DNA from: Candidatus Bathyarchaeia archaeon
GTDB taxonomy: Archaea > Thermoproteota > Bathyarchaeia > Bathyarchaeales > Bathyarchaeaceae
Assembly: GCA_035283685.1 (NCBI GenBank)
Contig: DATETJ010000002.1
Span: 124,001-188,000 of the forward strand
DNA: 64,000 bases
Direction of reading: 5' to 3'
The notes beneath the pieces were generated by a model. It did not search any database and had not been told where the DNA came from. It saw only the letters and a list, made by a program, of their open reading frames with translations. The first letter of the stretch is position 1. The number at the start of each line of letters is the position of its first letter. This document shows positions 1 to 64,000 of the stretch, one piece after another. The position numbers and the translations under genes were made by a program.

Positions 1-1
1 T

Positions 2-400
2 GAACTTGCGGAAATCCGAAAAACCGAGAAAACAGTGATGCATGCAAGACTCGCCTTAGACCAAATAGTCCTGCGACTGAGAACAGTAACGGAGCTAGGC
101 GACATGGTCGGCGCCCTTGCACCAATCGTAGGCGTGCTAGGCGGCATAAGAACTGCGATAACTGGAGTCTTGCCCGACGCTGGCAAAGAACTCGAACAAA
201 TCGGAACAATGCTAAACGGAATAATCATGGACGCCGGCCAAAGCAGCGGACTAACACTGAACTTCGGCGAAGCAAACGAAGACGCCAAAGGCATCCTAGC
301 AGAAGCAGCAACCGTAGTCGAACAAAGAATGAAAGACAAATTCCCAGACCTACCAGGCGCAACGCCAACAGCTACAGACAAAGCACAAGGCAAAACCTAA
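2..400 (+). CDS. cdvB: ESCRT-III/Snf7-like cell division protein (CdvB family), 3' part
   Basis: The frame is open from the first bases of the window, so the N-terminal part of the gene lies outside. The visible ~132 residues carry the helical ESCRT-III core seen in archaeal CdvB proteins: a basic-to-hydrophobic helix (ARLALDQIVLRLRTVTELGD), an AP-VGVLGGIR stretch, then E-L-EQIGTMLNGI. The tail (PGATPTATDKAQGKT) is low complexity and lacks a recognisable winged-helix or MIM2-like end. CdvB homologues polymerise on membranes and drive constriction in archaeal cell division or vesicle budding (family knowledge). Family assignment is by pattern recognition only; the organism may carry several paralogues, so the exact paralogue is uncertain. 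Confidence 0.75.
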   Translation, partial: ELAEIRKTEKTVMHARLALDQIVLRLRTVTELGDMVGALAPIVGVLGGIRTAITGVLPDAGKELEQIGTMLNGIIMDAGQSSGLTLNFGEANEDAKGILAEAATVVEQRMKDKFPDLPGATPTATDKAQGKT

Positions 401-401
401 C

Positions 402-620
402 TCACAATCCCACTTTACAAAAATCATCGCTCGTTCTGCTTATTTTCCACGTTAGGGTCCAACGATCATTCGGCAAACGCTTGAAAGTATTTATGCCTCG
501 GTCATCCACCTCTGACAAATATACATCGAAACCATGCTGAGTAAACTCCATCTTAACGAAGTATTCTGCGTACCTTCCAACTTGCAGTTTGCTAAGCTTA
601 TTCCATTCATATCTTTTCAT
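402..620 (-). pseudogene. Truncated PD-(D/E)XK-like archaeal nuclease-family remnant
   Basis: The 72-residue product starts MKRYEWNKLSKLQVGRYAEY and runs to EVDDRGIN. This N-terminal block is one I recognise from ~150-residue archaeal proteins with a restriction-endonuclease-like fold, where EVDDRGID is followed by a Q/E-V-K-S core. Here the Asp after GI is Asn, the nuclease core is absent, and the frame ends 30 residues later. The start at 620 is supported by an upstream GGGAGGG. The frame stays open further 5' to an ATG that immediately follows the stop of the neighbouring nuclease gene, but the Shine-Dalgarno favours the internal ATG. I read it as a truncated copy; a shortened functional protein cannot be excluded. 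Confidence 0.5.
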
Positions 621-692
621 GGCGTTACCCTCCCTTAAGTGCTTGAGAGAGTTGGCTCCATCGTAAGTTCTTCTTTCCTCATGAGTGTACAT

Positions 693-1211
693 CTACAACT
701 CGTCGATGTTTAAACGTAGTTGTTGCACGTTGGTTCCAATCAATTCTCTGAACTTCCTCAAGGTGATCTTGACAGGTCCGCTAAAGTATTGGGAAGGATC
801 TCTGATGATAAAGATGTCAATGAACCTTTCACCTGCGTTCATGAAAAAACTCCCAAAATGAATCCAAACCAGGTAGTCCGACGCTATGTCTTTCTCGCCA
901 AAATACTCGAAAGCGCTACTCCCAGTTGCTTTAACCTCGATCTTTAGTGCTTCTCCGGAACTTGTTTCAACAACTATGTCCGCTTCTCTTCCACCGAAAC
1001 TAATTCCTTGAGCATTTATGTTTGGAACTATTCTGTGTTCTTTGAGCAGATGGATGATTATAGATTCACTTAAGATGGCTGGTATTTTAGGGAACTGGAT
1101 TTTTTCAGCAAGAGGATTGTCTGACCTCAAAGCGGTGATGTGTTCAAAAACCTCTGAAAGCAAGCTAGCCAATTCTCTTATTTCATCCTTAGTTAGGCAT
1201 ATTCGGGGCAT
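693..1211 (-). CDS. Putative PD-(D/E)XK restriction-endonuclease-like protein
   Basis: The 172-residue protein has a helical N-terminal half (LTKDEIRELASLLSEVFEHI) and a central nuclease-like motif: E-ADIVVE followed about 12 residues later by KIEVKAT, i.e. D-Xn-E-X-K (about residues 77-96). That is the catalytic pattern of the PD-(D/E)XK superfamily, which includes restriction and repair nucleases. The ATG at 1211 is preceded by GAGGTGAG at good spacing. It sits in a run of minus-strand genes with a winged-helix gene upstream and a truncated relative of another nuclease family downstream. No methyltransferase is nearby, so it is not an obvious type II restriction-modification pair. The substrate is unknown. 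Confidence 0.55.
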   Translation of the reverse strand: MPRICLTKDEIRELASLLSEVFEHITALRSDNPLAEKIQFPKIPAILSESIIIHLLKEHRIVPNINAQGISFGGREADIVVETSSGEALKIEVKATGSSAFEYFGEKDIASDYLVWIHFGSFFMNAGERFIDIFIIRDPSQYFSGPVKITLRKFRELIGTNVQQLRLNIDEL

Positions 1212-1220
1212 GACAGGTTC

Positions 1221-1361
1221 TCACCTCAACTGGTTTATTAAATCACTAGTTTTCTTTGACAACTGAGCTGTGCGAACCATCGGTCTTCTTGAATGAGGGG
1301 ATTTGACACTTAGCAGCTTCTTTATTGAAAGATGATACACTAAGAAAATCCTAGCTTCCAT
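1221..1361 (-). CDS. Small hypothetical protein (46 aa)
   Basis: A short basic frame (MEARIFLVYHLSIKKLLSV...) fills the gap between the winged-helix gene (stop at 1366) and the nuclease-like gene (start at 1211). Its ATG lies a few bases after the upstream stop, which suggests translational coupling. There is no obvious Shine-Dalgarno and I recognise no family. It is listed because the spacing is tight and no other gene explains these bases; it could be a chance frame. Confidence 0.3.
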   Translation of the reverse strand: MEARIFLVYHLSIKKLLSVKSPHSRRPMVRTAQLSKKTSDLINQLR

Positions 1362-1365
1362 CGCA

Positions 1366-1680
1366 TCATTGCTTCCATGAGTAGAGGAATCCTTTACGAT
1401 ATTTGGTGGAAACAACGAGCTTCTCGTTAACCATTTTTTGAAGAGCAAGCCTTACTCTTGTATATTGACTGGGTGCGCCTTTCGGCCAGTCTCTAAATGG
1501 GGCATTCAGTTCCTCCGCCTTATATCCAAAGATCTCGACCAGCAGACCACTTATTGTATAGCCATACTTTGTGTTTTCTTTCAGATAGTTCTTCACTTTG
1601 TCATATACTGATTCTTTGTCAAGGTCCTTCAAGGCCACCTTTATCGTTATTCCACGCTTTTTTCTGCCCACGTTGTGCAT
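1366..1680 (-). CDS. Small winged-helix DNA-binding protein
   Basis: The start is placed at the ATG at 1680 because a strong GGAGG lies 10 nt upstream; a longer frame exists but its extension has no ribosome site. The 104-residue product begins with a basic segment (MHNVGRKKRGITIKV). It then has a winged-helix-like pattern: YDKVKNYLKENTKYGYT, LLVEIFGYKAEEL, a recognition-helix candidate YTRVRLALQKMVNEKLV and a wing (VSTKYRKGFLYSW). It leads a minus-strand cluster with the nuclease-like gene, so it may be its regulator (inference). No specific family is recognised. Confidence 0.5.
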   Translation of the reverse strand: MHNVGRKKRGITIKVALKDLDKESVYDKVKNYLKENTKYGYTISGLLVEIFGYKAEELNAPFRDWPKGAPSQYTRVRLALQKMVNEKLVVSTKYRKGFLYSWKQ

Positions 1681-1946
1681 ACATCTCAAACCTCCTTTGT
1701 TTTGCTTTACAATAATAACATTATAAACTCTATCATATAGGTCTTGTGGTCCAACAATCATAACAACATTAACATCAAAAAAATGGTGGTAGTGCAGCCA
1801 TGAGTACGCAGCGCAGACTGCTGTTTCTAAAGCAGAAACCTGTATACTATAATTTCTAATCAAAAGTTACCAACTCATGAAAATTCAGCCCACCTCAAAC
1901 AGTCTATGCTTGCATGTTCAACTACAACTGTCCAAGCCGACACAAT

Positions 1947-2176
1947 AGAAGAAGGCGCTAAGCGATTGCGCCTTCTTCCTTTGAAATCTCTATATCCGCA
2001 GCACCGCCACTCAACATACCTAAGCACCACGCATGTCAACATTAAACGTCACGCTTAGCAACATAGAACGTCACGCTAAAACACGAAAAACAGAGCCAGA
2101 AACACCGTACAGAACGATAAACAGCGCCTAGAACGCAAACTAAAAAGTCTAACTTTCACTCTGAAAAATTTTTTCC
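1947..2176 (+). repeat. Structured intergenic repeat element, copy A
   Basis: The ~390-base gap between 1864 and 2255 contains this composite element. A perfect 11-bp hairpin (GAAGAAGGCGC at 1948-1958 with GCGCCTTCTTC at 1968-1978) comes first. Three head-to-tail units beginning CAACAT follow at 2012, 2037 and 2059; the last two share ACGTCACGCT. After about 65 A/C-rich bases comes AGTCTAACTTTCAC (2146-2159) and an A/T tract. A second copy with the same parts, order and spacing lies inverted at 31970-32191. Here the element points towards pyrG and ends about 30 bases before its TATA box. Confidence 0.7.
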
Positions 2177-2205
2177 AGACTCATACTAACGCCCCTCAGA
2201 AAGAG

Positions 2206-2213
2206 TTTATAAT
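2206..2213 (+). promoter_or_regulatory. TATA box for pyrG
   Basis: TTTATAAT at 2206-2213 is a good archaeal TATA box. Transcription would begin near 2235-2240, leaving a very short leader before the ATG at 2256, which has no Shine-Dalgarno. Confidence 0.5.
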
Positions 2214-2255
2214 ACGGTATGGCGCTATTGCTACGTTATTGCTGGGACACCCGCA

Positions 2256-3914
2256 ATGGCAAAATACATTTTCATAACAGGCGGAGTGCTTTCCTCAGTC
2301 GGCAAGGGCATACTCACATCATCCATCGGCAAAATGCTCCAAGCCCGAGGCTTCAAAACCACAGCCATAAAAATCGACCCATACGTAAACGTAGACGCAG
2401 GAACCATGAACCCCTACATACACGGCGAAGTCTACGTCACAGACGACGGCGGCGAAACCGACCTCGACCTAGGCTGGTACGAACGCTTCCTAAACCTAAA
2501 CCTCTGCAAACACAACAACATCACCACAGGAATGGTCTATCAGACAGTCATCGAAAAAGAACGAAACGGCGACTTCCTAGGCAAATGCGTCCAAATAATC
2601 CCTCACATCACCAACGAAATAAAACACAGAATCCAATACGTAGCCAAAGAATCCAACTGGGACATCGTACTAACCGAATGCGGCGGAACAGTCGGCGACA
2701 TCGAAGGCCAACCCTTCCTAGAAGCAATACGCCAAATGCGCCTAGAGGAAGGCTACGAAAACACGCTGTACGTGCACGTCGCGCTGGTTCCAATCCTTGA
2801 AGTAACAGGCGAAATGAAAACCAAACCCTTACAGCACAGCGTAAACGAGCTGCGCCGCATCGGCATCCAACCCGACACAATCGTGGCACGATGCGACGAA
2901 ATGATCGACAAGGAATCGCTGGCTAAAATTGCCTTGTTTGGCACGATTCCCGAAAGCGCTGTGTTTTGCAGTTACAATGTTCCATCCATATACCAAGTGC
3001 CACAAGTCTTAGATAACCAAGGCATGGGCGACTACATCTGCAAACGACTGCAAATAAGAGAACGCAAAGCCGACTGGACAGGTTGGACACAATTCGTCAA
3101 GTCGGCGGTAAACCCCAAGTTTGACGTCAACATCGCCCTAGTAGGCAAATACGCCGGTCTCGTCGACAGCTACGTAAGCATGAACGAAGCCTTCCGCCAC
3201 GCCGGAGCTGCCTGCCAAACCAAAGTAAAAGTAGACTACATCGAAGCTGAAACACTGGAACGCGACCCCAACGCCATCACTCAACTCAAAAAATTCGACG
3301 GAATCTTTATCCCCTACGGTTTTGGACCCAGAGGCACCGAAGGAAAAATGAAAGCCATACAATTTGCACGAGAAAGCGATGTGCCCTTCTTAGGCGTCTG
3401 CTATGGCTTCCAACTCGCCGTTATCGAATTTGCCCGCAACGTATGCGGGCTTGACGACGCCAACAGCACAGAGATCAATCCCGAGACGCCTCATCCTGTT
3501 ATCGACCTCATGCCCGAACAGATGACTGTTAGGCAAAAAGGCGCAACCATGCGTTTGGGCGCTCACAAAATCGTGATACAAGAGGGCACGATGGCTCACA
3601 GACTATATGGCTCAGACGAGATTTACGAGCGGCATCGCCACCGCTGGGAAGTCAACCCAGAATATTGGAACACCCTAGATAGACAAGGAATGGCATTCTC
3701 AGCAAAAAGCGAAGACCTGCGAAGAATGGAAATCCTCGAACTGCCAAGCAGGTTCTTCTTCCTGGCATCCCAGTTCCACGGGGAATTCAAGAGCCGACCA
3801 GCCAAGCCTGATGGCGAATACTACGGATTCATCAAAGCATGCTTAGACAAGAAACAAGGGAGATCCAAGTTTTCACGAGAAATAGAAACAAGCCTCAAGG
3901 CAAGAAACGCGTAG
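2256..3914 (+). CDS. pyrG: CTP synthase
   Basis: This 552-residue protein has the full two-domain architecture. The N-terminal synthetase domain starts KYIFITGGVLSSVGKGI (P-loop around residues 13-19) and includes the D-E-CGGTVGDIE segment (about 140-150). The C-terminal class I glutaminase domain has nucleophile Cys382 in GVCYGFQ and the His508/Glu510 pair in QFHGEF. It makes CTP from UTP, ATP and glutamine in the cytoplasm. Length matches the family (about 530-560). The oxyanion loop reads PYGFG where PGGFG is usual, a mild variant. The ATG follows a TATA box closely with no Shine-Dalgarno, suggesting a leaderless or near-leaderless mRNA. Confidence 0.97.
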   Translation: MAKYIFITGGVLSSVGKGILTSSIGKMLQARGFKTTAIKIDPYVNVDAGTMNPYIHGEVYVTDDGGETDLDLGWYERFLNLNLCKHNNITTGMVYQTVIEKERNGDFLGKCVQIIPHITNEIKHRIQYVAKESNWDIVLTECGGTVGDIEGQPFLEAIRQMRLEEGYENTLYVHVALVPILEVTGEMKTKPLQHSVNELRRIGIQPDTIVARCDEMIDKESLAKIALFGTIPESAVFCSYNVPSIYQVPQVLDNQGMGDYICKRLQIRERKADWTGWTQFVKSAVNPKFDVNIALVGKYAGLVDSYVSMNEAFRHAGAACQTKVKVDYIEAETLERDPNAITQLKKFDGIFIPYGFGPRGTEGKMKAIQFARESDVPFLGVCYGFQLAVIEFARNVCGLDDANSTEINPETPHPVIDLMPEQMTVRQKGATMRLGAHKIVIQEGTMAHRLYGSDEIYERHRHRWEVNPEYWNTLDRQGMAFSAKSEDLRRMEILELPSRFFFLASQFHGEFKSRPAKPDGEYYGFIKACLDKKQGRSKFSREIETSLKARNA

Positions 3915-3970
3915 GATTGCGAAGACTATAAAACCACATCGTTAGTATTTCCGCTCTATTTACGGCTGGT

Positions 3971-5065
3971 GTGACGCCGAAGATGAATGAGGAAGGAGGC
4001 TTTCCGCTAAAAAGGACAGGCGTGGTCGTAATTGCCGCTGGTTTATTCGTATTTCTCCTGTACCTCTACTTTTTTGTTCCATTCGGCGACTTTTCAAACC
4101 AGATAAAGCAGGCGAACCCCATTTACTATTCCTTGGCTTTTGGCTCAATGTTGTTAAGTGCTGCCTTCTACTCCCTTGCTTGGCAACGCCTTCTACACGT
4201 CTTGTCTGTGAAATGCTCTTTTTTGAAAGCTTTCCAAATCGTTTGGGTAGGAAGCTTCGTCGACCTACTTGTTCCAGCTGAATCTGTTAGCGGAGACATC
4301 TCCAGAGTCTACCTGATGTCGAAGGAATCTAGTGAAAACACGGGCAAAGTTGTCGCCTCAGTTATAGGACATCGAGTCCTCAGCATGACTATGACTCTGG
4401 GCGGCTTGGTTGTCAGTTCAGTGTATTTTGCAATCAGAGACCGACCGCCAATGCTTGTCCTGGAATTTGTGAGTTTGATCGGAGCAAGCACACTTGCTGC
4501 CATGGTTCTAATATTCTACTTTAGTAGGAAAAGGGAAGCCGGAGCGAGAATTGTCGAATGGCTGGTCGGCGTGCTCGTTCGGCTCTCACGTGGCCGCTGG
4601 AAGTTTGCGCGTCTGAAAGAGTCTGCGGAAAAAATGCTTAAATCCTTCTACGATGGAATCGACACGTTGGTTGCGCAGAGAAGACGTTTGCTGTTGCCCG
4701 CCTCGTTGACAATGGTCGCGTGGGCTCTTGATCTGCTGATTTCAGTTCTCGTGTTCAGAGCTCTTGACACGAGCGTACCCTTTAGCGCCATAGCAATTGT
4801 GTATACAATTACTCTCGCAATCCAAACCGCGCCGCTAGGCATCCCAGGAGAGATTGGAATCCTAGACATCGCGATGGCTAGTCTCTACACACTGCTTCGC
4901 GTACCAATTGTAACAGCAACCGTTGCAACTGTGCTAATACGCATTATCACAATGTGGATGCGCTTACTCATCGGCGGACTAACGGTGCAATGGCTAGGAA
5001 TAAAGGGCTTGAGACCCAAAAGTGCGGCAAGGAAAGACGATGAAGCCCTAAACCCCCAGAGATAG
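3971..5065 (+). CDS. Flippase-like integral membrane protein (LPG synthase TM / UPF0104 family)
   Basis: The 364-residue protein is very hydrophobic with about eight membrane segments. It carries the family hallmarks: an S-VSGDISRVYLM motif near residue 115 and the C-terminal APLGIPGEIGILD motif near residue 295. Relatives include the lysylphosphatidylglycerol-synthase transmembrane domain and AglD-associated proteins thought to act in lipid or glycolipid transfer (family knowledge); the substrate here is unknown. The GTG at 3971 opens the frame; ATG at 3983 is an equally plausible start. A TATA box (TATAAAAC) lies at 3927-3934. The 3' end overlaps the convergent E2 gene by 18 bases. Confidence 0.8.
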   Translation: MTPKMNEEGGFPLKRTGVVVIAAGLFVFLLYLYFFVPFGDFSNQIKQANPIYYSLAFGSMLLSAAFYSLAWQRLLHVLSVKCSFLKAFQIVWVGSFVDLLVPAESVSGDISRVYLMSKESSENTGKVVASVIGHRVLSMTMTLGGLVVSSVYFAIRDRPPMLVLEFVSLIGASTLAAMVLIFYFSRKREAGARIVEWLVGVLVRLSRGRWKFARLKESAEKMLKSFYDGIDTLVAQRRRLLLPASLTMVAWALDLLISVLVFRALDTSVPFSAIAIVYTITLAIQTAPLGIPGEIGILDIAMASLYTLLRVPIVTATVATVLIRIITMWMRLLIGGLTVQWLGIKGLRPKSAARKDDEALNPQR

Positions 5066-6205
5066 CTCCTCTTCCATAATTCGCTTCACAGTCTTTAGGA
5101 ATTGAGCTGCTGGAGCACCGTCTACAATTCGATGATCGTAAGCAAGGCTGAGTTGCGCGACAGGTTTCAATGCTACTTGCCCATTTACAGCAACGGGTTT
5201 CTCAACGACTCTGCCAACGCCTAGAATGGCTGTCTCAGGCGGATTTATGATTGGGATAAATACGTCAACATCATACCTACCTAGATTCGTAATCGTGAAA
5301 GTTCCACCAGTCAAATCCTCTCTTGACAGCTTGCCCTGTCTTGCTTTGTCCGCTAGTTCATTTGCCATCGAAGCTATTTCATTCAGCGACTTCCCATCCG
5401 CGTTTCGGATAACTGGAACGATGAGCCCATCTTCGGTTGCCACTGCAATTCCCACATTGATATCTTCAAAAACTTTAATCTGCTCGCCATCCAAGGTCGC
5501 GTTCAAGACTCGGTGCTCGCGGAGAGCCTTGGCAACAGCTTTCACCAGCATCTCTGTGTAGGAAAGACGCGTTTCCTGGCGAAGCTTGGCTGCCTTACTC
5601 ATGTCCACTTCCATAATGATCGTGCTGTGAGGCGCTGTCCGAGCGCTTAGAGAGAGCCTCTCAGCAGTTGTTTTTCTGATGCCGCTCAATTCTATTGTCT
5701 CTCGAATTCTCGGCTTCACACCAATCTGCTCTGCGAAACGTCTGACGTCATCTTCGACAATTCGGCTTTCCGGACCTTTGCCGCTAACTTGCGTCAGATC
5801 AACGCCCAACTCTTTAGCCAGTCTTCTAGCCGCGGGAGAGGCTGGAACACGTGCCTCAACTTGCTCAGACTTTTGTGGCTCAACTACTGGCGCGGCTTCG
5901 GTTGTCGGAAGCATCGGTTCAGGAAGAGTCGCTTCTTTCGTTATGAGTTCATTGGCTCCAGCGATCAGTCCTAGGGGCTGATCAACGGGCACGTTCGAGC
6001 CTTCACCCGACAAGATCTTGCGTAGCACGCCAGACTCTGGGGCTTCAACATCATACGTGACTTTTTCCGAGAGCACCTCGACGAGTGGCTCGCCTTTCTG
6101 GACAACGTCGCCTTCCCTTTTGAACCATTGAACCACCGTGCCCTCCTTCATCGTCAAGCTGAGCCGCGGCATAACAACCCTAGTGACCAAGAGAGAACTC
6201 TCCAT
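5048..6205 (-). CDS. Dihydrolipoamide acyltransferase (E2) of a 2-oxoacid dehydrogenase complex
   Basis: Three domains can be read in the 385 residues. The lipoyl domain (about 10-80) has the modifiable Lys48 in VLSEKVTYDVEAP. A peripheral-subunit-binding domain follows at about 122-160 (SPAARRLAKELGVDL). The C-terminal CoA-acyltransferase domain has the DHRIVDG motif, with catalytic His near 358. It transfers an acyl group from lipoamide to CoA, working with the E1 alpha and beta proteins encoded just upstream on the same strand (7295-8293 and 6315-7298). The substrate could be pyruvate, branched-chain 2-oxoacids or acetoin; the sequence does not decide. No dihydrolipoamide dehydrogenase gene is adjacent. 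Confidence 0.92.
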   Translation of the reverse strand: MESSLLVTRVVMPRLSLTMKEGTVVQWFKREGDVVQKGEPLVEVLSEKVTYDVEAPESGVLRKILSGEGSNVPVDQPLGLIAGANELITKEATLPEPMLPTTEAAPVVEPQKSEQVEARVPASPAARRLAKELGVDLTQVSGKGPESRIVEDDVRRFAEQIGVKPRIRETIELSGIRKTTAERLSLSARTAPHSTIIMEVDMSKAAKLRQETRLSYTEMLVKAVAKALREHRVLNATLDGEQIKVFEDINVGIAVATEDGLIVPVIRNADGKSLNEIASMANELADKARQGKLSREDLTGGTFTITNLGRYDVDVFIPIINPPETAILGVGRVVEKPVAVNGQVALKPVAQLSLAYDHRIVDGAPAAQFLKTVKRIMEEELSLGV

Positions 6206-6314
6206 TATTACGCCAATGCTAGTGGCGTGTCGAGGTTAAAAGCCTGAGGGATGAACAGTCCCCGGCGGAAAAACCTGAAGTCGAGAACGTGTTGAAACAG
6301 TATCGTCATTATGG

Positions 6315-7298
6315 CTAAGCCTTTGAGACTGCTTCCTTCACTGCTTGAACAATGCTTTTCTCATTTGGGATGACATATTGCTCCATTGAAGGACTGAACG
6401 GTATGGGTGTGTCAGGCTCAGCCACCCGTTTGACTGGCGCGTCCAGATAATCAAGCGCCTCCTCAGCCACCAGTGCTGCAATCTCAGCGCTCACTCCTGT
6501 CGTCTTGCAGTCTTCACTGACAACGACCAAACGTCCAGTCTTCTTTACTGATTTCACAATTGCCTCCTTGTCCAGTGGCGTCAAAGTTCGTGGATCGACA
6601 ACCTCAGCGCTGATGCCTTCTTTGCTGAGTTGCTCAGCCGCGGCTAAGGCTTTGTGGACCATGTACAATGTGGCTACTATGGTCGCGTCGCTGCCTTCAC
6701 GTTTCACATCGGCTACTCCAAATGGAACAGCATAGTCTTCGTCGGGAATCGAACCCTTAATTGGATACAGCAATTTGTGTTCCACGAAGAATACTGGGTT
6801 GTCGCCTCTGATGGCGGTCTTCAGTAATCCCTTGGCATCGTAGGGAGTTGAAGGCACGGCTACGTACAGCCCAGGCGTGTGCATGAACCATGCTTCAAGG
6901 CTCTGCGAATGATGAGATGCAATATTGACGCCAGCGCCGAAGGGAGTTCGAATCACCAATGACGCACTTGTCTGACCGCCGAACATGTATCGAATTTTAG
7001 CCGCCTGATTGCAAATCTGATCCACAGCTAAGGCGGTGAGGTCACCAAACATTATTTCAGCAACTGGGCGCATACCTGTTATCGCTGCGCCGACAGCTAC
7101 ACCAATTATAGCGTTTTCAGAAATCGGCGTGTCTCGAACCCTGTCGTCTCCGAATTCGTCAGCCAAGCCTTTGGTGACGCCGAATGCTCCGCCCCAATAG
7201 CGCCCAATATCCTCGCCAAGCAAAAAAACAGATTTGTCTCGCTGCATTTCCTCTCTGAGAGCTTCACGCAACGTATCTCGCATCGTGACTTCTCTCAT
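6315..7298 (-). CDS. 2-oxoacid dehydrogenase E1 component, beta subunit
   Basis: The 327-residue protein matches the transketolase-like pyrimidine-binding and C-terminal domains of E1 beta. It shows LLGEDIGRYWGGAFGVTKGL, DTPISENAIIGVAVGAA, the active-site HHSQS segment and the PEP-less C-terminal domain with VVVSEDCKTTGVSAEIAA. With the alpha subunit it forms the thiamine-diphosphate-dependent decarboxylase that loads the lipoyl group of E2. Its start overlaps the stop of the alpha-subunit gene by four bases, so translation is coupled. Gene order alpha-beta-E2 is typical of pyruvate, branched-chain or acetoin dehydrogenase operons. Confidence 0.92.
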   Translation of the reverse strand: MREVTMRDTLREALREEMQRDKSVFLLGEDIGRYWGGAFGVTKGLADEFGDDRVRDTPISENAIIGVAVGAAITGMRPVAEIMFGDLTALAVDQICNQAAKIRYMFGGQTSASLVIRTPFGAGVNIASHHSQSLEAWFMHTPGLYVAVPSTPYDAKGLLKTAIRGDNPVFFVEHKLLYPIKGSIPDEDYAVPFGVADVKREGSDATIVATLYMVHKALAAAEQLSKEGISAEVVDPRTLTPLDKEAIVKSVKKTGRLVVVSEDCKTTGVSAEIAALVAEEALDYLDAPVKRVAEPDTPIPFSPSMEQYVIPNEKSIVQAVKEAVSKA

Positions 7299-8293
7299 TT
7301 ATTGGATGCGCTCTCCTGAGTTGCATATACATCCTGTAGAGCCTCTTGTCCTTCCGGAAAGGGACTCTCTAATGCGAATTTAGTTGCTTCTTCAACCTTG
7401 CTCTTTGCTTGCTGAGCGATGCTCTGAATCTCAGCATCGTTCAGGATACCGTTCTCCAGAAGCTTTGTCTGGAAACGCACGATTGCGTCTTTCTTGAGCC
7501 ATTCATCAACCTCTTCCCTGGGTCGATAGGCCGCTGGGTCAAAGCGTGAATGTCCCTTCAACCGATATGTCTTGCATTCCATCAAAGTTGGTCCTCCACC
7601 TCGCCTAGCCCTTTCAACAGCTACACGAGTCGCTTCGTGTATGGCTATTACATCGTTTCCATCAACTACGCTGCTTGGAATACCATAACCTGAAGCTCGA
7701 TCTGCAATGTTGTCGATAAGCATCGCTTTAGACTGCCGCGTGCCCATAGCGTACAAATTGTTCTCGCAGACAAATACAACTGGTAAATGCCACACTGCTG
7801 CTAAGTTGATTCCCTCATGAAAGGTGCCTTGATTAGACGCGCCTTCGCCAAAAAAACAAGCTACAACTTGGTCAGTGCCTCTAAGCTTTATTGATAAACC
7901 CGCGCCCGTTGCTATAGGAATGCCTGCCCCAACCACCGCCGTAGCGCCTAACATGCCAATGCTGAAGTCCGCTATGTGCATCGAGCCTCCCTTTCCCTTG
8001 CAGTAACCTGTTTTCCTGCCCAAAATCTCCGCCATAGTCTTGTCTAATCGTGCGCCTTTGGCAATGCAGTGCCCATGTCCACGATGCGTGCTTGTTATGT
8101 AATCGTCTCGGCGCAGGTTGGAACAAACCCCCACGGCAACAGCCTCTTCGCCTGCATAAAGGTGAATAGTTCCAGGCACGAGGTTTTGGCCGTACAACTC
8201 GAAGACTTTCTCCTCGAAGAACCGGATAGTCAGCATTTGACTGAACATCTCGATCAGTTTGCTGTTCTCAAGCATCTTAGCACATCCTTGCAC
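7295..8293 (-). CDS. 2-oxoacid dehydrogenase E1 component, alpha subunit
   Basis: The 332-residue protein carries the thiamine diphosphate motif GEGASNQGTFHEGINLAAVW ending in the Asn pair CENNLYAMG (about residues 160-195). It also has the phosphorylation-loop region THRGHGHCIAKG and the conserved HSRFDPAAYR near the C terminus. It heads the three-gene operon alpha-beta-E2. The C terminus (FPEGQEALQDVY) resembles acetoin dehydrogenase and PdhA alike, so substrate assignment stays open. The ATG at 8293 begins MQGCAKM; the internal ATG six codons later is closer to the usual N terminus. Confidence 0.92.
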   Translation of the reverse strand: MQGCAKMLENSKLIEMFSQMLTIRFFEEKVFELYGQNLVPGTIHLYAGEEAVAVGVCSNLRRDDYITSTHRGHGHCIAKGARLDKTMAEILGRKTGYCKGKGGSMHIADFSIGMLGATAVVGAGIPIATGAGLSIKLRGTDQVVACFFGEGASNQGTFHEGINLAAVWHLPVVFVCENNLYAMGTRQSKAMLIDNIADRASGYGIPSSVVDGNDVIAIHEATRVAVERARRGGGPTLMECKTYRLKGHSRFDPAAYRPREEVDEWLKKDAIVRFQTKLLENGILNDAEIQSIAQQAKSKVEEATKFALESPFPEGQEALQDVYATQESASNK

Positions 8294-8313
8294 TAGTCAA
8301 AGCGTTAACGTAA

Positions 8314-9243
8314 CTATGAGAGAGCGCTAATAATCTTTTCAGCCAGCAAAAGCGATGCTGCTTTCTGTGCTTCTTCAGTTTGGGCGCCAATGTGAGGGGT
8401 GCACACCACATTTGGCAACTGCATCAGGGTCCAATCAGTTGGCGGCTCAATCTCGTAAACGTCCAAAGCAACGCCGCCCAATTTGACTGATTTCAGGACA
8501 TTGCATAGGGCTTTCTCGTCGATTATGGCGCCTCGAGATGTGTTAACCAAGTATGCCCCTCTTTTCATCAGAGACAACTCTCTCTTTCCTATCATGCGGT
8601 GCGTCTGCAGTGTGTACGGAACGTGGATTGTTACCACATCACTGCGAGAGAGCAATTCATGCAAAGACACGAACTCCGCTTCCAACTCCTTCATTACAAC
8701 TGAATCCGGGACAGTGCGTTTATGAACCAGAATATGCATGCCAAATGCTTTCGCCAGTCTCGCCACGCGCTCGCCGATGTTGCCCAGACCTATTGTGCCC
8801 AAGGTTTTACCTTGGAGCTCCCAACCGGTTAATTCGCCCTTCATCCACCTCTCATCCTTCATGGCACAGTCAGCCTGGGCAATGTTTCGCGCCAGCGAGA
8901 GAATTAAGCCAAGGGTGAGTTCTGCAGCGGCTTCGGCTGGCGCTTCAGGTGTGTTCAAAACTGTCAGTCTCCGCTTTTGTGCCGCCTCGACATCAATGTT
9001 GTCCAAGCCGACACCTGCTCGACCGATTGCCTTCAACCGAGTGCCTGACTCAATGATTTCCTTCGTTACTCTTGTTCTGCCGCGTACAATCAAGGCATCA
9101 TAGTTGTTTACGGTTCTTTTCAGTTCCTGAGGCGAAATGCTAGGTCTGACATCAACTGTGAACCCGGCTTGCCGAAGTTTGTGTATTCCCACATCGCTTA
9201 TGGTGTCGCAAACCAGAATCGTACAACTAGGTTTCATAGGCAT
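8314..9243 (-). CDS. serA: D-3-phosphoglycerate dehydrogenase family protein (no ACT domain)
   Basis: This 309-residue D-isomer-specific 2-hydroxyacid dehydrogenase has the substrate-binding fold (CDTISDVGIHKLRQAG, NYDALIVRGRTRVT), the NAD-binding GTIGLGNIGERVA, and the catalytic Arg (NTSRGAIIDE), Glu (DVYEIEPP) and His (TPHIGAQT). GRAGVGLDNIDV is typical of SerA. It would oxidise 3-phosphoglycerate to 3-phosphohydroxypyruvate, the first step of serine synthesis. The length fits the short form without regulatory ACT/ASB domains. It lies 20 bases upstream of the E1 alpha gene on the same strand and may share its transcript. A paralogue acting on another 2-hydroxyacid cannot be excluded. Confidence 0.85.
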   Translation of the reverse strand: MPMKPSCTILVCDTISDVGIHKLRQAGFTVDVRPSISPQELKRTVNNYDALIVRGRTRVTKEIIESGTRLKAIGRAGVGLDNIDVEAAQKRRLTVLNTPEAPAEAAAELTLGLILSLARNIAQADCAMKDERWMKGELTGWELQGKTLGTIGLGNIGERVARLAKAFGMHILVHKRTVPDSVVMKELEAEFVSLHELLSRSDVVTIHVPYTLQTHRMIGKRELSLMKRGAYLVNTSRGAIIDEKALCNVLKSVKLGGVALDVYEIEPPTDWTLMQLPNVVCTPHIGAQTEEAQKAASLLLAEKIISALS

Positions 9244-9349
9244 CCGGCTCTTGGCTTATTGACGACTTCCGCTTTGACTTATTCCTTTTGATTGACCTAA
9301 GGCGTTTATCCTGAAATTACATTAATGATAGTCGGGTGGAAGCGGGCAT

Positions 9350-10084
9350 TTGGATGCTAAGCTTGAGGATACGTTAAGAAACCTTAGAGCAAACAACTTC
9401 GAAGCAGAATTCGTAGAGAACAGACGCGCCGCCAAAGAAATCGTCTCAAGCATCGTTTCAAATGCGATGGTTGTTGGCATCGCTGACTCAGCCACCATTC
9501 GCCAGATCAAGATTGTCGAAGCGTTGGAGAAGCGCGGAATCAAGCTTCTGAACCCCTTTACAAGAGGGTTGACAACTGATCCTTCTAAGACCATAATACG
9601 CGACCAAATCTCAAGGGAGATTTTTTCATGTGATGTGCTACTGGCTGGAACAAACGCGGTTACGAATGATGGAAAACTCGTCAACGTAGATGCAGTAGGA
9701 AATAGGGTCGCATCCATGATTTTCGGACCACGAAAAGTCTTGGTCATGGTGGGAAAGAACAAGATTGTGAGGAATGTTGATGAGGCACTCGACCGAATAA
9801 AGAATGTTATTGCGCCATTTCACGCCAGGACTAGGCAATTCGCAGTTCCCTGCGCACAGACTGGCAGATGCATTGACTGTAACGTGCCCAAGAGGATTTG
9901 CAGCGTGACAACAGTAATTGAGAAGAAGCCTTGGCGAACCGAAATGACTGTTATACTTGTTGGCGAAGATTTAGGGCTAGGCTGGGACGAAACGTGGCCA
10001 AAGCACCGAATTGAAATAATCAAAAAGGCTTATGAGAAAGAGACATGGGTCTTCGCAAGCGCCAAAACCCCTTTAGAGGTTTGA
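9350..10084 (+). CDS. LUD-domain (LutC-like) protein
   Basis: The 244-residue protein matches the LUD (DUF162) domain. It shows LRANNFEAEFVENRRAAKEIV, VGIADSATIRQ, LLAGTNAVTNDGKLVNVDAVGNRV and the late FGPRKVLVMVGKNKIV. A cysteine-rich patch (CAQTGRCIDCNVPKRIC) near residues 164-180 is common in stand-alone LUD proteins of anaerobes. Family members act in lactate utilisation in bacteria, but the role of archaeal stand-alone forms is not established. The start is a TTG at 9350, with GGTGGA about 10 bases upstream; no in-frame ATG gives the family N terminus. It is divergent from serA. Confidence 0.85.
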   Translation: MDAKLEDTLRNLRANNFEAEFVENRRAAKEIVSSIVSNAMVVGIADSATIRQIKIVEALEKRGIKLLNPFTRGLTTDPSKTIIRDQISREIFSCDVLLAGTNAVTNDGKLVNVDAVGNRVASMIFGPRKVLVMVGKNKIVRNVDEALDRIKNVIAPFHARTRQFAVPCAQTGRCIDCNVPKRICSVTTVIEKKPWRTEMTVILVGEDLGLGWDETWPKHRIEIIKKAYEKETWVFASAKTPLEV

Positions 10085-10142
10085 AAGCAATAAATTGAAC
10101 TACGATTCAACTCATAATATTGTCTGGGGGCGTTAGAAGACC

Positions 10143-11348
10143 ATGATGGTTGGCATAGTTGGCAAGCCTAATACTGGTAAGTCAACTTTTTTCAGTGCTG
10201 CCACGTTAGCGCCTGCTGAGATTGCGAATTACCCTTTCACTACCATCAAGCCAAATCGAGGAGTGGGCTACATTCGTACGCCCTGTGTTCACGAAGAACT
10301 CAACGTTCAAGATAACCCGCAGAACTCACTGTGCATAAACGGAGTAAGGCTCATACCAGTAGAGTTGATCGACTGCGCGGGACTGGTGCCTGGCGCTTGG
10401 CAGGGACGAGGATTGGGCAACCAGTTCTTGGATGAGATCAGAAAAGCAGACGCGCTCATACATGTAGTTGACGCTGCGGGTGCAACTGACAGTGAAGGCA
10501 AATTGGTGAAACCCGGGAGCCACGATCCGCTTGAGGACGTTCGGTTTTTGGGAGTTGAGATCACTATGTGGCTATCCCAGATAATCAAGCGGGAATGGCC
10601 TAAAATGACTCGAGCAGTTGAGTCAGGTGCAACTGATCTCTATGCTCAATTAGAAGAGCGATTGAGCGGCTTAGCCATAAAGAGAACTCACATCTTCGAG
10701 GCTATAAGGAAATCTGGACTGAACGCTGAAAAACCAACAGCTTGGAGCGAAGAAGACCTGTTGAAGTTCTTGGACGCCCTAAGAAGAATCGCTAAACCCA
10801 TGCTGATTGCCGGCAACAAAATCGATTTGGAACCAGCTGAACAGAACGTGGAGCGCCTCAGAACATCTGAATATCCAATTGTACCGTGCTCTGCGGAAGC
10901 TGAGTTAGCTCTTAGGCGAGCGGCTGAAAAAGGAATCGTAGACTACAGACCTGGAGACAGCAACTTTGACACATCCAAGCCTGAGGGGTTAACAGAAGCA
11001 CAAAAGAAGGCGTTGAAGATCATAAGGGAGAAGATTCTGTTCAAGTTTGGCTCAACAGGCGTGCAAGAAGCCATCAACATGGCTTATTTCAAGCTCTTAA
11101 ACATGATAGTCGTGTATCCCGTAGAGGATGTTGAGAAACTCACAGATCATAAAGGCAACGTGCTGCCAGATGCTTACGTTGTCCCATATGGCACAAAAGC
11201 TCGTCAACTCGCATATCTCATCCACACGGAGATAGGCGAAGGCTTCATCTACGCCGTCGACGCGCGCGAGAAAACGAGAATCGGAGAGGACCACATACTA
11301 AAAGACAGAGACGTAATCTCAATTGTAAGCGCCAAGAAACGAGCTTGA
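10143..11348 (+). CDS. ychF: Redox-regulated ATPase/GTPase of the YchF/OLA1 (Obg-HflX) family
   Basis: The 401-residue P-loop protein has G1 GKPNTGKST (about residues 8-16), the switch I/Thr region FTTIKPN, G3 DCAGLVPGA, and G4 NKIDLE, followed by a C-terminal TGS-like domain (VVYPVED ... VVPYGTKARQLAYLIH). The long insertion and C terminus fit the archaeal YchF-related subfamily of about 400 residues. These proteins bind ribosomes and may hydrolyse ATP rather than GTP (family knowledge). The ATG at 10143 is immediately followed by a second Met codon. The gene runs convergently into uppS, with an eight-base gap. Confidence 0.93.
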   Translation: MMVGIVGKPNTGKSTFFSAATLAPAEIANYPFTTIKPNRGVGYIRTPCVHEELNVQDNPQNSLCINGVRLIPVELIDCAGLVPGAWQGRGLGNQFLDEIRKADALIHVVDAAGATDSEGKLVKPGSHDPLEDVRFLGVEITMWLSQIIKREWPKMTRAVESGATDLYAQLEERLSGLAIKRTHIFEAIRKSGLNAEKPTAWSEEDLLKFLDALRRIAKPMLIAGNKIDLEPAEQNVERLRTSEYPIVPCSAEAELALRRAAEKGIVDYRPGDSNFDTSKPEGLTEAQKKALKIIREKILFKFGSTGVQEAINMAYFKLLNMIVVYPVEDVEKLTDHKGNVLPDAYVVPYGTKARQLAYLIHTEIGEGFIYAVDAREKTRIGEDHILKDRDVISIVSAKKRA

Positions 11349-11356
11349 CCGTCTCG

Positions 11357-12142
11357 TTATTGTCCAAAACGCCGCTTTCGCTTTTGATAAGTTCGCACGG
11401 CTCGCAGCAAGTCAATTCGTCTGAAGTCAGGCCAATAAACGTCTAGAAAGAACAATTCGCTGTAAGCCGACTGCCAAAGCAGAAAGCCGCTTAGGCGCTC
11501 TTCACCAGATGTTCTGACTATCAAGTCAGGGTCCTGCTTGGGCAAGTAGGCAGTGTAAAGATGCTCTGCAAAGACCTGCTCATCAATACCGTCGGGTTTC
11601 AACTCACCTTTCTCGATTTTCTGGGCTATCTTTCGGGTGGCGTCGACGATTTCAGCTCTGCCCCCGTAGGCGAAGGCAATGTTGAGAAAATGATGGTCAT
11701 AGTCTCTTGTCGCATCCTCAGCCTTAAGAATGAGTTCCTGAATGCCTTTGGGCAGCAGCCCGATCCGTCCGATTACTTTTACTCGAACTTGATTTCTGTG
11801 TATTCTCTCGTCAGCCAAGATTTTCTGAAGTTTCTCACTGGCAATCGACATGATTCGTTCAATTTCTTCAGTTGGACGCTGGAAGTTCTCAGTGGAGAAA
11901 GCATACAGTGTGATGGACTTCACTTCCAAGTCCAAACACCAATCGAGTAGGCTTTCGACCTTTGAAGCGCCGAATTGATGGCCGATCCATGGGTTGCTAA
12001 ACATCTGCTCAGATGCCCAGCGTCGGTTACCGTCCAGAATGATGGCAATATGCTCGGGCTTGTTGCCATTCTTGACCTGACACTGCAGCCACTTCTCGTA
12101 CAGTCTGTAGATGCCTACAGCCGATAGCAAAGTTTTCAGCAT
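11357..12142 (-). CDS. uppS: Cis-prenyltransferase (polyprenyl diphosphate synthase, UppS family)
   Basis: The 261-residue protein begins with an amphipathic segment and then has the signature HIAIILDGNRRWA, whose Asp37 binds Mg-diphosphate. It also shows YAFSTENFQRP, IGLLPKGIQELI, the NIAFAYGGRAEIVDA block and the C-terminal DLIVRTSGEERLSGFLLWQ. It condenses isopentenyl diphosphates in cis to make the long lipid carrier (dolichyl-type in archaea) used for glycosylation. GAGGCGAGG sits upstream of the ATG. It follows the DUF373 gene on the same strand. Confidence 0.95.
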   Translation of the reverse strand: MLKTLLSAVGIYRLYEKWLQCQVKNGNKPEHIAIILDGNRRWASEQMFSNPWIGHQFGASKVESLLDWCLDLEVKSITLYAFSTENFQRPTEEIERIMSIASEKLQKILADERIHRNQVRVKVIGRIGLLPKGIQELILKAEDATRDYDHHFLNIAFAYGGRAEIVDATRKIAQKIEKGELKPDGIDEQVFAEHLYTAYLPKQDPDLIVRTSGEERLSGFLLWQSAYSELFFLDVYWPDFRRIDLLRAVRTYQKRKRRFGQ

Positions 12143-12329
12143 TGTTTACTCTCAAACCTCGCCTCTTGAAGCCTTGGTCGCATTGACACTGATGTTTCTC
12201 TGGCAAATGAGACTCCGCGTCTCTTAAGAGTTGCTCCAGAGACAGGACAGTTCGCTTACGATTTCTGCAGTCTAGATTTTGGGTTTCTGTTCCGTCGATT
12301 ACGACTATGCTAGCTTTCTTCAACCTCAC
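12027..12329 (-). CDS. Uncertain small ORF between DUF373 gene and uppS
   Basis: A 100-residue frame starts at a GTG overlapping the last 20 bases of the DUF373 gene, with GGAG seven bases upstream. It fills the whole 168-base gap and then runs into the 5' end of uppS. The first 65 residues (MRLKKASIVVIDGTETQNL...) are plausible protein; the last 35 overlap the conserved N terminus of uppS in another frame. I recognise no family. Either it is a real short coupled gene or an accidental frame. Confidence 0.25.
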   Translation of the reverse strand: MRLKKASIVVIDGTETQNLDCRNRKRTVLSLEQLLRDAESHLPEKHQCQCDQGFKRRGLRVNNAENFAIGCRHLQTVREVAAVSGQEWQQARAYCHHSGR

Positions 12330-13503
12330 CTTCTTTCTCCCGAAAGGAGGCGTGATACTTTCTGTGCAAGACCATTGTAATTAGGAAAGACGCGACGGTT
12401 AGGAATATACCAATCACGATGGCAAAAACCAATCTTTCATACGTCAGTGTTGGCGTTATCAGGATCAGAGATGCTTCATAGAAGATCTGCGACGACCAAC
12501 CAACGACCACTATGATTACGACTGTGCGGAACAGTTGACCGTCGTGCTCAAAGAAACATCGGATAGCTCTGCCTGAGAGCAAGACACAGATACCTATTAC
12601 AGCCAGTATAATTGACTGAGTCAAGAACTCGCCTAATATACGGGGTAACACGCCTAACCAGTCTTGTGGAAATCTTGGCATCGGGTTAAGCGTACCTATA
12701 AAATTCGAGGCTTGGAAGCTGCCTTGATACAGCCCAAGTCCCATGAGCAAGAAACCTGCCATCGCAGCAAAGCCTGCAATCAAGACGGGAAAAGGCGGCG
12801 GAGAGTATTCTCTCACCCAAATGTAGAATTCGTGCGCTGCTTTATCAAGCATAAAGCCTTTGACAACCAATGCGCCTCCAAACACGAGTAAGAAAGCAAT
12901 CCAAGAGTAGCCTATCCAGTTGAGCATGTAGAGGATTCCAAGAATAATCAGTAGGACCCCCGGCAGACCAAGTACGATGCGAGAGTACCGAGGATTCTCG
13001 AAAAGCATCTTCAAATAACGTGAAAAAAGCCAAACTGTTTCCTCAATAGACTCGCTGTGCCTAACCGTAATTCTCCGAACCGAGGAAACCGGCACTCGCG
13101 ATTGGACCAATGGCAGAATTGCTTCGTCTGCAAAACCGTCTGTAACGAGGATGACTTCGCTGGCTTGGAAGGTGTTCAATACTTGAGTCAATTCCCCAAC
13201 AAGCGTTTTGTCTGCGCCAACATCACCCAGCTCAGAGCCGGCAATGGTTGCGATTTGACATTCATCCTTTGGCTCTTTTTCGGAGCTTCCCTCGCTGAAG
13301 CGGTCGAAGATGCGTACTGCCTCAAAAATGGCATTTGCATCTGGCTCCTCAGGATCTTTAAGGGCTAGGCTAACGGCGGCGTTAATGTTTTCATCTCTTC
13401 CTATTAAGGGTGTCTTTATGCCAGCCTTAGAGCCTAAATCGTCGTCTCTGTCCACGCATAGAACGAGTGTGCGTTCCGGCGCTGAGACGTCTTTCTTTGC
13501 CAA
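12310..13503 (-). CDS. DUF373 family membrane protein
   Basis: The 397-residue protein has the archaeal DUF373 layout: a soluble N-terminal domain beginning TLVLCVDRDDDLGSKAGI, with ANAIFEAVRIFD, the SEVILVTDGFADEAILPLV segment and RRITVRHSESIEETVW, then about six or seven transmembrane helices from residue ~180 onward. The function is unknown in the family. It is commonly found near cis-prenyltransferase genes in archaea, as here, hinting at a link to lipid carriers or the envelope (inference). Confidence 0.85.
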   Translation of the reverse strand: MAKKDVSAPERTLVLCVDRDDDLGSKAGIKTPLIGRDENINAAVSLALKDPEEPDANAIFEAVRIFDRFSEGSSEKEPKDECQIATIAGSELGDVGADKTLVGELTQVLNTFQASEVILVTDGFADEAILPLVQSRVPVSSVRRITVRHSESIEETVWLFSRYLKMLFENPRYSRIVLGLPGVLLIILGILYMLNWIGYSWIAFLLVFGGALVVKGFMLDKAAHEFYIWVREYSPPPFPVLIAGFAAMAGFLLMGLGLYQGSFQASNFIGTLNPMPRFPQDWLGVLPRILGEFLTQSIILAVIGICVLLSGRAIRCFFEHDGQLFRTVVIIVVVGWSSQIFYEASLILITPTLTYERLVFAIVIGIFLTVASFLITMVLHRKYHASFREKEGEVEES

Positions 13504-13566
13504 GGCAGGTCTGCCAATGCTCTGCTACATGTCCACTGGCACTTTAATGTTGTGAATTTGTGTTCT

Positions 13567-14487
13567 TTAATGTTCCGTTGACTCTTCCTGTTCGGAAAGC
13601 AGCTTGAACTCGTTCCAAGTAAGTTTTTCGCCGCGTTTCATCTTTTCTTTAGCTTTAGCCGTCGCTTCCGTTCGGAGCGCTTGCTCCTTTTCCACATACC
13701 GCTGTTTCGCTTTCATCTCCAGCTCTTCTTTCAGCGATCTGGCTTGCTGCTGGATTTCAAGGAACTTCTCATGCGCCCTGTCCGCTTTTTGGCGAAGTTC
13801 TGAGTATTTTTGATGTGCTTCGTCTGCGCTCTGCCGAACAGTCCGTATTCTATTTGAGGTTTCGAGCGCCTTCTGGTGAAATTCCTGGCTTTGGTCTGCC
13901 TGTTGAGAAAGCTTTTCGTGTTCAAGTTTGGCTTGAGTTCCAAATGTTTTTGCCTCAGCCTGCAGTTCCAGTAACGAGTTTTTCAGATTGTGTAGTTGCT
14001 TGCTAGCAGCTCGTTGGGTTTCAAGTGTCCTAACCTGTTCCACAAGTTCTTTTTCGTCCTTTATGGAAAGCGATGACGTCTGAATCTTCCATTCGAGGCT
14101 TTGAATCTGCCTGTCAAGTTCGTCAGATCTGGCTGACGGTTTTTGTTCAGTAAGTGACTTCATTTTTTCTTTGAGTTTCGCGGCTTGCCCCTGTCTTTCT
14201 TTTCTCTGGGATTTTGCCTTTTCTCGTGTCGCTTTTAGGATTTGCACTTGCAGGTTTGTCTCGTCGCGTTTTTCTCTGAGGTTTTTGACTTCGTTTTGCA
14301 GTTGTCTGATCTGTTCATGGTACTCATTTCTTTTTTCAGCCCATTTTCTGGCTTCCTGGCTCAGTTGGTCTCTTTCCTGTCTCGCTTTGGCTAGTTGCAG
14401 GTTAAGCTCCTGTATTCTTTGCTCAATTTCGCTTGACAATGAAGTCCATACCTTCCAAGTCTTTATCGACCATCGGTCCTGGCACAT
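13567..14487 (-). CDS. Archaeal coiled-coil protein (COG1340-like)
   Basis: The 306-residue product is almost entirely heptad-like coiled coil rich in E, K, Q and R. It ends with the compact motif RGEKLTWNEFKLLSE, which I recognise from the widespread uncharacterised archaeal coiled-coil family COG1340. The first 16 residues (MCQDRWSIKTWKVWTS) are not coiled coil, so the true start may be slightly downstream. No catalytic motif is visible. A structural or scaffold role is likely, but the function is not established. Confidence 0.75.
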   Translation of the reverse strand: MCQDRWSIKTWKVWTSLSSEIEQRIQELNLQLAKARQERDQLSQEARKWAEKRNEYHEQIRQLQNEVKNLREKRDETNLQVQILKATREKAKSQRKERQGQAAKLKEKMKSLTEQKPSARSDELDRQIQSLEWKIQTSSLSIKDEKELVEQVRTLETQRAASKQLHNLKNSLLELQAEAKTFGTQAKLEHEKLSQQADQSQEFHQKALETSNRIRTVRQSADEAHQKYSELRQKADRAHEKFLEIQQQARSLKEELEMKAKQRYVEKEQALRTEATAKAKEKMKRGEKLTWNEFKLLSEQEESTEH

Positions 14488-14504
14488 GTCGCTTCATTAA
14501 TCAT

Positions 14505-15215
14505 CTAGCTACTGATGGTCTGCTCGATGATGATTCGGGCGTCTACGGTTTTTGCTCCCTTCTCGTAAACCATGATGGGGTTAAGGTCAAGCTCCTTGAT
14601 TTCCATGTGGTCCATAACAAGCTTTGATGTGCTCATCAAGATCCTTATTATGGCGTCAATGTCGGCTGGCGGCTGACCTCTGTAACCTTTGAGAATCGGG
14701 TACCCCTTGACCTCTGTTATCATCTCTTTCGCATCCGCCACAGTTATGGGCGCGATGCGGAAGGTAACGTCCTTCAGGACCTCAACGAAGATTCCGCCTA
14801 ATCCGAACATCAAGGCGGGTCCGAACTGGGGATCTTTCATGGAACCCACGATGACCTCAGTTGAGGAAGGCACCATCTCCTGCACGAGCACGCCAACAAT
14901 TTTGGCGTCAGGTTTGTGTCTTTTCACGTTTAACAATATCTTTTTGTAGGCGTCTTCCACCTCACCAGCATTTTTCAGATCGAGCACGACTCCGCCCACA
15001 TCCCATTTGTGAAGGACGTCAGGGGAGACAATCTTAAGAACGATCGGGTAGCCGATCTGGCCGGCAAATCCCATTGCCTCATCTTGCGTAAGTGCAACTT
15101 TGAAACGTGTGACTGGTATGCCATATTCCATGCATACAATTTTCGCTTCAGGCTCAAGCAAGTAGCTTCTACCTTCCTTTCTTGCTTGGGCGAACATGTC
15201 AACAGATTTCATCAT
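14505..15215 (-). CDS. acdB: ADP-forming acetyl-CoA synthetase, beta subunit (ATP-grasp)
   Basis: The 236-residue protein matches the stand-alone ATP-grasp beta subunit. It has EPEAKIVCMEYGIPV, the lysine-rich VLKIVSPDVLHKWDVGGV with the swinging-loop His near residue 69, VQEMVPSSTEVIVG, GPALMFGLGGIFVEVLKD and LDLNPIMVY. It phosphorylates ADP with the acyl-CoA-derived phosphate, giving ATP and acetate or other acids. The alpha subunit that forms succinyl-CoA-synthetase-like heterodimers is not encoded in this window. A 4Fe-4S protein gene lies upstream on the same strand. Confidence 0.9.
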   Translation of the reverse strand: MMKSVDMFAQARKEGRSYLLEPEAKIVCMEYGIPVTRFKVALTQDEAMGFAGQIGYPIVLKIVSPDVLHKWDVGGVVLDLKNAGEVEDAYKKILLNVKRHKPDAKIVGVLVQEMVPSSTEVIVGSMKDPQFGPALMFGLGGIFVEVLKDVTFRIAPITVADAKEMITEVKGYPILKGYRGQPPADIDAIIRILMSTSKLVMDHMEIKELDLNPIMVYEKGAKTVDARIIIEQTISS

Positions 15216-15305
15216 ACTGAAATCATCGACCTTGAAGCTACATCCGGAGTGGAATACTCTGCATGACTGTATCTTAAAGTCTGTGGTAAAGCATGGACTA
15301 CTGGG

Positions 15306-15953
15306 TCAATTGCCTCTTCTGACCAGTTCTATTGATTTTGTTTGGCAAGTGCTGACACATAAACCGCAGCCGAAGCATTTGTCAGAGTTGAAAACTAGTT
15401 TGCTTCCCGAGTCGAGTTGCCTCGCTTTGAATTGACAGCGTTGAACACACGTTCCACAGCTATTGCACGTATCGTAGTTTTGTTGGGCTATCAGCTCTGA
15501 TGCTACAACAGCATTTGGCATGCCAAACCTGATCAAGGCGCTTAATGAATGACAGCAACATGAACAACAGCTACAAATGACTTCAGGTTTTTCTGTGCCT
15601 TTAAGCGTGTAGGCCATGTGCACTAAGCCTGAACGATGTGAACGTTGAAGAACCACAAGTGCTTGAGCTGAAGAGATTCTTCTGGCCCCGCGTTTGATGG
15701 CTTCGCGTGCCTCGTCGTCAAGGCTGATGCACACGTCAAGCGGCGCGTCGCATTTATGCCACTTCGCTCGGCAACCACAATCTTCAACGCTGATAATCTC
15801 GGCGTCTCGGAGGATTTTCTCTATGGTTGATAGATCAAGTATTGTCTGTTGACCGTGAATTGAGATGTTGACTGGTACAGTGACTGCCGTCATTTGTTCA
15901 ACGTAATCCTTTTGCAGTTGCTCGCGCGTCCAGTCATTCTCTTCTTCTTTCAC
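15306..15953 (-). CDS. 4Fe-4S binding protein with extra cysteine clusters
   Basis: The 215-residue protein has several Cys sets. There is an N-terminal EDCGCRAKWHKCDAPLDVC motif (about residues 57-75), a run ICSCCSCCCHSL near 127-138, and two ferredoxin-type clusters at the C terminus (CNSCGTCVQRCQF and CFGCGLCVSTC). The two C-terminal sets should bind [4Fe-4S] clusters; the N-terminal sets may bind another cluster or zinc. This arrangement occurs in anaerobe electron-transfer proteins of unknown partner. It lies directly upstream of the acetyl-CoA synthetase beta gene, with a 90-base gap. Confidence 0.75.
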   Translation of the reverse strand: MKEEENDWTREQLQKDYVEQMTAVTVPVNISIHGQQTILDLSTIEKILRDAEIISVEDCGCRAKWHKCDAPLDVCISLDDEAREAIKRGARRISSAQALVVLQRSHRSGLVHMAYTLKGTEKPEVICSCCSCCCHSLSALIRFGMPNAVVASELIAQQNYDTCNSCGTCVQRCQFKARQLDSGSKLVFNSDKCFGCGLCVSTCQTKSIELVRRGN

Positions 15954-16023
15954 AGGAACGAACTCCGCATAGTTGTGGGAAATTTGTGAGAAGTGAACTT
16001 AGATATTTAAGCTGATATGGCTG

Positions 16024-16382
16024 CTACGATTGCTTGGCCTTTTTAAAGAACAAAATGACTTCAATCAAGGCAAGAACTACACCTAGTATCTGAAAACTGT
16101 GGAATTCTTCTCCTACGGCGACTGCAGTTAACACTGCGGCTGACAAAGGCTCCATTACACAAGGAATTCTTCCCTTCGAGGCTTAACATACTTCAATGCA
16201 CAGCTGTACAGTAATAGGCCGGCAATGAAGAAAGGAGAATTGTTGGAGACATCGCAGGCGCTCTTATGCCGTCACCATAGAACATCAGAGTCCAAGTAGC
16301 AGCCGCGCTAATAGGATGGCTTAGCAAGAACCCCAATCGTTCCTCATAAGGTGACGCTCGCGATTAGAAAATAGCCCTGCAT
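16024..16382 (-). pseudogene. Decayed EamA/DMT-family transporter
   Basis: This fills most of the 550-base gap between 15954 and 16506. Reading the minus strand, MQGYFLIASVTL is followed by TGA where Trp is expected, then GTIGVLAK: the EamA N terminus. The next tract jumps to the late part of the family, then SPFFIAGLLLYSCALKYVKPRR, then after a frameshift near 16175 MEPLSAAVLTAVAVGEE and the end QILGVVLALIEVILFF. So the gene has an in-frame stop, a large internal deletion and at least two frameshifts. A promoter-like TTTATATTC remains at about 16487-16495. Confidence 0.75.
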
Positions 16383-16506
16383 CTCTTTCTCAAATTCCAC
16401 TTGTTTGCGTTGGTTGTTCACTGATGCAACTTCCCAATGTCTACAAGGCGTTTTCTAGGTTGGAATTTGCATTAGCCAAGAGTCAGAATATAAACTGATT
16501 TTGCTG

Positions 16507-16693
16507 TGGTCGGGCGGGCAGGATTTGAACCTGCGACACACCGGTTTCTGCACTGTCCGGCGCCTACACTTGTTGTGTGCTTGATAGGCTGGGTGACCCT
16601 ACTACCAGTTGCGGTAGAGGTCTACAGCGTCTCCGCCGAAAGGCTTAGGGCGCCTATCGACTCGGAAGCTCTACCAAGCTGAGCTACCGCCCG
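16507..16693 (-). tRNA. tRNA-Tyr (GTA) with two apparent introns
   Basis: On the minus strand the 5' arm CGGGCGG (from 16693) pairs perfectly with CCGCCCG (16517-16511), followed by discriminator A and an encoded CCA. C1-G72 with A73 is the archaeal tRNA-Tyr identity. The D arm GCTCAGCTTGGTAGAGC and T arm GCAGG-TTCAAAT-CCTGC are intact. A standard anticodon arm forms only if two inserts are removed: about 34 nt (16662-16629) after position 30, and about 76 nt (16621-16546) after position 37. This leaves loop CTGTAGA. One T-T mismatch remains at 27-43. Intron borders are inferred from the cloverleaf, not proven. Confidence 0.8.
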
Positions 16694-16797
16694 TGCCAAC
16701 CAAAGCTATCAGTCAAAAACTGTTGATTTATGCGTTTCGTTTGTTGTGAGAGGTGAAAACGCTTAAATGAGAACGTTAAATCGAAGATAGTAGACAC

Positions 16798-16872
16798 GGG
16801 CCCGTAGCTCAGCACGGCTAGAGCGCCAGGCTCATAACCTGTTGGTCAAGGGTTCAAATCCCTTCGGGCCCA
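16798..16872 (+). tRNA. tRNA with CAT anticodon (elongator Met or Ile2)
   Basis: A 75-nt cloverleaf: acceptor GGGCCCG/CGGGCCC with discriminator A, D arm GCTCAGCACGGCTAGAGC, anticodon loop CTCATAA, T arm AAGGG-TTCAAAT-CCCTT. CCA is not encoded. It does not show the initiator pattern (three G-C pairs at the base of the anticodon stem), so it is elongator tRNA-Met or the tRNA-Ile read after agmatidine modification; sequence alone does not settle this. A TATA-like GCTTAAATG lies at 16761-16769. Confidence 0.92.
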
Positions 16873-16906
16873 TTATTCGGAACGAATAGAACGCCTTTTT
16901 GCTCAG

Positions 16907-17971
16907 TTAAACAGTTAGCTCGTAGGACGCTTTGGTCAACCGTTCAGCTCCTTCTTTCTTGACCAGTACAGTATCTTCGACTCGGACGCCTCCGTAGCCA
17001 ACTATGTATATGCCCGGCTCATCTGTCACAACGTTACCCGCCTTCAGGATGTCTTTGCTTGCTGAGTTCAATGTGGGCGGCTCATGCACAGCTAAGCCGA
17101 CGCCGTGACCAAGACCGTGCACAAAATTATCGCTAAAACCGTGTTTCTTGATGTGCGCTCTGGCGATAGCGTCAACTTGTTTTGCTTTGACCCCTTCTTG
17201 GATTTTTTGGAAGGCTTTTTCTTGCGCTTCTTTGACTATTTCGTAGATTTTTGCTTGCTTGGGCGTGGGCTTTCCAATCAGAAAGGTGCGTGTCAAATCA
17301 GCGGCATAGTTTTGGCAGCGAGCGCCCACGTCAAACTGGATTAGTTCGCCTTTCTTGATCTTCTTACTTGTGCATCCGCCATGTGAAAACGCTGATCTTG
17401 GGCCTGAAGCTACTATGGTGTCGAAGGCTGCGCCCTGTGAACCCTGTTTGCGCATGACGTATTCCACTTCAGCTGCAACTTCGTACTCTCGTATTTCATG
17501 CTTGATGACTTCGCGCGCTGTTTTCGCGGCAACATCGGTTAACTGTGCTGCTTTTCTGATGCAGGCTATCTCAGATTGGTTTTTCACCTTGCGCATATCC
17601 CAAATTAGTTGACTGGCGCTGGCAAGCTTTCCGCTTCTGAGCGTCTTCTTGAGTTTATTGTAGGCTGAAACTTCGAGTGAATCGAAGCCTACGCTTTTCA
17701 ACTTGAGTTTCTTGGCTTTGTCGGCAAGCCTTTTGTCGGCGTCTTCTCCTCGTTGAAGAAGTTCGATTGTGCAGTTCTTAGCTGTGGCTTTGGCTGCCTC
17801 GTAGTTGACACTGTAGACGTAGAGCAGGCCTTCGCTTTCTTTGGGCACAAGCAGACGATACGCGCCGTAAAAACCTGTGAAATACAGTATGCTGGTTTCA
17901 TCAGAGACCAAGTATCCTTCTAACTTGCTGTTCTCTAAGGATCTTTGCAGAAGCTGAACCCGATTCGCCAC
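16907..17971 (-). CDS. Xaa-Pro aminopeptidase (M24B metallopeptidase)
   Basis: The 354-residue protein has a creatinase-like N-terminal domain and an M24 pita-bread domain. The metal ligands are visible in order: Asp in FDVGARC, Asp in AADLTRTF, His in VHGLGHGVGL, Glu in DEPGIYI and Glu in RVEDTVLV. The HEPP motif after the GHGVG supports a prolidase/aminopeptidase P-type enzyme that removes residues before proline. The second-last ligand motif reads TDEPGIY where TVEPGIY is common. It is cytoplasmic (no signal). It lies just downstream of, and convergent with, the CAT tRNA. Confidence 0.92.
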   Translation of the reverse strand: MANRVQLLQRSLENSKLEGYLVSDETSILYFTGFYGAYRLLVPKESEGLLYVYSVNYEAAKATAKNCTIELLQRGEDADKRLADKAKKLKLKSVGFDSLEVSAYNKLKKTLRSGKLASASQLIWDMRKVKNQSEIACIRKAAQLTDVAAKTAREVIKHEIREYEVAAEVEYVMRKQGSQGAAFDTIVASGPRSAFSHGGCTSKKIKKGELIQFDVGARCQNYAADLTRTFLIGKPTPKQAKIYEIVKEAQEKAFQKIQEGVKAKQVDAIARAHIKKHGFSDNFVHGLGHGVGLAVHEPPTLNSASKDILKAGNVVTDEPGIYIVGYGGVRVEDTVLVKKEGAERLTKASYELTV

Positions 17972-18047
17972 GACGATTTCATCTCACTTTAGTGACGATT
18001 TAGAAGCTATCGAACTATAACTTTTGCCATATCCCTGAAGATGCGTT

Positions 18048-18653
18048 TCAGCTCTTAGGCTCTATGTTTTCAAACATTCTAGGCGCCACTTTTCTGACTT
18101 CTTGCAGCATTTTTTGTGCGAGCACTCTGATTTCCCATTGAGCCGATGCAGCCAATCGAAGCTTGAAAAAGTGGATTAGCTCTCGAGCATTCATGGACAG
18201 AGTCATGTTTGTTTTCAAAGCGTTGGGTAGGACATAGCGGGCATCTTCTAGTTTCGCGCCTAACCTGCCTAGCTCATCGAAGGCTTTGAAGGCAGTGTTC
18301 ACGCATTCTTTGAAAATTGTCAGGCTTTGGGGATTCTCATGAATTAATGGAGGAACTACGATGTCTGAGCGTGTCATTGCCACTGTTCTATGACTTTGCT
18401 GGGAATATGACGCCATTCGGTGTCTGACCAGTTGATGACTACACACTCGAGATATGCCCGAAATCGAAAAGGTGAAAGAGGCATGCTCCAATACGGAGAA
18501 GTGCTCCAGTTTACGTGCACTCCTAATCAGTCTGGCCACGTCTTCGCTGGACAGCTCCAGTTCGCTTGCAGGCTGTTTGGTTCGACATGCTCTCATTGCC
18601 TTGGCGCACACTAGTTCAGGCTTACCAGTGTAAGTTAGTAGTTTGACTTGCAT
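18048..18653 (-). CDS. thyX: FAD-dependent thymidylate synthase
   Basis: The 201-residue protein has the ThyX signature RHRMASYSQQSHR (RHRX7S type, about residues 77-89), the HFSVLEHASFTF segment and the C-terminal NARELIHFFKLRLAASAQWEIR with substrate-binding residues. It methylates dUMP to dTMP using methylene-tetrahydrofolate (or pterin) and FADH2, replacing ThyA. GGAGGGTAACCT precedes the ATG. The upstream gene on the same strand is the MoaD-like carrier, but the spacing suggests separate transcription. Confidence 0.95.
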   Translation of the reverse strand: MQVKLLTYTGKPELVCAKAMRACRTKQPASELELSSEDVARLIRSARKLEHFSVLEHASFTFSISGISRVCSHQLVRHRMASYSQQSHRTVAMTRSDIVVPPLIHENPQSLTIFKECVNTAFKAFDELGRLGAKLEDARYVLPNALKTNMTLSMNARELIHFFKLRLAASAQWEIRVLAQKMLQEVRKVAPRMFENIEPKS

Positions 18654-18739
18654 AGGTTACCCTCCATACGGAGTAGGAATGCTCTTGCTTCTCATAACTG
18701 CTTGCTTATGTTGGTTTCTGCCTGTCAGGAGTTAAGCCC

Positions 18740-19027
18740 TTAGCCACCACTCATGAGCGACATTAGAATAACGTTGTCGCCATCGCTCAGTTGTGTGTTC
18801 ACTCCATGCAGTTGTCCCATCAGGATGCCGTTAACGGTTATTACGAAGCCCATTTTCACGTCTTTGAGTCCGGGTTCGAACACTTCTTTCCGGAAAGGTT
18901 TGCCATATAACCTGGCGATTTTGTTCAAAACTTCCGACAGCGAGGCTCCTTCCTCAAGCTCGAATTCGTCTTCGCTTCGTTTTATGAGGTTTTTTATGAA
19001 CCCTAAGTACTGTACTTTCACCTTCAC
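18740..19027 (-). CDS. MoaD/ThiS-family sulfur-carrier (ubiquitin-like) protein
   Basis: The 95-residue beta-grasp protein starts MKVKVQYLGFIKNLI, has VTVNGILMGQL, and ends NVILMSLMSGG with the C-terminal Gly-Gly that is adenylated and thiocarboxylated. MoaD-type carriers donate sulfur for molybdopterin/tungstopterin synthesis; some archaeal ones (SAMPs) are also conjugated to proteins. It is divergent from the aldehyde ferredoxin oxidoreductase gene 120 bases away, which needs a tungstopterin cofactor, so a role in that cofactor is likely (inference). Confidence 0.85.
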   Translation of the reverse strand: MKVKVQYLGFIKNLIKRSEDEFELEEGASLSEVLNKIARLYGKPFRKEVFEPGLKDVKMGFVITVNGILMGQLHGVNTQLSDGDNVILMSLMSGG

Positions 19028-19072
19028 GTTGAGGACCTCGCGTTCCTGTTAGTATTTGTTACTCATAGAAAA

Positions 19073-19080
19073 CTTAAATA
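19073..19080 (+). promoter_or_regulatory. TATA box for the AOR operon
   Basis: CTTAAATA at 19073-19080 matches the archaeal TATA consensus; transcription would start near 19105, giving a leader of about 40 nt that carries the Shine-Dalgarno-like GGGAG before the ATG at 19148. It lies in the short divergent region shared with the MoaD-like gene. Confidence 0.5.
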
Positions 19081-19147
19081 TTCCCAATGGGTAATGTGAT
19101 TCTTCTTTCACAATGATGGGAAAGAGTTTAGAAAGGGAGCTATTAAG

Positions 19148-21013
19148 ATGTTAGGTTACGCTGGACGGATTCTGCATGTTGATTTAACAAGCGGCAAAAT
19201 GTGGACTGAGCCTCTCAAGGAGGAGTTAGCCAAGAAATACATTGGCGGTATAGGCTTAGGGATGCGCCTTTTCCTTGATCTTTCGAAGCCAGGCGTAGAC
19301 CCGTTTAGCCCAGAAAACCCCCTTTTGCTTGCCACCGCACCGCTATCGGGGTCAATGGTTCCAACAGGTGGAAACGGACATGCATTCGTGTCGAAGTCTC
19401 CACAAACCTTCGGGGTTGGCGAGGCTAAAGCCCACGGACATTTCGGCACAGAGCTTAAGCGAGCAGGATACGACGCTGTGATTTTCTACGGAAAGGCTGA
19501 GAAACCAGTTTATCTTTGGATAGACGACGATTCAGTGCAGCTGATGGATGCCAAATATCTGTGGGGTAAATCACCTCAGGAAACCGAGGATGCAATAAAG
19601 AAAGAACTGAAAGACTTCTACATCCGCGTGGCATCGATTGGCGTTGCCGGCGAAAAACTAGTTAGAATCGCCTGCGTCATAAACGAGAAAAGTCGAGCTT
19701 GTGGAAGGACAGGCTTAGGAGCAGTAATGGGTTCAAAGAACCTCAAGGCCATAGCGGTTAGAGGCTCAAAGGACATAACAGTGGCAAATAAAGAGCGCTT
19801 GCTTGAGCTTGTGAAGCTTCAGCATGAACGAATGAAAGGGCCAGCAGCTCGAAAATATCGAACGCTTGGAACACCTGAGAACGTTCTTGTGTTGAATGCA
19901 TTGGGCGCTATGCCTACTAATAACTTCACTAGTGCAGTCTTTTCAGGAGCTGACAAAATCAGCGGAGAATATCTTAACGAGCGTTTCGTAGCGAAAATAA
20001 TCGGCTGTTCCTCCTGCGCTATGCGATGCGAACACATAGCCGTGGTTCCAGAGGGCCCGTACAAGGGAACGACGACCCGTATTGAATATGAGCCTTTGTG
20101 GGCTATGGGACCGAACTGCGGCGTCGGCAACCTAGACGCCATTCTGAAAGGAATGGACCTGAGTAATTATTATGGAGTAGACGCCATTTCTATCGGCCTC
20201 GTTATAAGCTTCGCCATGGACCTCTACAAAAACGGACTTCTCAGCAAGGAAACTGCCGGATTAGAACTGAATTTCGGCAACCCAGAAGCCATGATCGAGA
20301 TGATAAAACGCGTAAGCCTACGCGAAGGCTTCGGCGATGTCCTAGCTGAAGGCGTGAAACTTGCTGCCGATAAAGTCGGCAAAGACGCTTACAAATACGC
20401 TGTTCACATAAAAGGCGTTGAAATGACTGGGTACGACATCAGAGGACTTAAAACTGCAGCTTTAGGCTATGCCGTGTGTTTCCGAGGCGCGGATCACAAC
20501 CGACACGGCGCTTACGGACCTGACGTAGCTGGCAAAGTGAACCGCTTCAAGGCTGAGAAGGGCAGGGGCAAACTGGTAAAGGAAACCGAAGACTTGTACG
20601 CAGTAATCGATTCCATCATGGTATGCAAATTCTCAAGAGGCACATACGTGAAGGGATACGAAGATTTGGCCGCCCTCTACAACGCTGTCACGGGCATCGA
20701 GATGCGTCCTGAGGAACTGCAGAAGGCTGGAGAACGCATCAACATCTTAGGTAGACTTATCAATATAAGGGAAGGTTTAACCCGAAAAGACGACACGCTG
20801 CCATGGAAAGTCATGCATGTACCCATACCAGATGAAGGCCCATCCAAGGGAAGCTTCGTCAGCCAGGAGGATCTCGATCTGCTGTTGGACGATTACTACG
20901 AGGTTCGCGGATGGAACAAAGAAGGCGTACCCACGCTTGAGAAACTAAACGAGTTGGGTATGGAAGACCTTGCCTACATCGTTAAAGACAAGCTTGAACC
21001 GCATAGAAAATGA
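19148..21013 (+). CDS. aor: Aldehyde ferredoxin oxidoreductase (tungsten enzyme)
   Basis: This 621-residue protein fits the AOR family across its length (about 600-620). The N-terminal domain shows GYAGRILHVDLTSG and GGIGLGMRL, and a pterin-binding KAHGHFGTELKRAGYD. The [4Fe-4S] ligands are Cys287, Cys290 and Cys294 in GCSSCAMRC plus Cys493 in MVCKFS. The domain 2/3 GLKTAALGYAVCFRGADHNRHG segment is also present. It oxidises aldehydes to acids with ferredoxin as acceptor, or the reverse in acid reduction; the substrate cannot be read. The stop overlaps an ATG that could start the downstream ferredoxin, so they form one operon. Confidence 0.95.
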   Translation: MLGYAGRILHVDLTSGKMWTEPLKEELAKKYIGGIGLGMRLFLDLSKPGVDPFSPENPLLLATAPLSGSMVPTGGNGHAFVSKSPQTFGVGEAKAHGHFGTELKRAGYDAVIFYGKAEKPVYLWIDDDSVQLMDAKYLWGKSPQETEDAIKKELKDFYIRVASIGVAGEKLVRIACVINEKSRACGRTGLGAVMGSKNLKAIAVRGSKDITVANKERLLELVKLQHERMKGPAARKYRTLGTPENVLVLNALGAMPTNNFTSAVFSGADKISGEYLNERFVAKIIGCSSCAMRCEHIAVVPEGPYKGTTTRIEYEPLWAMGPNCGVGNLDAILKGMDLSNYYGVDAISIGLVISFAMDLYKNGLLSKETAGLELNFGNPEAMIEMIKRVSLREGFGDVLAEGVKLAADKVGKDAYKYAVHIKGVEMTGYDIRGLKTAALGYAVCFRGADHNRHGAYGPDVAGKVNRFKAEKGRGKLVKETEDLYAVIDSIMVCKFSRGTYVKGYEDLAALYNAVTGIEMRPEELQKAGERINILGRLINIREGLTRKDDTLPWKVMHVPIPDEGPSKGSFVSQEDLDLLLDDYYEVRGWNKEGVPTLEKLNELGMEDLAYIVKDKLEPHRK

Positions 21014-21048
21014 AACCAAAAAATGGAGGAACAAAAGGAGGAATACTG

Positions 21049-21567
21049 ATGGCAGCGGTCCCAAAAGCCGAAGCAGCAAAATGGAAACTAGTGTCATGCG
21101 ACCCCGAGAAATGCACAGGATGCGCAATCTGCGAGTACATATGCTCATTGGAAAAGGAAAACGCATTCAGCGCTCAGAAATCCAGAATCCGAACAATGCG
21201 TCTGCACCCATTGATTAACATCTCAATTGCCTGTCGACTTTGTAGTCCAGCTCCATGCGTAACTGCGTGCCCAAGAGATGCTTTAAAGCAGTCTGAGCAG
21301 ACAGGCACAATAATGATTGACGATGAGAAGTGCGATGGCTGCAGTTGGTGCATCGAAGCCTGCGACTACGGTGCCATAACTCTGCACCCAGAGAAAAAGG
21401 TTGTGCGCATCTGCGACACCTGCGAAGGCGATCCTGAATGCGTCAAATGGTGCCCTGAAGAAGCTCTGGACTTCGTCACTAGAGACATTATGGCTCAAAA
21501 GGCACGGCTGGCTGTTTCAAAGAAGCTCTTTAAGGAAGCCATGGAAGCCCAAGGCATCAAACCTTAA
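21049..21567 (+). CDS. HycB/CooF-like 4Fe-4S ferredoxin, AOR electron partner
   Basis: The 172-residue protein carries four cysteine clusters: CTGCAICEYIC, CRLCSPAPCVTACP, CDGCSWCIEACDYG and CDTCEGDPECVKWCP. This is the polyferredoxin pattern of HycB-type subunits. Directly downstream of AOR it most likely carries electrons to or from it (inference from context). I place the start at the ATG at 21049, preceded by AGGAGG at ideal spacing. An earlier ATG at 21010 overlapping the AOR stop would add 13 low-complexity residues. Confidence 0.88.
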   Translation: MAAVPKAEAAKWKLVSCDPEKCTGCAICEYICSLEKENAFSAQKSRIRTMRLHPLINISIACRLCSPAPCVTACPRDALKQSEQTGTIMIDDEKCDGCSWCIEACDYGAITLHPEKKVVRICDTCEGDPECVKWCPEEALDFVTRDIMAQKARLAVSKKLFKEAMEAQGIKP

Positions 21568-21597
21568 GCTTCCCCTTTTCAGGTCAGACCTTCGCCT

Positions 21598-22722
21598 TTA
21601 AGCAGCGGCTCTCTTGCTTGGACCTTGATCTTTCACGATTTTCTCTAGGTTTTTAATATGCTTCTCGTGATTATATTGCCATTTCTTTTTCTCGAAATGT
21701 TCGTATGAGATGGTTTGGCGCAGGGACTTTGAAGGATCGAGGATTATGTAGCTGTAGTTCTCTAGCATTCCCGCGCGGATGAAACCTGACAAGTCGCTAA
21801 CGAATCTCCTGAATTCGCTTCTTGGCAGGTACAAATGGGCAAGTAACGCATTTTGACCTAAGACCTTGCCTAACCCTCGGGCAAATGGTTTATCTAAAAG
21901 GGACGATGAAAACTTGGCGAAATTTTCATAATTGCTGAACTCCAATAGGAACACGAAATTGTCTGATGAGGGTTTGTCAAAGTACGAGAAGGCAATCTCA
22001 AAGCTCTCGATCAGACCTTGTTCTTTAATGTGTCTAAGATAATGATATGCCGCGAGTTGCTGAGATATTCCAATCCTCTTAGCTAGTTCGGTCATTCTGA
22101 TAAGTGGATTCTTTTCGAGTTCCTTCAAAATTAAAATGTCCGTTTTGTCCCCCTTTATGGGAAATTCTTCGGGATCTAGTAGTGTGGGTGGCAGTTTAAC
22201 TCCTTGCTTAGGGATTTCCTTGGTCCAGTCATCCCATTTGAAGTTCCAGATTTTTGAAGCCTTGTCAAACCATTTGCTTGTCAGATGCACATAATGGAAA
22301 CAGGTTGACCAGACAAGCCTAGATTGGCTAGCAACTCCAATATCCTGTAAATGCCGAACAAACGCTTCGAAGTCGCCAGTTTGGTTGCTTGGAATAGTAT
22401 AGATTGCAAAGCATCCTTCGTTCATACCGTAGCAGCGGTTTATGGAGAGCCAGAAGTCGTTCGTCTTCAGCGAGTCGAAGAGCATGTTCTCGTATCCAGG
22501 GTTTGCTTGGGCGAAGACAACTGCCTTTTTAAGTCCGAGGTTTGCGTGATAAATGTTCAAGTAAAAACGTAAGGAAAATCGGGAAGTCATACGTCGCACT
22601 CTTTTTCGCAACGTCTCAGCGGGCATGCCAAGTTTTCGGGCTACTTCTGTAATGTTTCTGGGACCTTCCACTTCCAAGGCTTCTATTGTTCTCAAATCTC
22701 TGAACTCTAACTTTTTCGGCAT
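21598..22722 (-). CDS. Two-domain winged-helix transcriptional regulator (Lrp-like HTHs)
   Basis: The 374-residue protein has two helix-turn-helix units. One is at the N terminus (ITEVARKLGMPAETLRKRVRRM, about residues 23-45) and one is in the middle (MTELAKRIGISQQLAAYHYLRHIKEQGLI, about 215-245). Each is followed by an alpha/beta region of unknown ligand specificity. The C terminus is basic and charged. It runs convergently to the AOR-ferredoxin operon and may control it or sense redox or aldehyde state, but that is context only. I know similar double-HTH proteins in Bathyarchaeia-type genomes without assigned function. Confidence 0.7.
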   Translation of the reverse strand: MPKKLEFRDLRTIEALEVEGPRNITEVARKLGMPAETLRKRVRRMTSRFSLRFYLNIYHANLGLKKAVVFAQANPGYENMLFDSLKTNDFWLSINRCYGMNEGCFAIYTIPSNQTGDFEAFVRHLQDIGVASQSRLVWSTCFHYVHLTSKWFDKASKIWNFKWDDWTKEIPKQGVKLPPTLLDPEEFPIKGDKTDILILKELEKNPLIRMTELAKRIGISQQLAAYHYLRHIKEQGLIESFEIAFSYFDKPSSDNFVFLLEFSNYENFAKFSSSLLDKPFARGLGKVLGQNALLAHLYLPRSEFRRFVSDLSGFIRAGMLENYSYIILDPSKSLRQTISYEHFEKKKWQYNHEKHIKNLEKIVKDQGPSKRAAA

Positions 22723-22792
22723 AGGCTATTTCCCGCCTCTTTTTATGTTATCCAGTTATATGAAGTTATCATTTACCACTATTTAAGTTGGC

Positions 22793-22978
22793 TCAATGTG
22801 GAATGTTCCCTTCGTCGTCGATTGGATCTCCCGTGGGCTGCACAGGCGGATCATCATATCCAGTGAGGATGTTTGAGGAACCGTAAAGCTGCCGGACAGA
22901 CAGGTTGAAGGTCGTGATTGTTGGCATGGCAAAGGCAAACAGGGCAAGAGCGAGCAAGATGACTACTTTCACCTTCAA
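22793..22978 (-). CDS. Small secreted or membrane-anchored peptide
   Basis: The start is placed at a TTG at 22978 because GGAGGTGA lies six bases upstream. The 61-residue product opens LKVKVVILLALALFAFAMP, a signal peptide or single membrane anchor. It continues with a short polar region (SVRQLYGSSNILTGYDDPP) ending in acidic residues. I recognise no family. The strong ribosome site and signal sequence argue for a real gene. It lies upstream of the HTH regulator on the same strand. Confidence 0.5.
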   Translation of the reverse strand: MKVKVVILLALALFAFAMPTITTFNLSVRQLYGSSNILTGYDDPPVQPTGDPIDDEGNIPH

Positions 22979-23234
22979 TGTTTTCACCTCCTTTATTTTT
23001 CGTCGCATAACGGCCATTTTCGTATGAGATTACTACAGAAGGGTGCATCTGGAAAATAGCATCTATGCCCGATTCAGAATCAGAATACTGATTCAAAAAC
23101 AGCTGAAAGCCGCAAGGCTAGGGGCTAAGCAAGCTCATTCGACAAGGATTACTTCGCGATGTTATTCTTAGGCAAAGTTCGTACCTAAGTTGCAGCGCGC
23201 GATTGTGTATCAAAAACTGTTATTCTGTAAGAGT

Positions 23235-24029
23235 CTACGAGGCGTCGGTAGCTTGCACGGCTTGAGTCTTGGTTGGCTCTGGTTTTGTCTCACTTCGCTG
23301 TTCAGGCGCCGTTTCTTTTGGAGCAGGCTTCTCTACTGCGGGCACTTTCTTTGTGAAGTTTTCGGTGAACTTGATTGTCTCCTTTTCTGCGAAGAATTTC
23401 TGTATATCTATAGCTATGCCTCTTTTGGCCGCTTGCAAGCCTTCAATATAAAAGGCTTCTTCAGGCACCTCGATTTCGACCGCCGCCTTCTTTATTTTGA
23501 CGTCGAATTTTGCGGTGTCAACTGACGGTATTCGACGGTGAATCAACGCGTTGATTTTCTCTTCATTCGTCTCAAGTTTCTTCTGAACAGTGACTTCGTA
23601 CACAAGGGTTTTGCCTGCTAACGGTGGGTTAAAGTCAAGCTGGACTCTTCCAGCGCCAATAGTTCTGACAATGGCCAGTTTGCCTTCGAATTCTACCCGC
23701 ATGCCGAGCTGTGGTGTTATGCCTTTTGCAATCAACCGTTTCAATGGAATTAGCCGCACCTTGTCTGGATCACGGCTTCCAAACGCTTTTTCAGACGGAA
23801 TCTCTACAGGCATGGCTTTATTCAGTTCAAGTGTGAGTATATTCTCGTCCAAGGCCTTAAGAACCCAGCCTTCGCCTACGACTACAAGGTTGGGCTCATA
23901 GATTTCGCCTTCCTTGTATAACTTCTCAGATTTCGCTACATCTTCCCTTGTGGTGTCGAATACTTCGCCTGTTTCCTTAACTTTGGCTGTGTAATCGATG
24001 AGTACGAAGTCTCCTTTTTCATAGGGCAT
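23235..24029 (-). CDS. FKBP-type peptidyl-prolyl isomerase with C-terminal extension
   Basis: The 264-residue protein begins KGDFVLIDYTAKVKETGEVFDTT, the archaeal FKBP/SlyD core. It has an IF-domain insert (AMPVEIPSEKAFGSRDP) and closes the core with VQLDFNPPLAGKTLVYEV (to about residue 150). An extra alpha/beta domain (155-220) and a charged, Pro/Thr/Glu-rich tail follow. It would assist protein folding in the cytoplasm. This long archaeal form with the trailing domain is common; the tail is probably disordered. Confidence 0.9.
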   Translation of the reverse strand: MPYEKGDFVLIDYTAKVKETGEVFDTTREDVAKSEKLYKEGEIYEPNLVVVGEGWVLKALDENILTLELNKAMPVEIPSEKAFGSRDPDKVRLIPLKRLIAKGITPQLGMRVEFEGKLAIVRTIGAGRVQLDFNPPLAGKTLVYEVTVQKKLETNEEKINALIHRRIPSVDTAKFDVKIKKAAVEIEVPEEAFYIEGLQAAKRGIAIDIQKFFAEKETIKFTENFTKKVPAVEKPAPKETAPEQRSETKPEPTKTQAVQATDAS

Positions 24030-24092
24030 TTAACGTCATCTCGCGATTCCCTATACATTATCACATCCACTTTTAAACTTTAAACACGGGAG

Positions 24093-24752
24093 TCAAACCT
24101 CATCAAGTTTGACTTCAATTTTGTCTTTCAGCGCGGCTACGGCGCAACTTCCATGTCTGACAGGTCCGGGATTGACTATGATGGTGTCGCCTATGCGGTC
24201 TATGCTCTTTGCTTCATGAATATGCCCGCAAAACACGATGCTAGGTTTTCTTTCCTCAATAAATGCTCTCAAACTGACGCTGCCTGCGTGAACCTTGGAG
24301 AACGCCAAATCAGCGGCAGTGTTTTTTGGGGGCGCGTGTGAGATAATCACAAGCCATCGATTCGCCGAGCAACGGTCTGCACCCTGTTCCAAAGTGTTCA
24401 TGATTTGGGCTTCAGACAATTCAAACCAAGAGTAAAACGGGCTGGCAGGTGCTCCTCCGAGGCCTATGAAGGAAACGTGGTTCAGCTTTTGACACTTTCC
24501 GTGAATGTTTGTGGCGCCGTTGATCTGCGCTTCAGCAAGTTGAGATGGATCGCAATTTCCGGGCACGTAGAAGACTGGCAGTTCTAGCGCTATCAGGGGC
24601 GCTAGTGTTTTCTCTGCATCTTTTACAGAGCCAAAATGAGTTATGTCTCCGCAGATGGCTAGTGCATCTACCTCAGCTTGCTTGGCTTTTGCAGCTGCTC
24701 TGTGCGCTGCCTCTGTGCTTCCGTGAAAGTCGGAAGTGACCATTAGCTTCAT
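24093..24752 (-). CDS. Calcineurin-like metallophosphoesterase (YfcE/MJ0936-type)
   Basis: The 219-residue enzyme has the dinuclear metal motifs in order: SDFHGS (DXH, residues 7-12), CGDITHFG (GD), PGNCDPS (GNCD, in place of GNHD), SHAPPKN (H) and GHIHEAKS (GHXH). This pattern fits small archaeal/bacterial phosphodiesterases. The physiological substrate is unknown. It stands alone, divergent from the DUF72 gene. Confidence 0.88.
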   Translation of the reverse strand: MKLMVTSDFHGSTEAAHRAAAKAKQAEVDALAICGDITHFGSVKDAEKTLAPLIALELPVFYVPGNCDPSQLAEAQINGATNIHGKCQKLNHVSFIGLGGAPASPFYSWFELSEAQIMNTLEQGADRCSANRWLVIISHAPPKNTAADLAFSKVHAGSVSLRAFIEERKPSIVFCGHIHEAKSIDRIGDTIIVNPGPVRHGSCAVAALKDKIEVKLDEV

Positions 24753-24842
24753 AGTAATCCAAGCTCTTGATGAGACCAGTAATGAAATAATATTACATGG
24801 TAGCAGTGTCTATATTGTTTGTGAAAAAGAGGCGAAAAAAGC

Positions 24843-26030
24843 ATGGATAATGTGTGGCTCGGTTGTTCAGGTTGGTCTTACAAAGAGTGGGTTGGAGCGT
24901 TCTACCGAGAAGGCGAAAAAAGCATGCTGACGACTTACTCGCGTGTTTTCAAAACAGTCGAAATCGACTCCACCTTTTATCGTTATCCAGCTAAAGGCAT
25001 GGTCTTCGGCTGGCTTAGATATACACCACAAGACTTCATCTTTGCAGCCAAATTGCCTCAATTGATCACTCATGAAAAGAAACTTGATCCGGCGAAAGGC
25101 GTTGAAGAGGACTTGAGCAGGTTTCTCGAGTTAATGGAGCCTTTGCAGTTCAATGGCAAACTTGCCTGCCTCTTGGCCCAGTTGCCTCCGGGATTCAAAT
25201 TCAACCTCAACTTGCTCGAAAGCTTCTTCGCTCTGTTTCCAACTCAATTCAGGTTGGCCGTGGAGTTTCGTCACCCATCTTGGACGGACCCTCAAGCACT
25301 CAGGCTCTTGGAGAAGTACCAAGTGGCTTACACTGCTGTAGACGAGCCTTTGTTGCCACCGGACATGCATGTAACTGCTGACATCGCCTATATTCGATGG
25401 CACGGCAAAGGCGAACAACCTTGGTACAATTACCACTACAAAACCGAAGAACTCAAACCTTGGGTGCCCAAGGTAAAAGCTGCAGCCCAGAAGGCAAAGA
25501 AGGTCTTTGGCTACTTCAACAATCATTACCACGCTTATGCAGTCAAGAACAGCTTGGAGATGGCCGAGATGCTCGAGATAATAACCAAAGAGCAGAAGAC
25601 TGTCAAGGACAAGGTCGGAACCTATCTAGAAACCAAGCTGAAGGCGCCGCCTCCCAAACCTTCCATGGAGTTGACTGCCTTCATGCCCGAGAAAATCGCA
25701 GGTATGAAGCTAAGCGACCTGCTAAAAGTTTTCATGGATGACAACCGAATCAAACGAGCGAGGGAAATAAAGGACGATGAGGTGTCTATTGAACACGCGT
25801 TTGAAGATAGTGTGAAAGCCAAGGTGCGCGAGTATCACATCTCTATTGACGTCCAACAGCGGCTGATCCTGCATGATTGCCCGGACTGGAGCAGGTCTGC
25901 ACCTGTGCGGCAATTCTGTAAGCATGTGGGCAAAATCATGATGATCGTTCATGAGGATATCTCAGTCGGAATTCTGAAAAAGATAGGCGCTGAAAGGGAA
26001 AAATGGGAATTCAAGCCTTATGTAGCCTAG
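24843..26030 (+). CDS. DUF72 (YecE-like) protein with C-terminal zinc-finger-like extension
   Basis: The first ~245 residues are DUF72: WLGCSGWSYKEWVGAFY, TVEIDSTFYRYP, FRLAVEFRHPSW, YIRWHGKG and FGYFNNHYHAYAVKN. DUF72 is a TIM-barrel-like family without firm function. Residues ~280-395 are an added domain with DCPDW and, about 12 residues later, FCKHVGKIMM. This C-X(n)-CXH spacing recalls a SWIM-type zinc finger and suggests nucleic-acid or protein contact (inference). The fusion is longer than the usual 240-280-residue DUF72 protein. Confidence 0.8.
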   Translation: MDNVWLGCSGWSYKEWVGAFYREGEKSMLTTYSRVFKTVEIDSTFYRYPAKGMVFGWLRYTPQDFIFAAKLPQLITHEKKLDPAKGVEEDLSRFLELMEPLQFNGKLACLLAQLPPGFKFNLNLLESFFALFPTQFRLAVEFRHPSWTDPQALRLLEKYQVAYTAVDEPLLPPDMHVTADIAYIRWHGKGEQPWYNYHYKTEELKPWVPKVKAAAQKAKKVFGYFNNHYHAYAVKNSLEMAEMLEIITKEQKTVKDKVGTYLETKLKAPPPKPSMELTAFMPEKIAGMKLSDLLKVFMDDNRIKRAREIKDDEVSIEHAFEDSVKAKVREYHISIDVQQRLILHDCPDWSRSAPVRQFCKHVGKIMMIVHEDISVGILKKIGAEREKWEFKPYVA

Positions 26031-26120
26031 ATTTAGCAGAACACTCTCTCTCATACCATAACAAAGCTTTAGGTCGAGTTCCACGCCTAAATAAAAGTTC
26101 TTACTAGCGGAGAATCGCGC

Positions 26121-26918
26121 TTGGAGAAACCTGTTCAGTACAGTGTTCGCAACTATCAGAAAGGAGACGAAGATGCCTTAGCCAAGATTTTCAGCGAATG
26201 CTTTGGACACGTAACGCCTACCCTAATCAGAAGATGGCACAGACGGGCAACAATTCGGCCAGAAGACGTTTTCATAGGCGTCGCAAACGGCAAAGTAGTT
26301 AGCCATGTGAACACGGAGGAAAAGCAACTTCATCACGGCGAAGGAGTCTTCATAAAGACGGCTGGAGTTGCAGGCGTTTGCACGGACTCAGATCATAGGA
26401 AGAAAGGCATACTGACCAACCTTCTCAGTCTGGCCCTGCGCCACGCTAAGCAAGAAGGATTCTCTAACGCTTCGCTCTATACCGACACTGATGGCCCAGG
26501 TCATGGAATCTACCAGCGCTGCGGGTTCGTCGACATTGCCACCGCCCGGTCATACTTGAAGTACATTGATTACCCGTTCATCTTCGCCAGATGGGTCCGC
26601 TATCTCAACATAGCCCTTAAAGACTCCAAACTTGCGACCAGAAAGCTTGAAGGTTGGGACAAAACCGTGGCGGCACGTATAACAGAGGTCGGAGTACTCT
26701 CTTTTAGATTCAGGAACAAAAGATTCCAACATCTGAAGAAAGCCCCCAAAAAACCTGACATACAGTTCTACACCGATTTGCAAACCTACGCTAAAATACT
26801 TCGAGGAGCTGTTCAGTGGGAGGACGCAGTTGAAACACGAAAGCTCACCGTACAGAGGGGTGAACCAGCAGACATCCAAATACTGAGACGCATTCTGAAA
26901 TGGGACTGGAGAGACTAG
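26121..26918 (+). CDS. GNAT-family N-acetyltransferase
   Basis: The 265-residue protein has an N-terminal GNAT domain (YSVRNYQKGDEDALAKIFSECF) with the acetyl-CoA loop TDSDHRKKGILTNLL around residues 93-107. The IYQRCGF motif follows near 135. The C-terminal ~110 residues form a second region seen in Eis-like or SCP2-linked GNATs, less clear here. The start is a TTG at 26121 with GGAG eight bases upstream. The next gene encodes a second GNAT-like protein in the same operon. Confidence 0.75.
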   Translation: MEKPVQYSVRNYQKGDEDALAKIFSECFGHVTPTLIRRWHRRATIRPEDVFIGVANGKVVSHVNTEEKQLHHGEGVFIKTAGVAGVCTDSDHRKKGILTNLLSLALRHAKQEGFSNASLYTDTDGPGHGIYQRCGFVDIATARSYLKYIDYPFIFARWVRYLNIALKDSKLATRKLEGWDKTVAARITEVGVLSFRFRNKRFQHLKKAPKKPDIQFYTDLQTYAKILRGAVQWEDAVETRKLTVQRGEPADIQILRRILKWDWRD

Positions 26919-26920
26919 AT

Positions 26921-27697
26921 ATGGAAACAACAATGCGCCAGGCGACGAGGGGAGACGCACAGCAGATGCTACAAGCATACAACAACTTCACGAGGCAGTT
27001 CGTGGGTTCAGCCTCAAGAACCATAAAACAATACAGAATCATGCTACGAAAAAAGGAAAATATAAACTGGGTTACCCTCAACAGGGAAAACCGAATCATC
27101 GCCTACTTGCATGCCCGAATAGAGAAGAGGCTTAACCGAGGCGAATACAGAGAGGTAGTCGTTGACCCCGAATACAGTTTTGATGATGTCTCCAGACCAT
27201 TGGTCGAAAAAGTCCACGCCGTTTTCATGGAGAAGAAAGTATCTGCAATAACTGCCGGTTCGATTAGGAATCCAGCGTTTCAAAAACTGTTCTCACGGCT
27301 GGGTTTCTTCGAATCCGAGTCGACTGACGTGTTCATGTATGCAGTCTTGGACGTTCAAAAGCTGCTCAATGAACTCACACCAGTGTTCGCAAACCGCTTG
27401 AAGCAAGTTCGAAACTGGAACGGTCTAGTTCAAATGGAGTGCAACGGCCGTAGCATCTTCTTCCAGAAAGCGGGTGAAAATGTGAATTCTGTTGTCTGGA
27501 CAAACCAGCCTAGCGACTTCAAGATTAAGCTTGATCCATCAGTCTTGACGAAGTTGATCTTTGGCGTTGCCGATGCGCTGGAATGCCTCAAAACTGGGCA
27601 ACTTGAGGTAAAGGCTCAGAGTGGCAAGAAACAGATTGGCCGGCTTCTGAAAAGTTTGTTTCTGCAGAAGCAGTTTCTCATAATGGATTACTGGTAA
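26921..27697 (+). CDS. GNAT-like protein with SCP2-like C-terminal domain
   Basis: The 258-residue protein has a divergent GNAT N-terminal half (MRQATRGDAQQMLQAYNNF ... REVVVDPEYSFDDVSRPLVEK ... FSRLGFFES). The C-terminal half (NGLVQMECNGRSIFFQ ... LTKLIFGVADALECLKTGQL) resembles the sterol-carrier-protein-2 fold found in Eis-type acetyltransferases. The canonical Q/RXXGXG/A loop is replaced by SFDDVSR, so acetyl-CoA binding is doubtful. ATG at 26921 follows GGAG; a GTG-less longer frame starts 21 bases earlier. It immediately follows the first GNAT gene, so the two may form a complex (inference). Confidence 0.65.
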   Translation: METTMRQATRGDAQQMLQAYNNFTRQFVGSASRTIKQYRIMLRKKENINWVTLNRENRIIAYLHARIEKRLNRGEYREVVVDPEYSFDDVSRPLVEKVHAVFMEKKVSAITAGSIRNPAFQKLFSRLGFFESESTDVFMYAVLDVQKLLNELTPVFANRLKQVRNWNGLVQMECNGRSIFFQKAGENVNSVVWTNQPSDFKIKLDPSVLTKLIFGVADALECLKTGQLEVKAQSGKKQIGRLLKSLFLQKQFLIMDYW

Positions 27698-27757
27698 TGT
27701 TGATGCTTTCTAGAGCAAATGCTCGAGGCTGTTACACACTTCCGTAGCAGAAAGCAA

Positions 27758-28420
27758 CTAAGACGTTTCTCGGGTCACTGTCAATATTCTAACATAATCG
27801 GCTGTATCGTCACAGCTGTCAGCCACTTCCTCCAGCGACTGCAGCAGGTCTCGGAGAATAAGAAGCGTACCCGAATCCAAATCATGCCCATGCTTAAGCA
27901 ACATCTCCCTAAGCTTCAGATAACGCTCATCAACCCGGGTCTCAATCTCGTCTACCTTCTTTGCCAATGTCCGAACCTCAACCGCGTCTACGCCAAGCCT
28001 TTCAATACTCTTTCTCAGTGTCGCAGATTCCTCAACTAAATCCTTGGTCATATCCACTAGCTCGCTCCAAATGTCCTTGGGCATCTGAGCTTCAAAAAGC
28101 AATTTTAGGCTACGACCCGCGTCCTTCACATGATCAGCCATCGTATCCAAACGTTTGACCAAATGCATGATGTCTTCCCGATCTTTAGGCGGCAAACTCC
28201 CACGAGTAAGTTCCTCAAAAACCGAACGCCGCAATTCATCAATTTCAGTTTCAACCACAAACAAACGTTCAATCGCCCTCCTAGCTTCGCCAGTCTCTTT
28301 CTTCGACGCTGCGATCATAGCTTTCTCCAGCTCAGTAACCGTGTCTATAGCCAAAGTTATCTCGCGATAAGCCATCTCCATAACTTTAGACTTCCGCCGT
28401 TCAGCAAACCACCGCTCCAA
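27758..28420 (-). CDS. DUF47/PhoU-like protein
   Basis: The 220-residue all-helical protein matches DUF47 (TIGR00153): ERLFVVETEIDELRRSVFEEL, the metal-site-like DREDIMHLVKRLDTMADHVKD (about 80-100), and LLILRDLLQSLEEVADSCDDTADYVRIL at the end. DUF47 proteins usually pair with Pit-type phosphate transporters as PhoU-like regulators; no transporter gene is adjacent here. It is divergent from the FAD oxidoreductase gene. Confidence 0.85.
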   Translation of the reverse strand: MERWFAERRKSKVMEMAYREITLAIDTVTELEKAMIAASKKETGEARRAIERLFVVETEIDELRRSVFEELTRGSLPPKDREDIMHLVKRLDTMADHVKDAGRSLKLLFEAQMPKDIWSELVDMTKDLVEESATLRKSIERLGVDAVEVRTLAKKVDEIETRVDERYLKLREMLLKHGHDLDSGTLLILRDLLQSLEEVADSCDDTADYVRILTVTRETS

Positions 28421-28582
28421 ATTCGAACCCCGCCGTCAAGCAATACGCACAATAAAATTGCACTCACGCTTAAAAAAATGCCTATGTTCTCAGACCGTTT
28501 TTACGCTTTACCGATTAGCATATATGTGGGTTACATTATCATCTTTTGGGCTTTCACTCCAACCCGCAGGTAGTGCTTCAAT

Positions 28583-29998
28583 TTGCCTCAAACCTACGAC
28601 GTAATCATCGTGGGTACGGGTCCCGCCGGAATATTCTCCGCCCTAGAACTCACTAAAAACAACCAGCAACCACTCAAAATCCTCATGCTAGAGAAAGGAC
28701 CTGACCTGGAGAAACGCCGCTGCCCGGCAAGCCGAGGCTTCGGATGCGTCAACTGCGACCCATGCACGTTGCTCCAAGGATGGGGAGGCGCAGGAGCCTT
28801 CAGCGACGGCAAACTCGACCTCTCCACCGAAATAGGCGGGTGGCTCACCGACTACATAACAAAAGACAAACTGGCCGAATACATAGACTATGCCGACAGC
28901 ATCTATCGCCGATTCGGCGCGCCCAATAACATCTACGGCACAAACTTGGACAAAATTGACGAAATCGAACGAAAAGCAGCCTTCGCGGGACTCAAACTGA
29001 TACACCAGAAAATACGTCATATGGGCACTGATCAATGCCTCCAAGTTTTGCGTAACATGCGCCGCCACTTGAAAGACAAAGTCGACATACAAACAGGCGT
29101 CGAAGTCAAAAGCCTAGACATAAAAGGCGACCGAGTCGAAGCCGTGGAAACTGAGAAAGGCGAAAAAGTTGAGGGCAAATACGTAATCGTTGCGCCTGGC
29201 CGAAGCGGCGCAGAATGGCTTAAGACCGAAGCCCAGACACTTGGTTTAAAGACGCTCAACAACCCAGTTGACGTTGGAGTCAGAATAGAAGTTTTAGCCT
29301 CAGTTATGGAAGATCTAACCGAAGTTCTTTACGAGCCCAAGTTTGTGTATTTCTCCAAATCATTCGATGATCACGTGCGTACTTTCTGCGTGTGCCCACG
29401 AGGCGAAGTAATAACCGAGTCCTACGGGGGCATCATAACAGTTAACGGCCAAAGCTATGCTGAACGCAAGACCGATAACACAAACTTCGCTATTCTGGTA
29501 AGCACAAGGTTTACTGAACCGTTCCGTGAACCCATTGCCTACGGCAAATATATTGCAAGACTTACCAATCTTCTGAGTGGCGGCATAATAGTCCAGCGCC
29601 TAGGCGATTTGGAAGCGGGCAGACGAAGCACAGAGGAACGAATCAGCCGCAGTCTAGTTGTGCCAACATTAAAGAACGCGACACCAGGCGACCTAAGCTT
29701 CGTTCTGCCTTACCGCTACGTAGCCGATATACGTGAAATGCTCCAGGCTTTGAACTATGTTTCTCCAGGAATGAGCTCCAAAGACACGCTTCTATATGGC
29801 GCTGAAGTCAAGTTCTACACATCGAGGCTTGAGCTTAGCAACCACCTGGAAACCAGAATTCGTAACCTGTTCACGATTGGCGACGGCGCAGGCGTCACTC
29901 GAGGTTTGATTCAAGCTTCAGCCTCAGGCCTCATCGTAGCTAGAGAAATTGCGAAGCGAGAGAAAAAAGCCAACCAAGTGGCGGTTGAAAGAGCTTAG
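28583..29998 (+). CDS. FAD-dependent oxidoreductase (COG2509-like)
   Basis: The 471-residue flavoprotein begins YDVIIVGTGPAGIFSALEL, the FAD-binding Rossmann motif. A Cys-containing CPASRGFGCVNCDPC stretch follows, then the GWGGAGAFSDGKLDLS block diagnostic of the COG2509 'FAD-dependent dehydrogenase' family. The C-terminal FAD contact is LFTIGDGAGVTRGLIQASASG. Substrate and partner are unknown. The start is a TTG at 28583. Its 3' end is followed by a candidate structured RNA. Confidence 0.88.
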   Translation: MPQTYDVIIVGTGPAGIFSALELTKNNQQPLKILMLEKGPDLEKRRCPASRGFGCVNCDPCTLLQGWGGAGAFSDGKLDLSTEIGGWLTDYITKDKLAEYIDYADSIYRRFGAPNNIYGTNLDKIDEIERKAAFAGLKLIHQKIRHMGTDQCLQVLRNMRRHLKDKVDIQTGVEVKSLDIKGDRVEAVETEKGEKVEGKYVIVAPGRSGAEWLKTEAQTLGLKTLNNPVDVGVRIEVLASVMEDLTEVLYEPKFVYFSKSFDDHVRTFCVCPRGEVITESYGGIITVNGQSYAERKTDNTNFAILVSTRFTEPFREPIAYGKYIARLTNLLSGGIIVQRLGDLEAGRRSTEERISRSLVVPTLKNATPGDLSFVLPYRYVADIREMLQALNYVSPGMSSKDTLLYGAEVKFYTSRLELSNHLETRIRNLFTIGDGAGVTRGLIQASASGLIVAREIAKREKKANQVAVERA

Positions 29999-30021
29999 GT
30001 ACAGAAGATTATTGCATCAGT

Positions 30022-30030
30022 TTTTTATAC
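30022..30030 (+). promoter_or_regulatory. TATA box of candidate RNA gene
   Basis: TTTTTATAC at 30022-30030 lies 23-31 bases before the first paired base of the structured RNA candidate at 30053, the distance expected between an archaeal TATA box and a transcription start. Confidence 0.35.
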
Positions 30031-30052
30031 CTATGCTTAGCCAGAGTTCTTT

Positions 30053-30130
30053 CGGTGCGGGAAGTTGGCAATGTTAAGCTTCTAACCTTCCTCTCACTCC
30101 ATTGCCTCCGCTTCCGAAAAACCCGCACCG
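30053..30130 (+). ncRNA. Candidate structured small RNA
   Basis: Terminal CGGTGCGGG (30053-30061) pairs perfectly with CCCGCACCG (30122-30130). An inner GGCAATG (30067-30073) pairs with CATTGCC (30100-30106). A short AAG/CTT can add between them. The result is a closed ~78-nt RNA with a ~26-nt loop. A TATA box sits at transcription-start distance upstream on this strand. It lacks a T arm, so it is not a tRNA, and no box C/D or H/ACA pattern is evident. Alternative: a bidirectional terminator-like structure between convergent genes. Confidence 0.4.
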
Positions 30131-30162
30131 CCCCAATCTCTTGTTCTTTCCCTTTGGACGAT

Positions 30163-30519
30163 CTACATGAACCTTTGTGAAAGCAGCTCCATAGCAGTAT
30201 GCAGAGTGTACAACTGCTTGAAAACCTCAAAACCCTGAGACGTCAAATGATAGTTGGTCAACTCGCGGTCGCCTTGACGAACTTTCTCGCCACGAACATA
30301 ATCGCATAACGTTAGAAACTCCAGATAACGACACGTTTGTTCATAGCTCAATCTGGCGCCACGCATTATCTGCGTTTTCGTGCGCCCACGTGGATGATTG
30401 CGCTGAACTGTGTCCAAGATGTCAACGACTATGCCCATTCTTCCTCTATTCTTGAATTGTGATAGAAGTACTTTTAGACATGTTAGGGGCGAAACTACGA
30501 CGTTTGTCAAACTCAACAT
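30163..30519 (-). CDS. Archaeal winged-helix DNA-binding protein (HTH_45-like)
   Basis: I place the start at the ATG at 30519, which is preceded by GGGAGGGGAGG. The 118-residue protein carries a winged helix: MGIVVDILDTVQRNHPRGRT, KTQIMRGARLSYEQTCRYLEFLTLCDYV and the wing RELTNYHLTSQGFEVFKQL. This is the common archaeal 'HTH_45' type of small regulator. The ~28 residues before it (MLSLTNVVVSPLTCL) are hydrophobic and of unclear role. The target is unknown. It is downstream of, and on the same strand as, the aminotransferase gene, but with its own ribosome site. Confidence 0.75.
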   Translation of the reverse strand: MLSLTNVVVSPLTCLKVLLSQFKNRGRMGIVVDILDTVQRNHPRGRTKTQIMRGARLSYEQTCRYLEFLTLCDYVRGEKVRQGDRELTNYHLTSQGFEVFKQLYTLHTAMELLSQRFM

Positions 30520-30631
30520 AGGTCCTCCCCTCCCTATTCTCCCTAAAACCTCTAGAGGTATTTTTCTTTTTCGCCCATAATCTTTACAAATGTAAAGCAA
30601 GTGACGTGGTCTTTTCGCATTTGGAGCAAGG

Positions 30632-31792
30632 CTACATGTTTTCTTTAATCATTTTTGCTAGACGTCTGATTCCTTCGTCTATCTGTTGTTCTGAGGGATA
30701 AGAGAAGTTGATTCGCATGGTGTTGTGTCCTTTCCCATTGCAGTGGAAGGCTGAGCCTATGACGTAGGCTACTTTGTTCTCAATAGCTTTCGGGAAGAGT
30801 TCTGTAGCGCTCATTTTTTTGGGCAGTTCAACCCATAAGAAAAGGCCGCCCTCGGGCTCAGTCCATTTCACGCTTTTAGGCATATACTTTCTCAAGGCTG
30901 CCAGCATGACCTCGCGTTTTCTGGCATAGAGCTTGCGTATGCTTTCAACTTGGGCTTTCAAAAGACCACGTTTCAGGAACTCAGCGACTATGAGCTGAGT
31001 ATAGCTAGGCGAACAAAGGTCCATGCCCTGTTTGGCCACAATCATCCTGTCCATCCATTCTGCGGGTGCGATTATCCACGCTAACCTAAGGCCAGGGCAC
31101 AGTAGCTTCGAGAAAGTTCCTAGTACGATGACTTGGTTTTCCGTGTCCAAACTGTATATAGCTGGGATGGTCTGTCCGGCGAAACGGAGGTCTCGGTAGG
31201 GGCTGTCCTCCAGTACGGGTATCTCGTATTTGTAAGCCACTTGCAAGAGGGCTTTGCGTCTGTCCAAGGACATTGTGACGCCTGAAGGGTTCTGGAAATC
31301 TGGAACTACGTAGATGAATTTGGGTTTTTTGTTTCTTTTTGCTAGTTTGGCTAGCAGTTTTTCGAGCAGGTCGATTCTCATGCCGTGGTTGTTTTGGGGT
31401 ATGCCGATCATCTTGGCTCTGTAGGATGTGAAGGCTTGTAGTCCGCCGATGTAGGTGGGTAGTTCCATGATGACGATGTCGTTGGGGTCGAGGAAAATTT
31501 TGGAGACGATGTCTAAGCCTTGTTGTGAGCCTGTGGTGATTAGGATGTTTTCGGGTTTTATTGTGGCTTTTTCGTGTGATAGCCATTTTGCTAGTTCCTC
31601 GCGTAACGCAGCTTCTCCCTCGGTTGGTCCATATTGTAGTGCCGTGGCTCCCTTTTCCCGTAGTAGTTGGCATGAGATTTCCTCGAGTTCTTTGACGGGG
31701 AAGGTTTCTGGGGCTGGTAAGCCGCCTGCGAAGGAGATTATGTCGGGTCGCCGGGTGACTTTGAGAAGTTCTCTTATTTCGGAGCGTTTCAT
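30632..31792 (-). CDS. PLP-dependent class I/II aminotransferase (2-aminoadipate/LysN-like)
   Basis: The 386 residues match fold-type I aminotransferases of the MocR/LysN group. They show DIISFAGGLPAPETFP, YGPTEGEAALREELAKWL, VPDFQNPSGVTMS, LEDSPYRDLRF, the PLP lysine in GTFSKLLCPGLRLAW, and EGGLFLWVELP. Several 2-oxoacid/amino acid pairs are possible. The first Met used here is probably not the true N terminus: upstream in frame the sequence reads FYSKNARN before MKRSEIRELLK, which matches the family. No ATG, GTG or TTG lies before the preceding stop; an ATT is the only near-start. The inverted copy of the intergenic repeat lies upstream. Confidence 0.88.
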   Translation of the reverse strand: MKRSEIRELLKVTRRPDIISFAGGLPAPETFPVKELEEISCQLLREKGATALQYGPTEGEAALREELAKWLSHEKATIKPENILITTGSQQGLDIVSKIFLDPNDIVIMELPTYIGGLQAFTSYRAKMIGIPQNNHGMRIDLLEKLLAKLAKRNKKPKFIYVVPDFQNPSGVTMSLDRRKALLQVAYKYEIPVLEDSPYRDLRFAGQTIPAIYSLDTENQVIVLGTFSKLLCPGLRLAWIIAPAEWMDRMIVAKQGMDLCSPSYTQLIVAEFLKRGLLKAQVESIRKLYARKREVMLAALRKYMPKSVKWTEPEGGLFLWVELPKKMSATELFPKAIENKVAYVIGSAFHCNGKGHNTMRINFSYPSEQQIDEGIRRLAKMIKENM

Positions 31793-31969
31793 GTTTCGTG
31801 CGTTTTTGGAGTAGAAAGCTGATAAGTCCTTAATCGTGTTTGATGCCCCCTCTCAATGTTGAAGTATTTGTGTGATTGCGACTGAACTATGATTTCAGAT
31901 ATAAGGTTGCTGCTAGCTTGGTCGAGAATGACGTTGAGTTAGTTGGGTAGGGTTAGTATGGGCTGCTGA

Positions 31970-32191
31970 AAATTTTTTTGTGGTGAAAGTTAGACTTTTC
32001 TGTTTGTGTCTTGGGTTGTGTTTTTGTGTTGGGGTTGTTTTGGGTTGGGTTTGAGGTTGGTTTAGCGCACTTTCAATGTTGTTTAGCGTGACGTTTAATG
32101 TTGGCAAGCGTGACGTTTGCGCATGTTGGCGGGCTCTGCGGAAAGAGAAATTTCAAAAGAAGAAGGCGCTAATTCCCTTTAGCCTTCTTCT
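31970..32191 (-). repeat. Structured intergenic repeat element, copy B
   Basis: The 765-base gap between 31793 and 32558 holds this element. Read on the minus strand it repeats the architecture of copy A at 1947-2176: a hairpin (32191-32158), then three CAACAT units starting at 32128, 32103 and 32081. Next comes an A/C-rich spacer of 64 bases, then AGTCTAACTTTCAC (31996-31983) and an A/T tract. Unit lengths (25, 22, 21) nearly equal those of copy A (25, 22, 22). It points towards the aminotransferase gene. The rest of the gap (32192-32558) holds a short terminase-small-like remnant and nothing else recognised. Confidence 0.7.
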
Positions 32192-32360
32192 ACCGTGTTG
32201 CGGCTGTGGCTGTGTGGATGTCGTCGTCAAACTGCTTCCTAGTGACATCAACAAGTTTGAGCATTGTGCTTTTGGGGTCAGTTTGGGCTTCTGTATGATG
32301 CCTTGGGTCCTGTTTGCCTGCTGTCTTGTGTCAGGTTTCGTCGCTGTTTAGGCGTGGTTT

Positions 32361-32470
32361 TGTCAAGGGGTGGCGTGTGGAGCCGGTTTCTGTTTCAGAT
32401 GTTATTAACTTTCGCTTGGAAACAGTAATAATACCGAACCGGTTTCTGTTCGGAAGTAGTCTGCGCCGCG
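32361..32470 (-). pseudogene. Possible remnant of a terminase-small-like gene
   Basis: On the minus strand the frame reads ...GIITVSKRKLITSETETG, close to RVIMTQSKRKLITSELKLP inside the terminase-small-like protein encoded at 54481-54981. At DNA level TTCAGATGTTATTAA at 32393-32407 recurs exactly at 54772-54786, and 22 of 24 bases agree over the longer stretch. No intact gene surrounds it. The match is short and could be chance, but it preserves the reading frame. Confidence 0.3.
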
Positions 32471-32558
32471 ACCTCTTAGGTTCCACAATGAAATTCTAAA
32501 AGCCTTGAATCTAGTTAACCATGAGCAGGTTTTGCATTATTGGTTTGGGATTTGGAAG

Positions 32559-33533
32559 CTAAAGTTTGTTGGGGAGACGGGATTCGGGCTCTGATGGAGG
32601 AGCTTGGGAAGGCTGTATCACTCGCTTAGGTTGCTGTGGCGGTCGTTGTTGTCCCATTACTTGAATGTGCATGGTCAGGGAAACTGTCTCGCTCTCAAAC
32701 AGCTTAGCTGCATTTTGTTGCTGGAGGAAGAGAACCGATCTGCAGTATAACTCCCAAATGTTGTTCCATAGTTCGGAACTATGATCGATTTTTTCCACAT
32801 TAAGCTTCAGAACCTCGCGTGCTTCATTGTAATCAATTACCTTTCCATGAGATTTGTACTTAACACCCTGTGAAAGCCATTGTGCCACTTGCTTGGCTTG
32901 TTCTGGCTTATCCTTCAACATGCAAGTCCGAAGCCACTTCTCTGCGAACTCGCACGATCCATCAATCACGCTTTGACATTGCGCAATAATCTCTGGCTTG
33001 ATTTGGGATAGCATCGGAAGATACATCTGGACCGGATCGCCCTTCTCCTTGATGTAATGGCGAATCATTTCAAGACCGTCAATAAAAGACCTTGCAGGAA
33101 TCAAGCTGCCGGTGAATGGATTACCTAGCTGAGGGTCTATGGGCCCAAGCTCTGCAAGGTAACCCATAAGTATTTTGTCACTTCCAAGTGCTATCATTGT
33201 GGCAGCACTTTTAGCGAAGTTAGGCACGATAACCTTGAACGACTTGCTAAACCTTTGTCTACACATCGTAATCATCTTTTCTGCAACATTTCCATCACCG
33301 CCAGGAGAGTTGATGATCAGATAGCCTTCATCTGCTCCAGCAGTAGAACGAAGTAGGTCCTCAAAAAGAGGTATGTCTTGGTTCATTATCATCGGAATAG
33401 GATGATATAGACTTGCAGTATACGTGATGACTTTGGCATTGAGCAGTCTCTGCAGGTTCTGAATTAATGGCTTCCGATGCAACTGAAAATCATTCGAAGA
33501 TATTAGTTTCTGGAATGTTGTATCGCTCGACAT
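32559..33533 (-). CDS. SDH-type serine protease (ClpP/crotonase fold, 'serine dehydrogenase proteinase')
   Basis: The 324-residue protein matches the SDH_sah family. It has a short N-terminal region, EGYLIINSPGGDGNVAEKMI (oxyanion Gly-Gly region, about residues 70-88), then VPNFAKSAATMIALGSDKILM with the nucleophile Ser near 107. LGPIDPQL follows, as in ClpP-fold proteases that act next to membranes. There is no clear transmembrane segment. The Pro/Gln-rich C terminus (QRPPQQPKRV...) looks disordered. The protein probably degrades membrane-linked or regulatory substrates (inference). A 47-residue coiled-coil ORF lies 23 bases upstream in the same operon. Confidence 0.82.
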   Translation of the reverse strand: MSSDTTFQKLISSNDFQLHRKPLIQNLQRLLNAKVITYTASLYHPIPMIMNQDIPLFEDLLRSTAGADEGYLIINSPGGDGNVAEKMITMCRQRFSKSFKVIVPNFAKSAATMIALGSDKILMGYLAELGPIDPQLGNPFTGSLIPARSFIDGLEMIRHYIKEKGDPVQMYLPMLSQIKPEIIAQCQSVIDGSCEFAEKWLRTCMLKDKPEQAKQVAQWLSQGVKYKSHGKVIDYNEAREVLKLNVEKIDHSSELWNNIWELYCRSVLFLQQQNAAKLFESETVSLTMHIQVMGQQRPPQQPKRVIQPSQAPPSEPESRLPNKL

Positions 33534-33556
33534 GAATTAAAGTAATATGTGTCGAT

Positions 33557-33700
33557 TTATAAATTGCTCGTTACATAGAAGCTATATACTTTCGCTTTTT
33601 CTTCCTGCAATTCCTTTAGAATGTCAAGTAGCTTCTCAATCGCTTCTATGTCTTCTTTATGTTTCTCTTGAAGATCTTTGACGAATTGTTCCGTAGACAT
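33557..33700 (-). CDS. Small coiled-coil protein (47 aa) upstream of SDH-type protease
   Basis: This short frame reads MSTEQFVKDLQEKHKEDIEA, continues IEKLLDILKELQEEKAKVYS and ends FYVTSNL. It is almost wholly amphipathic helix. GAGGT lies five bases before the ATG, and the stop is 23 bases before the start of the protease gene, so the two are probably co-transcribed. It could be an adaptor or inhibitor of the protease, but this is only context. No family is recognised. Upstream (33701-33860) I see only A/T-rich promoter-like sequence. Confidence 0.6.
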   Translation of the reverse strand: MSTEQFVKDLQEKHKEDIEAIEKLLDILKELQEEKAKVYSFYVTSNL

Positions 33701-33860
33701 AGAACCTCATAGGAACAATATGCAAATCATGCAAATATCTTTTTTGTATCCAAGATCAAATGCTATATCTTTTTTACACACATCTTAACAAGCATGTTGA
33801 TATTGTTTCGTCCCTGCAAGTTTCCGTGAATTGATCAGAAAGGCAATGCATTGTTCTTCA

Positions 33861-34043
33861 TTATTGTAGCATAGTGCTGCTGTGGCGCCTGTTGTTTCTG
33901 GCGAACCATATGATTGTTGCTGTTATGTTTCCTTGGCTGACTATGTAGGCTAAGCCCACTGAAACACCGTTGAGAACAGCCAAGACCGCAGCTAACCTCG
34001 GCTTAAACTGGAATCCCACCACGTTACTGCAAGTTACGAAAAA
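33861..34043 (-). pseudogene. Fragment of a small membrane protein, downstream of tRNA-Pro
   Basis: The frame contains GFQFKPRLAAVLAVLNGVSV, then GLAYIVSQGNITATIIW, typical of one or two membrane helices, and ends with RNNRRHSSTMLQ. The 5' part of the frame runs back into tRNA-Pro and has no proper start or ribosome site, so I read it as the tail of a lost gene. Its position right after the 3' end of a tRNA suits an old integration site (weak inference). The gap from 33701 to 34088 holds nothing else I can support. Confidence 0.3.
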
Positions 34044-34088
34044 CACGAAAAAACAACAAAAAACAACCAAATTGACAAAGCAAAGAAA

Positions 34089-34166
34089 TGGTGGGGCTGG
34101 GAGGATTTGGACCCCCGTCACGAGCGCCCGAGGCTCATAGCCTAGACCAAGCTAGCCGACAGCCCC
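34089..34166 (-). tRNA. tRNA-Pro (CGG)
   Basis: On the minus strand, acceptor GGGGCTG (from 34166) pairs with CAGCCCC, followed by discriminator A and encoded CCA (34091-34089). The anticodon arm is TGAGC-CTCGGGC-GCTCG, giving anticodon CGG, which reads CCG proline codons. The T arm is GGGGG-TCCAAAT-CCTCC. No intron is needed. Confidence 0.9.
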
Positions 34167-34320
34167 TCCCTTATGGTTCAGTACTTGAAAGAGCGGCTTT
34201 GAGATAAGCGTTTTCAAAGACCGATCTCCGGTGGTCATGAGGGTAACGCGGAGCGTGGGCTAAGCAGGATGCAGCAAAGACTTATTTCACTATCACGCGG
34301 AAGGATTGTGGAGCGTGTCT

Positions 34321-35772
34321 ATGAGCATGAAATTCTCTTTCATCTGCCCAAGCCCTGCGCCTGAGGCCAAGGGAAAAATTGAAGCGCCTTGGCCGCCTTT
34401 GGGCGTGCTCTATTGTGCTGGCATGCTCATGAACGCTGGCTTCGAAGTTTCTATTCTTGATCAGGCTACAAGAGGACTCTCTTCTGAACAGGTTTTGAAA
34501 TGGGTGAAGAGGGAGAATCCGGACATTCTTGGTTTCTCGGTTTTGATAACTTCATACAGAGAAGCTTTGAATTTGGCGCGGCGAGCAAAGGAAGACAACC
34601 CAAACTTGCTCACCGTTTTCGGAAACTATCATGCAACCTTCAACGCTGAGCGAATACTGAAGAAGTATCCGTTTGTCGACGCTGTTGTGCGCGGCGAAGG
34701 CGAACACGTTGTTCCTGAACTCGCAGGCTGCATGAAGAAGAAGAGAAATTTCAAGGAAATTGACAGCTTAACCTTTAGGAACGAGGGGCATGTTGTCTCA
34801 ACGCCTGATGCGCCGCTGATTGGCAACATTGAATCTTTACCTATACCAGACCGTGATTTAATAGACGCCGAATACACGTCTGAAATCTTCGGCATAAAGG
34901 TAGCCACGAGGAAGTTCACGTCTATGATCTCGTCACGCGGATGCCCATTTCGCTGCTCCTTCTGTGGATGTCGAAAATTCGCTCGCGGTGTGTGGCGACC
35001 TCGCTCAGTTGAAAACATAATGAAAGAGCTGCAACTGCTCTACAGCAAGGGCTTTAGACAGTTTCTCTTCGTAGACGACAACTTCACCTTGAACCTACGA
35101 CGCATACAGAAACTGTGCCAAGAGATAAGAAAAGAGAAGATGGATATAGAATGGTTCTGCGACTCGCGTGTAGACAACTGCAAGTACGAAGTCTTCAGAG
35201 ATATGGTGAAGGCGGGTTGCCGCCTACTCTATTTCGGCGTGGAAAGCGCCAATCAACGCATCCTCAACTACTACAACAAGGGCATCACACCAGAGCAGAC
35301 CCGAAGAGCTGTCGGATGGGCTAAAAAAGCTGGCATCGACGTCATAGTTGGCTCATTCATAGTCGGCGCTCCAGACGAGACTCGCAAAGAGGTGGAGACC
35401 ACTCTCAAATTCGCATATGAATTGCCCATAGATGTACCTCAGCTTAACATCTTGAGCGCTTTCCCAGGAACCGACTCTTGGAACGATTTGGTGCAGAAGG
35501 GTTTCATAGATGAAGAAAAATACTGGGAACAAGGCGTCTACGTTTCCCAAATCTCGCCCCACGCTGTGCCTTTCGAAGAAATCCAGAGAATGACGTATGA
35601 TTACTTCAAAACATTCTACCTTCGACCTGCAAAACTGATAGACGAGGTTCTCAAGACGTTCAAAAGCCGCTATCGAATGACCGCGTTTCTAAGCAATTTG
35701 GTCAGAGCCGGTGAAATCAGGGATACTGTCAGGCGTGAGACCAAACTTGAGCCCATAAAGGCCAGTTCGTAG
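34321..35772 (+). CDS. B12-binding radical SAM protein
   Basis: The protein (483 residues from this ATG) has an N-terminal cobalamin-binding-like domain (APWPPLGVLYCAGMLMNAGF, DILGFSVLITSYREAL, VVRGEGEHVVPELAG). The radical SAM domain has SSRGCPFRCSFCGCR (CX3CX2C cluster ligands) near residue 205-220. Segments FLFVDDNFTLN and LLYFGVESANQRIL follow. The class covers methyltransferases, cyclases and lipid-modifying enzymes; the substrate is unknown. GGAG lies seven bases before the ATG at 34321; TTG at 34306 is an alternative. It is a single gene, upstream of the ribonucleotide reductase locus. Confidence 0.88.
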   Translation: MSMKFSFICPSPAPEAKGKIEAPWPPLGVLYCAGMLMNAGFEVSILDQATRGLSSEQVLKWVKRENPDILGFSVLITSYREALNLARRAKEDNPNLLTVFGNYHATFNAERILKKYPFVDAVVRGEGEHVVPELAGCMKKKRNFKEIDSLTFRNEGHVVSTPDAPLIGNIESLPIPDRDLIDAEYTSEIFGIKVATRKFTSMISSRGCPFRCSFCGCRKFARGVWRPRSVENIMKELQLLYSKGFRQFLFVDDNFTLNLRRIQKLCQEIRKEKMDIEWFCDSRVDNCKYEVFRDMVKAGCRLLYFGVESANQRILNYYNKGITPEQTRRAVGWAKKAGIDVIVGSFIVGAPDETRKEVETTLKFAYELPIDVPQLNILSAFPGTDSWNDLVQKGFIDEEKYWEQGVYVSQISPHAVPFEEIQRMTYDYFKTFYLRPAKLIDEVLKTFKSRYRMTAFLSNLVRAGEIRDTVRRETKLEPIKASS

Positions 35773-35841
35773 ACCCTGTGTTTAACTTATAAATGCTGGG
35801 CTGCTGCTAGTTAGGAAGCAACTAAAAAAGCGTGGTGTCCT

Positions 35842-38094
35842 ATGCCCCGTCCGCGTCCGCTTGGAGCGCGTGTGCTGAAGGCTGTTGCTTCATCGCTGCG
35901 GCTTCAAGTGTTGAACATGCTTCTTGACAGAGGCCCTCTGTCCTACACTGAGATAATGAACATCCTCCATCTGAACCCGAGTAGAGACGCGGGCAGATTC
36001 GCTTATCACTTGAAATCCCTTATGAAGGCTGACTTGATTGAGCCAGACGCAGAGACAAAGAAGTACAGGCTCACAGACCTCGGGCGAATGCTTGTCGATG
36101 TCACAGAAGCCATAGAGGAACAGACGTTCAAACGACGCAGAATGATGGTTCGCACTTCACGCTTGGCGATGGAGGAATTTGACCGCAACAAAATCGCTCG
36201 AGCATTAGTGAAAGAAGCGAAAGTCCCTCAAGACCTAGCGCAGAAAATAGCCCGCGAAACTGAAGCAAAACTCTTGGAAGTAAAAGCCAAATATCTGACT
36301 GCGCCCCTCATCCGCGAATTTGTCAACGCCATTCTCATCGAAAAAGGCTTGGAAGAATACAGGCACAAACTGACGAGGCTTGGACTACCCGTCTACGATG
36401 TTACTCGACTCATTAAGTCGGCTGGCACGGAATCCTCAAGCGTCAAAGCTGTTCACTCGTCGGCAGGCAATTCGGTCATTGAAGAGTACACGCTTCTGAA
36501 CGCTTTACCGCGTGATATAGCAGACGCTCATCTCTCCGGCTCGCTTCATCTAAACAACTTAGGCGTTTGGATTCTCAAGCCAAGCGAGTTTGCACATGAC
36601 GTGAGACACTTCTTTAAGCATGGACTCCAGCTGAATCGACCCCAACAGGCGATAGCCTCTAGCTCCGCTCCCAAAAGCTTGGAAGCGGCACTCGCAACAA
36701 TAACGAACCTGCTAAGAATAACGGCTACCGAAGTTACAGGCGAGCAGTTGCTCGACTACTTCAACGTGTTCCTAGCGCCTTTTATCCGAGGAGTTGAAAC
36801 TGACAGAATCCGAGAGAACTTGCGCCTCTTCTTGATTAACCTTAATCAGACCCTTGCAGACTTTGATTCCGTCTTGCCTGCATCCTTTGCCCTCGAACTT
36901 GTTGTTCCAGACTTCTTGGGAAACGAAAAGGCAATCGGTCCAGAAGGAAAGAGAATCGGCCCCTACGCGGATTATCTTGAGGAGGCACGCCTGTTAGCGA
37001 CGCTGCTCATGGAAACGGTTTTAGAGGAGAGCAGGGACAAGCCGTTCTTTCAACCAAGTCTTGTAATCAAACTGCGACCAAAAGCACTTCAAAGCAAGGA
37101 GTGTGAATCGCTCCTAGTTCTAGCACATCGACTCGCGGCTGAGAGAGGACTGCCATTTTTCGCAAACCTCGGCTGGCGAGAACAAGCATGCGCCTCTTAC
37201 TCGGCGACAGGCACCCGGTTCTCAAATGACTGGAAAGGAGATTGGGAGCTTGACACTCTAAGAACAGGCACCATGGATAGCATCCTAATCAACCTGCCCA
37301 GACTCGCATATGAAAGCGAGCAGAAAGCCCCTCGGTTCTATGAGCGGTTGGACGAACAGCTTGAGATGGCATTGCGAGCCTTGGAGATCAAGTATCAAAC
37401 GATCAAATTGCGTGCCAGAGAAGGGCTACTTCCATTCTTGACTCATAGGGCAGATGGCGAGCAATACGCCAGATTTGAAAACTTCACACGCCTCATCGGA
37501 TTTGTAGGCTTGAACCAAGCCGTAGAATCATTAACGGGCAAACCGCTTCACGAGGAAGCAAAATCAACAGAGACAGCTGAACAGATAATGAAGCACATTC
37601 ATGACTATGTCCGGAAAAGCTTCAGAAAACCCGAAACCCGCGTTGTTACAGCAATGATTCCTTCCCCTAGCGCTGCAAAACGCCTCGCTCAACTAGACAT
37701 TGAACGCTATGGCTGGGCACGGATTCGCGTGAGCGGAAACAAAGAGCAGCCCTTTTACACGGATTTAGTTGCCGTTCCAAAACAAGCTCAGATCACTTTA
37801 GATCTGAGACTCAAAATCGAGGAACGAATGCAGCAACTGGCTTCAGGAGGGCATCTAACCCCGATACAAATCGAAGGCGACGAACCTGACCCTGCCAAAC
37901 TCCTGGGAACCTCCAGAAAACTAGCCTCGGATAGCAGAATCGGCTTACACACTTTTAGTCGCGTCGTTACCTACTGCAACCGTTGCGGGAAGGCGGTTTT
38001 AGGGCAGCCGGCAAAGTGTCCCACCTGTGGTTCAACCGACGCGTTGGCAAGTTACAGTAGGGCTTCAGCAAAATATGCACTGGGCTCAGGTTGA
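35842..38094 (+). CDS. HTH-ATP-cone-NrdD-like protein lacking the glycyl radical (putative nucleotide-sensing regulator)
   Basis: Residues 10-90 form an ArsR-like winged helix (ALRLQVLNMLLDRGPLSYTE type; YHLKSLMKADLIEPD). Residues ~100-190 are an ATP-cone (FDRNKIARALVKEAKVPQD). The rest aligns by eye with class III ribonucleotide reductase, ending in a zinc ribbon CNRC/CPTC. Key catalytic features are missing: the C-terminal RVTGYY of true NrdD reads RASAKY (Gly to Ala near 743), and the DLHIHDLEYF motif reads SLHLNNLGVW. So it is unlikely to be a reductase. With its DNA-binding head and nucleotide-binding cone it may act like NrdR, sensing (d)ATP to control nrdD just downstream (inference). 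TATA box CTTATAAA lies upstream. Confidence 0.75.
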   Translation: MPRPRPLGARVLKAVASSLRLQVLNMLLDRGPLSYTEIMNILHLNPSRDAGRFAYHLKSLMKADLIEPDAETKKYRLTDLGRMLVDVTEAIEEQTFKRRRMMVRTSRLAMEEFDRNKIARALVKEAKVPQDLAQKIARETEAKLLEVKAKYLTAPLIREFVNAILIEKGLEEYRHKLTRLGLPVYDVTRLIKSAGTESSSVKAVHSSAGNSVIEEYTLLNALPRDIADAHLSGSLHLNNLGVWILKPSEFAHDVRHFFKHGLQLNRPQQAIASSSAPKSLEAALATITNLLRITATEVTGEQLLDYFNVFLAPFIRGVETDRIRENLRLFLINLNQTLADFDSVLPASFALELVVPDFLGNEKAIGPEGKRIGPYADYLEEARLLATLLMETVLEESRDKPFFQPSLVIKLRPKALQSKECESLLVLAHRLAAERGLPFFANLGWREQACASYSATGTRFSNDWKGDWELDTLRTGTMDSILINLPRLAYESEQKAPRFYERLDEQLEMALRALEIKYQTIKLRAREGLLPFLTHRADGEQYARFENFTRLIGFVGLNQAVESLTGKPLHEEAKSTETAEQIMKHIHDYVRKSFRKPETRVVTAMIPSPSAAKRLAQLDIERYGWARIRVSGNKEQPFYTDLVAVPKQAQITLDLRLKIEERMQQLASGGHLTPIQIEGDEPDPAKLLGTSRKLASDSRIGLHTFSRVVTYCNRCGKAVLGQPAKCPTCGSTDALASYSRASAKYALGSG

Positions 38095-38300
38095 ATCCAG
38101 AAATATCTCTGTGAGCTGCCCTGACCGCATATTGCTTGTGTTAATTTCTCGAGCAGCTTGTACAGAATTTTAAACAATTTATTCCAAAAAACTTAAGTAA
38201 AAACCATCATGCGTGTTTTGAGCAGGTTTATGTATAAAAAGTTCGTGTCTTCTGTCTAATGTTTTTGAGGTTTTACACAAGAAAGTGTATGTAAGATTAA

Positions 38301-38328
38301 AGACTAACTTAAGCAGTTAAGTTGGTCT
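38301..38328. promoter_or_regulatory. 28-bp palindrome upstream of the glutaredoxin-nrdD operon
   Basis: AGACTAACTTAA (38301-38312), spacer GCAG, then TTAAGTTGGTCT (38317-38328): arms of 12 bp with one mismatch. A related ACTTAAGT occurs at 38190-38198. The site overlaps or follows an A/T-rich TATA candidate (GATTAAAG at 38294-38301), where an archaeal repressor would block initiation. The remaining gap (38095-38300) holds a second TATA-like TATAAAAAG near 38233 and no gene. Confidence 0.55.
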
Positions 38329-38411
38329 TTGCTCCTGTGCTGGTGTTCTCAGTGGTTTCTCATTACACTTCGGCTCCAGATTACTCCAACTCTTCCGAGA
38401 CAAGGAAGATT

Positions 38412-38678
38412 GTGGTCTACACTTCAAACGGTTGCCACAAGTGCAGCATGCTCAAAGATTGGTTGAAAACAGCAAACAGGCAGTTTGAGGAACGCAGCCT
38501 CGAAAACGTGGACGTTATGGCTGAGCTTGTTATGAGAGATGTGGTGGTGCTTTCAGCGCCAGTGCTTGAGGTTGAGAACTCGGTCTACAGTGAGACTGAA
38601 CTCTTTGAGGGCAACGCACTTGCAGTGAGCAGGTTGCAGGAGATTCTGGAGGGCAACGGCAATGGCCGACGATGCTGA
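38412..38678 (+). CDS. Glutaredoxin-like thiol-disulfide protein (NrdH-like)
   Basis: The ~88-residue core starts VVYTSNGCHKCSMLKDWL, with the redox CXXC (GCHKC), and has the cis-Pro region LSAPVLEV. It most likely reduces the ribonucleotide reductase or keeps thiols around it, since its stop overlaps the nrdD start by 17 bases. The start is uncertain. GTG at 38412 gives the family N terminus with AAGGAAG just upstream. Longer frames reach a TTG at 38322, but that codon sits inside the palindrome. Confidence 0.8.
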   Translation: MVYTSNGCHKCSMLKDWLKTANRQFEERSLENVDVMAELVMRDVVVLSAPVLEVENSVYSETELFEGNALAVSRLQEILEGNGNGRRC

Positions 38679-40902
38679 CGGTAACGGCGACGGAGAGCTT
38701 GTTCTTCAACCCTATGAAGAGCTCATGCCCAAGGTCAGAGGCAGCGACGGCTTCATAGTCTCTTGGAACAGAGAAGCAATTGTAAAACAACTTCTCAACG
38801 AAACAAAACTCGCAAAAGAGTTTTTCGACACACCGCCCATGAGCCAAGAAGAAGCTGAAGGAATCGCGTCTGATGTTGAACGCAGAATCCTAAGCCTTCG
38901 ATTGAAGTTTGTAAGCGGGCCCCTAGTTAGAGAACTAGTCAACAACGTTTTGCTCGGCATGTCTAAGGAAAAGCCCGAATACGCTGTGTACCGCAACATC
39001 CTCACAAGAGTCGGTGCGCCGGTCTATGATGCATACCTTATGGATTTGGGTCAAGGCTTCAAAGCCAACGAAAACGCCAACCTCCAGCCAAATGCGGAAA
39101 CCTCCCACAAACGCAAGGCCGATTGGGTTTCAGGTGAAGAATACCTGCTTCTTATGCCGCACAAACTGGCGGATGCTCACTTGTCCGGTGACTTGCACAT
39201 TCACGATTTGGAGTACTTTGGCACCAGACCTTTCTGTCAAGACTGGGACTTGCGTTACTTCTTCTACTATGGCTTAATGCCTGACGGAATAGGCACGCGA
39301 ACCAGCGTGGCCGGTCCAGCCAGACATCCTGAAGTAGCGATCTTACACACAGCCAAGATCTTGGCTTCGGCTCAAACTAACTTTGCAGGCGGAGAAGGCT
39401 TTTACAACTTTCTGGTTTTCTTGGCGCCATTCATGCGAGGAATAGGTTACGACCGCATCAAGCAAATGATGCAGATGATGTTCTTCGAGTACACGCAGGC
39501 ATACGTTGCTCGCGGCGGTCAACTCGTCTTCAGCAATATTCAGGTGCAGCCTGGAGTGCCCGAGCTTTGGCGCAAGGTGCCGGCGGTCGTGCATGGACGA
39601 GTTGGACCAGACTTGTACGGCGACTTTGAAGACGAAGTTCGCATGATGTTCAAAGCTCTGTATGAAGTGGCGTTGAAAGGTGATTTCCGAGGCAAACCCT
39701 TCAACTTCCCCAAACTCGAGAATAGCATCAGCCCCGAGTTTTTCAAGCCTGAATACGATGAGTTTTGGCTGGACGTGCACAGAGTCGTAGCCAAATATGG
39801 AACGCCGTACTTTGACAATTTGCTGCCCCCATACAGAGGCTACGGGAAAGGTGTCTCGTGCTATCAATGCTGCGCCTACTGCTTCGTGGAAACACCGGAG
39901 AGCAGCGCTGACTTTCATGAAAAAGTGAACTTTGTCGACGGCAAACACTTCACTATGGGCAGCTGGCAAGTTGTAAGCTTAAACCTTCCCAGAATGGCTT
40001 ACAAGGCAAATCATAATGACGCCGCGCTTTTCGAGGAAGCCCGTCGACTAATGGACTTGTCCGTGGAGATTTTCAGGATCAAGCGCAAATGGATGGATTT
40101 AATTCGCAAGCGAAACAGGATTCCTTTTGCCACTCAACGCCCCATCGACCCCCGCACAGGTGCGAAGGGACAGCCTGCTATTGATTTTGATGGTTTAGTC
40201 AACACCATTGGATTGGTGGGCGGCAACGAGATGGCTCAGTGGCACACAGGCTATCAACTGCACGAGAACCCTGAGGCAGTCAAAATCCTAGTCAAACTTA
40301 TTCGGGAGATGCAGAAATACAAGAAGGAACTTGAATCGCGGACAGGCGTCAAACTGGCTTTGGCGCGCACGCCAGCGGAGTCGACGGCTCAACGTTTTGC
40401 TATTGCTGACTTGCTTACGCCCGCGTTTCATGACAATGCTCAGAAATTGGCGAAAGGCGATTTGGGCAGGGCTGAACACATGTTGGCTGAAGGTGAGAAA
40501 GACGTGCCCATCTATTACAACAATGGCACGCATGTCTACGTAGGCGCTAACATAGGTTTGCTTGACCGAATTGAAACTGAGCAGAAGTTCTTTCCGTTGT
40601 TGAACGGTGGCAACATGTTTCACGCTTGGCTAGGCGAAGCCCAGCCTGATCCTGAAGCTTTGTACAAGTTGACTAAGCGGATAGCTACTCAGACGCATGT
40701 GGGCTATTATGCTTACACTAAAGACTTGACCATATGCAACCATTGTGGCACGGTTTCGCCTTTAATGAGCAAGTTGTGTCCAAACTGTGGCTCTGACAAT
40801 GTGGAATGGTGGTCGCGTGTCACAGGGTACTATCAAGCTGTGAGCGGCTGGAATGAGGGCAAGAAACGAGAGCTGCAGGACAGATTCAGAGTCATTGTAT
40901 GA
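38662..40902 (+). CDS. nrdD: Anaerobic (class III) ribonucleoside-triphosphate reductase
   Basis: The 746-residue enzyme has an N-terminal ATP-cone (residues ~28-115, VSWNREAIVKQLLNE) that senses ATP/dATP. The glycyl-radical barrel has DLHIHDLEYF, NFAGGEGFYNFLVFLAPF and GVSCYQCCAYCF, with zinc ligands CNHC and CPNC near the end. The radical site is Gly in SRVTGYYQAV (about residue 720). It reduces ribonucleotides to deoxyribonucleotides under anoxia. It needs the activase NrdG, which is not encoded nearby. The gene overlaps the glutaredoxin gene and is followed by a small Cys-rich gene. Confidence 0.96.
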   Translation: MADDADGNGDGELVLQPYEELMPKVRGSDGFIVSWNREAIVKQLLNETKLAKEFFDTPPMSQEEAEGIASDVERRILSLRLKFVSGPLVRELVNNVLLGMSKEKPEYAVYRNILTRVGAPVYDAYLMDLGQGFKANENANLQPNAETSHKRKADWVSGEEYLLLMPHKLADAHLSGDLHIHDLEYFGTRPFCQDWDLRYFFYYGLMPDGIGTRTSVAGPARHPEVAILHTAKILASAQTNFAGGEGFYNFLVFLAPFMRGIGYDRIKQMMQMMFFEYTQAYVARGGQLVFSNIQVQPGVPELWRKVPAVVHGRVGPDLYGDFEDEVRMMFKALYEVALKGDFRGKPFNFPKLENSISPEFFKPEYDEFWLDVHRVVAKYGTPYFDNLLPPYRGYGKGVSCYQCCAYCFVETPESSADFHEKVNFVDGKHFTMGSWQVVSLNLPRMAYKANHNDAALFEEARRLMDLSVEIFRIKRKWMDLIRKRNRIPFATQRPIDPRTGAKGQPAIDFDGLVNTIGLVGGNEMAQWHTGYQLHENPEAVKILVKLIREMQKYKKELESRTGVKLALARTPAESTAQRFAIADLLTPAFHDNAQKLAKGDLGRAEHMLAEGEKDVPIYYNNGTHVYVGANIGLLDRIETEQKFFPLLNGGNMFHAWLGEAQPDPEALYKLTKRIATQTHVGYYAYTKDLTICNHCGTVSPLMSKLCPNCGSDNVEWWSRVTGYYQAVSGWNEGKKRELQDRFRVIV

Positions 40903-40921
40903 GCAATTATGGAGGATTGAG

Positions 40922-41149
40922 ATGAAAATGGAAACCACAAGTGTATGCTTCGGCAGATGGATTGCGAATAGCGCCAATAAATGTGACCAATGCAACATTC
41001 AATTAGCCTGCTACAGTAAGATGAAGGAAAACGAGAAAACACAGCAGAAACAACAGAAGCTGGATGCATTGAAGGAAATCCCATGGTACAAACGGAACAA
41101 CGGCGACCAAGACACGCCCACCTACGGCGTCTGCGAAAAATGCGGCTGA
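40922..41149 (+). CDS. Small cysteine-rich protein downstream of nrdD
   Basis: The 75-residue product has CDQCNIQLACYSKM in the middle and ends YGVCEKCG, so it probably binds zinc or an iron-sulfur cluster. A Gln/Lys-rich helix links the two. GGAGG stands seven bases before the ATG. It follows nrdD by 19 bases and is probably in its operon. It is not NrdG: there is no CX3CX2C radical SAM motif and it is far too short. A role with NrdD is only suggested by context. Confidence 0.6.
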   Translation: MKMETTSVCFGRWIANSANKCDQCNIQLACYSKMKENEKTQQKQQKLDALKEIPWYKRNNGDQDTPTYGVCEKCG

Positions 41150-41156
41150 TCCCTAC

Positions 41157-41924
41157 TCAGTTGAAGTAGCACTTTAGGTCGCGGTGTGGTTGAAAGCCTA
41201 AACCTTCTGCGACAGCCATCGAAGCGGGGTTTGTGACATCTGCCGCGTAGACTCCGATCAGTCCTTTTCTGATTAGAGACTCGGAGGCTAGTGACGTTAA
41301 GCATTTGGCTATTCCCCTTCCTCTATACTCGGGTTTGGTTTCTGTGTAGCTGACGCCGAAGGATTTCTTTGTGAGCCATCCAACTCCAGATGTGGCTACG
41401 AGTTCGCCTTTCTCGTTTACGTAACCGTAGACAGAAGCTGTCCTCAAACGTTTGATGAACGAAGGCGAAGCAGAAGGATCTAGTCGTTTTACGTTTTTAG
41501 GCGTCAACTGCACAGCATTTGCCCGATGCTGACAACTTGGCTTGAAGGTTGAAGCATTAGCGCGGAAATAACGTACTGTGTAGCTCTCAGTTAGCCAAGG
41601 CATGAACCGCTTGACATAACCCGGCTTTACTGAAGTTTCCAAATGCATGCGATAACTTCGTCTCCGTTCCAAAACACCTGCAAACTCCTCTACGGTTAAT
41701 TGCCTTTGAGCTGACATGTAGGCGCTGAGGCTTTTGCCACTCCAGTAGAAGGAGGGCGGATGCAGAATGAGAAACTCTTCCATTGAATTCGACTCTTTGA
41801 CGTAGACTTGGGCATTGCGCCACAGATAGCCCTCTTCAATTAAGGATATTTCTTCAACGTGAACGACGGAGTCTCGGTAGAGCCTTGGAAGTATAGATTT
41901 CTTGTCAGGTAACCGTAAAACCAT
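41157..41924 (-). CDS. GNAT-family N-acetyltransferase
   Basis: The C-terminal ~100 residues of this 255-residue protein are a GNAT domain: SVYGYVNEKGELVATSGVGW, then YTETKPEYRGRGIAKCLTSLASE (acetyl-CoA loop RGRGIA) and NPASMAVAEGLGFQPHRD. The N-terminal half is a separate region of unknown fold (YWSGKSLSAYMSAQR). The substrate cannot be read. It is convergent with the small Cys-rich gene and tail-to-head with pyrB, which is transcribed in the same direction. Confidence 0.82.
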   Translation of the reverse strand: MVLRLPDKKSILPRLYRDSVVHVEEISLIEEGYLWRNAQVYVKESNSMEEFLILHPPSFYWSGKSLSAYMSAQRQLTVEEFAGVLERRRSYRMHLETSVKPGYVKRFMPWLTESYTVRYFRANASTFKPSCQHRANAVQLTPKNVKRLDPSASPSFIKRLRTASVYGYVNEKGELVATSGVGWLTKKSFGVSYTETKPEYRGRGIAKCLTSLASESLIRKGLIGVYAADVTNPASMAVAEGLGFQPHRDLKCYFN

Positions 41925-41952
41925 GTTGAGTTGGCTCTTTCAGTCGTCCAGC

Positions 41953-43437
<1,485 letters not shown>

Positions 43438-43449
43438 AAGGCGCGACGT

Positions 43450-43797
43450 CTATTTTGTCTGGCTCAGTAAGAGGATGGCTTGGGCTAGGTCGCCCTTCGT
43501 CTGCTCCAACGCGGCTCTGGCTTGTTCAAGGCTGACGTTGGCTTGAGTCGCAACCAACTGCGCATCTTCCTCAGGAATCTTGAAGGCTTTCTCCACGGCT
43601 TTCTCTACGATTTTTTCGCCCATGACTTGGAAGATCTTTTGTCCCTGCATCTCCATAACTGCGACTTCGGGGTTTTCAACTATGATTTCTTTGGTGCTGG
43701 TTTTGAAGATGACCTGCTCCACATTGGGCATGGCGTCCATGCTCATGCCCATGCGCTGCATCATGCGCTTGGCTTCACGCGGGTTTACACGTCGCAC
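43450..43797 (-). CDS. nac: Nascent polypeptide-associated complex protein (NAC)
   Basis: The 115-residue protein has the NAC domain (NVEQVIFKTSTKEIIVENPEV, MQGQKIFQVMGE) and a C-terminal UBA-like domain (EDAQLVATQANVSLEQARAAL). Archaeal NAC is a homodimer bound near the ribosomal exit tunnel. The start is GTG at 43797 with GGAGG twelve bases upstream. Between this gene and the next (43798-43968) there is only a small hairpin (GAGAG/CTCTC, 43853-43867). Confidence 0.95.
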   Translation of the reverse strand: MRRVNPREAKRMMQRMGMSMDAMPNVEQVIFKTSTKEIIVENPEVAVMEMQGQKIFQVMGEKIVEKAVEKAFKIPEEDAQLVATQANVSLEQARAALEQTKGDLAQAILLLSQTK

Positions 43798-43968
43798 AGT
43801 CTAAAACCGCCTCCCAAACTACATCATTAATCAGTCTACTAGTTAATAACTTGAGAGTTTTGCTCTCTCCCAGAAAAAGGGTATCGTGAGAAAGGCTCAG
43901 AGACGATTAAGTTACGGTGGAACGCCAGTGGCTTTCACGTGGAGTTGAGAGGAATCTTTGGGTTTTCT

Positions 43969-44325
43969 TTAGATGAACGTTAGAACAACGTCAGAGTCTG
44001 CAGCTTCGTTTATGAAAGTTGCCGTGCCAGCGATCTTAGCTTCGGCTATTAAGTCGGATTGTTCAACTTTGTAGATTTTCGTGGCCAGTTCGCAGGCGTA
44101 CAGTTTGACTTTGAACTCCTTGGCTCTTCGAAGTTGTTCATCCACAGTTGGGCCGCCTTCCAGTCGTGGAATGTTCTTGGTTCCGTCTTTCATAATGGCT
44201 TTGAGTCCTCTTGTGGCGAAGTACATGGTGACTTGGGCGCCCATGGCTGCGGCAACTGTCCCTGCGTCAAGCGCGCAACACAGTTTTTCATACTCATCTG
44301 ACCCAACGAACAGTGTAACTTTCAT
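43969..44325 (-). CDS. DsrE-family protein (DsrE_2-like)
   Basis: The 118-residue protein has the DsrE/F-like fold pattern: MKVTLFVGSDEYEKLCCALDAG, AAMGAQVTMYFATRGLKA, FKVKLYACELATKIYKVE and DSDVVLTFI. Cys near residue 74 (LYACELA) is a candidate sulfur- or redox-active residue. Family members move sulfur or act as peroxiredoxin-like proteins; the role here is unknown. GGAGGCG precedes the ATG. Confidence 0.8.
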   Translation of the reverse strand: MKVTLFVGSDEYEKLCCALDAGTVAAAMGAQVTMYFATRGLKAIMKDGTKNIPRLEGGPTVDEQLRRAKEFKVKLYACELATKIYKVEQSDLIAEAKIAGTATFINEAADSDVVLTFI

Positions 44326-44489
44326 AGATTTACGCCTCCTGTTTTTGTTATTTGTATGAAAATCTTAAGAAAAATTACGTTAGCAAGCTGTGGTATTTAA
44401 GATTATCTTTAATGACATCGCGAGAGCAAATGAGTAGAAGAAACCGTTTTATCAGGATACTGAAACTATTATTCTGGCTTGGACGAGTG

Positions 44490-46091
44490 ATGCCTGAGAA
44501 AATTATTGGTCACGGCACATGGTACGATAAGACAGCGCTTCAAGTGGTAGAGCGCGAGCGAAAGCTGGGCAGACGGATCGATTTGCTTCGCACTGAAATG
44601 GGATTCGGGGCTTCAGGCATTCCGCATGTTGGCAACGTAAGCGACGCGATCAGGTCGTATGCCATAACCGTGGCGCTTGAGGCGCAAGGTCATCAATCTG
44701 AGCTGATTGCCTTTTGTGATGACAAAGACGGTTTGAGAAAGGTCCCAGCGGGGTTTCCCAAGTCGCTGAAGAAGTTTCTGGGTTTTCCGGTTACATCCAT
44801 TCCTGATCCTTTCAAATGCCACAAGAGTTTCGGTGAGCATTCAAGCTTGCTTTTGCTTGAGGCGTTTGACAAGTGCGGTGTCAAGTACACTTTCACGTCA
44901 GCAGCCGAGGTTTACAAGCGTGGTCTGCTGAACAACGAGATCAAGATTATACTGACAAATGCTAGGCGTGCGGGCGAAATCATCAAGGAAGAGGTTGGTC
45001 AGGAGAAGTTTGAGGAAACTTTGCCGTATTTTGCGGTGTGCGGCAACTGCGGACGAATCTACACGACCAGAGCGCATGAATTTCTGCCCAAAGAAGGCAA
45101 AGTGCTCTACTCGTGTGAAGGAATGGAGATCAAGGGACAGCGGTTTGAAGGCTGTGGGCACAAGGGCGAAGTAAACTACCGTCGAGGCGAGGGCAAGCTT
45201 GTGTGGAAGGTTGAGTTTGCAGCTCGCTGGAAAGCGTTGGACATAAGGTATGAAGCATATGGCAAGGATATCGCTGATTCCGTGCGCGTTAACGATCGCA
45301 TATGCCGAGAAATATTGAAATGGGAGCCGCCGTTCCATTCGCGATACGAAATGTTCTTGGCGAAAGGAGGCAAACGATTCTCAAAATCTGCGGGCACAGT
45401 GTTCACAGCGCAGGAGTGGTTCCGTTATGGCTCGCCGCAATCATTGAACTTGCTCATGTTGAAGCGGTTTGTGGGCAGCCGCACCATATCCATACTGGAC
45501 ATACCTACCTACATGAACGAGTTCGACGAGCTTGAAGACACCTACTTCGGAAAGAAGCAAATCGTCGACAAGAAGGAATTGACCAAACTCTCTGGATTAT
45601 TCAAGTATTGCTGGTGGCTGAAGCCGCCTGCTAAGCCAAGCCTTCACGTGTCCTTCAACCTGCTCGCCTACTTAGCCAAAGTGGCGCCTAAAGGCGGAGA
45701 AAACCAGTACATAGCAGGGAAGCTTCAGGAATACGGTTACCTCAAGGAGAAAGACGCAGTCACACCTGAGTTGCAGCAGAGAATAGAATACGCGCACAAC
45801 TGGAACCAGGAGTTCTCCGAGATCAAAGAAACCACGATAAAGCTGACAGACAATGAAAGAGCAGCCGTTAAGGAGCTTGTCCAGATGCTTCAAACCGAGG
45901 CTGACGCGGATCAGATACAGACCGCGGTTTTCAATGCAGCAAGAAAAAACAATGTTCAGCCCGGTCAATTCTTCAAAACGTTGTATACAGTTTTGCTTGG
46001 GACGCCGGCTGGTCCAAGGCTGGGTCCATACATGGTGGCGATGGGAAGAGAAAACGTGGTCAACGCATTAGAGAGAGTTCTGAAAGAATAG
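44490..46091 (+). CDS. lysS: Lysyl-tRNA synthetase, class I
   Basis: The enzyme has class I features: GASGIPHVGNVSDAIRSY (HIGH-type HVGN) and KRFSKSAGTVFT (KMSKS-type). It also has zinc-like cysteines (CGNCGRIY, CEGMEIKG...GCGHKG) and the C-terminal all-helical anticodon domain. It charges tRNA-Lys; this archaeal class I form replaces class II. I place the start at ATG at 44490 (MPEKIIGHGTWYDKTALQVV), the family N terminus. The frame is open to 44352, with other Met codons at 44412 and 44430, and a TATA-like box at 44393-44402 allows these too. Confidence 0.95.
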   Translation: MPEKIIGHGTWYDKTALQVVERERKLGRRIDLLRTEMGFGASGIPHVGNVSDAIRSYAITVALEAQGHQSELIAFCDDKDGLRKVPAGFPKSLKKFLGFPVTSIPDPFKCHKSFGEHSSLLLLEAFDKCGVKYTFTSAAEVYKRGLLNNEIKIILTNARRAGEIIKEEVGQEKFEETLPYFAVCGNCGRIYTTRAHEFLPKEGKVLYSCEGMEIKGQRFEGCGHKGEVNYRRGEGKLVWKVEFAARWKALDIRYEAYGKDIADSVRVNDRICREILKWEPPFHSRYEMFLAKGGKRFSKSAGTVFTAQEWFRYGSPQSLNLLMLKRFVGSRTISILDIPTYMNEFDELEDTYFGKKQIVDKKELTKLSGLFKYCWWLKPPAKPSLHVSFNLLAYLAKVAPKGGENQYIAGKLQEYGYLKEKDAVTPELQQRIEYAHNWNQEFSEIKETTIKLTDNERAAVKELVQMLQTEADADQIQTAVFNAARKNNVQPGQFFKTLYTVLLGTPAGPRLGPYMVAMGRENVVNALERVLKE

Positions 46092-46172
46092 GCTTGTCTG
46101 TAGACTGCGTTCGGAAAGTTTTTATAGTATTTGTGCTATTGAGACTGAAGCCTTTGAAATTGGGGTCCTACT

Positions 46173-46424
46173 ATGTCCAGAAGCAAGCTTGACTTGTTCG
46201 CTAAAGTGCTTGAGATGGCTAGAAACGGAACCACGGGAGCCAAAATTGCGTCTCAGGAAAACCTGCAACGAGAACTCGTGGATAGCTCGCTCAGACTATT
46301 GACAAACCTCGATTTATTGATGGAAACACGCAACAGCCCGGTCTCCTTCGTCACTACACAAAAAGGTTGTCAATTTCTACAAGATTATCAACATCTGGCG
46401 AAGCGGTTGAATTCTGAATTTTAG
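46173..46424 (+). CDS. Small archaeal winged-helix protein
   Basis: The 83-residue protein is a compact winged helix: DLFAKVLEMARNGTTGAKI, recognition-helix candidate QENLQRELVDSSLRLLTNLDLL, and a short wing (VSFVTTQKGCQFLQDYQHL). It is of the HTH_45 type common in archaea. A TATA-like TTTTTATAG lies about 50 bases upstream. The target is unknown. Confidence 0.75.
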   Translation: MSRSKLDLFAKVLEMARNGTTGAKIASQENLQRELVDSSLRLLTNLDLLMETRNSPVSFVTTQKGCQFLQDYQHLAKRLNSEF

Positions 46425-46515
46425 CAATAAGTAAGAGGTCTGCGGAAATCGATTCAACATTGCCTATTGAGAGAACGAATAAGCTTAAACTAGAGTCTGT
46501 TCCACAAATAGCGAC

Positions 46516-46591
46516 GGGCCCGTCGTCTAGCCCGGATTAGGACGCTGGCCTGCGGAGCCGGAGATCTGGGGTTCAAATCCCCGCGGGCCCG
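46516..46591 (+). tRNA. tRNA-Arg (GCG)
   Basis: Acceptor GGGCCCG/CGGGCCC with discriminator G. Anticodon arm CTGGC-CTGCGGA-GCCGG gives anticodon GCG (CGC/CGU arginine codons). T arm TGGGG-TTCAAAT-CCCCG. CCA is not encoded. A TATA-like GCTTAAACT lies about 33 bases upstream. Confidence 0.92.
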
Positions 46592-46595
46592 CTTT

Positions 46596-47297
46596 TCATC
46601 GCTTTGTGCGTGCTCTGGCTTCCTTTACGGCGACGTGTAATGCAATCGTGCCCAAAGTCTTGTCCTTAAAAGACACTTTGTGGAATCCTGCCTTCAGCAA
46701 AAGGGCGTTGATCTCCCTAGCTGATAGGAAGTCTGCAGCAGAGGCTCCCAAGTATCTGTAGGGGGCTTTGCGTTTGGAGACAAGCCAACCAACCAAAGGC
46801 ACCACTTTCTTACAGTACAGATGAAAGAGTATTTGGATCATGCGGGAATCGGGCTGGCTGGTTTCGATGCAGGCAAATCTGCCTTTTTCTCTTAGGGTTC
46901 TAGCAATCTCCTTAACATGGGTCATAGCTTTTGGGTTCCTAAATACTAGGTTACGGAAAGAGAATGATATGGCAACTCGGTCGACACTTGCGTCTACGAA
47001 TGGCAGGTAGGCGGCGTCCGCGACTATGAAAGTCACCCTCGATCTGGTCTCCTGAACAGCTTTATTGAGCATAGCTTTGTTGAAGTCGAGTCCAAGCAAA
47101 CAGGCTTGCGGAGGTAGACGCTTTTGGATGTTTTGGGCTAGTTTGCCAGTTCCGCAACACAGGTCGATCACCACGCCTTTAGAGATGCATTCTCCTGCGC
47201 ATGTTTTGCGCCAGACGTCGTCAAGGCCAAAGGTTAGAATGCGATTAAGTAAGTCGTATCTTGAAGCAACACTGGTAAACATGGATCTGAGCGACAT
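46596..47297 (-). CDS. UbiE/MenG-like SAM-dependent methyltransferase
   Basis: The class I methyltransferase has VASRYDLLNRILTFGLDDVWR, SAM motif I VIDLCCGTGKLAQNI, LGLDFNKAMLNKA, and the UbiE-type FRNLVFRNPKAMTHVKEIARTL. The later SRKRKAPYRYLGAS-like region and KDKTLGTIALHVAVKE also fit the quinone C-methylase family. It may methylate a menaquinone-like or other isoprenoid compound (inference). I place the start at the ATG at 47297, giving MSLRSMFTSVASRYD. A longer frame to 47417 would abut the divergent presenilin gene and adds an atypical N terminus. Confidence 0.85.
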   Translation of the reverse strand: MSLRSMFTSVASRYDLLNRILTFGLDDVWRKTCAGECISKGVVIDLCCGTGKLAQNIQKRLPPQACLLGLDFNKAMLNKAVQETRSRVTFIVADAAYLPFVDASVDRVAISFSFRNLVFRNPKAMTHVKEIARTLREKGRFACIETSQPDSRMIQILFHLYCKKVVPLVGWLVSKRKAPYRYLGASAADFLSAREINALLLKAGFHKVSFKDKTLGTIALHVAVKEARARTKR

Positions 47298-47418
47298 GAT
47301 AAACACTGTATATCTGTTGGGGGCGCTCTTGTCTTGATCTAAACATTGTACGGGATTCCATAAATACTTGAATGTTCTTTCTTGAGGAATCAATTGAGAA
47401 ACCACAAGTGTTGGCAAA

Positions 47419-48321
47419 ATGAAGGATGTAGTTCCTGTTTTTCTGATGGGCGGCTTGTTCGTCTTAACCTACGGTTTGGCCTTATTGGTCATCGCTCCAT
47501 TTGAGACTGCTGGGCTGGGGGTGTACGAGAACCCTGATGATCCATTAAACGTAGTGGTTTTCTTGCTCACTCTCTTAGTCATTACAGCTGTTTTGCTACT
47601 TATCGCTAAGTTTTGGAAGAAGCGAATGGTACAGGTTATTGTTTTGAGCTCTATTGGCTACATTGTGTTTTACGTGTTTTACGCATTCTTAGCCATGGTC
47701 GTTTCGAACGTGTTGAGTTTGGTTTTTTCTGTAGCTGCTGTGGCTGCCGTGATCGTTTTGCTTGTCAAGTACCCTGAATGGTACGTGATAAATGTCACAG
47801 GCGTGTTGCTGGGCCTTGGGTCCATTGCCATGCTCGGCATATCGCTGAGCCTTTCGCTGGTTATCATTCTACTTTTTGGATTGGCTGTTTATGATGCGAT
47901 TTCAGTGTATAAGACCAAGCACATGATTGATCTCGCGGATGTAGTTCTTGATCTTAAATTGCCAGTGATGTTGGTCATACCAAAAAGGCGAAGCTACTCT
48001 CTGATCAGGGACACAGTGAGTCTGAAGGAAAAACTCAAAGAAGGGGAGGAGCGAGATGCTTTTTTCATGGGTCTGGGCGATGTTGTGATGCCTGGGATTT
48101 TGGTTGCCTCTGCATTTCACAATATTGGCGAGGGCGGTTTGCTAGTTGCCTTGTCAGTGATGTTTGGCACGTTGCTTGGCTTCGCTGTGCTCATGGTTTT
48201 TCTTGCCAGGGGAAAACCGCAGGCTGGGCTGCCTTTTCTGTGCAGTGGTGCAATATTGGGCTATTTGATCTCAAGTTACATGTTGTTCGGAGAACTGGTC
48301 GGCTTTTCTCTGCCTTTTTGA
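47419..48321 (+). CDS. Archaeal presenilin/signal-peptide-peptidase-like aspartyl protease
   Basis: The 300-residue membrane protein has about nine hydrophobic helices and the paired catalytic motifs of A22 intramembrane proteases. These are YD in AVYDAISVY (Asp159) and GXGD in MGLGDVVMPG (Asp221). A PAL-like QAGLPFL follows near residue 272. It would cut substrates within the membrane. It is a single gene, divergent from the methyltransferase gene. Confidence 0.9.
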   Translation: MKDVVPVFLMGGLFVLTYGLALLVIAPFETAGLGVYENPDDPLNVVVFLLTLLVITAVLLLIAKFWKKRMVQVIVLSSIGYIVFYVFYAFLAMVVSNVLSLVFSVAAVAAVIVLLVKYPEWYVINVTGVLLGLGSIAMLGISLSLSLVIILLFGLAVYDAISVYKTKHMIDLADVVLDLKLPVMLVIPKRRSYSLIRDTVSLKEKLKEGEERDAFFMGLGDVVMPGILVASAFHNIGEGGLLVALSVMFGTLLGFAVLMVFLARGKPQAGLPFLCSGAILGYLISSYMLFGELVGFSLPF

Positions 48322-48423
48322 ACTTAACATGCCTGACTAATAGTTATATATAATGTCTGCAATCTCTGAGTGGTACTTCAATGGTTCGTATGGGACGCTA
48401 TTTCGCACGAATGTGAATGTCTT

Positions 48424-50373
48424 ATGACTGCTGTCAACCCGTTTGCAGAGTTTCGCAGCAGCTGCGAATCTGTCCTGAGAGACACGTTTAAGAAGGTGTG
48501 TCCGGAGTTCGCGGTTTCGCTTGCGTTAGAGTCACCGCCTAGCCCTGAGTTCGGCGAGTTATCGTCCTCTGCTTGTTTTGAGCTTTCCAAGTCGGTTGGA
48601 GTGAAACCTTTGGAAATCGCGCAGCAAGTTGCTGATGCTGCGGACTTGTCAGGATCCAGATTTGTGCAAGCTACTAAGGCCGCTGGCGGTGGGTACATCA
48701 ATTTTTACGTGAACTTTCCAGTGTTTGCGGAACTGGTTTTACAGTCGATCTTAGCGCTGGATCAGGAATATGGCTTTGCGAAAACCGAGAAGTCATTGAA
48801 AGTCATTGTTGAGCATACTAGCGTCAATCCCATTCACTCAATTCACATTGGGCAAGCGAGGAACCCTGTCTTAGGCGACTCGTTGGCTCGCATTTTGAAG
48901 GCTTGGGGGCACACGGTTTATACGCACTATTATGTAGATGATGTGGGTCGGCAAGCTGCTGTCATAGCTTACGGCTACGAGAAGCTAGGTCACCCCGAGC
49001 CAGATGGCAAACCTGATCGTTTCATAGGTCGAATTTATTCTGTTACAAGCTGTATTGTTGAAATTCAGAAGCTGAAGAAGGCGATAGAGAAAGCAAAAAG
49101 CCAAGACACTGTTGAATCTGTCGCTAAACTGATGGGCGAACTGCATGACTGGACAGTTGCCGCTGCTGAGTTGGAGTCGGCTCATCCAGAGTTGTTCGCC
49201 AAACTATTGGACAAGATCAGTAAGGATCAGAATCCAGAGGCGCGAATTGCCGAACTCAATTTGTCGTATGAGCGCGGCGAGAACGAGTCAGTTAAACAGC
49301 TTATTCGCAGATTAAGCGAGCTCTGTTTGGGCGGGTTCAAGGAGTCGCTTGCCAGACTGGGCATAACTTATGATTCTTGGGATTGGGAAAGCGACTTCGT
49401 CTGGAACGGCGATGTCAAGCGTGTTCTGATGCGTTTAGGAGAGACTCCCTACATTTCTCGTGTGGGAGACGTGCTGGAATTCGATGCTAATAAGGTGGTT
49501 GACGACTTGGGGCTAAGGGCGCTGCTCGGTCTAGGCGAAGGCTACGAGGTTCCATCGTTGACGCTGGTGAGAGCCGACGGCACAACTTTGTACACCACAC
49601 GGGACGTTCCTTATAACCTGTGGAAGTTTCGAAAGGCTGACTTGTTGATCAACGTTGTAGGCATAGAGCAATCGTTGGCTCAACTGCATCTGAAGATCGC
49701 TCTTGCCGCATTGAGGCAAGTAGACAGAGTGAAGAACTTGCGCCACTTTGCCTACAATTTGGTGAGTCTACCCGGCTTTAAAATGTCCAGCAGAACTGGG
49801 CGTTATGTAACGCTTGATGAAGTCATGGATGAAGCAGTCAAACGTGCATATGAGGAGGTTGTGAAACGTTCGCCTGAGTTTTCTGAGGATGAGAAGCAGC
49901 GCATTTCGAACCTTGTGGGCATAGGCGCCATCAGATATGCGTTGGTGCAGGTTGATCCTTCGAAGCCGGTGGTTTTCACGTGGGATCGTGTGCTCGACTT
50001 TGAGAAGAACAGTGCGCCCTACATCCAATATTCGCATGCAAGGGCTGGAAGTATACTGCGTAAGGCTAAACGCAGAGTGCCAAGTCCTGATTACGCGCTT
50101 TTGAAGGAGCCGATTGAACGCGCCTTGGTCTTAGTGTTGTCCAAGTTTCCAGACGTGTTTGTTGATTCAGCTAAGAACCTCCGCCCTCACTTGATTGCTG
50201 ATTATGCGAACGCGCTGGCTGATAAGTTTAACACGTTTTACAGTGCCTTGCCTGTGATTAAAGCTGAACCGAAGGAGCTTGGCAGTGCGAGGCTCATGTT
50301 AGTAGACGCTACGCGTAAGACTCTTAGAAATGCGCTGGGTCTGCTTGGGATTGAAGCGCCTGATAAAATGTGA
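48424..50373 (+). CDS. argS: Arginyl-tRNA synthetase
   Basis: The class I enzyme has the N-terminal Add1 domain, the HIGH-type SIHIGQARNPVLGDSLARIL, the YVDDVGRQ segment, and LPGFKMSSRTGRYVTLDE as the KMSK-like loop. The DALR C-terminal domain contains FEKNSAPYIQYSHARAGSILR. It charges tRNA-Arg. ATG at 48424 is preferred because the TATA box TTATATATAAT (48344-48354) places transcription start near 48378, downstream of the earliest GTG (48370). Confidence 0.96.
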   Translation: MTAVNPFAEFRSSCESVLRDTFKKVCPEFAVSLALESPPSPEFGELSSSACFELSKSVGVKPLEIAQQVADAADLSGSRFVQATKAAGGGYINFYVNFPVFAELVLQSILALDQEYGFAKTEKSLKVIVEHTSVNPIHSIHIGQARNPVLGDSLARILKAWGHTVYTHYYVDDVGRQAAVIAYGYEKLGHPEPDGKPDRFIGRIYSVTSCIVEIQKLKKAIEKAKSQDTVESVAKLMGELHDWTVAAAELESAHPELFAKLLDKISKDQNPEARIAELNLSYERGENESVKQLIRRLSELCLGGFKESLARLGITYDSWDWESDFVWNGDVKRVLMRLGETPYISRVGDVLEFDANKVVDDLGLRALLGLGEGYEVPSLTLVRADGTTLYTTRDVPYNLWKFRKADLLINVVGIEQSLAQLHLKIALAALRQVDRVKNLRHFAYNLVSLPGFKMSSRTGRYVTLDEVMDEAVKRAYEEVVKRSPEFSEDEKQRISNLVGIGAIRYALVQVDPSKPVVFTWDRVLDFEKNSAPYIQYSHARAGSILRKAKRRVPSPDYALLKEPIERALVLVLSKFPDVFVDSAKNLRPHLIADYANALADKFNTFYSALPVIKAEPKELGSARLMLVDATRKTLRNALGLLGIEAPDKM

Positions 50374-50393
50374 AAGGTTGCGTCTCTGGCTCG

Positions 50394-51068
50394 TTATTTT
50401 GGCATTTCTTCGATGATTTGAGTTGCTGTGCTGGTTCCGATGCGGCTTGCTCCTGCTTTGATCATGGCTAGGGTGTCCTTGAGGGTGCGTATGCCTCCGG
50501 CTGCTTTTACGCCCATTTCTTTTCCTACTGTGCGTCGCATTAGTTTGATGTCGTTGACTGTTGCGGTTCCTCCGAATAGGCCTGTGGATGTTTTCACGTA
50601 GTCTGCACCTGTTTCTTTGGCTATTTTGCATGCTGTGCGTTTTTCTGGGTCTGTTAGTAGGTTGGTTTCGATTATGGCTTTGACTGTGATGTTGGGGTTG
50701 ATGTGTTTGATGGCGGTTACGGCTTCGATGTCGTTTTTGACTGTGGTGTAGTCTTTGGATTTGAGGGCGCTTAGGTTTATGACCATGTCGATTTCTTGGG
50801 CGCCGAGCTTTACGACTTGGCGGGTTTCCTCAGCTTTGATTTCGGGTAGTGTGGCGCCCATTGGGAAGCCGATTGTGCTGCATATTTTGACGTTGGAGTC
50901 TTCGAGTGTGTAGCGGGCTAGGTCTACGTAGTATGGGTTTACTACTACTGTGCCTATGTGGTGTTTTCGTGCGTCCCAGCACAATTTTATGATGTCGTCT
51001 TTGGTGGCTGTGTGCCGTATTAGTGTGCTGTCGATTATGTTGGCGAGTTGTTGTCGTGTGAGTTTCAT
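50394..51068 (-). CDS. deoC: Deoxyribose-phosphate aldolase
   Basis: The 224-residue TIM barrel has IDSTLIRHTATKDDI, CSTIGFPMGA, EIDMVINLSALKS, VKAIIETNLLTD, and the Schiff-base lysine in ADYVKTSTGLFGG. The second lysine lies in GVKAAGGIRT. It splits 2-deoxyribose 5-phosphate to glyceraldehyde 3-phosphate and acetaldehyde, or runs in reverse. It is convergent with argS. Confidence 0.95.
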   Translation of the reverse strand: MKLTRQQLANIIDSTLIRHTATKDDIIKLCWDARKHHIGTVVVNPYYVDLARYTLEDSNVKICSTIGFPMGATLPEIKAEETRQVVKLGAQEIDMVINLSALKSKDYTTVKNDIEAVTAIKHINPNITVKAIIETNLLTDPEKRTACKIAKETGADYVKTSTGLFGGTATVNDIKLMRRTVGKEMGVKAAGGIRTLKDTLAMIKAGASRIGTSTATQIIEEMPK

Positions 51069-51226
51069 GTTGTTTCTGTTTCTCCGTGTGTGTTGGGCTT
51101 ATTTGTTGTTGGTTTGGTGTCTAAAGCTTTGTGTTTTGTGTGGGTTTTTGTTGCGGGTGTTGTTGTGGTGGGGGAGTCACAAATTTTATAATGTGTTGGA
51201 GTCGATATGCGTGTAAGTGATTTGTT

Positions 51227-51622
51227 ATGGGTGAGTATCAGGATGCGTTGAAGGATATTGCGAAGGCTTTTGGTTTTGTGCCTGGGTTTATGAAGGCTAT
51301 TCCGCAAGACGTGTTGGTCAAAGATTGGGCGTTGATGAAGAAGTATCAATTGGGTGAATCTGAGATTCCTGCGAAGTACAGGGAGTTCATTGGTTTGGCG
51401 GTTGCGGCTAATTTGAAGTGCCCCTATTGTACGTTGCTGCACACAGCTGTGGCTACGATGAACGGTGCTAGCGATAAGGAGTTCAGTGAAGTGGTTTTCT
51501 TGGCTAGTTTTACGGCTCGTTGGAGTGCGATGCTGCATGCGTTGCAGTATAGTTTTGAGACGTTTGCGGATGAGGTTCATCGGATCGGTGAACACGCGAA
51601 GAAAACTGCGAAGAAGAAGTAG
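51227..51622 (+). CDS. Carboxymuconolactone decarboxylase/AhpD-like protein
   Basis: The 131-residue all-helical protein has the CMD-family core KYREFIGLAVAANLKCPYCT, with a CXXC and the downstream His (LLHTAVATMNGAS). The CXXC and His are the AhpD-type redox site, so peroxidase-reductase or thiol chemistry is likely (family knowledge). The TATA-like TTTTATAAT at 51184-51192 is upstream. A single gene. Confidence 0.85.
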   Translation: MGEYQDALKDIAKAFGFVPGFMKAIPQDVLVKDWALMKKYQLGESEIPAKYREFIGLAVAANLKCPYCTLLHTAVATMNGASDKEFSEVVFLASFTARWSAMLHALQYSFETFADEVHRIGEHAKKTAKKK

Positions 51623-51669
51623 AAGTCTAGGGGCAAAGCGTTAAAGCCTAACACTTTTTTCTTTGTGTC

Positions 51670-53124
51670 TTAGTTTCCTCGCCAGAATAGGTAGACTTTG
51701 GTTTGCAGTAGCAGGGCTGTTATTGTGATGAGTTTGGCGAGTTTGTCTAGGCTGGCTGACTGCAGTTTCAGTTGGTACTGTTTGTGTGTGCCGTAGGGTT
51801 CGTCGTGGAAGAATTCCTTAGCGAGGCGTGGATGATAGTTCTGTGTGAAGGTTTGTTTTAGTGTGGTTAGCTCGGTTTGGTTTAGGTGTTTGATTTGTGT
51901 CAGCGCGTAGTTTTCGCTGTTTAGCAGGGTTGTGTTGAAGCCTAGTTTCTGTAGTGTGTCTCGTATTGCGAGTGCTTGTTTTGTTGGTGTTGTTGTGCGT
52001 ATCCGTGTCATGCCGGCGTGTTCGAAGAATGGGTTGTAGCGTGCCATGACTGCTGTGGTTTCGACGAGTGGTGTGCCGCTTTGGCTGAGGGTTTCGCGTA
52101 CGAGTCGTTGTCCTAGTCCTATTGTGCGGTATTTGGGATGTACTACGACGCGCATTATGTTGCTGAGTTTCTGGTTGAGTTCGCGTATGGGCATGTGTGG
52201 TAGTGTGAGGCGGCGTCCTGTGGTGGCTATGGCTGGATAGGTGTACACGATGACGCCTGCGAGTTCGGTTTTTCGCATGGCTCGGAAGATGCGGCGTACT
52301 GCGCCCAAGTTGTGGCTGCGGTAATGAAATTCGGCTAGTGCTTCGTAGTCTTGGCGTGTGCCGGGTTCGATGTGGATTTCGTTCAGTAATGTGCATTGTT
52401 GTGGTGGCTGGTTTGGGTAGTAGTTAATTTGGAGTTCTCTGCCGAACCGCTTGTGAATGTGCACTGATGGTTGCAGGTCTGTGTGTAGGTCGGTGTGTGT
52501 TGTGGCGGCTATGACAGCTTTGCTGTGTTGGCGTGCGAGTTTTTGGATGTTGTAGGCTGTGATTTTTGCTGTGTCTCGGTCGAGTGTGGCTGCGAATTCG
52601 TCGAGTATCCAGAATTGTGCTCCTGTTTCGATGAGTTTGGCGGTGTGGTATCGGTATTTTTGTCCGTCGCTGAGTTGCTGATATGTGCGGAGGAAGAGGA
52701 AGGCGTCGTTTAAGCCTACTCGGCTTAAGAGTTCTAAGGCTTGCTCGGTTGTGGTGCCTACGGTTTCGATTATGGGTTTGTCTGGGATGGGTTGGATGTC
52801 GTTGATGTTGGCTGCGGTTGTGCCCATGTCGTTTTTGATGTCGTTTTCAAGGGTTTTGAGCAGGGCGGATTTGCCGCTGCCTGATTCGCCTGTTATGTAT
52901 ACTATGTCGTGTGGGCTGATTTTGAGTTCGACGTTGTCGTATATGACGAATCTGTGGCTCTGGTCTAAGCCTAGTCCGAAGCTTTCGGCAACTGCTAAGA
53001 CGCGTTGGGTGGGTTGTGGCGCGGCTGTTTCGTAGCTTATGTTGATTATGAAGCGGTCTGTTTCACGGTCGTAGCGTCGGTGGTACTGGTTGATTTGGAA
53101 GTGTTCGCTGTGGTGTCGTGTCAT
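51670..53124 (-). CDS. ABC-type ATPase fused to GNAT acetyltransferase (COG2401-like)
   Basis: The 484-residue protein has an ABC ATPase domain (about residues 40-250): Walker A GESGSGKSALL, signature-like LSDGQKYR, Walker B FWILDEFAATLD and H-loop AATTHTDL. A GNAT domain follows at ~265-410: EALAEFHYRSHNLGAVR, MRVVVHPKYRTIGLGQRLVRE, and VMARYNPFFEHAGMTR. There are no membrane segments. The fusion is the archaeal COG2401 type, of unknown function. Its ATG overlaps the terminase stop (ATGA), so the two are translationally coupled; the frame extends upstream to 53190 without support. Confidence 0.85.
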   Translation of the reverse strand: MTRHHSEHFQINQYHRRYDRETDRFIINISYETAAPQPTQRVLAVAESFGLGLDQSHRFVIYDNVELKISPHDIVYITGESGSGKSALLKTLENDIKNDMGTTAANINDIQPIPDKPIIETVGTTTEQALELLSRVGLNDAFLFLRTYQQLSDGQKYRYHTAKLIETGAQFWILDEFAATLDRDTAKITAYNIQKLARQHSKAVIAATTHTDLHTDLQPSVHIHKRFGRELQINYYPNQPPQQCTLLNEIHIEPGTRQDYEALAEFHYRSHNLGAVRRIFRAMRKTELAGVIVYTYPAIATTGRRLTLPHMPIRELNQKLSNIMRVVVHPKYRTIGLGQRLVRETLSQSGTPLVETTAVMARYNPFFEHAGMTRIRTTTPTKQALAIRDTLQKLGFNTTLLNSENYALTQIKHLNQTELTTLKQTFTQNYHPRLAKEFFHDEPYGTHKQYQLKLQSASLDKLAKLITITALLLQTKVYLFWRGN

Positions 53125-54560
53125 TTCTGCTGTGCCACCGCGAAGTATGGTTCGGGTGCGAGTTTGATGCTGCATGATACGGCTAGGCATGTTGACCAGA
53201 ATGTGTCGTCGTGTTGTCCCTGCGGATGTGAGAAGCCTATGGTGCCGTCCTTGCGTAGTGTGAAGCGTTCGGTGTTGAGTTCGGCTACGTAGCTGAGTTG
53301 GACGGTTGGTGAGAGCCGTAGTTCGGTGAATGGAAATTTATAGGTGTCGTCGAGCATGCGCTGTTTCAGTAGGCTGGCGAGTTCCTGTTTGCGCGTGGCT
53401 GTGAACGTGACGGGTTCGACGTTTTCGATGTCTGCGTTTTTCATGTCCTCGACTATGTATTCGCCCACGCCTGTAACATCAACTCGTATGCGTTCGAGAG
53501 AGTGCCAGCGGTCTGTGAGGCTCTTAACGTAGCCGATGACTGTAGCATATTTTGTACCTAGCGGGAAGACTTTCCAGTGGCGCAGGCAGTTTTTGCCCTC
53601 GGTTTCCTCGGTTACTGCGAGTACACTGTGGTCGCGGTGTTTGCCTAAGTCGAGTCCTGCGTAGAATCTGCCTTCGCGTGAGCTGTCGAAGTTCCAGAGT
53701 TCTAGGTTGCCGTCGATGCATTTTGTGATGAGGCTTTGGGGTAGCCATACAGTTTCGTCTTCTGCCCATTCGGCTTCCATTTCGCGTTTCCAGCGCCATG
53801 GGTCTTCGGCGAGTTGTCTGCGGATTTTTTCAAGTATGGTCTGTTTGAGTGGTCCGTGTGGTTCTACTGCTTGCTGCCATGTTATGTGGTGCCTGGCGTA
53901 GTCGGTGTAGTCTTTGTGGCTGCATATTTTCCAGAAGAGGCTGTCTGTGTTCCAGGGTGTGGATGTGGCTATGAATTTGCCGTTTGTGGCACCTAAAGTG
54001 AACAGTATGGAGTCGTACATTTCTGTGTCGTTGGGTAGGAAGTTCATTTCGTCGCAGTAGACTATGTTGAGGGATGGTCCGCGTATGGTTTCTGGGCTGT
54101 TTGGGTAGGCTTCGATTTGTGAGCCGTTTGTGAAACGTATCAGCGTGCGCAGTGCCTTGAGAACGTGGGTGGGTGGGAGTTTGCGTGTGAGTTGTGTGAT
54201 GCGGTGGATAATGTATTTGGCTTGTCTTAGGCTGGGTCCAACTATGCCTATGTGGGTTTCTGGATGTGTTAATGCGTACCATAGTAGCAGGGCTGAGATG
54301 ATGAAGCTCTTGCCGGACTGGCGGCTCCAGCGTGCGGCTATGAACTGGTGGTTTAGGAAAAGCTGGGTAAGTTCTTGTTGGTAGTTGGTGGGTTCGAATT
54401 GGAGGATGTTGCGGAAGAAATCTAGTGGGTTTTCGATTAGTCTCCGCGTCTTTGCAGCCTGTGACTCGTCGACTTCGCGCTCATTGTGGAGTAGGCTGAG
54501 TCTGTACGGGTCTATCTGGTGTGGGCGCATTGTTCTTCGTTCCCTGTACGAGCTGCGCAT
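53121..54560 (-). CDS. Phage-type terminase large subunit
   Basis: The 479-residue protein has both terminase domains. The ATPase has Walker A-like AARWSRQSGKS (Lys84) and Walker B VYCDEMNF (Asp170, Glu171). The RNase H-like nuclease has Asp304 in AGLDLGKHRDHSVLAV, Asp361 in RIRVDVTGVGE, and Asp451/452 in GQHDDTF. All metal ligands are intact. Terminases package viral DNA into capsids. Here no portal, capsid, protease or integrase gene lies nearby; neighbours are a terminase-small-like gene upstream and the ABC-GNAT gene downstream, overlapping on both sides. A second possible start is ATG at 54530. Confidence 0.88.
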   Translation of the reverse strand: MRSSYRERRTMRPHQIDPYRLSLLHNEREVDESQAAKTRRLIENPLDFFRNILQFEPTNYQQELTQLFLNHQFIAARWSRQSGKSFIISALLLWYALTHPETHIGIVGPSLRQAKYIIHRITQLTRKLPPTHVLKALRTLIRFTNGSQIEAYPNSPETIRGPSLNIVYCDEMNFLPNDTEMYDSILFTLGATNGKFIATSTPWNTDSLFWKICSHKDYTDYARHHITWQQAVEPHGPLKQTILEKIRRQLAEDPWRWKREMEAEWAEDETVWLPQSLITKCIDGNLELWNFDSSREGRFYAGLDLGKHRDHSVLAVTEETEGKNCLRHWKVFPLGTKYATVIGYVKSLTDRWHSLERIRVDVTGVGEYIVEDMKNADIENVEPVTFTATRKQELASLLKQRMLDDTYKFPFTELRLSPTVQLSYVAELNTERFTLRKDGTIGFSHPQGQHDDTFWSTCLAVSCSIKLAPEPYFAVAQQK

Positions 54561-54981
54561 ATTTTCCCTCCAGTTCGACGAGTTTGGCTTCTATGCCTCT
54601 GTAGTCGATGTAGTCTGCAAGTAGGTCCCTGTAGGTTCTAGCCAGAGTGGCTGTGGCTTGCAGTCTTTGTACTTCTACTCTGTTCAGGTCTGGTCGGGAT
54701 GCCGCTTGTAGGGCTGCGGCGAGAATTTTCAATGCTTCTTCGATGCTGGGCAGTTCTGGGGGCAGTTTAAGTTCAGATGTTATTAATTTCCGCTTAGACT
54801 GAGTCATAATAACGCGCAGGCCGAGTCTCTTTGCTTTCTCGTAGATGCCGTTTTGGGTCTTTCCGAGTTTGGCTGCGATGACGTTTGCGTTGTCTCCTGC
54901 TTGTATGAGTTCTCTGAGTTTCTGTTCTTCTTCTATGGTCCATAGTTTGCCTTTCATGTATTTTTCAGCTCTTTTGTCCAT
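54481..54981 (-). CDS. Terminase small subunit-like HTH protein
   Basis: The 166-residue protein opens with a Myb/SANT-like helix-turn-helix (WTIEEEQKLRELIQAGDNAN, then VIAAKLGKTQNGIYEKAKRLGL). Helical regions ending in a coiled coil (YRDLLADYIDYRGIEAKLVE) follow, then a Pro/Thr/Gln tail. DNA binding followed by an oligomerising helix and position directly before a terminase large subunit fit a terminase small subunit. It overlaps the large-subunit gene by 80 bases. A short stretch near residues 60-70 has a decayed match at 32361-32470. Confidence 0.65.
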   Translation of the reverse strand: MDKRAEKYMKGKLWTIEEEQKLRELIQAGDNANVIAAKLGKTQNGIYEKAKRLGLRVIMTQSKRKLITSELKLPPELPSIEEALKILAAALQAASRPDLNRVEVQRLQATATLARTYRDLLADYIDYRGIEAKLVELEGKYAQLVQGTKNNAPTPDRPVQTQPTPQ

Positions 54982-55222
54982 AGAATGCGCCTAATATGGT
55001 TCCTACGACTAGCATCATGGCTGCGAAGATTTCGTTGTTGAATGTTTGGAACACGATCATGTACGTGGTTTCTAACGCTGTCAACATGACTAGGGCTAAT
55101 ACGGCGAAGTACATGCCGTAGAGTAGTTTCTTGTCTGGTGCTAGTTCGAGTTGTTGTGTGTCGCCGTGTGCTGTGCGGATTTGGATTGTTTTGGTTAGTG
55201 CTCGTTTAATGAAGCCTCGCAT
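54965..55222 (-). CDS. Small membrane protein in the terminase operon (holin-like)
   Basis: The 85-residue protein has a basic, soluble N terminus (RALTKTIQIRTAHGDTQQLE) and two membrane helices (LLYGMYFAVLALVMLTALET and EIFAAMMLVVGTILGAFYG). Size and topology recall holins or small membrane anchors, but no family is recognised. It overlaps its neighbours on both sides (17 bases each), so it belongs to the coupled terminase operon. Confidence 0.6.
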   Translation of the reverse strand: MRGFIKRALTKTIQIRTAHGDTQQLELAPDKKLLYGMYFAVLALVMLTALETTYMIVFQTFNNEIFAAMMLVVGTILGAFYGQKS

Positions 55223-55592
55223 GGTTGCATGTCCTCCTTTTTAGTGTTCTTCTGTGTCCGGTTAGGAAGCTGTTGAGCAGGGTTTCTGCTTCTTGAAGTG
55301 TGACTTCGCTTGGTGTCAACACGCGTACGGTGATGGGCCAAGTTAATGGAACAGCGGTGTAGTCGATGTCGTACAAGCCGTCAGTATACTTGAAACTGTT
55401 CTGCGCTAGGATTATGTGTCTGTTTTTCTCGCCTAGAACGCCTAGGTAGACGCCCCAGCTTCGGCTGGGAATGTCAATAGAGCCCTTAGAGAAGGAACTC
55501 TTGCCGACGGATGCATCGTACCAATCAACGCGGACCAGATCGCCTAAGTTGAGACTCTTAATCTGATTCTGAATCTGCCAATTCATACACAA
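55206..55592 (-). CDS. Hypothetical protein, first gene of the terminase operon
   Basis: The 128-residue protein has a beta-rich middle (LGDLVRVDWYDASVG, SWGVYLGVLGEKNRHIILAQ, YDIDYTAVPLTWPITVRVL) that suggests a small barrel. A helical end (EVTLQEAETLLNSFL) and a basic tail follow. I recognise no named family. It leads the five-gene overlapping operon with the terminase genes. No signal peptide or catalytic motif is visible. Confidence 0.55.
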   Translation of the reverse strand: MCMNWQIQNQIKSLNLGDLVRVDWYDASVGKSSFSKGSIDIPSRSWGVYLGVLGEKNRHIILAQNSFKYTDGLYDIDYTAVPLTWPITVRVLTPSEVTLQEAETLLNSFLTGHRRTLKRRTCNHARLH

Positions 55593-55727
55593 TCATCAAG
55601 AAGAAACCAGCAAGAAGCGCTGCATTTAAGGAAGAGCGAAATTTACCAATTTACAAATCCTGAAACAGCGAGCGCGTGCTTTGCACATTTATATTTATCT
55701 TCTACCAAATGGGTGAAAGGTGTGGTC

Positions 55728-55895
55728 ATGAGTCAGTGGACTTGCTATAATTGTAATCGGCTCTTTCGAGGCGAGTTCAGAGAAGGCGATGAGATAATCT
55801 GCCCGGAATGCAAGGCCAGAATCGCTGTGCTTAAGGCAGAAAAAGAATATTGGGAAGCTATGAAGAAGAGCGCTGAAACCAAGAAAACGCAGTAG
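55728..55895 (+). CDS. Small zinc-ribbon protein
   Basis: The 55-residue product has two CXXC knuckles (CYNCNRLF and CPECKAR) followed by a charged helix. A TATA-like ATTTATATTTATC lies at 55687-55699, placing transcription start near 55718. I use the ATG at 55728, since an earlier GTG (55713) would precede that point. It may regulate or accompany the SPFH operon that follows; that is context only. Confidence 0.6.
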   Translation: MSQWTCYNCNRLFRGEFREGDEIICPECKARIAVLKAEKEYWEAMKKSAETKKTQ

Positions 55896-56035
55896 CAACC
55901 CAGAAAAGTCTTAAAGCTTAATTTCAGAACGGTGCAATAAAGAGCTTTGAGTCAGGAGAGCAGGTTTTGTTAAGTCAAATATGCATGCATTGACCAATGC
56001 TAAGATTTAAATTACAGAAGAACACCAAAAAATGT

Positions 56036-56599
56036 ATGCCTACCAACAAGAATCACAGTCCTATAAGAACTTCGGATATTTTGAGCAAGGTCAACAAACG
56101 ACGCACTTTGACGGATAAGATATTATCCGAGTTTCCAGGCTATGGAGGATACAAGGAAAAAGAAGTGCTACGAGAGACGGACAAGCTTGTCAGAAACATT
56201 GTGTACAGAAACATGAAGGAAACTTCTGAAGCGATTAGGGCCCTCTTCAGAGAGGCATTGAATGCTCTCGGCTTGTCTAATGAGGTTAGATCGCTTGAGA
56301 AGCTTTCAATGCGGAGCGATGCTTTCGCTGAGAAGATTCTACACGCTACCCATGGCTATTCACCCTTGATGAATGTTGTGAAAGTGGATGAAGAGACGCT
56401 ACTGGAATTGATGGAATTCGATGCGAGTCTAGCTAAAGATATAGACAGGCTGAGAGAAAGTGTGAAGACTGTAGAGAAGGATATGTCAGCCGGGAAGCTT
56501 ACGTTAGAGAACCTCAGGAGTATTCAAGATGTCTTGAACGTGCTAGAAACTACTTTCAGCAAGAGAGGAGGAGTTCTGCAAGGCTTAGCGGGTGAGTGA
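56036..56599 (+). CDS. Unknown helical protein, first gene of the SPFH-SHOCT operon
   Basis: The 187-residue protein is predicted helical (TLTDKILSEFPGYGGYKEKE, ETSEAIRALFREALNALGL, LAKDIDRLRESVKTVEKDM) and largely charged, with no membrane segment. I recognise no family. The ATG at 56036 lies about 25 bases after a TATA-like GATTTAAATTA (56004-56014), so it may be leaderless; an ATG at 55997 lies before the TATA box. The stop overlaps the start region of the SPFH gene, so the two are coupled. Confidence 0.6.
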   Translation: MPTNKNHSPIRTSDILSKVNKRRTLTDKILSEFPGYGGYKEKEVLRETDKLVRNIVYRNMKETSEAIRALFREALNALGLSNEVRSLEKLSMRSDAFAEKILHATHGYSPLMNVVKVDEETLLELMEFDASLAKDIDRLRESVKTVEKDMSAGKLTLENLRSIQDVLNVLETTFSKRGGVLQGLAGE

Positions 56600-56601
56600 C
56601 T

Positions 56602-57606
56602 ATGGCTTCAAGAAAAACAAACGTGATAGAATGGGTAGGGGCGGGTTTCGACGATATTCTGTGGGTATACCCTTACGAAGACATCCGATGGGGTAGCGTC
56701 GTAGTAGTACATGAATACGAAACTGCGATTTTCATGAGAGATGGCAAGCTATATGACGTTTTTCAGCCGGGAAGACATACTATTACCACTCAGAACATAC
56801 CAGTATTGACAAGAGTTTTCAGACTTGTAGGCGGTTACGGTGAGACACCATTTAAGGCAACAATTGTGTTCGTGTCTCTTAAGCAGCATAGAGGCAGATT
56901 CGGCACTAGCACGCGAGTCAAACTTGGCCCGAGAACTTTCTACACGACTGAGTTGACGACGTTCGGTGAGTTCTGGCTGAGAATCCAGGATGCTACGCTC
57001 TTCCTGACTCAAGCCGCTGGAGCAGCTCAATCATTCTCAACTTCTGACCTCTCAAGCTTCTTTAAATCCTTTTTCACGGAATTGTTCATACAGGAAATGG
57101 CTAGATACACAGCAATTGACGTGTACACACATCTTGAAGAAGTCACATCCAAAATCAAAACAAGTGCGGTCTATGAAGCGTTCAAGCAGAGGGGACTTGA
57201 GCTTCTTGATCTGAAGATTGGTGGGGTCTCTCTTCCCTTACTTGAAAAAATCGAGAAAGAAGACCCAACTTATGGGCTTCCGTTGCTGATAGCAATACAG
57301 AAGGGAGATGAGGATAAAGTTCTGGAGATTACTAAGGTCGTAGAATCTATGAGGGCTCTTGGCAAGTCTTCTGGAGCCGGGCTCGTTGGCGCACTTTTTG
57401 CAGTGCCTTCGATGTTGGGATACCCCGCACCTGCGGCACAACCTCCGCCTCAATACCCAGCTTCACCACAAACCCAGCCGACGAAATCTCCTGTTGATAA
57501 GTTGCGAGAGCTCAAGCAGATGTTGGACGAAGGGCTGATTACGGCTGAAGACTACGAGAAGTCCAAGAAGGAAGTACTAGAGCAGATGAAGAAGGGCGGT
57601 AGCTAG
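56602..57606 (+). CDS. SPFH/band-7-like protein with C-terminal SHOCT domain
   Basis: The N-terminal ~230 residues resemble SPFH/prohibitin-like proteins of the YdjI type: ILWVYPYEDIRWGSVVVVHE, AIFMRDGKLYDVFQPGRHT, and a long helix (FFTELFIQEMARYTAIDV). A Pro/Gln-rich linker (QPPPQYPASPQTQP) leads to a SHOCT motif (DKLRELKQMLDEGLITAEDY) that mediates oligomerisation in other proteins. There is no transmembrane helix, so membrane contact would be peripheral. The ATG at 56602 is preceded by GGTGAG; a GTG at 56596 is also possible. The gene is followed by two zinc-binding protein genes. Confidence 0.75.
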   Translation: MASRKTNVIEWVGAGFDDILWVYPYEDIRWGSVVVVHEYETAIFMRDGKLYDVFQPGRHTITTQNIPVLTRVFRLVGGYGETPFKATIVFVSLKQHRGRFGTSTRVKLGPRTFYTTELTTFGEFWLRIQDATLFLTQAAGAAQSFSTSDLSSFFKSFFTELFIQEMARYTAIDVYTHLEEVTSKIKTSAVYEAFKQRGLELLDLKIGGVSLPLLEKIEKEDPTYGLPLLIAIQKGDEDKVLEITKVVESMRALGKSSGAGLVGALFAVPSMLGYPAPAAQPPPQYPASPQTQPTKSPVDKLRELKQMLDEGLITAEDYEKSKKEVLEQMKKGGS

Positions 57607-57639
57607 ATTCTAGAAGATTGATCATAGGAGCTGAGACCT

Positions 57640-58617
57640 GTGAGCTGGAAAATATGGAAGAAGCCCGAAGAGAGACTGAGGGAAGAGTGGGACAAGGCTG
57701 TTAGTCTACGTAACCAGGGAAAGTGGAGCGATGCTGCGAACCATTTCCTATCAGCCGCGAATTTAGAGGAGGAGGTGGCTGGACGGCAATCTACCAAGCA
57801 AGCACTGATTGCTCGCGCCTTGGCAGCCCTTTACAAGGCAGTCGGTAGTAGGACAGGCGATGATCTCTCAATATGTCATGATGCGATGGCTAAACTCGAC
57901 CCTGAGACTTCTCTAGATATTCCCAACAAAGTCAGAGCAGGCGATGTTGCACAGGAAGCCGCGCTCCTAGCGGTAGAGGCTCGCCTACCCCAAGTTAGTC
58001 TGCAAAACCTTGAAGGCTTCCCCGACGAAACTGCAGACAAATTTGAAGCACTGGCTCAATCGTACTTAGGACTTGGACGTGAGAAGCTTGTCCTCGGCAG
58101 TCTTTTCGGAATAGATAGCTCTTCCGATAGGTTAGCATTCAAGTCCTTGGGTTTGTCAAAACTCTTGAAGGGCTCAGCCGAAGAAGAGCGCGATCCAAGC
58201 AAGGCGGTCGAATACTATGCTGAAGCGATGGGCAACTTCGGTCAGGCCATGCTCGAGGAATATAGGGGCTATCTTGATGATAGAAACAGGAAGTTAGGCA
58301 GCGTTGCAAAGTGCTGGTTCTGCGGCAGGGACGTTCAGGGGGAAGAGGTTCAATACGTCTACATGGAAACAATACTGACCCCATATCTGAGAGAGAAATA
58401 CGGTTCTGAGTCACCGCCCTCTGTCAATGAGCTAGGTATAGCTGCTTGTTTGGCATGTTATGAGGCAATTCATAAGATGGCTGATTTAGTTGCAAGAAAA
58501 TACTATCAAATGGCAATGGCCGAACTGAGAGCTGTCGAGAAAAAACTGTGGGAAAATATGCTCACACTTGAAAAACGGCTGTCCCGTGTTGAAGATTTGG
58601 CGCATCGACATGGTTAA
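57640..58617 (+). CDS. Helical-repeat protein with a zinc site
   Basis: The 325-residue protein starts with TPR-like helical pairs (LREEWDKAVSLRNQGKWSDA, ALIARALAALYKAVGSRTGD, FEALAQSYLGLGREKLVLG). It then has a zinc site (CWFCGRDV and CLACYEAIH, about residues 225-272) before a C-terminal coiled coil (AVEKKLWENMLTLEKRLSRV). I recognise no named family. The start is a GTG at 57640 with AGGAG upstream. It sits between the SPFH-SHOCT gene and a zinc-ribbon gene in the same operon and probably acts with them (inference). Confidence 0.6.
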   Translation: MSWKIWKKPEERLREEWDKAVSLRNQGKWSDAANHFLSAANLEEEVAGRQSTKQALIARALAALYKAVGSRTGDDLSICHDAMAKLDPETSLDIPNKVRAGDVAQEAALLAVEARLPQVSLQNLEGFPDETADKFEALAQSYLGLGREKLVLGSLFGIDSSSDRLAFKSLGLSKLLKGSAEEERDPSKAVEYYAEAMGNFGQAMLEEYRGYLDDRNRKLGSVAKCWFCGRDVQGEEVQYVYMETILTPYLREKYGSESPPSVNELGIAACLACYEAIHKMADLVARKYYQMAMAELRAVEKKLWENMLTLEKRLSRVEDLAHRHG

Positions 58618-58631
58618 CCTGAGGCAGAAAA

Positions 58632-60140
58632 GTGAGCGTCAATCCATACGAATTGAAAGCGCTGAGATGCGTCAAATGCGGTGCGCCACTCTCGGAGCCA
58701 CCGTCACAGTCTGAGTACATCAACTGCGAATTCTGTGGATATACCCAGAAGCTGATCGATTCAAGGGAATATCTGGATAAACTCAGAAGTGAGGTTTACA
58801 ACTGGGTCAAATCGATTGTTCCACCAGCAGCGGCTGTCTCCCAGATTGTCGATCCTATGGCCAGGCATAACATCTTCGTATTCAACATCAAACCGAAAAT
58901 TCTTGGCGAATATGCGTCGGTTAAATCAAGACTGTCGACCCACCTGATACATCCCCTATTCATTCTGCCCTTTTTCCAGCCGGCTTCGGTTAGACCCGAG
59001 AATCCAAGAGCGTGTTTTGAGAACCTAGCCAAAGTGCAAAGTCTTGAACAAATGGCCGTCGTGGACGAGGATAAGAACTTCATGGATGATGTCGTGATCG
59101 CTTACGAGGTTTATGCTCATACCGCCAATGCTTTCGAACTGACACAAAGCAAAAGTGATCTCAGTTTCCTGATCAACAACTTCGACCAGATTGCGACTTC
59201 TCTGGAGAAACATCCCCAAAGAACTGTCGAATACAAGAGAATGTGCGGAGTTGTCAAAGCATTTCGAGCGACGGATCAATTCCTTAAGGGAGACCTAAGC
59301 GCGGCGAAGCAATCAGCCCTTGGGGCTATCCAACTGCTTGAAGAAGTTGCTAAAGAAGCGCGGAAATCAACATCAACTGCAGTAATGATACCAGCAACAA
59401 CCCAAGAGATCAGTTCTCTAAGAACGCTAGGGAACCTCGTCGAAGCTGGTCTCAGGTTGTTTGAAGCGGGGAGGTTTCCGTCGGAGCTTTTACCATACCT
59501 TCACAAATATTTCAGCTTAGCCGAGCAACTGAGAACGAGAAGAGGCGCTAACACGAGCATCTACGAAGAGTTGAGCGCCCATCTCAGGAATATAGTTGAA
59601 GCCAAGATTGGTGCTAGCCAGATCCAAACTCTTCAGGGCTCTGGCAATCTCTTAGTTCCATTATGGATTGTATCACTGAATTACACCTTCGCCACAGGAA
59701 CACTTTTGTGGAAGAAAGGAAAGGAGGTTGAAGACATGCTCCTAGTGGCAGCGACGATGCCACTAGCCTCGCAACCTGTGACAGATGTCTTTGGAAGATC
59801 TGCTGGTCTCATGGATCAGTTGTCTGGCAAGGAGACTACGCTCAGCACAGGTTTCATTGGAAACATTGTAGCCCAAGCGAGAAAAACATCGTTACCGTCA
59901 TCAACGAAAGTCATTCCGCCCCTCTCAACAAAGGAAGACAGTGAGAGAACCGCGGAAGCTTACCTCAGCGCCGTCAGCCGCAGTCTAGGAGGAAAGATAC
60001 GGTTTGGGGCAGCTCACTCTTTAGGACTTGTGTATGCTCCTACGGAGCGTCAAGGCAGTGATGTCTACGCACCGAGCCTAGGATATTCTCAGATCAAACT
60101 AGCCCCCTACCTTGAACAGCTGATTGAAATCGCCCTCTAA
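58632..60140 (+). CDS. Large helical protein with N-terminal zinc ribbon
   Basis: The 502-residue protein has an N-terminal zinc ribbon (CVKCGAPLSEP ... CEFCGYTQ, residues 13-37) of the kind that often accompanies SPFH-SHOCT proteins. A mostly helical body of ~400 residues and a short C-terminal beta-like region follow. No enzymatic motif is visible. The start is a GTG at 58632, GAGG seven bases upstream, 15 bases after the previous stop. It is the last gene of the apparent four-gene operon. Confidence 0.6.
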   Translation: MSVNPYELKALRCVKCGAPLSEPPSQSEYINCEFCGYTQKLIDSREYLDKLRSEVYNWVKSIVPPAAAVSQIVDPMARHNIFVFNIKPKILGEYASVKSRLSTHLIHPLFILPFFQPASVRPENPRACFENLAKVQSLEQMAVVDEDKNFMDDVVIAYEVYAHTANAFELTQSKSDLSFLINNFDQIATSLEKHPQRTVEYKRMCGVVKAFRATDQFLKGDLSAAKQSALGAIQLLEEVAKEARKSTSTAVMIPATTQEISSLRTLGNLVEAGLRLFEAGRFPSELLPYLHKYFSLAEQLRTRRGANTSIYEELSAHLRNIVEAKIGASQIQTLQGSGNLLVPLWIVSLNYTFATGTLLWKKGKEVEDMLLVAATMPLASQPVTDVFGRSAGLMDQLSGKETTLSTGFIGNIVAQARKTSLPSSTKVIPPLSTKEDSERTAEAYLSAVSRSLGGKIRFGAAHSLGLVYAPTERQGSDVYAPSLGYSQIKLAPYLEQLIEIAL

Positions 60141-60246
60141 ACAAGTCCGCAGGAAAGCATCAAATCCAGAATGTATTGTTCACTAGAGGATATTTCCATA
60201 AACAATAAATGACATAACCACAACAACTTGGTTAGGACTGTATTTG

Positions 60247-61215
60247 ATGTTAGGACAAAAGCTGGAAGTTTCAATCTTAATCGCGATTGTCGTCTTAGTG
60301 GTATTTGGCGGTATGCTATACAAGATTCAGCTTGAACAAAGACCGCAATCTCCACAAGGACAAGATCAGCAAAATCAATCTCAACTTCAAGGTTTCAGCG
60401 CTATTTTCAACGTCAATGGTTATGTCTCTTCAGAAGCTTGGTTGAGAAGCTCCACAACAGATCTGCCAGAGTATTCCGCTATTGTCACATATTCCGTCTC
60501 AAACACAGGAAACGCCGATGCCTCCAGTATAGAGGTTACGGTTCGAGTTGATGGTGAAATCCTTTCGCAACAGCCGATCTCTGTTCTTAGACCATCGGGA
60601 GAATATACTGGTTCTTTCAGCCTGTCAATGGAATATGACTCGTCAAACACTGTAGCTATAGATGCGTCGTGTTCGAGCTCAAGTGACTCAACATCAATTG
60701 TGCTCGATGCAAGCTTGCTTCGCTCTCCCAGTGTGCCCAGTGACCAAGAACTCTCAAAATTATACATAACACCTAACGAGGTCAACGTATCATCAACAGA
60801 AGACAACATTGTAAGCAACAAGTTTCTATTGCTTCCAAACTGGGTAGCACTCAGGGATTGGGTTGGCAACAACATAGACTACAAATACGACTCTGAAGCC
60901 CACGGAAAAACAGAATTCTGGCAACTACCACACGAAACTCTTCAACTCAGAACCGGCGACTGCGAGGGTTTCTCAATCCTCTTATGCTCTCTGCTACGTG
61001 CCAATGGCTGGTCTGAAAACGACGTATACGTCGTTCTGGGTGAACAGGATGGCAGCTACCATGCTTGGGTCAAGATCAACTTAGGAGTGTTAGGATGGTA
61101 TAACATCGAACCCCAAGCAGACGGATGGAACACGCTAATAGGAGACTTCCTCAGCTTACCAGGATACGCATCGATCGGCTATTTTAATGACACCCAGTTT
61201 CATTGGACAGGGTGA
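60247..61215 (+). CDS. Membrane-anchored transglutaminase-like protein
   Basis: The ~322-residue protein has one N-terminal membrane helix (VSILIAIVVLVVFGGMLY), then a Gln-rich linker, and a beta-sandwich (CARDB/Ig-like) domain (YVTYSVSNTGNADASSIEVT type). The C-terminal transglutaminase-like domain has Cys in RTGDCEGFSILLCSLLRANG, His in GSYHAWVKI and Asn/Glu-Pro in YNIEPQADGW. It would face the cell exterior and act as a protease or cross-linking enzyme. It lies ~100 bases after the SPFH operon on the same strand, but a separate promoter is likely. Confidence 0.8.
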   Translation: MLGQKLEVSILIAIVVLVVFGGMLYKIQLEQRPQSPQGQDQQNQSQLQGFSAIFNVNGYVSSEAWLRSSTTDLPEYSAIVTYSVSNTGNADASSIEVTVRVDGEILSQQPISVLRPSGEYTGSFSLSMEYDSSNTVAIDASCSSSSDSTSIVLDASLLRSPSVPSDQELSKLYITPNEVNVSSTEDNIVSNKFLLLPNWVALRDWVGNNIDYKYDSEAHGKTEFWQLPHETLQLRTGDCEGFSILLCSLLRANGWSENDVYVVLGEQDGSYHAWVKINLGVLGWYNIEPQADGWNTLIGDFLSLPGYASIGYFNDTQFHWTG

Positions 61216-61278
61216 CTAGCCCTTAAGTATGATCCGCAGCAGGACACTTCAAATTCTGCACAACCATTGAACTGGGCA

Positions 61279-61803
61279 TTATTGTTTTGTTCTGCTATCT
61301 AATCTTAAGAGTCGGTATTTTAACAGGCGTGGCCAACCAGTCTTAGCGAATCTCAACCTATCCGGATCTTCCTTCAGCCACCGCATCATATGAAAGAAGC
61401 TCTTCGCCCTCTTATCCTCTCGTTCTTTGACGGGTTCGTAACCCAAATTCCTCAATTCATCAAGATAAGCCATCTCCGTAAGACGCTGTGCTTCACCACT
61501 CACTTTAACCCTGCGAACTCGGTCGTCACCGTAAGCTCTCCTCAAACCGTCAACAGTATCATCGAAAATGTAGCCTTTACAGACGTGAATTTCCTCTTCT
61601 GACCCAAGCCTCAGCCTACTAAGCAGCTCGGACACAATTCTCAAAGATTGCTTCAAATACTCTTTTCGGTAGAACCGACCCGACTGGAAAAACTTCACAT
61701 CAATCACTCCATAATGGAATTCCCGCGTCTCATCACGGAACGCACCAATGACCACACCAAAAAGCAAGTCTCCGCTACCCGCATCATCTACGGTAATTGT
61801 CAT
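61279..61803 (-). CDS. Conserved-looking hypothetical protein (possible RNase H-like fold)
   Basis: I start it at the ATG at 61803: a GAAGG-like ribosome site is upstream and a TATA-like TTTTTATATG lies further out. The 174-residue protein begins MTITVDDAGSGDLLFGVVIG, reminiscent of an RNase H-like first strand with acidic residues. It continues with YGVIDVKFFQSGRFYRKEYL, CKGYIFDDTVDGLRRAYGDD and a basic C terminus. Catalytic residues are not certain, and I recognise no named family. Confidence 0.55.
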   Translation of the reverse strand: MTITVDDAGSGDLLFGVVIGAFRDETREFHYGVIDVKFFQSGRFYRKEYLKQSLRIVSELLSRLRLGSEEEIHVCKGYIFDDTVDGLRRAYGDDRVRRVKVSGEAQRLTEMAYLDELRNLGYEPVKEREDKRAKSFFHMMRWLKEDPDRLRFAKTGWPRLLKYRLLRLDSRTKQ

Positions 61804-61892
61804 TCTACATCGCCTTCTTCCCTCACGCATATTAAAGCTCATATAAAAACAGTCTGCAAAACACAGACCGCAGAGTCCGCTGCACAAGTCAT

Positions 61893-61920
61893 GAAAATGA
61901 CAGGCAACAGAATAACATAG
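61893..61920 (+). repeat. Module-boundary repeat, degenerate copy R0
   Basis: GAAAATGACAGGCAACAGAATAACATAG matches the second half of R1 and R2 with a few changes. It lies between the hypothetical gene at 61279-61803 and the first DUF2283 module. All three copies can be read as a tail ...GNRIT or ...SNRIT followed by stop. Confidence 0.4.
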
Positions 61921-61983
61921 AATGCATTACTTAATTATCTCTAAGGCAAAGCCTATTGAGCACGAACTCTATCCAGCCCAAAA

Positions 61984-62184
61984 TCACTTCTTCTGTGTTC
62001 TAGCCTTGAAATCCGTTATAGTTATGCCCACAACCTCGTTGTCCGCCAGCCTATACACTACTCCATCCTCAACCTCAACGCTGTCCTTGGCTTCCCTCGG
62101 CTTCCCAAAACTAATATAGAGCACATCCGCTTCCTCATCATAATCAAAATCAACCTTCTCCAAGCTTATCGCAACTTTCTCCAA
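61984..62184 (-). CDS. DUF2283 family protein (antitoxin-like), module 1
   Basis: The 66-residue protein has the DUF2283 pattern: VDFDYDEEADVLYISFGKPR, then a variable acidic segment, then VVYRLADNEVVGITITDF. DUF2283 proteins are often encoded next to DUF4258 toxin-like proteins. Its ATG overlaps the 3' end of the upstream DUF4258-like gene by 19 bases, so they are coupled. Confidence 0.82.
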   Translation of the reverse strand: MEKVAISLEKVDFDYDEEADVLYISFGKPREAKDSVEVEDGVVYRLADNEVVGITITDFKARTQKK

Positions 62185-62456
62185 ACCACTTCGCCCTTAA
62201 CCCTAGCTACGTTAGAAGTGAAGTAGGCGGTAATAATAACCTTTTCATCATCAAACTCACGGTAAACAACAACAAGATACTTCGACCCAATGCTCAGTGC
62301 TGAATAAAATCTTAAAGCCTTAAGCTCGCCTTTCAACCCCTTAACAACCAAATCAGGACCTCGAACAGCCTCAACGATTTCACGTGCATAAGCCCTAACC
62401 TCCGGATGCCTCGCAACAATATGATCAAGAACCTTAGTAGAAAGCCTAACTTTCAT
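62166..62456 (-). CDS. Toxin-like small protein (DUF4258/RelE-fold-like), module 1
   Basis: From ATG at 62456 the 96-residue product reads MKVRLSTKVLDHIVARHPEV, then GPDLVVKGLKGELKALRFYS, and IGSKYLVVVYREFDDEKVII ending TAYFTSNVARV. His/Arg near the start, the GE-KALR strand and the VITAYFTS end fit the small-toxin fold of DUF4258 and barnase-like BECR proteins (pattern recognition, not tested). It precedes the DUF2283 gene as in a toxin-antitoxin pair. The upstream frame extension lacks a ribosome site. Confidence 0.6.
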   Translation of the reverse strand: MKVRLSTKVLDHIVARHPEVRAYAREIVEAVRGPDLVVKGLKGELKALRFYSALSIGSKYLVVVYREFDDEKVIITAYFTSNVARVKGEVVWRKLR

Positions 62457-62671
62457 ATCCAACCAGTGCAACTTCAACAGTAAAAAACCTTTTTGGAAAA
62501 CAAAAAAAGACACCTCGCTTGAACTCCTGGCATCTACATTCAAACTAGGCATGCATATAGAAAACTCATGGCTCACACAAATACGACTACGCCTGCCGAG
62601 ACCACGCCTACAAAAACAACGGATCCCCACGTCATCTTTCGTCCACTGCTACCAAAGCAGCAAACAATGGA

Positions 62672-62728
62672 AATCGAAGAACAAAGACACAACGAAACCT
62701 GCGGAAATGCTAAGCAACAGAATCACAT
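62672..62728 (+). repeat. Module-boundary repeat, copy R1
   Basis: This ~57-base block aligns without gaps with 63342-63398. Both begin AATCGAAGAACAAAGA and share TGCTAAGCAACAGAATCAC. It lies in the ~310-base gap between 62457 and 62765, which holds no gene I can support. The frame ends NKDTTKPAEMLSNRIT before a stop, so it may be the tail of a lost gene. Confidence 0.6.
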
Positions 62729-62765
62729 AGAAGATAGGCAATCTGTTGGATCTGTGCCGACAGAA

Positions 62766-63020
62766 TCAAGAGTGCCCGCGATTTGATTTCCTATGAAGCA
62801 AGGCTTCCACAACTTCCCGTTTCTCATTAGCCAAGTCTTTGAGCGTTTTCAACAAGCCTCGCTTCGACGCGTCCCACACCTCTAAGGCAACCAGTTCGCC
62901 TTTCTTGTCAAAACCCAGAAGAACATCGCTATCCAGAAGCTTCTCATCCTGAATAGCACCCTCCCTAAGCTTCATAGTTAAGATATCCGCTTTAGGATCA
63001 TACTTTAAGACTATATCCAT
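62766..63020 (-). CDS. DUF2283 family protein (antitoxin-like), module 2
   Basis: The 84-residue protein shows VLKYDPKADILTMKLREGAI, DVLLGFDKKGELVALEVWDA and a basic C-terminal helix, the standard DUF2283 layout. Its start overlaps the upstream DUF4258 gene by 10 bases. Confidence 0.85.
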   Translation of the reverse strand: MDIVLKYDPKADILTMKLREGAIQDEKLLDSDVLLGFDKKGELVALEVWDASKRGLLKTLKDLANEKREVVEALLHRKSNRGHS

Positions 63021-63283
63021 CTTCCAGTCCTTTTCCTTCTGTCCACGATGTCTTTAAGCTGCGTGCTATATATTACCGTTATGACAACAAAGTCAGTATT
63101 CACTTTTTCATGAATCACCGCCAGGCTACGCCTCCAGCTCACAGCCACAAACCTGTTCACAAAAGCGTCAAAAAGCATCTCATCAGGCTTGCTAACAACC
63201 TGCTTCACCACTCGTTCGGTGATGCCAAACTTCCTCATCTCCTTCTGTAGCTTATCCCTAGCGTGATCAGTGAATAAAATCAT
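63011..63283 (-). CDS. DUF4258 family protein (toxin-like), module 2
   Basis: The 90-residue protein has the DUF4258 pattern: FTDHARDKLQKEMRKFGITE, VVSKPDEMLFDAF, RRSLAVIHEKVNTDFVVIT and VIYSTQLKDI. The family is found as the toxin-like partner of DUF2283. Here the 5' gene is toxin-like and the 3' gene antitoxin-like, overlapping. Confidence 0.85.
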   Translation of the reverse strand: MILFTDHARDKLQKEMRKFGITERVVKQVVSKPDEMLFDAFVNRFVAVSWRRSLAVIHEKVNTDFVVITVIYSTQLKDIVDRRKRTGRWI

Positions 63284-63341
63284 CAGAATTCACTTGCAAA
63301 AATACTATCAACGCTATCCAAATTTATGTTTGATGACGCTG

Positions 63342-63398
63342 AATCGAAGAACAAAGATACGACGAAGTCACTGGAAATGCTAAGCAACAGAATCACTT
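63342..63398 (+). repeat. Module-boundary repeat, copy R2
   Basis: Second full copy of the ~57-base block at 62672-62728. It lies between the divergent starts of modules 2 and 3. A 24-residue frame (MFDDAESKNKD... ending MLSNRIT) covers it. Confidence 0.6.
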
Positions 63399-63447
63399 AA
63401 CTATCCAGCAATTCGTAACGTTTGGAAAGACATCGAGAGGGTAACTA

Positions 63448-63770
63448 ATGTCCACAGTGTTCGAGGTTAGGGCTTATGATAAACGAACGATCAGATTCAC
63501 CCAAGTTCAATGGTTGCACACGGTCTTCTTCCATCCCGAGGTCGAAGGCGAAAATGCAAAATAAGAAAAACCCTAGAAAATCCTGAAATCGTAGTTGAGG
63601 GCGCCACAAAAGACACTAAAATATGTTACCGGTTTTTCAAGTCCACTTCAGTCACATCAAAATACCTGGCAGCTGTGGTTAAAATCTTGAATCAAGAAGG
63701 TTTTATAATAACGGCATACTTTACAGAGAGAGTAAGAAGGGGCAAGGTTCTTTGGAAAAAGACAAAATAG
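63448..63770 (+). pseudogene. Toxin-like protein gene of module 3, frameshifted
   Basis: ATG at 63448 has GAGAGG seven bases upstream and reads MSTVFEVRAYDKRTIRFTQV ... HPEVEGENAK before a stop at 63562. The following frame continues the family: KIRKTLENPEIVVEG, CYRFFKSTSVTSKYLAAVVK, IITAYFTERVRRGKVLWKK, matching module 1 (EVRAYAREIVEAVRGPDLVV ... ITAYFTSNVARV). The break lies around 63545-63560. It is either a disabling frameshift or an assembly error; programmed shifting is less likely. The DUF2283 partner downstream is intact. Confidence 0.6.
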
Positions 63771-63967
63771 TGATGAGCTACGACCGAGAAGCAGACACAG
63801 TCTACATCAGCTTCGGCAAGCCAAGGAAAGCAGTCTCTGAAGAAATCGACCCCTACATAGTGGTGAGACGCGACCCCAAAACACGAGAAATGATCGGCAT
63901 AACCATAACAAACTTCAGCAAATACTTCGAAACCAAGAAAAAACTCAGTGTAGAAATACCCGCGTGA
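63752..63967 (+). CDS. DUF2283 family protein (antitoxin-like), module 3
   Basis: The 71-residue protein reads VMSYDREADTVYISFGKPRK, then a variable segment and MIGITITNFSKYF, close to module 1 (YISFGKPR, VGITITDF). It starts at a TTG at 63752 overlapping the toxin-like gene by 19 bases. Confidence 0.82.
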   Translation: MEKDKIVMSYDREADTVYISFGKPRKAVSEEIDPYIVVRRDPKTREMIGITITNFSKYFETKKKLSVEIPA

Positions 63968-63968
63968 A

Positions 63969-63992
63969 CTGCGCGGGAGAAAACCTGCGCAG
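63969..63992 (+). terminator. Hairpin after module 3
   Basis: CTGCGCGGG (63969-63977) pairs with CCTGCGCAG (63984-63992) with one G-T pair and a 6-base loop. It starts two bases after the last stop codon, so a transcription end or RNA-stabilising structure is likely. Confidence 0.45.
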
Positions 63993-64000
63993 CTCCTTGA

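Follow-up and report, generated by a model that had tools for sequence, protein, structure and literature searches.

Genes at the locus

The open reading frame at positions 35842–38094 (forward strand, ATG start) of the window, that is, of the whole analysed stretch of 64,000 nucleotides, encodes a 750-aa protein in which a helix-turn-helix (HTH) domain and an ATP-cone are joined to a body resembling the class III ribonucleotide reductase (RNR) NrdD and predicted to be catalytically dead according to Pfam and TIGR profiles, alignment and AlphaFold2 modeling. This protein and its homologues are referred to below as HTH-NrdD. Sequence inspection revealed a TATA-like box, CTTATAAAT (35787–35795, forward strand), 5′ of the gene, which suggests that the gene has a promoter of its own.

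Downstream of HTH-NrdD, the window contains a glutaredoxin-like gene, nrdD, and then pyrB and pyrI. The first of these (38322–38678, forward strand) lies between the HTH-NrdD and nrdD genes and encodes a glutaredoxin/NrdH-like protein (Pfam Glutaredoxin above cut-off); the gene order is the same in relatives, and the TTG start was assigned mechanically, the true start being uncertain. The nrdD gene (38662–40902, forward strand) encodes an active NrdD with the complete set of catalytic residues according to the residue census. The catalytic and regulatory subunits of aspartate carbamoyltransferase are encoded by pyrB (41953–42936, reverse strand; TIGR00670, 399 bits) and pyrI (42967–43437, forward strand; TIGR00240, 195 bits); both genes are conserved as neighbours in the family. 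In addition, the same genome carries two tandem class II nrdJ genes (G000:C4:203398–207211, corresponding to L173 4985–9275), in both of which ATP-cones were recognized by eye.

Domain structure of HTH-NrdD

A preliminary description of this DNA, made from the sequence alone, proposed that the protein consists of an ArsR-like winged helix, an ATP-cone, a class III RNR body and a zinc ribbon. This composition was borne out by the Pfam analysis, in which HTH_5 (ArsR) and DUF7347 at aa 10–86, ATP-cone at aa 101–173 and NRDD at aa 198–740 (E 5e-78) all exceeded the gathering cut-offs, and by the presence of the zinc-binding cysteines. Pfam likewise recognized the domains above its cut-offs in other members, both from Bathyarchaeia and from ammonia oxidisers.

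The ArsR-type winged helix occupies aa 10–90 (35869–36111, forward strand). The HTH_5 score of 25.6 bits exceeds the cut-off of 22, placing the domain with ArsR/SmtB winged helices; the score with the metalloregulator model NF033788 (26.9 bits) is below its cut-off of 55. A profile of the N-terminal part matched the structures of the HlyU, NolR and ArsR regulators (best E 6e-5), and conserved residues typical of DNA binders are retained in the winged helix of the family. The ATP-cone at aa 101–192 (36142–36417, forward strand), which the preliminary description considered to be preserved, is indeed recognized by Pfam with an E value of 2e-7; using the cone alone as a query against PDB sequences gave chance matches only. 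The class III RNR barrel (aa 198–700; 36433–37941, forward strand), devoid of catalytic residues, was identified by Pfam NRDD, Foldseek and the residue census. It is followed by a four-cysteine zinc ribbon of the NrdD type (aa 712–729; 37975–38028, forward strand), whose cysteines are retained in 123–125 of 129 homologues, and by a dead radical loop, SRASAKY (38056–38076, forward strand), identified by alignment with the active neighbour (SRVTGYY).

According to AlphaFold2 models based on the family alignment, the window protein (mean pLDDT 87.7) and a member from an ammonia oxidiser (84.0) both have the winged helix at the N-terminus as well as a cone and a barrel. In the model of the window protein, the winged helix is formed by helices at aa 7–95, with pLDDT of 83–91 across most of it; residues 10–90, where the absence of an HTH fold would have spoken against the preliminary description, thus form a winged helix of the ArsR/HlyU/NolR type. 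The top PDB matches in Foldseek were all class III RNRs (E 5.5e-29 for the window protein and 3.5e-21 for the ammonia-oxidiser member), and the 10-stranded RNR barrel and the zinc-ribbon domain of NrdD were recovered, with Foldseek E values down to 5e-29, TM scores of up to 0.79 by target length and all four cysteines retained. The window protein shares 29% identity with the neighbouring NrdD in a pairwise alignment and scores 289 bits with the NrdD equivalog model TIGR02487, below the cut-off of 326, whereas the active neighbour passes with 514 bits. One HTH-NrdD relative barely reaches this cut-off (327 bits).

Loss of catalytic residues

Alignment with the active neighbour confirmed the motif replacements listed in the preliminary description: GDLHIHD is replaced by GSLHLNN, and SRVTGYY by SRASAKY, so that Ala743 stands at the position of the glycyl-radical Gly (RVxGYY). 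The losses extend beyond that list, since the beta-A Cys (C192 in the neighbour) is replaced by E249, the finger-loop cysteines (C403/C404) by G457/T458, and the NxN flap (N138/N140) is missing from both the window protein and the HTH family. In NrdD, this flap covers the substrate and connects the cone with the radical domain (PMC11226230).

For the residue census, 129 distinct HTH-carrying homologues were aligned with 40 HTH-less NrdDs from the same phylum. The beta-A Cys was present in 40/40 HTH-less NrdDs and in 0/129 HTH proteins, the finger-loop thiyl Cys in 40/40 and 21/129, and the radical Gly in 39/40 and 7/129, respectively, some of the seven being chance alignments. All three residues occur together in 39/40 HTH-less NrdDs; homologues retaining them, which would have contradicted the preliminary description, are absent among the 129 HTH proteins, 102 of which have none of the three. 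In members from ammonia oxidisers, the chain stops 7–16 residues past the last zinc Cys, and the radical loop is therefore largely or wholly deleted. Judging from these sequences, class III RNR catalysis is gone from the whole HTH-NrdD family.

A G-C-R finger loop with Cys at the thiyl position is found in the 21 members mentioned above (including L004, L005 and L006), despite the missing beta-A Cys. The members at L058, L060 and L051 are shortened (535–587 aa); their winged helix is intact and the cone is recognizable, the barrel is eroded, and the zinc ribbon is gone. A 435-aa protein encoded at L062 (4311–5618) shows a weak match to the N-terminus of the family, a DUF7347 winged helix being its sole recognized domain.

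Conservation, distribution and origin

In 14 close pairs of family members, omega was 0.03–0.26; by this measure the HTH-NrdD genes are under purifying selection and are not decaying. The mean pairwise identity within the family is 65% for the cone, its most conserved domain, 54% for the HTH domain, 37% for the body and 23% for the radical loop. In the cone, one column in three reaches a conservation of 90% or more, and active NrdDs from the phylum share many of the residues concerned in their own cones. The bacterial KRDG loop is absent from the family cone, which has V-R-T-S at this place; yet V-R-x-S occurs in most active NrdDs of the same phylum, and nucleotide binding by the HTH-NrdD cone is therefore likely rather than proven.

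The survey of the HTH, ATP-cone and NrdD architecture suggested in the preliminary description was performed on genomes of a single phylum, Thermoproteota. A profile of the HTH domain and the cone gave matches at E < 1e-50 in about 219 of 398 sampled genomes (hand count). In a scan of contigs from GTDB r220, 564 places encoding the family were found; the best 80 come from Bathyarchaeota as far as they are named. The family is widespread, and it includes ammonia-oxidising archaea, groups with cultured representatives.

In a tree of the barrel, 32 HTH proteins clustered in a single group (SH-aLRT 96), separate from the 23 active NrdDs included, the tree resulting from a quick search and containing some long branches. 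Because the HTH proteins and the active NrdDs belong to separate clades, and the two NrdD-like neighbours in the window fall into different old ones, the idea that the window protein arose by recent duplication of its neighbour was rejected. The preliminary description speaks of an NrdD paralogue; on the evidence of the tree and the survey, HTH-NrdD is an ancient, phylum-wide family of single origin rather than a duplicate of the adjacent NrdD restricted to one genome. A search of the open-access literature found no description of the family.

Gene neighbourhood across the family

Gene order was compared in 96 well-flanked loci with at least 2.5 kb of downstream sequence, an RNR gene being counted if located within five genes. 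An RNR gene was found in 30 loci, and pyrB and/or pyrI without an RNR gene in 43 more. Among the remaining 23 loci, pyrB is located upstream on the opposite strand in three (L051, L058 and L060), a same-strand neighbour belongs to the dCTP deaminase cluster in two, and 18 have no RNR, pyrB/pyrI or dCTP deaminase neighbour. The genes pyrB and pyrI are thus the commonest neighbours of the family, with occurrences in Bathyarchaeia and, among the ammonia oxidisers, at some loci (L054, L056, L175). The members of the dCTP deaminase cluster lie directly downstream of HTH-NrdD on the same strand at L046 (8225–8764) and L048; one of them was confirmed by Pfam and TIGR02274.

All RNR genes found beside family members are located downstream on the same strand. 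In the window and in several lineages, active nrdD is directly downstream in this orientation. As for the ammonia oxidisers, class II nrdJ directly follows HTH-NrdD in 29/29 loci from three families, with a gap of 67–542 bp. The lineage was inferred from amoA in the nine genomes tested (9/9 amoA-positive) and from names in the case of contigs. These nine genomes contain nrdJ, and the sole match in a search with the NrdD profile was the HTH-NrdD gene itself, far below the cut-off; they showed no class III reductase. In these genomes, HTH-NrdD therefore cannot serve as an auxiliary subunit of NrdD. In addition, nrdJ is the next gene in G338 and in G019 (L049, L033), the latter genome belonging to the window's own class. 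The presence of nrdD in some lineages and nrdJ in others indicates that the linkage tracks RNR function and not a single enzyme class.

Of 24 genomes checked, one had a match above cut-off to the bacterial RNR repressor NrdR (TIGR00244), which was missing from the other 23; the window genome gave no TIGR00244 match.

Candidate regulatory sites

The preliminary description pointed to a palindrome at 38301–38328 as a site at which binding might be tested. The palindrome itself is real: AAAGACTAACTTAA-GCAG-TTAAGTTGGTCTTT, extending over 38299–38330 before the glutaredoxin-like and nrdD genes, has 14-bp arms with one mismatch and a spacer of 4, and an equally good palindrome appeared in 1/400 shuffles. 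Its role as an operator lacks support from conservation, since it occurs once in the window genome and a similar site was not found in relatives. It was thus rejected as an operator of the family and is a possible lineage-specific operator or hairpin. The search did not find an operator common to the whole family.

In Nitrosopumilaceae-like genomes, a conserved non-coding block, GTARYGGTGTNAAnnnnnTTGA, is located upstream of nrdJ, about 60 bp upstream of its TATA-like box (L052, L053, L174, L192–L211); of 10 genomes searched, 9 carry it at nrdJ. Away from nrdJ, copies were no more frequent than with the reversed control, and there was no Rfam match. As the block is not tied to the HTH-NrdD protein, it was rejected as its operator and kept as a promoter element. 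GATC-rich k-mers upstream of the HTH-NrdD gene in ammonia oxidisers were dropped because part of this signal comes from the preceding gene, namely the end of its coding sequence and its stop codon.

Proposed function and alternative explanations

The frequent adjacency of HTH-NrdD genes to the working DNA-precursor gene of the organism suggests that the protein probably senses nucleotides and controls such genes in place of bacterial NrdR. The family probably represents an NrdD copy turned into a one-component transcription regulator of dNTP and pyrimidine genes, an NrdR analogue for which the enzyme itself provided the material; we infer here that it binds DNA, as well as its ligand, its targets and the direction of control. 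The linkage to two RNR classes, pyrBI and dCTP deaminase, together with the near absence of NrdR, strengthens the case for the nucleotide-sensing regulator put forward in the preliminary description.

According to the proposed mechanism, an ancient NrdD copy would have lost its reductase chemistry and gained an ArsR-type winged helix at the N-terminus. The ATP-cone, and perhaps also the specificity or substrate pockets of the dead barrel, would read the ATP/dATP or NTP/dNTP state. In real class III RNRs, the cone binds ATP or dATP, and the dynamics and oligomeric state change (PMC11226230); in NrdR, the cone switches DNA binding (PMC9110341). In the simplest reading, the family retains both sensor and scaffold from NrdD, and a class III-type dimer with an ATP/dATP-dependent change of oligomer would bring two or more winged helices onto promoters or move them away. 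RNR genes, either nrdD or nrdJ, would be the targets, and probably also pyrBI, dcd and the family member's own gene. Repression at high dATP, rather than activation, would be the obvious guess.

With less confidence, we favour a broader reading: HTH-NrdD proteins may be phylum-wide archaeal regulators made from the enzyme they regulate, in which the allosteric apparatus of a dead class III RNR was retained as a dNTP sensor and joined to a winged helix; the link to RNR would have outlasted the switch to class II enzymes and aerobic life in ammonia-oxidising archaea, and the proteins would also control pyrimidine synthesis and be the main regulator of dNTP homeostasis in archaea lacking NrdR. 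If so, an allosteric enzyme became a transcription factor of its own pathway, and the class III RNR fold was retained in aerobes without any class III RNR.

The prevalence of pyrB and pyrI among the neighbours, with pyrB divergent at L051, L058 and L060, would also fit a regulator whose RNR-like part senses a non-nucleotide cue (redox, or metal via the zinc ribbon), or UTP/CTP for pyrimidine synthesis, the RNR linkage being secondary. This is unlikely, given that the cone is the most conserved domain and nrdJ is the constant partner in the ammonia-oxidiser loci examined. It is rather improbable that HTH-NrdD acts as a non-catalytic allosteric partner that forms a hetero-oligomer with an active RNR and tunes its activity via its own ATP-cone, the winged helix serving for protein contacts or DNA tethering. 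Retention of the NrdD fold and cone, the adjacent RNR genes and the ATP/dATP-dependent shifts in the oligomeric state of class III RNRs (PMC11226230) agree with such a role, but ammonia oxidisers have no NrdD to pair with, only NrdJ of another class, RNR is out of reach at the 43 of 96 loci with pyrBI neighbours, and the winged helix keeps residues typical of DNA binders.

Enzyme chemistry on nucleotides without a glycyl radical, with the winged helix as an accessory, is highly improbable. Although 20/129 members have the thiyl Cys without the beta-A Cys and the Gly, and parts of the barrel, among them N-L-P-R and D619, are conserved, the beta-A Cys is found in no member, the NxN flap is lost, and the body is under weaker constraint than the other large domains, with further erosion at L058 and L060. 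A decaying pseudogene or annotation artefact, to which the lost catalytic residues might point, is refuted by uninterrupted reading frames in hundreds of species, omega well below 1 and high-confidence folds.

Comparison with known systems

The proposed one-component regulator resembles WhiA, an enzyme-derived transcription regulator related to homing endonucleases (PMC3781837), in the reuse of an enzyme fold in a transcription factor. It differs in its parentage: it apparently controls the genes of the same enzyme from which it is derived, and this enzyme also supplies the candidate sensor. With ArsR-family one-component regulators (HlyU, NolR, NmtR) it shares, by profile, the winged helix, which in HTH-NrdD is, however, fused to an ATP-cone and NrdD and remains below the NF033788 cut-off. 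From class III NrdD (TIGR02487, PF13597) come the fold, ATP-cone, zinc ribbon and ancestry; unlike NrdD, the family lacks the radical Gly, the beta-A Cys and the NxN flap, has mostly lost the finger-loop Cys, carries an additional winged helix and occurs in aerobes without any NrdD.

NrdR consists of a zinc ribbon followed by an ATP-cone (about 150 aa), binds DNA via the zinc ribbon, at nucleotide-controlled boxes in front of RNR genes, and has no RNR barrel. HTH-NrdD likewise couples an ATP-cone with a DNA-binding domain, and its genes lie beside RNR genes of any class; by analogy, a response to ATP/dATP would be expected. In contrast to NrdR, it carries an ArsR-type winged helix as its DNA-binding domain and contains a whole dead NrdD; no TIGR00244 match to the HTH-NrdD gene was listed. 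The zinc ribbon listed in the preliminary description is the ordinary one of NrdD and provides no tie to NrdR. NrdR has been reported to be rare in archaea (PMC9110341). One bathyarchaeon has a true NrdR beside a second NrdD (G305:C20:113115–115633), in addition to the putative HTH-NrdD regulator.
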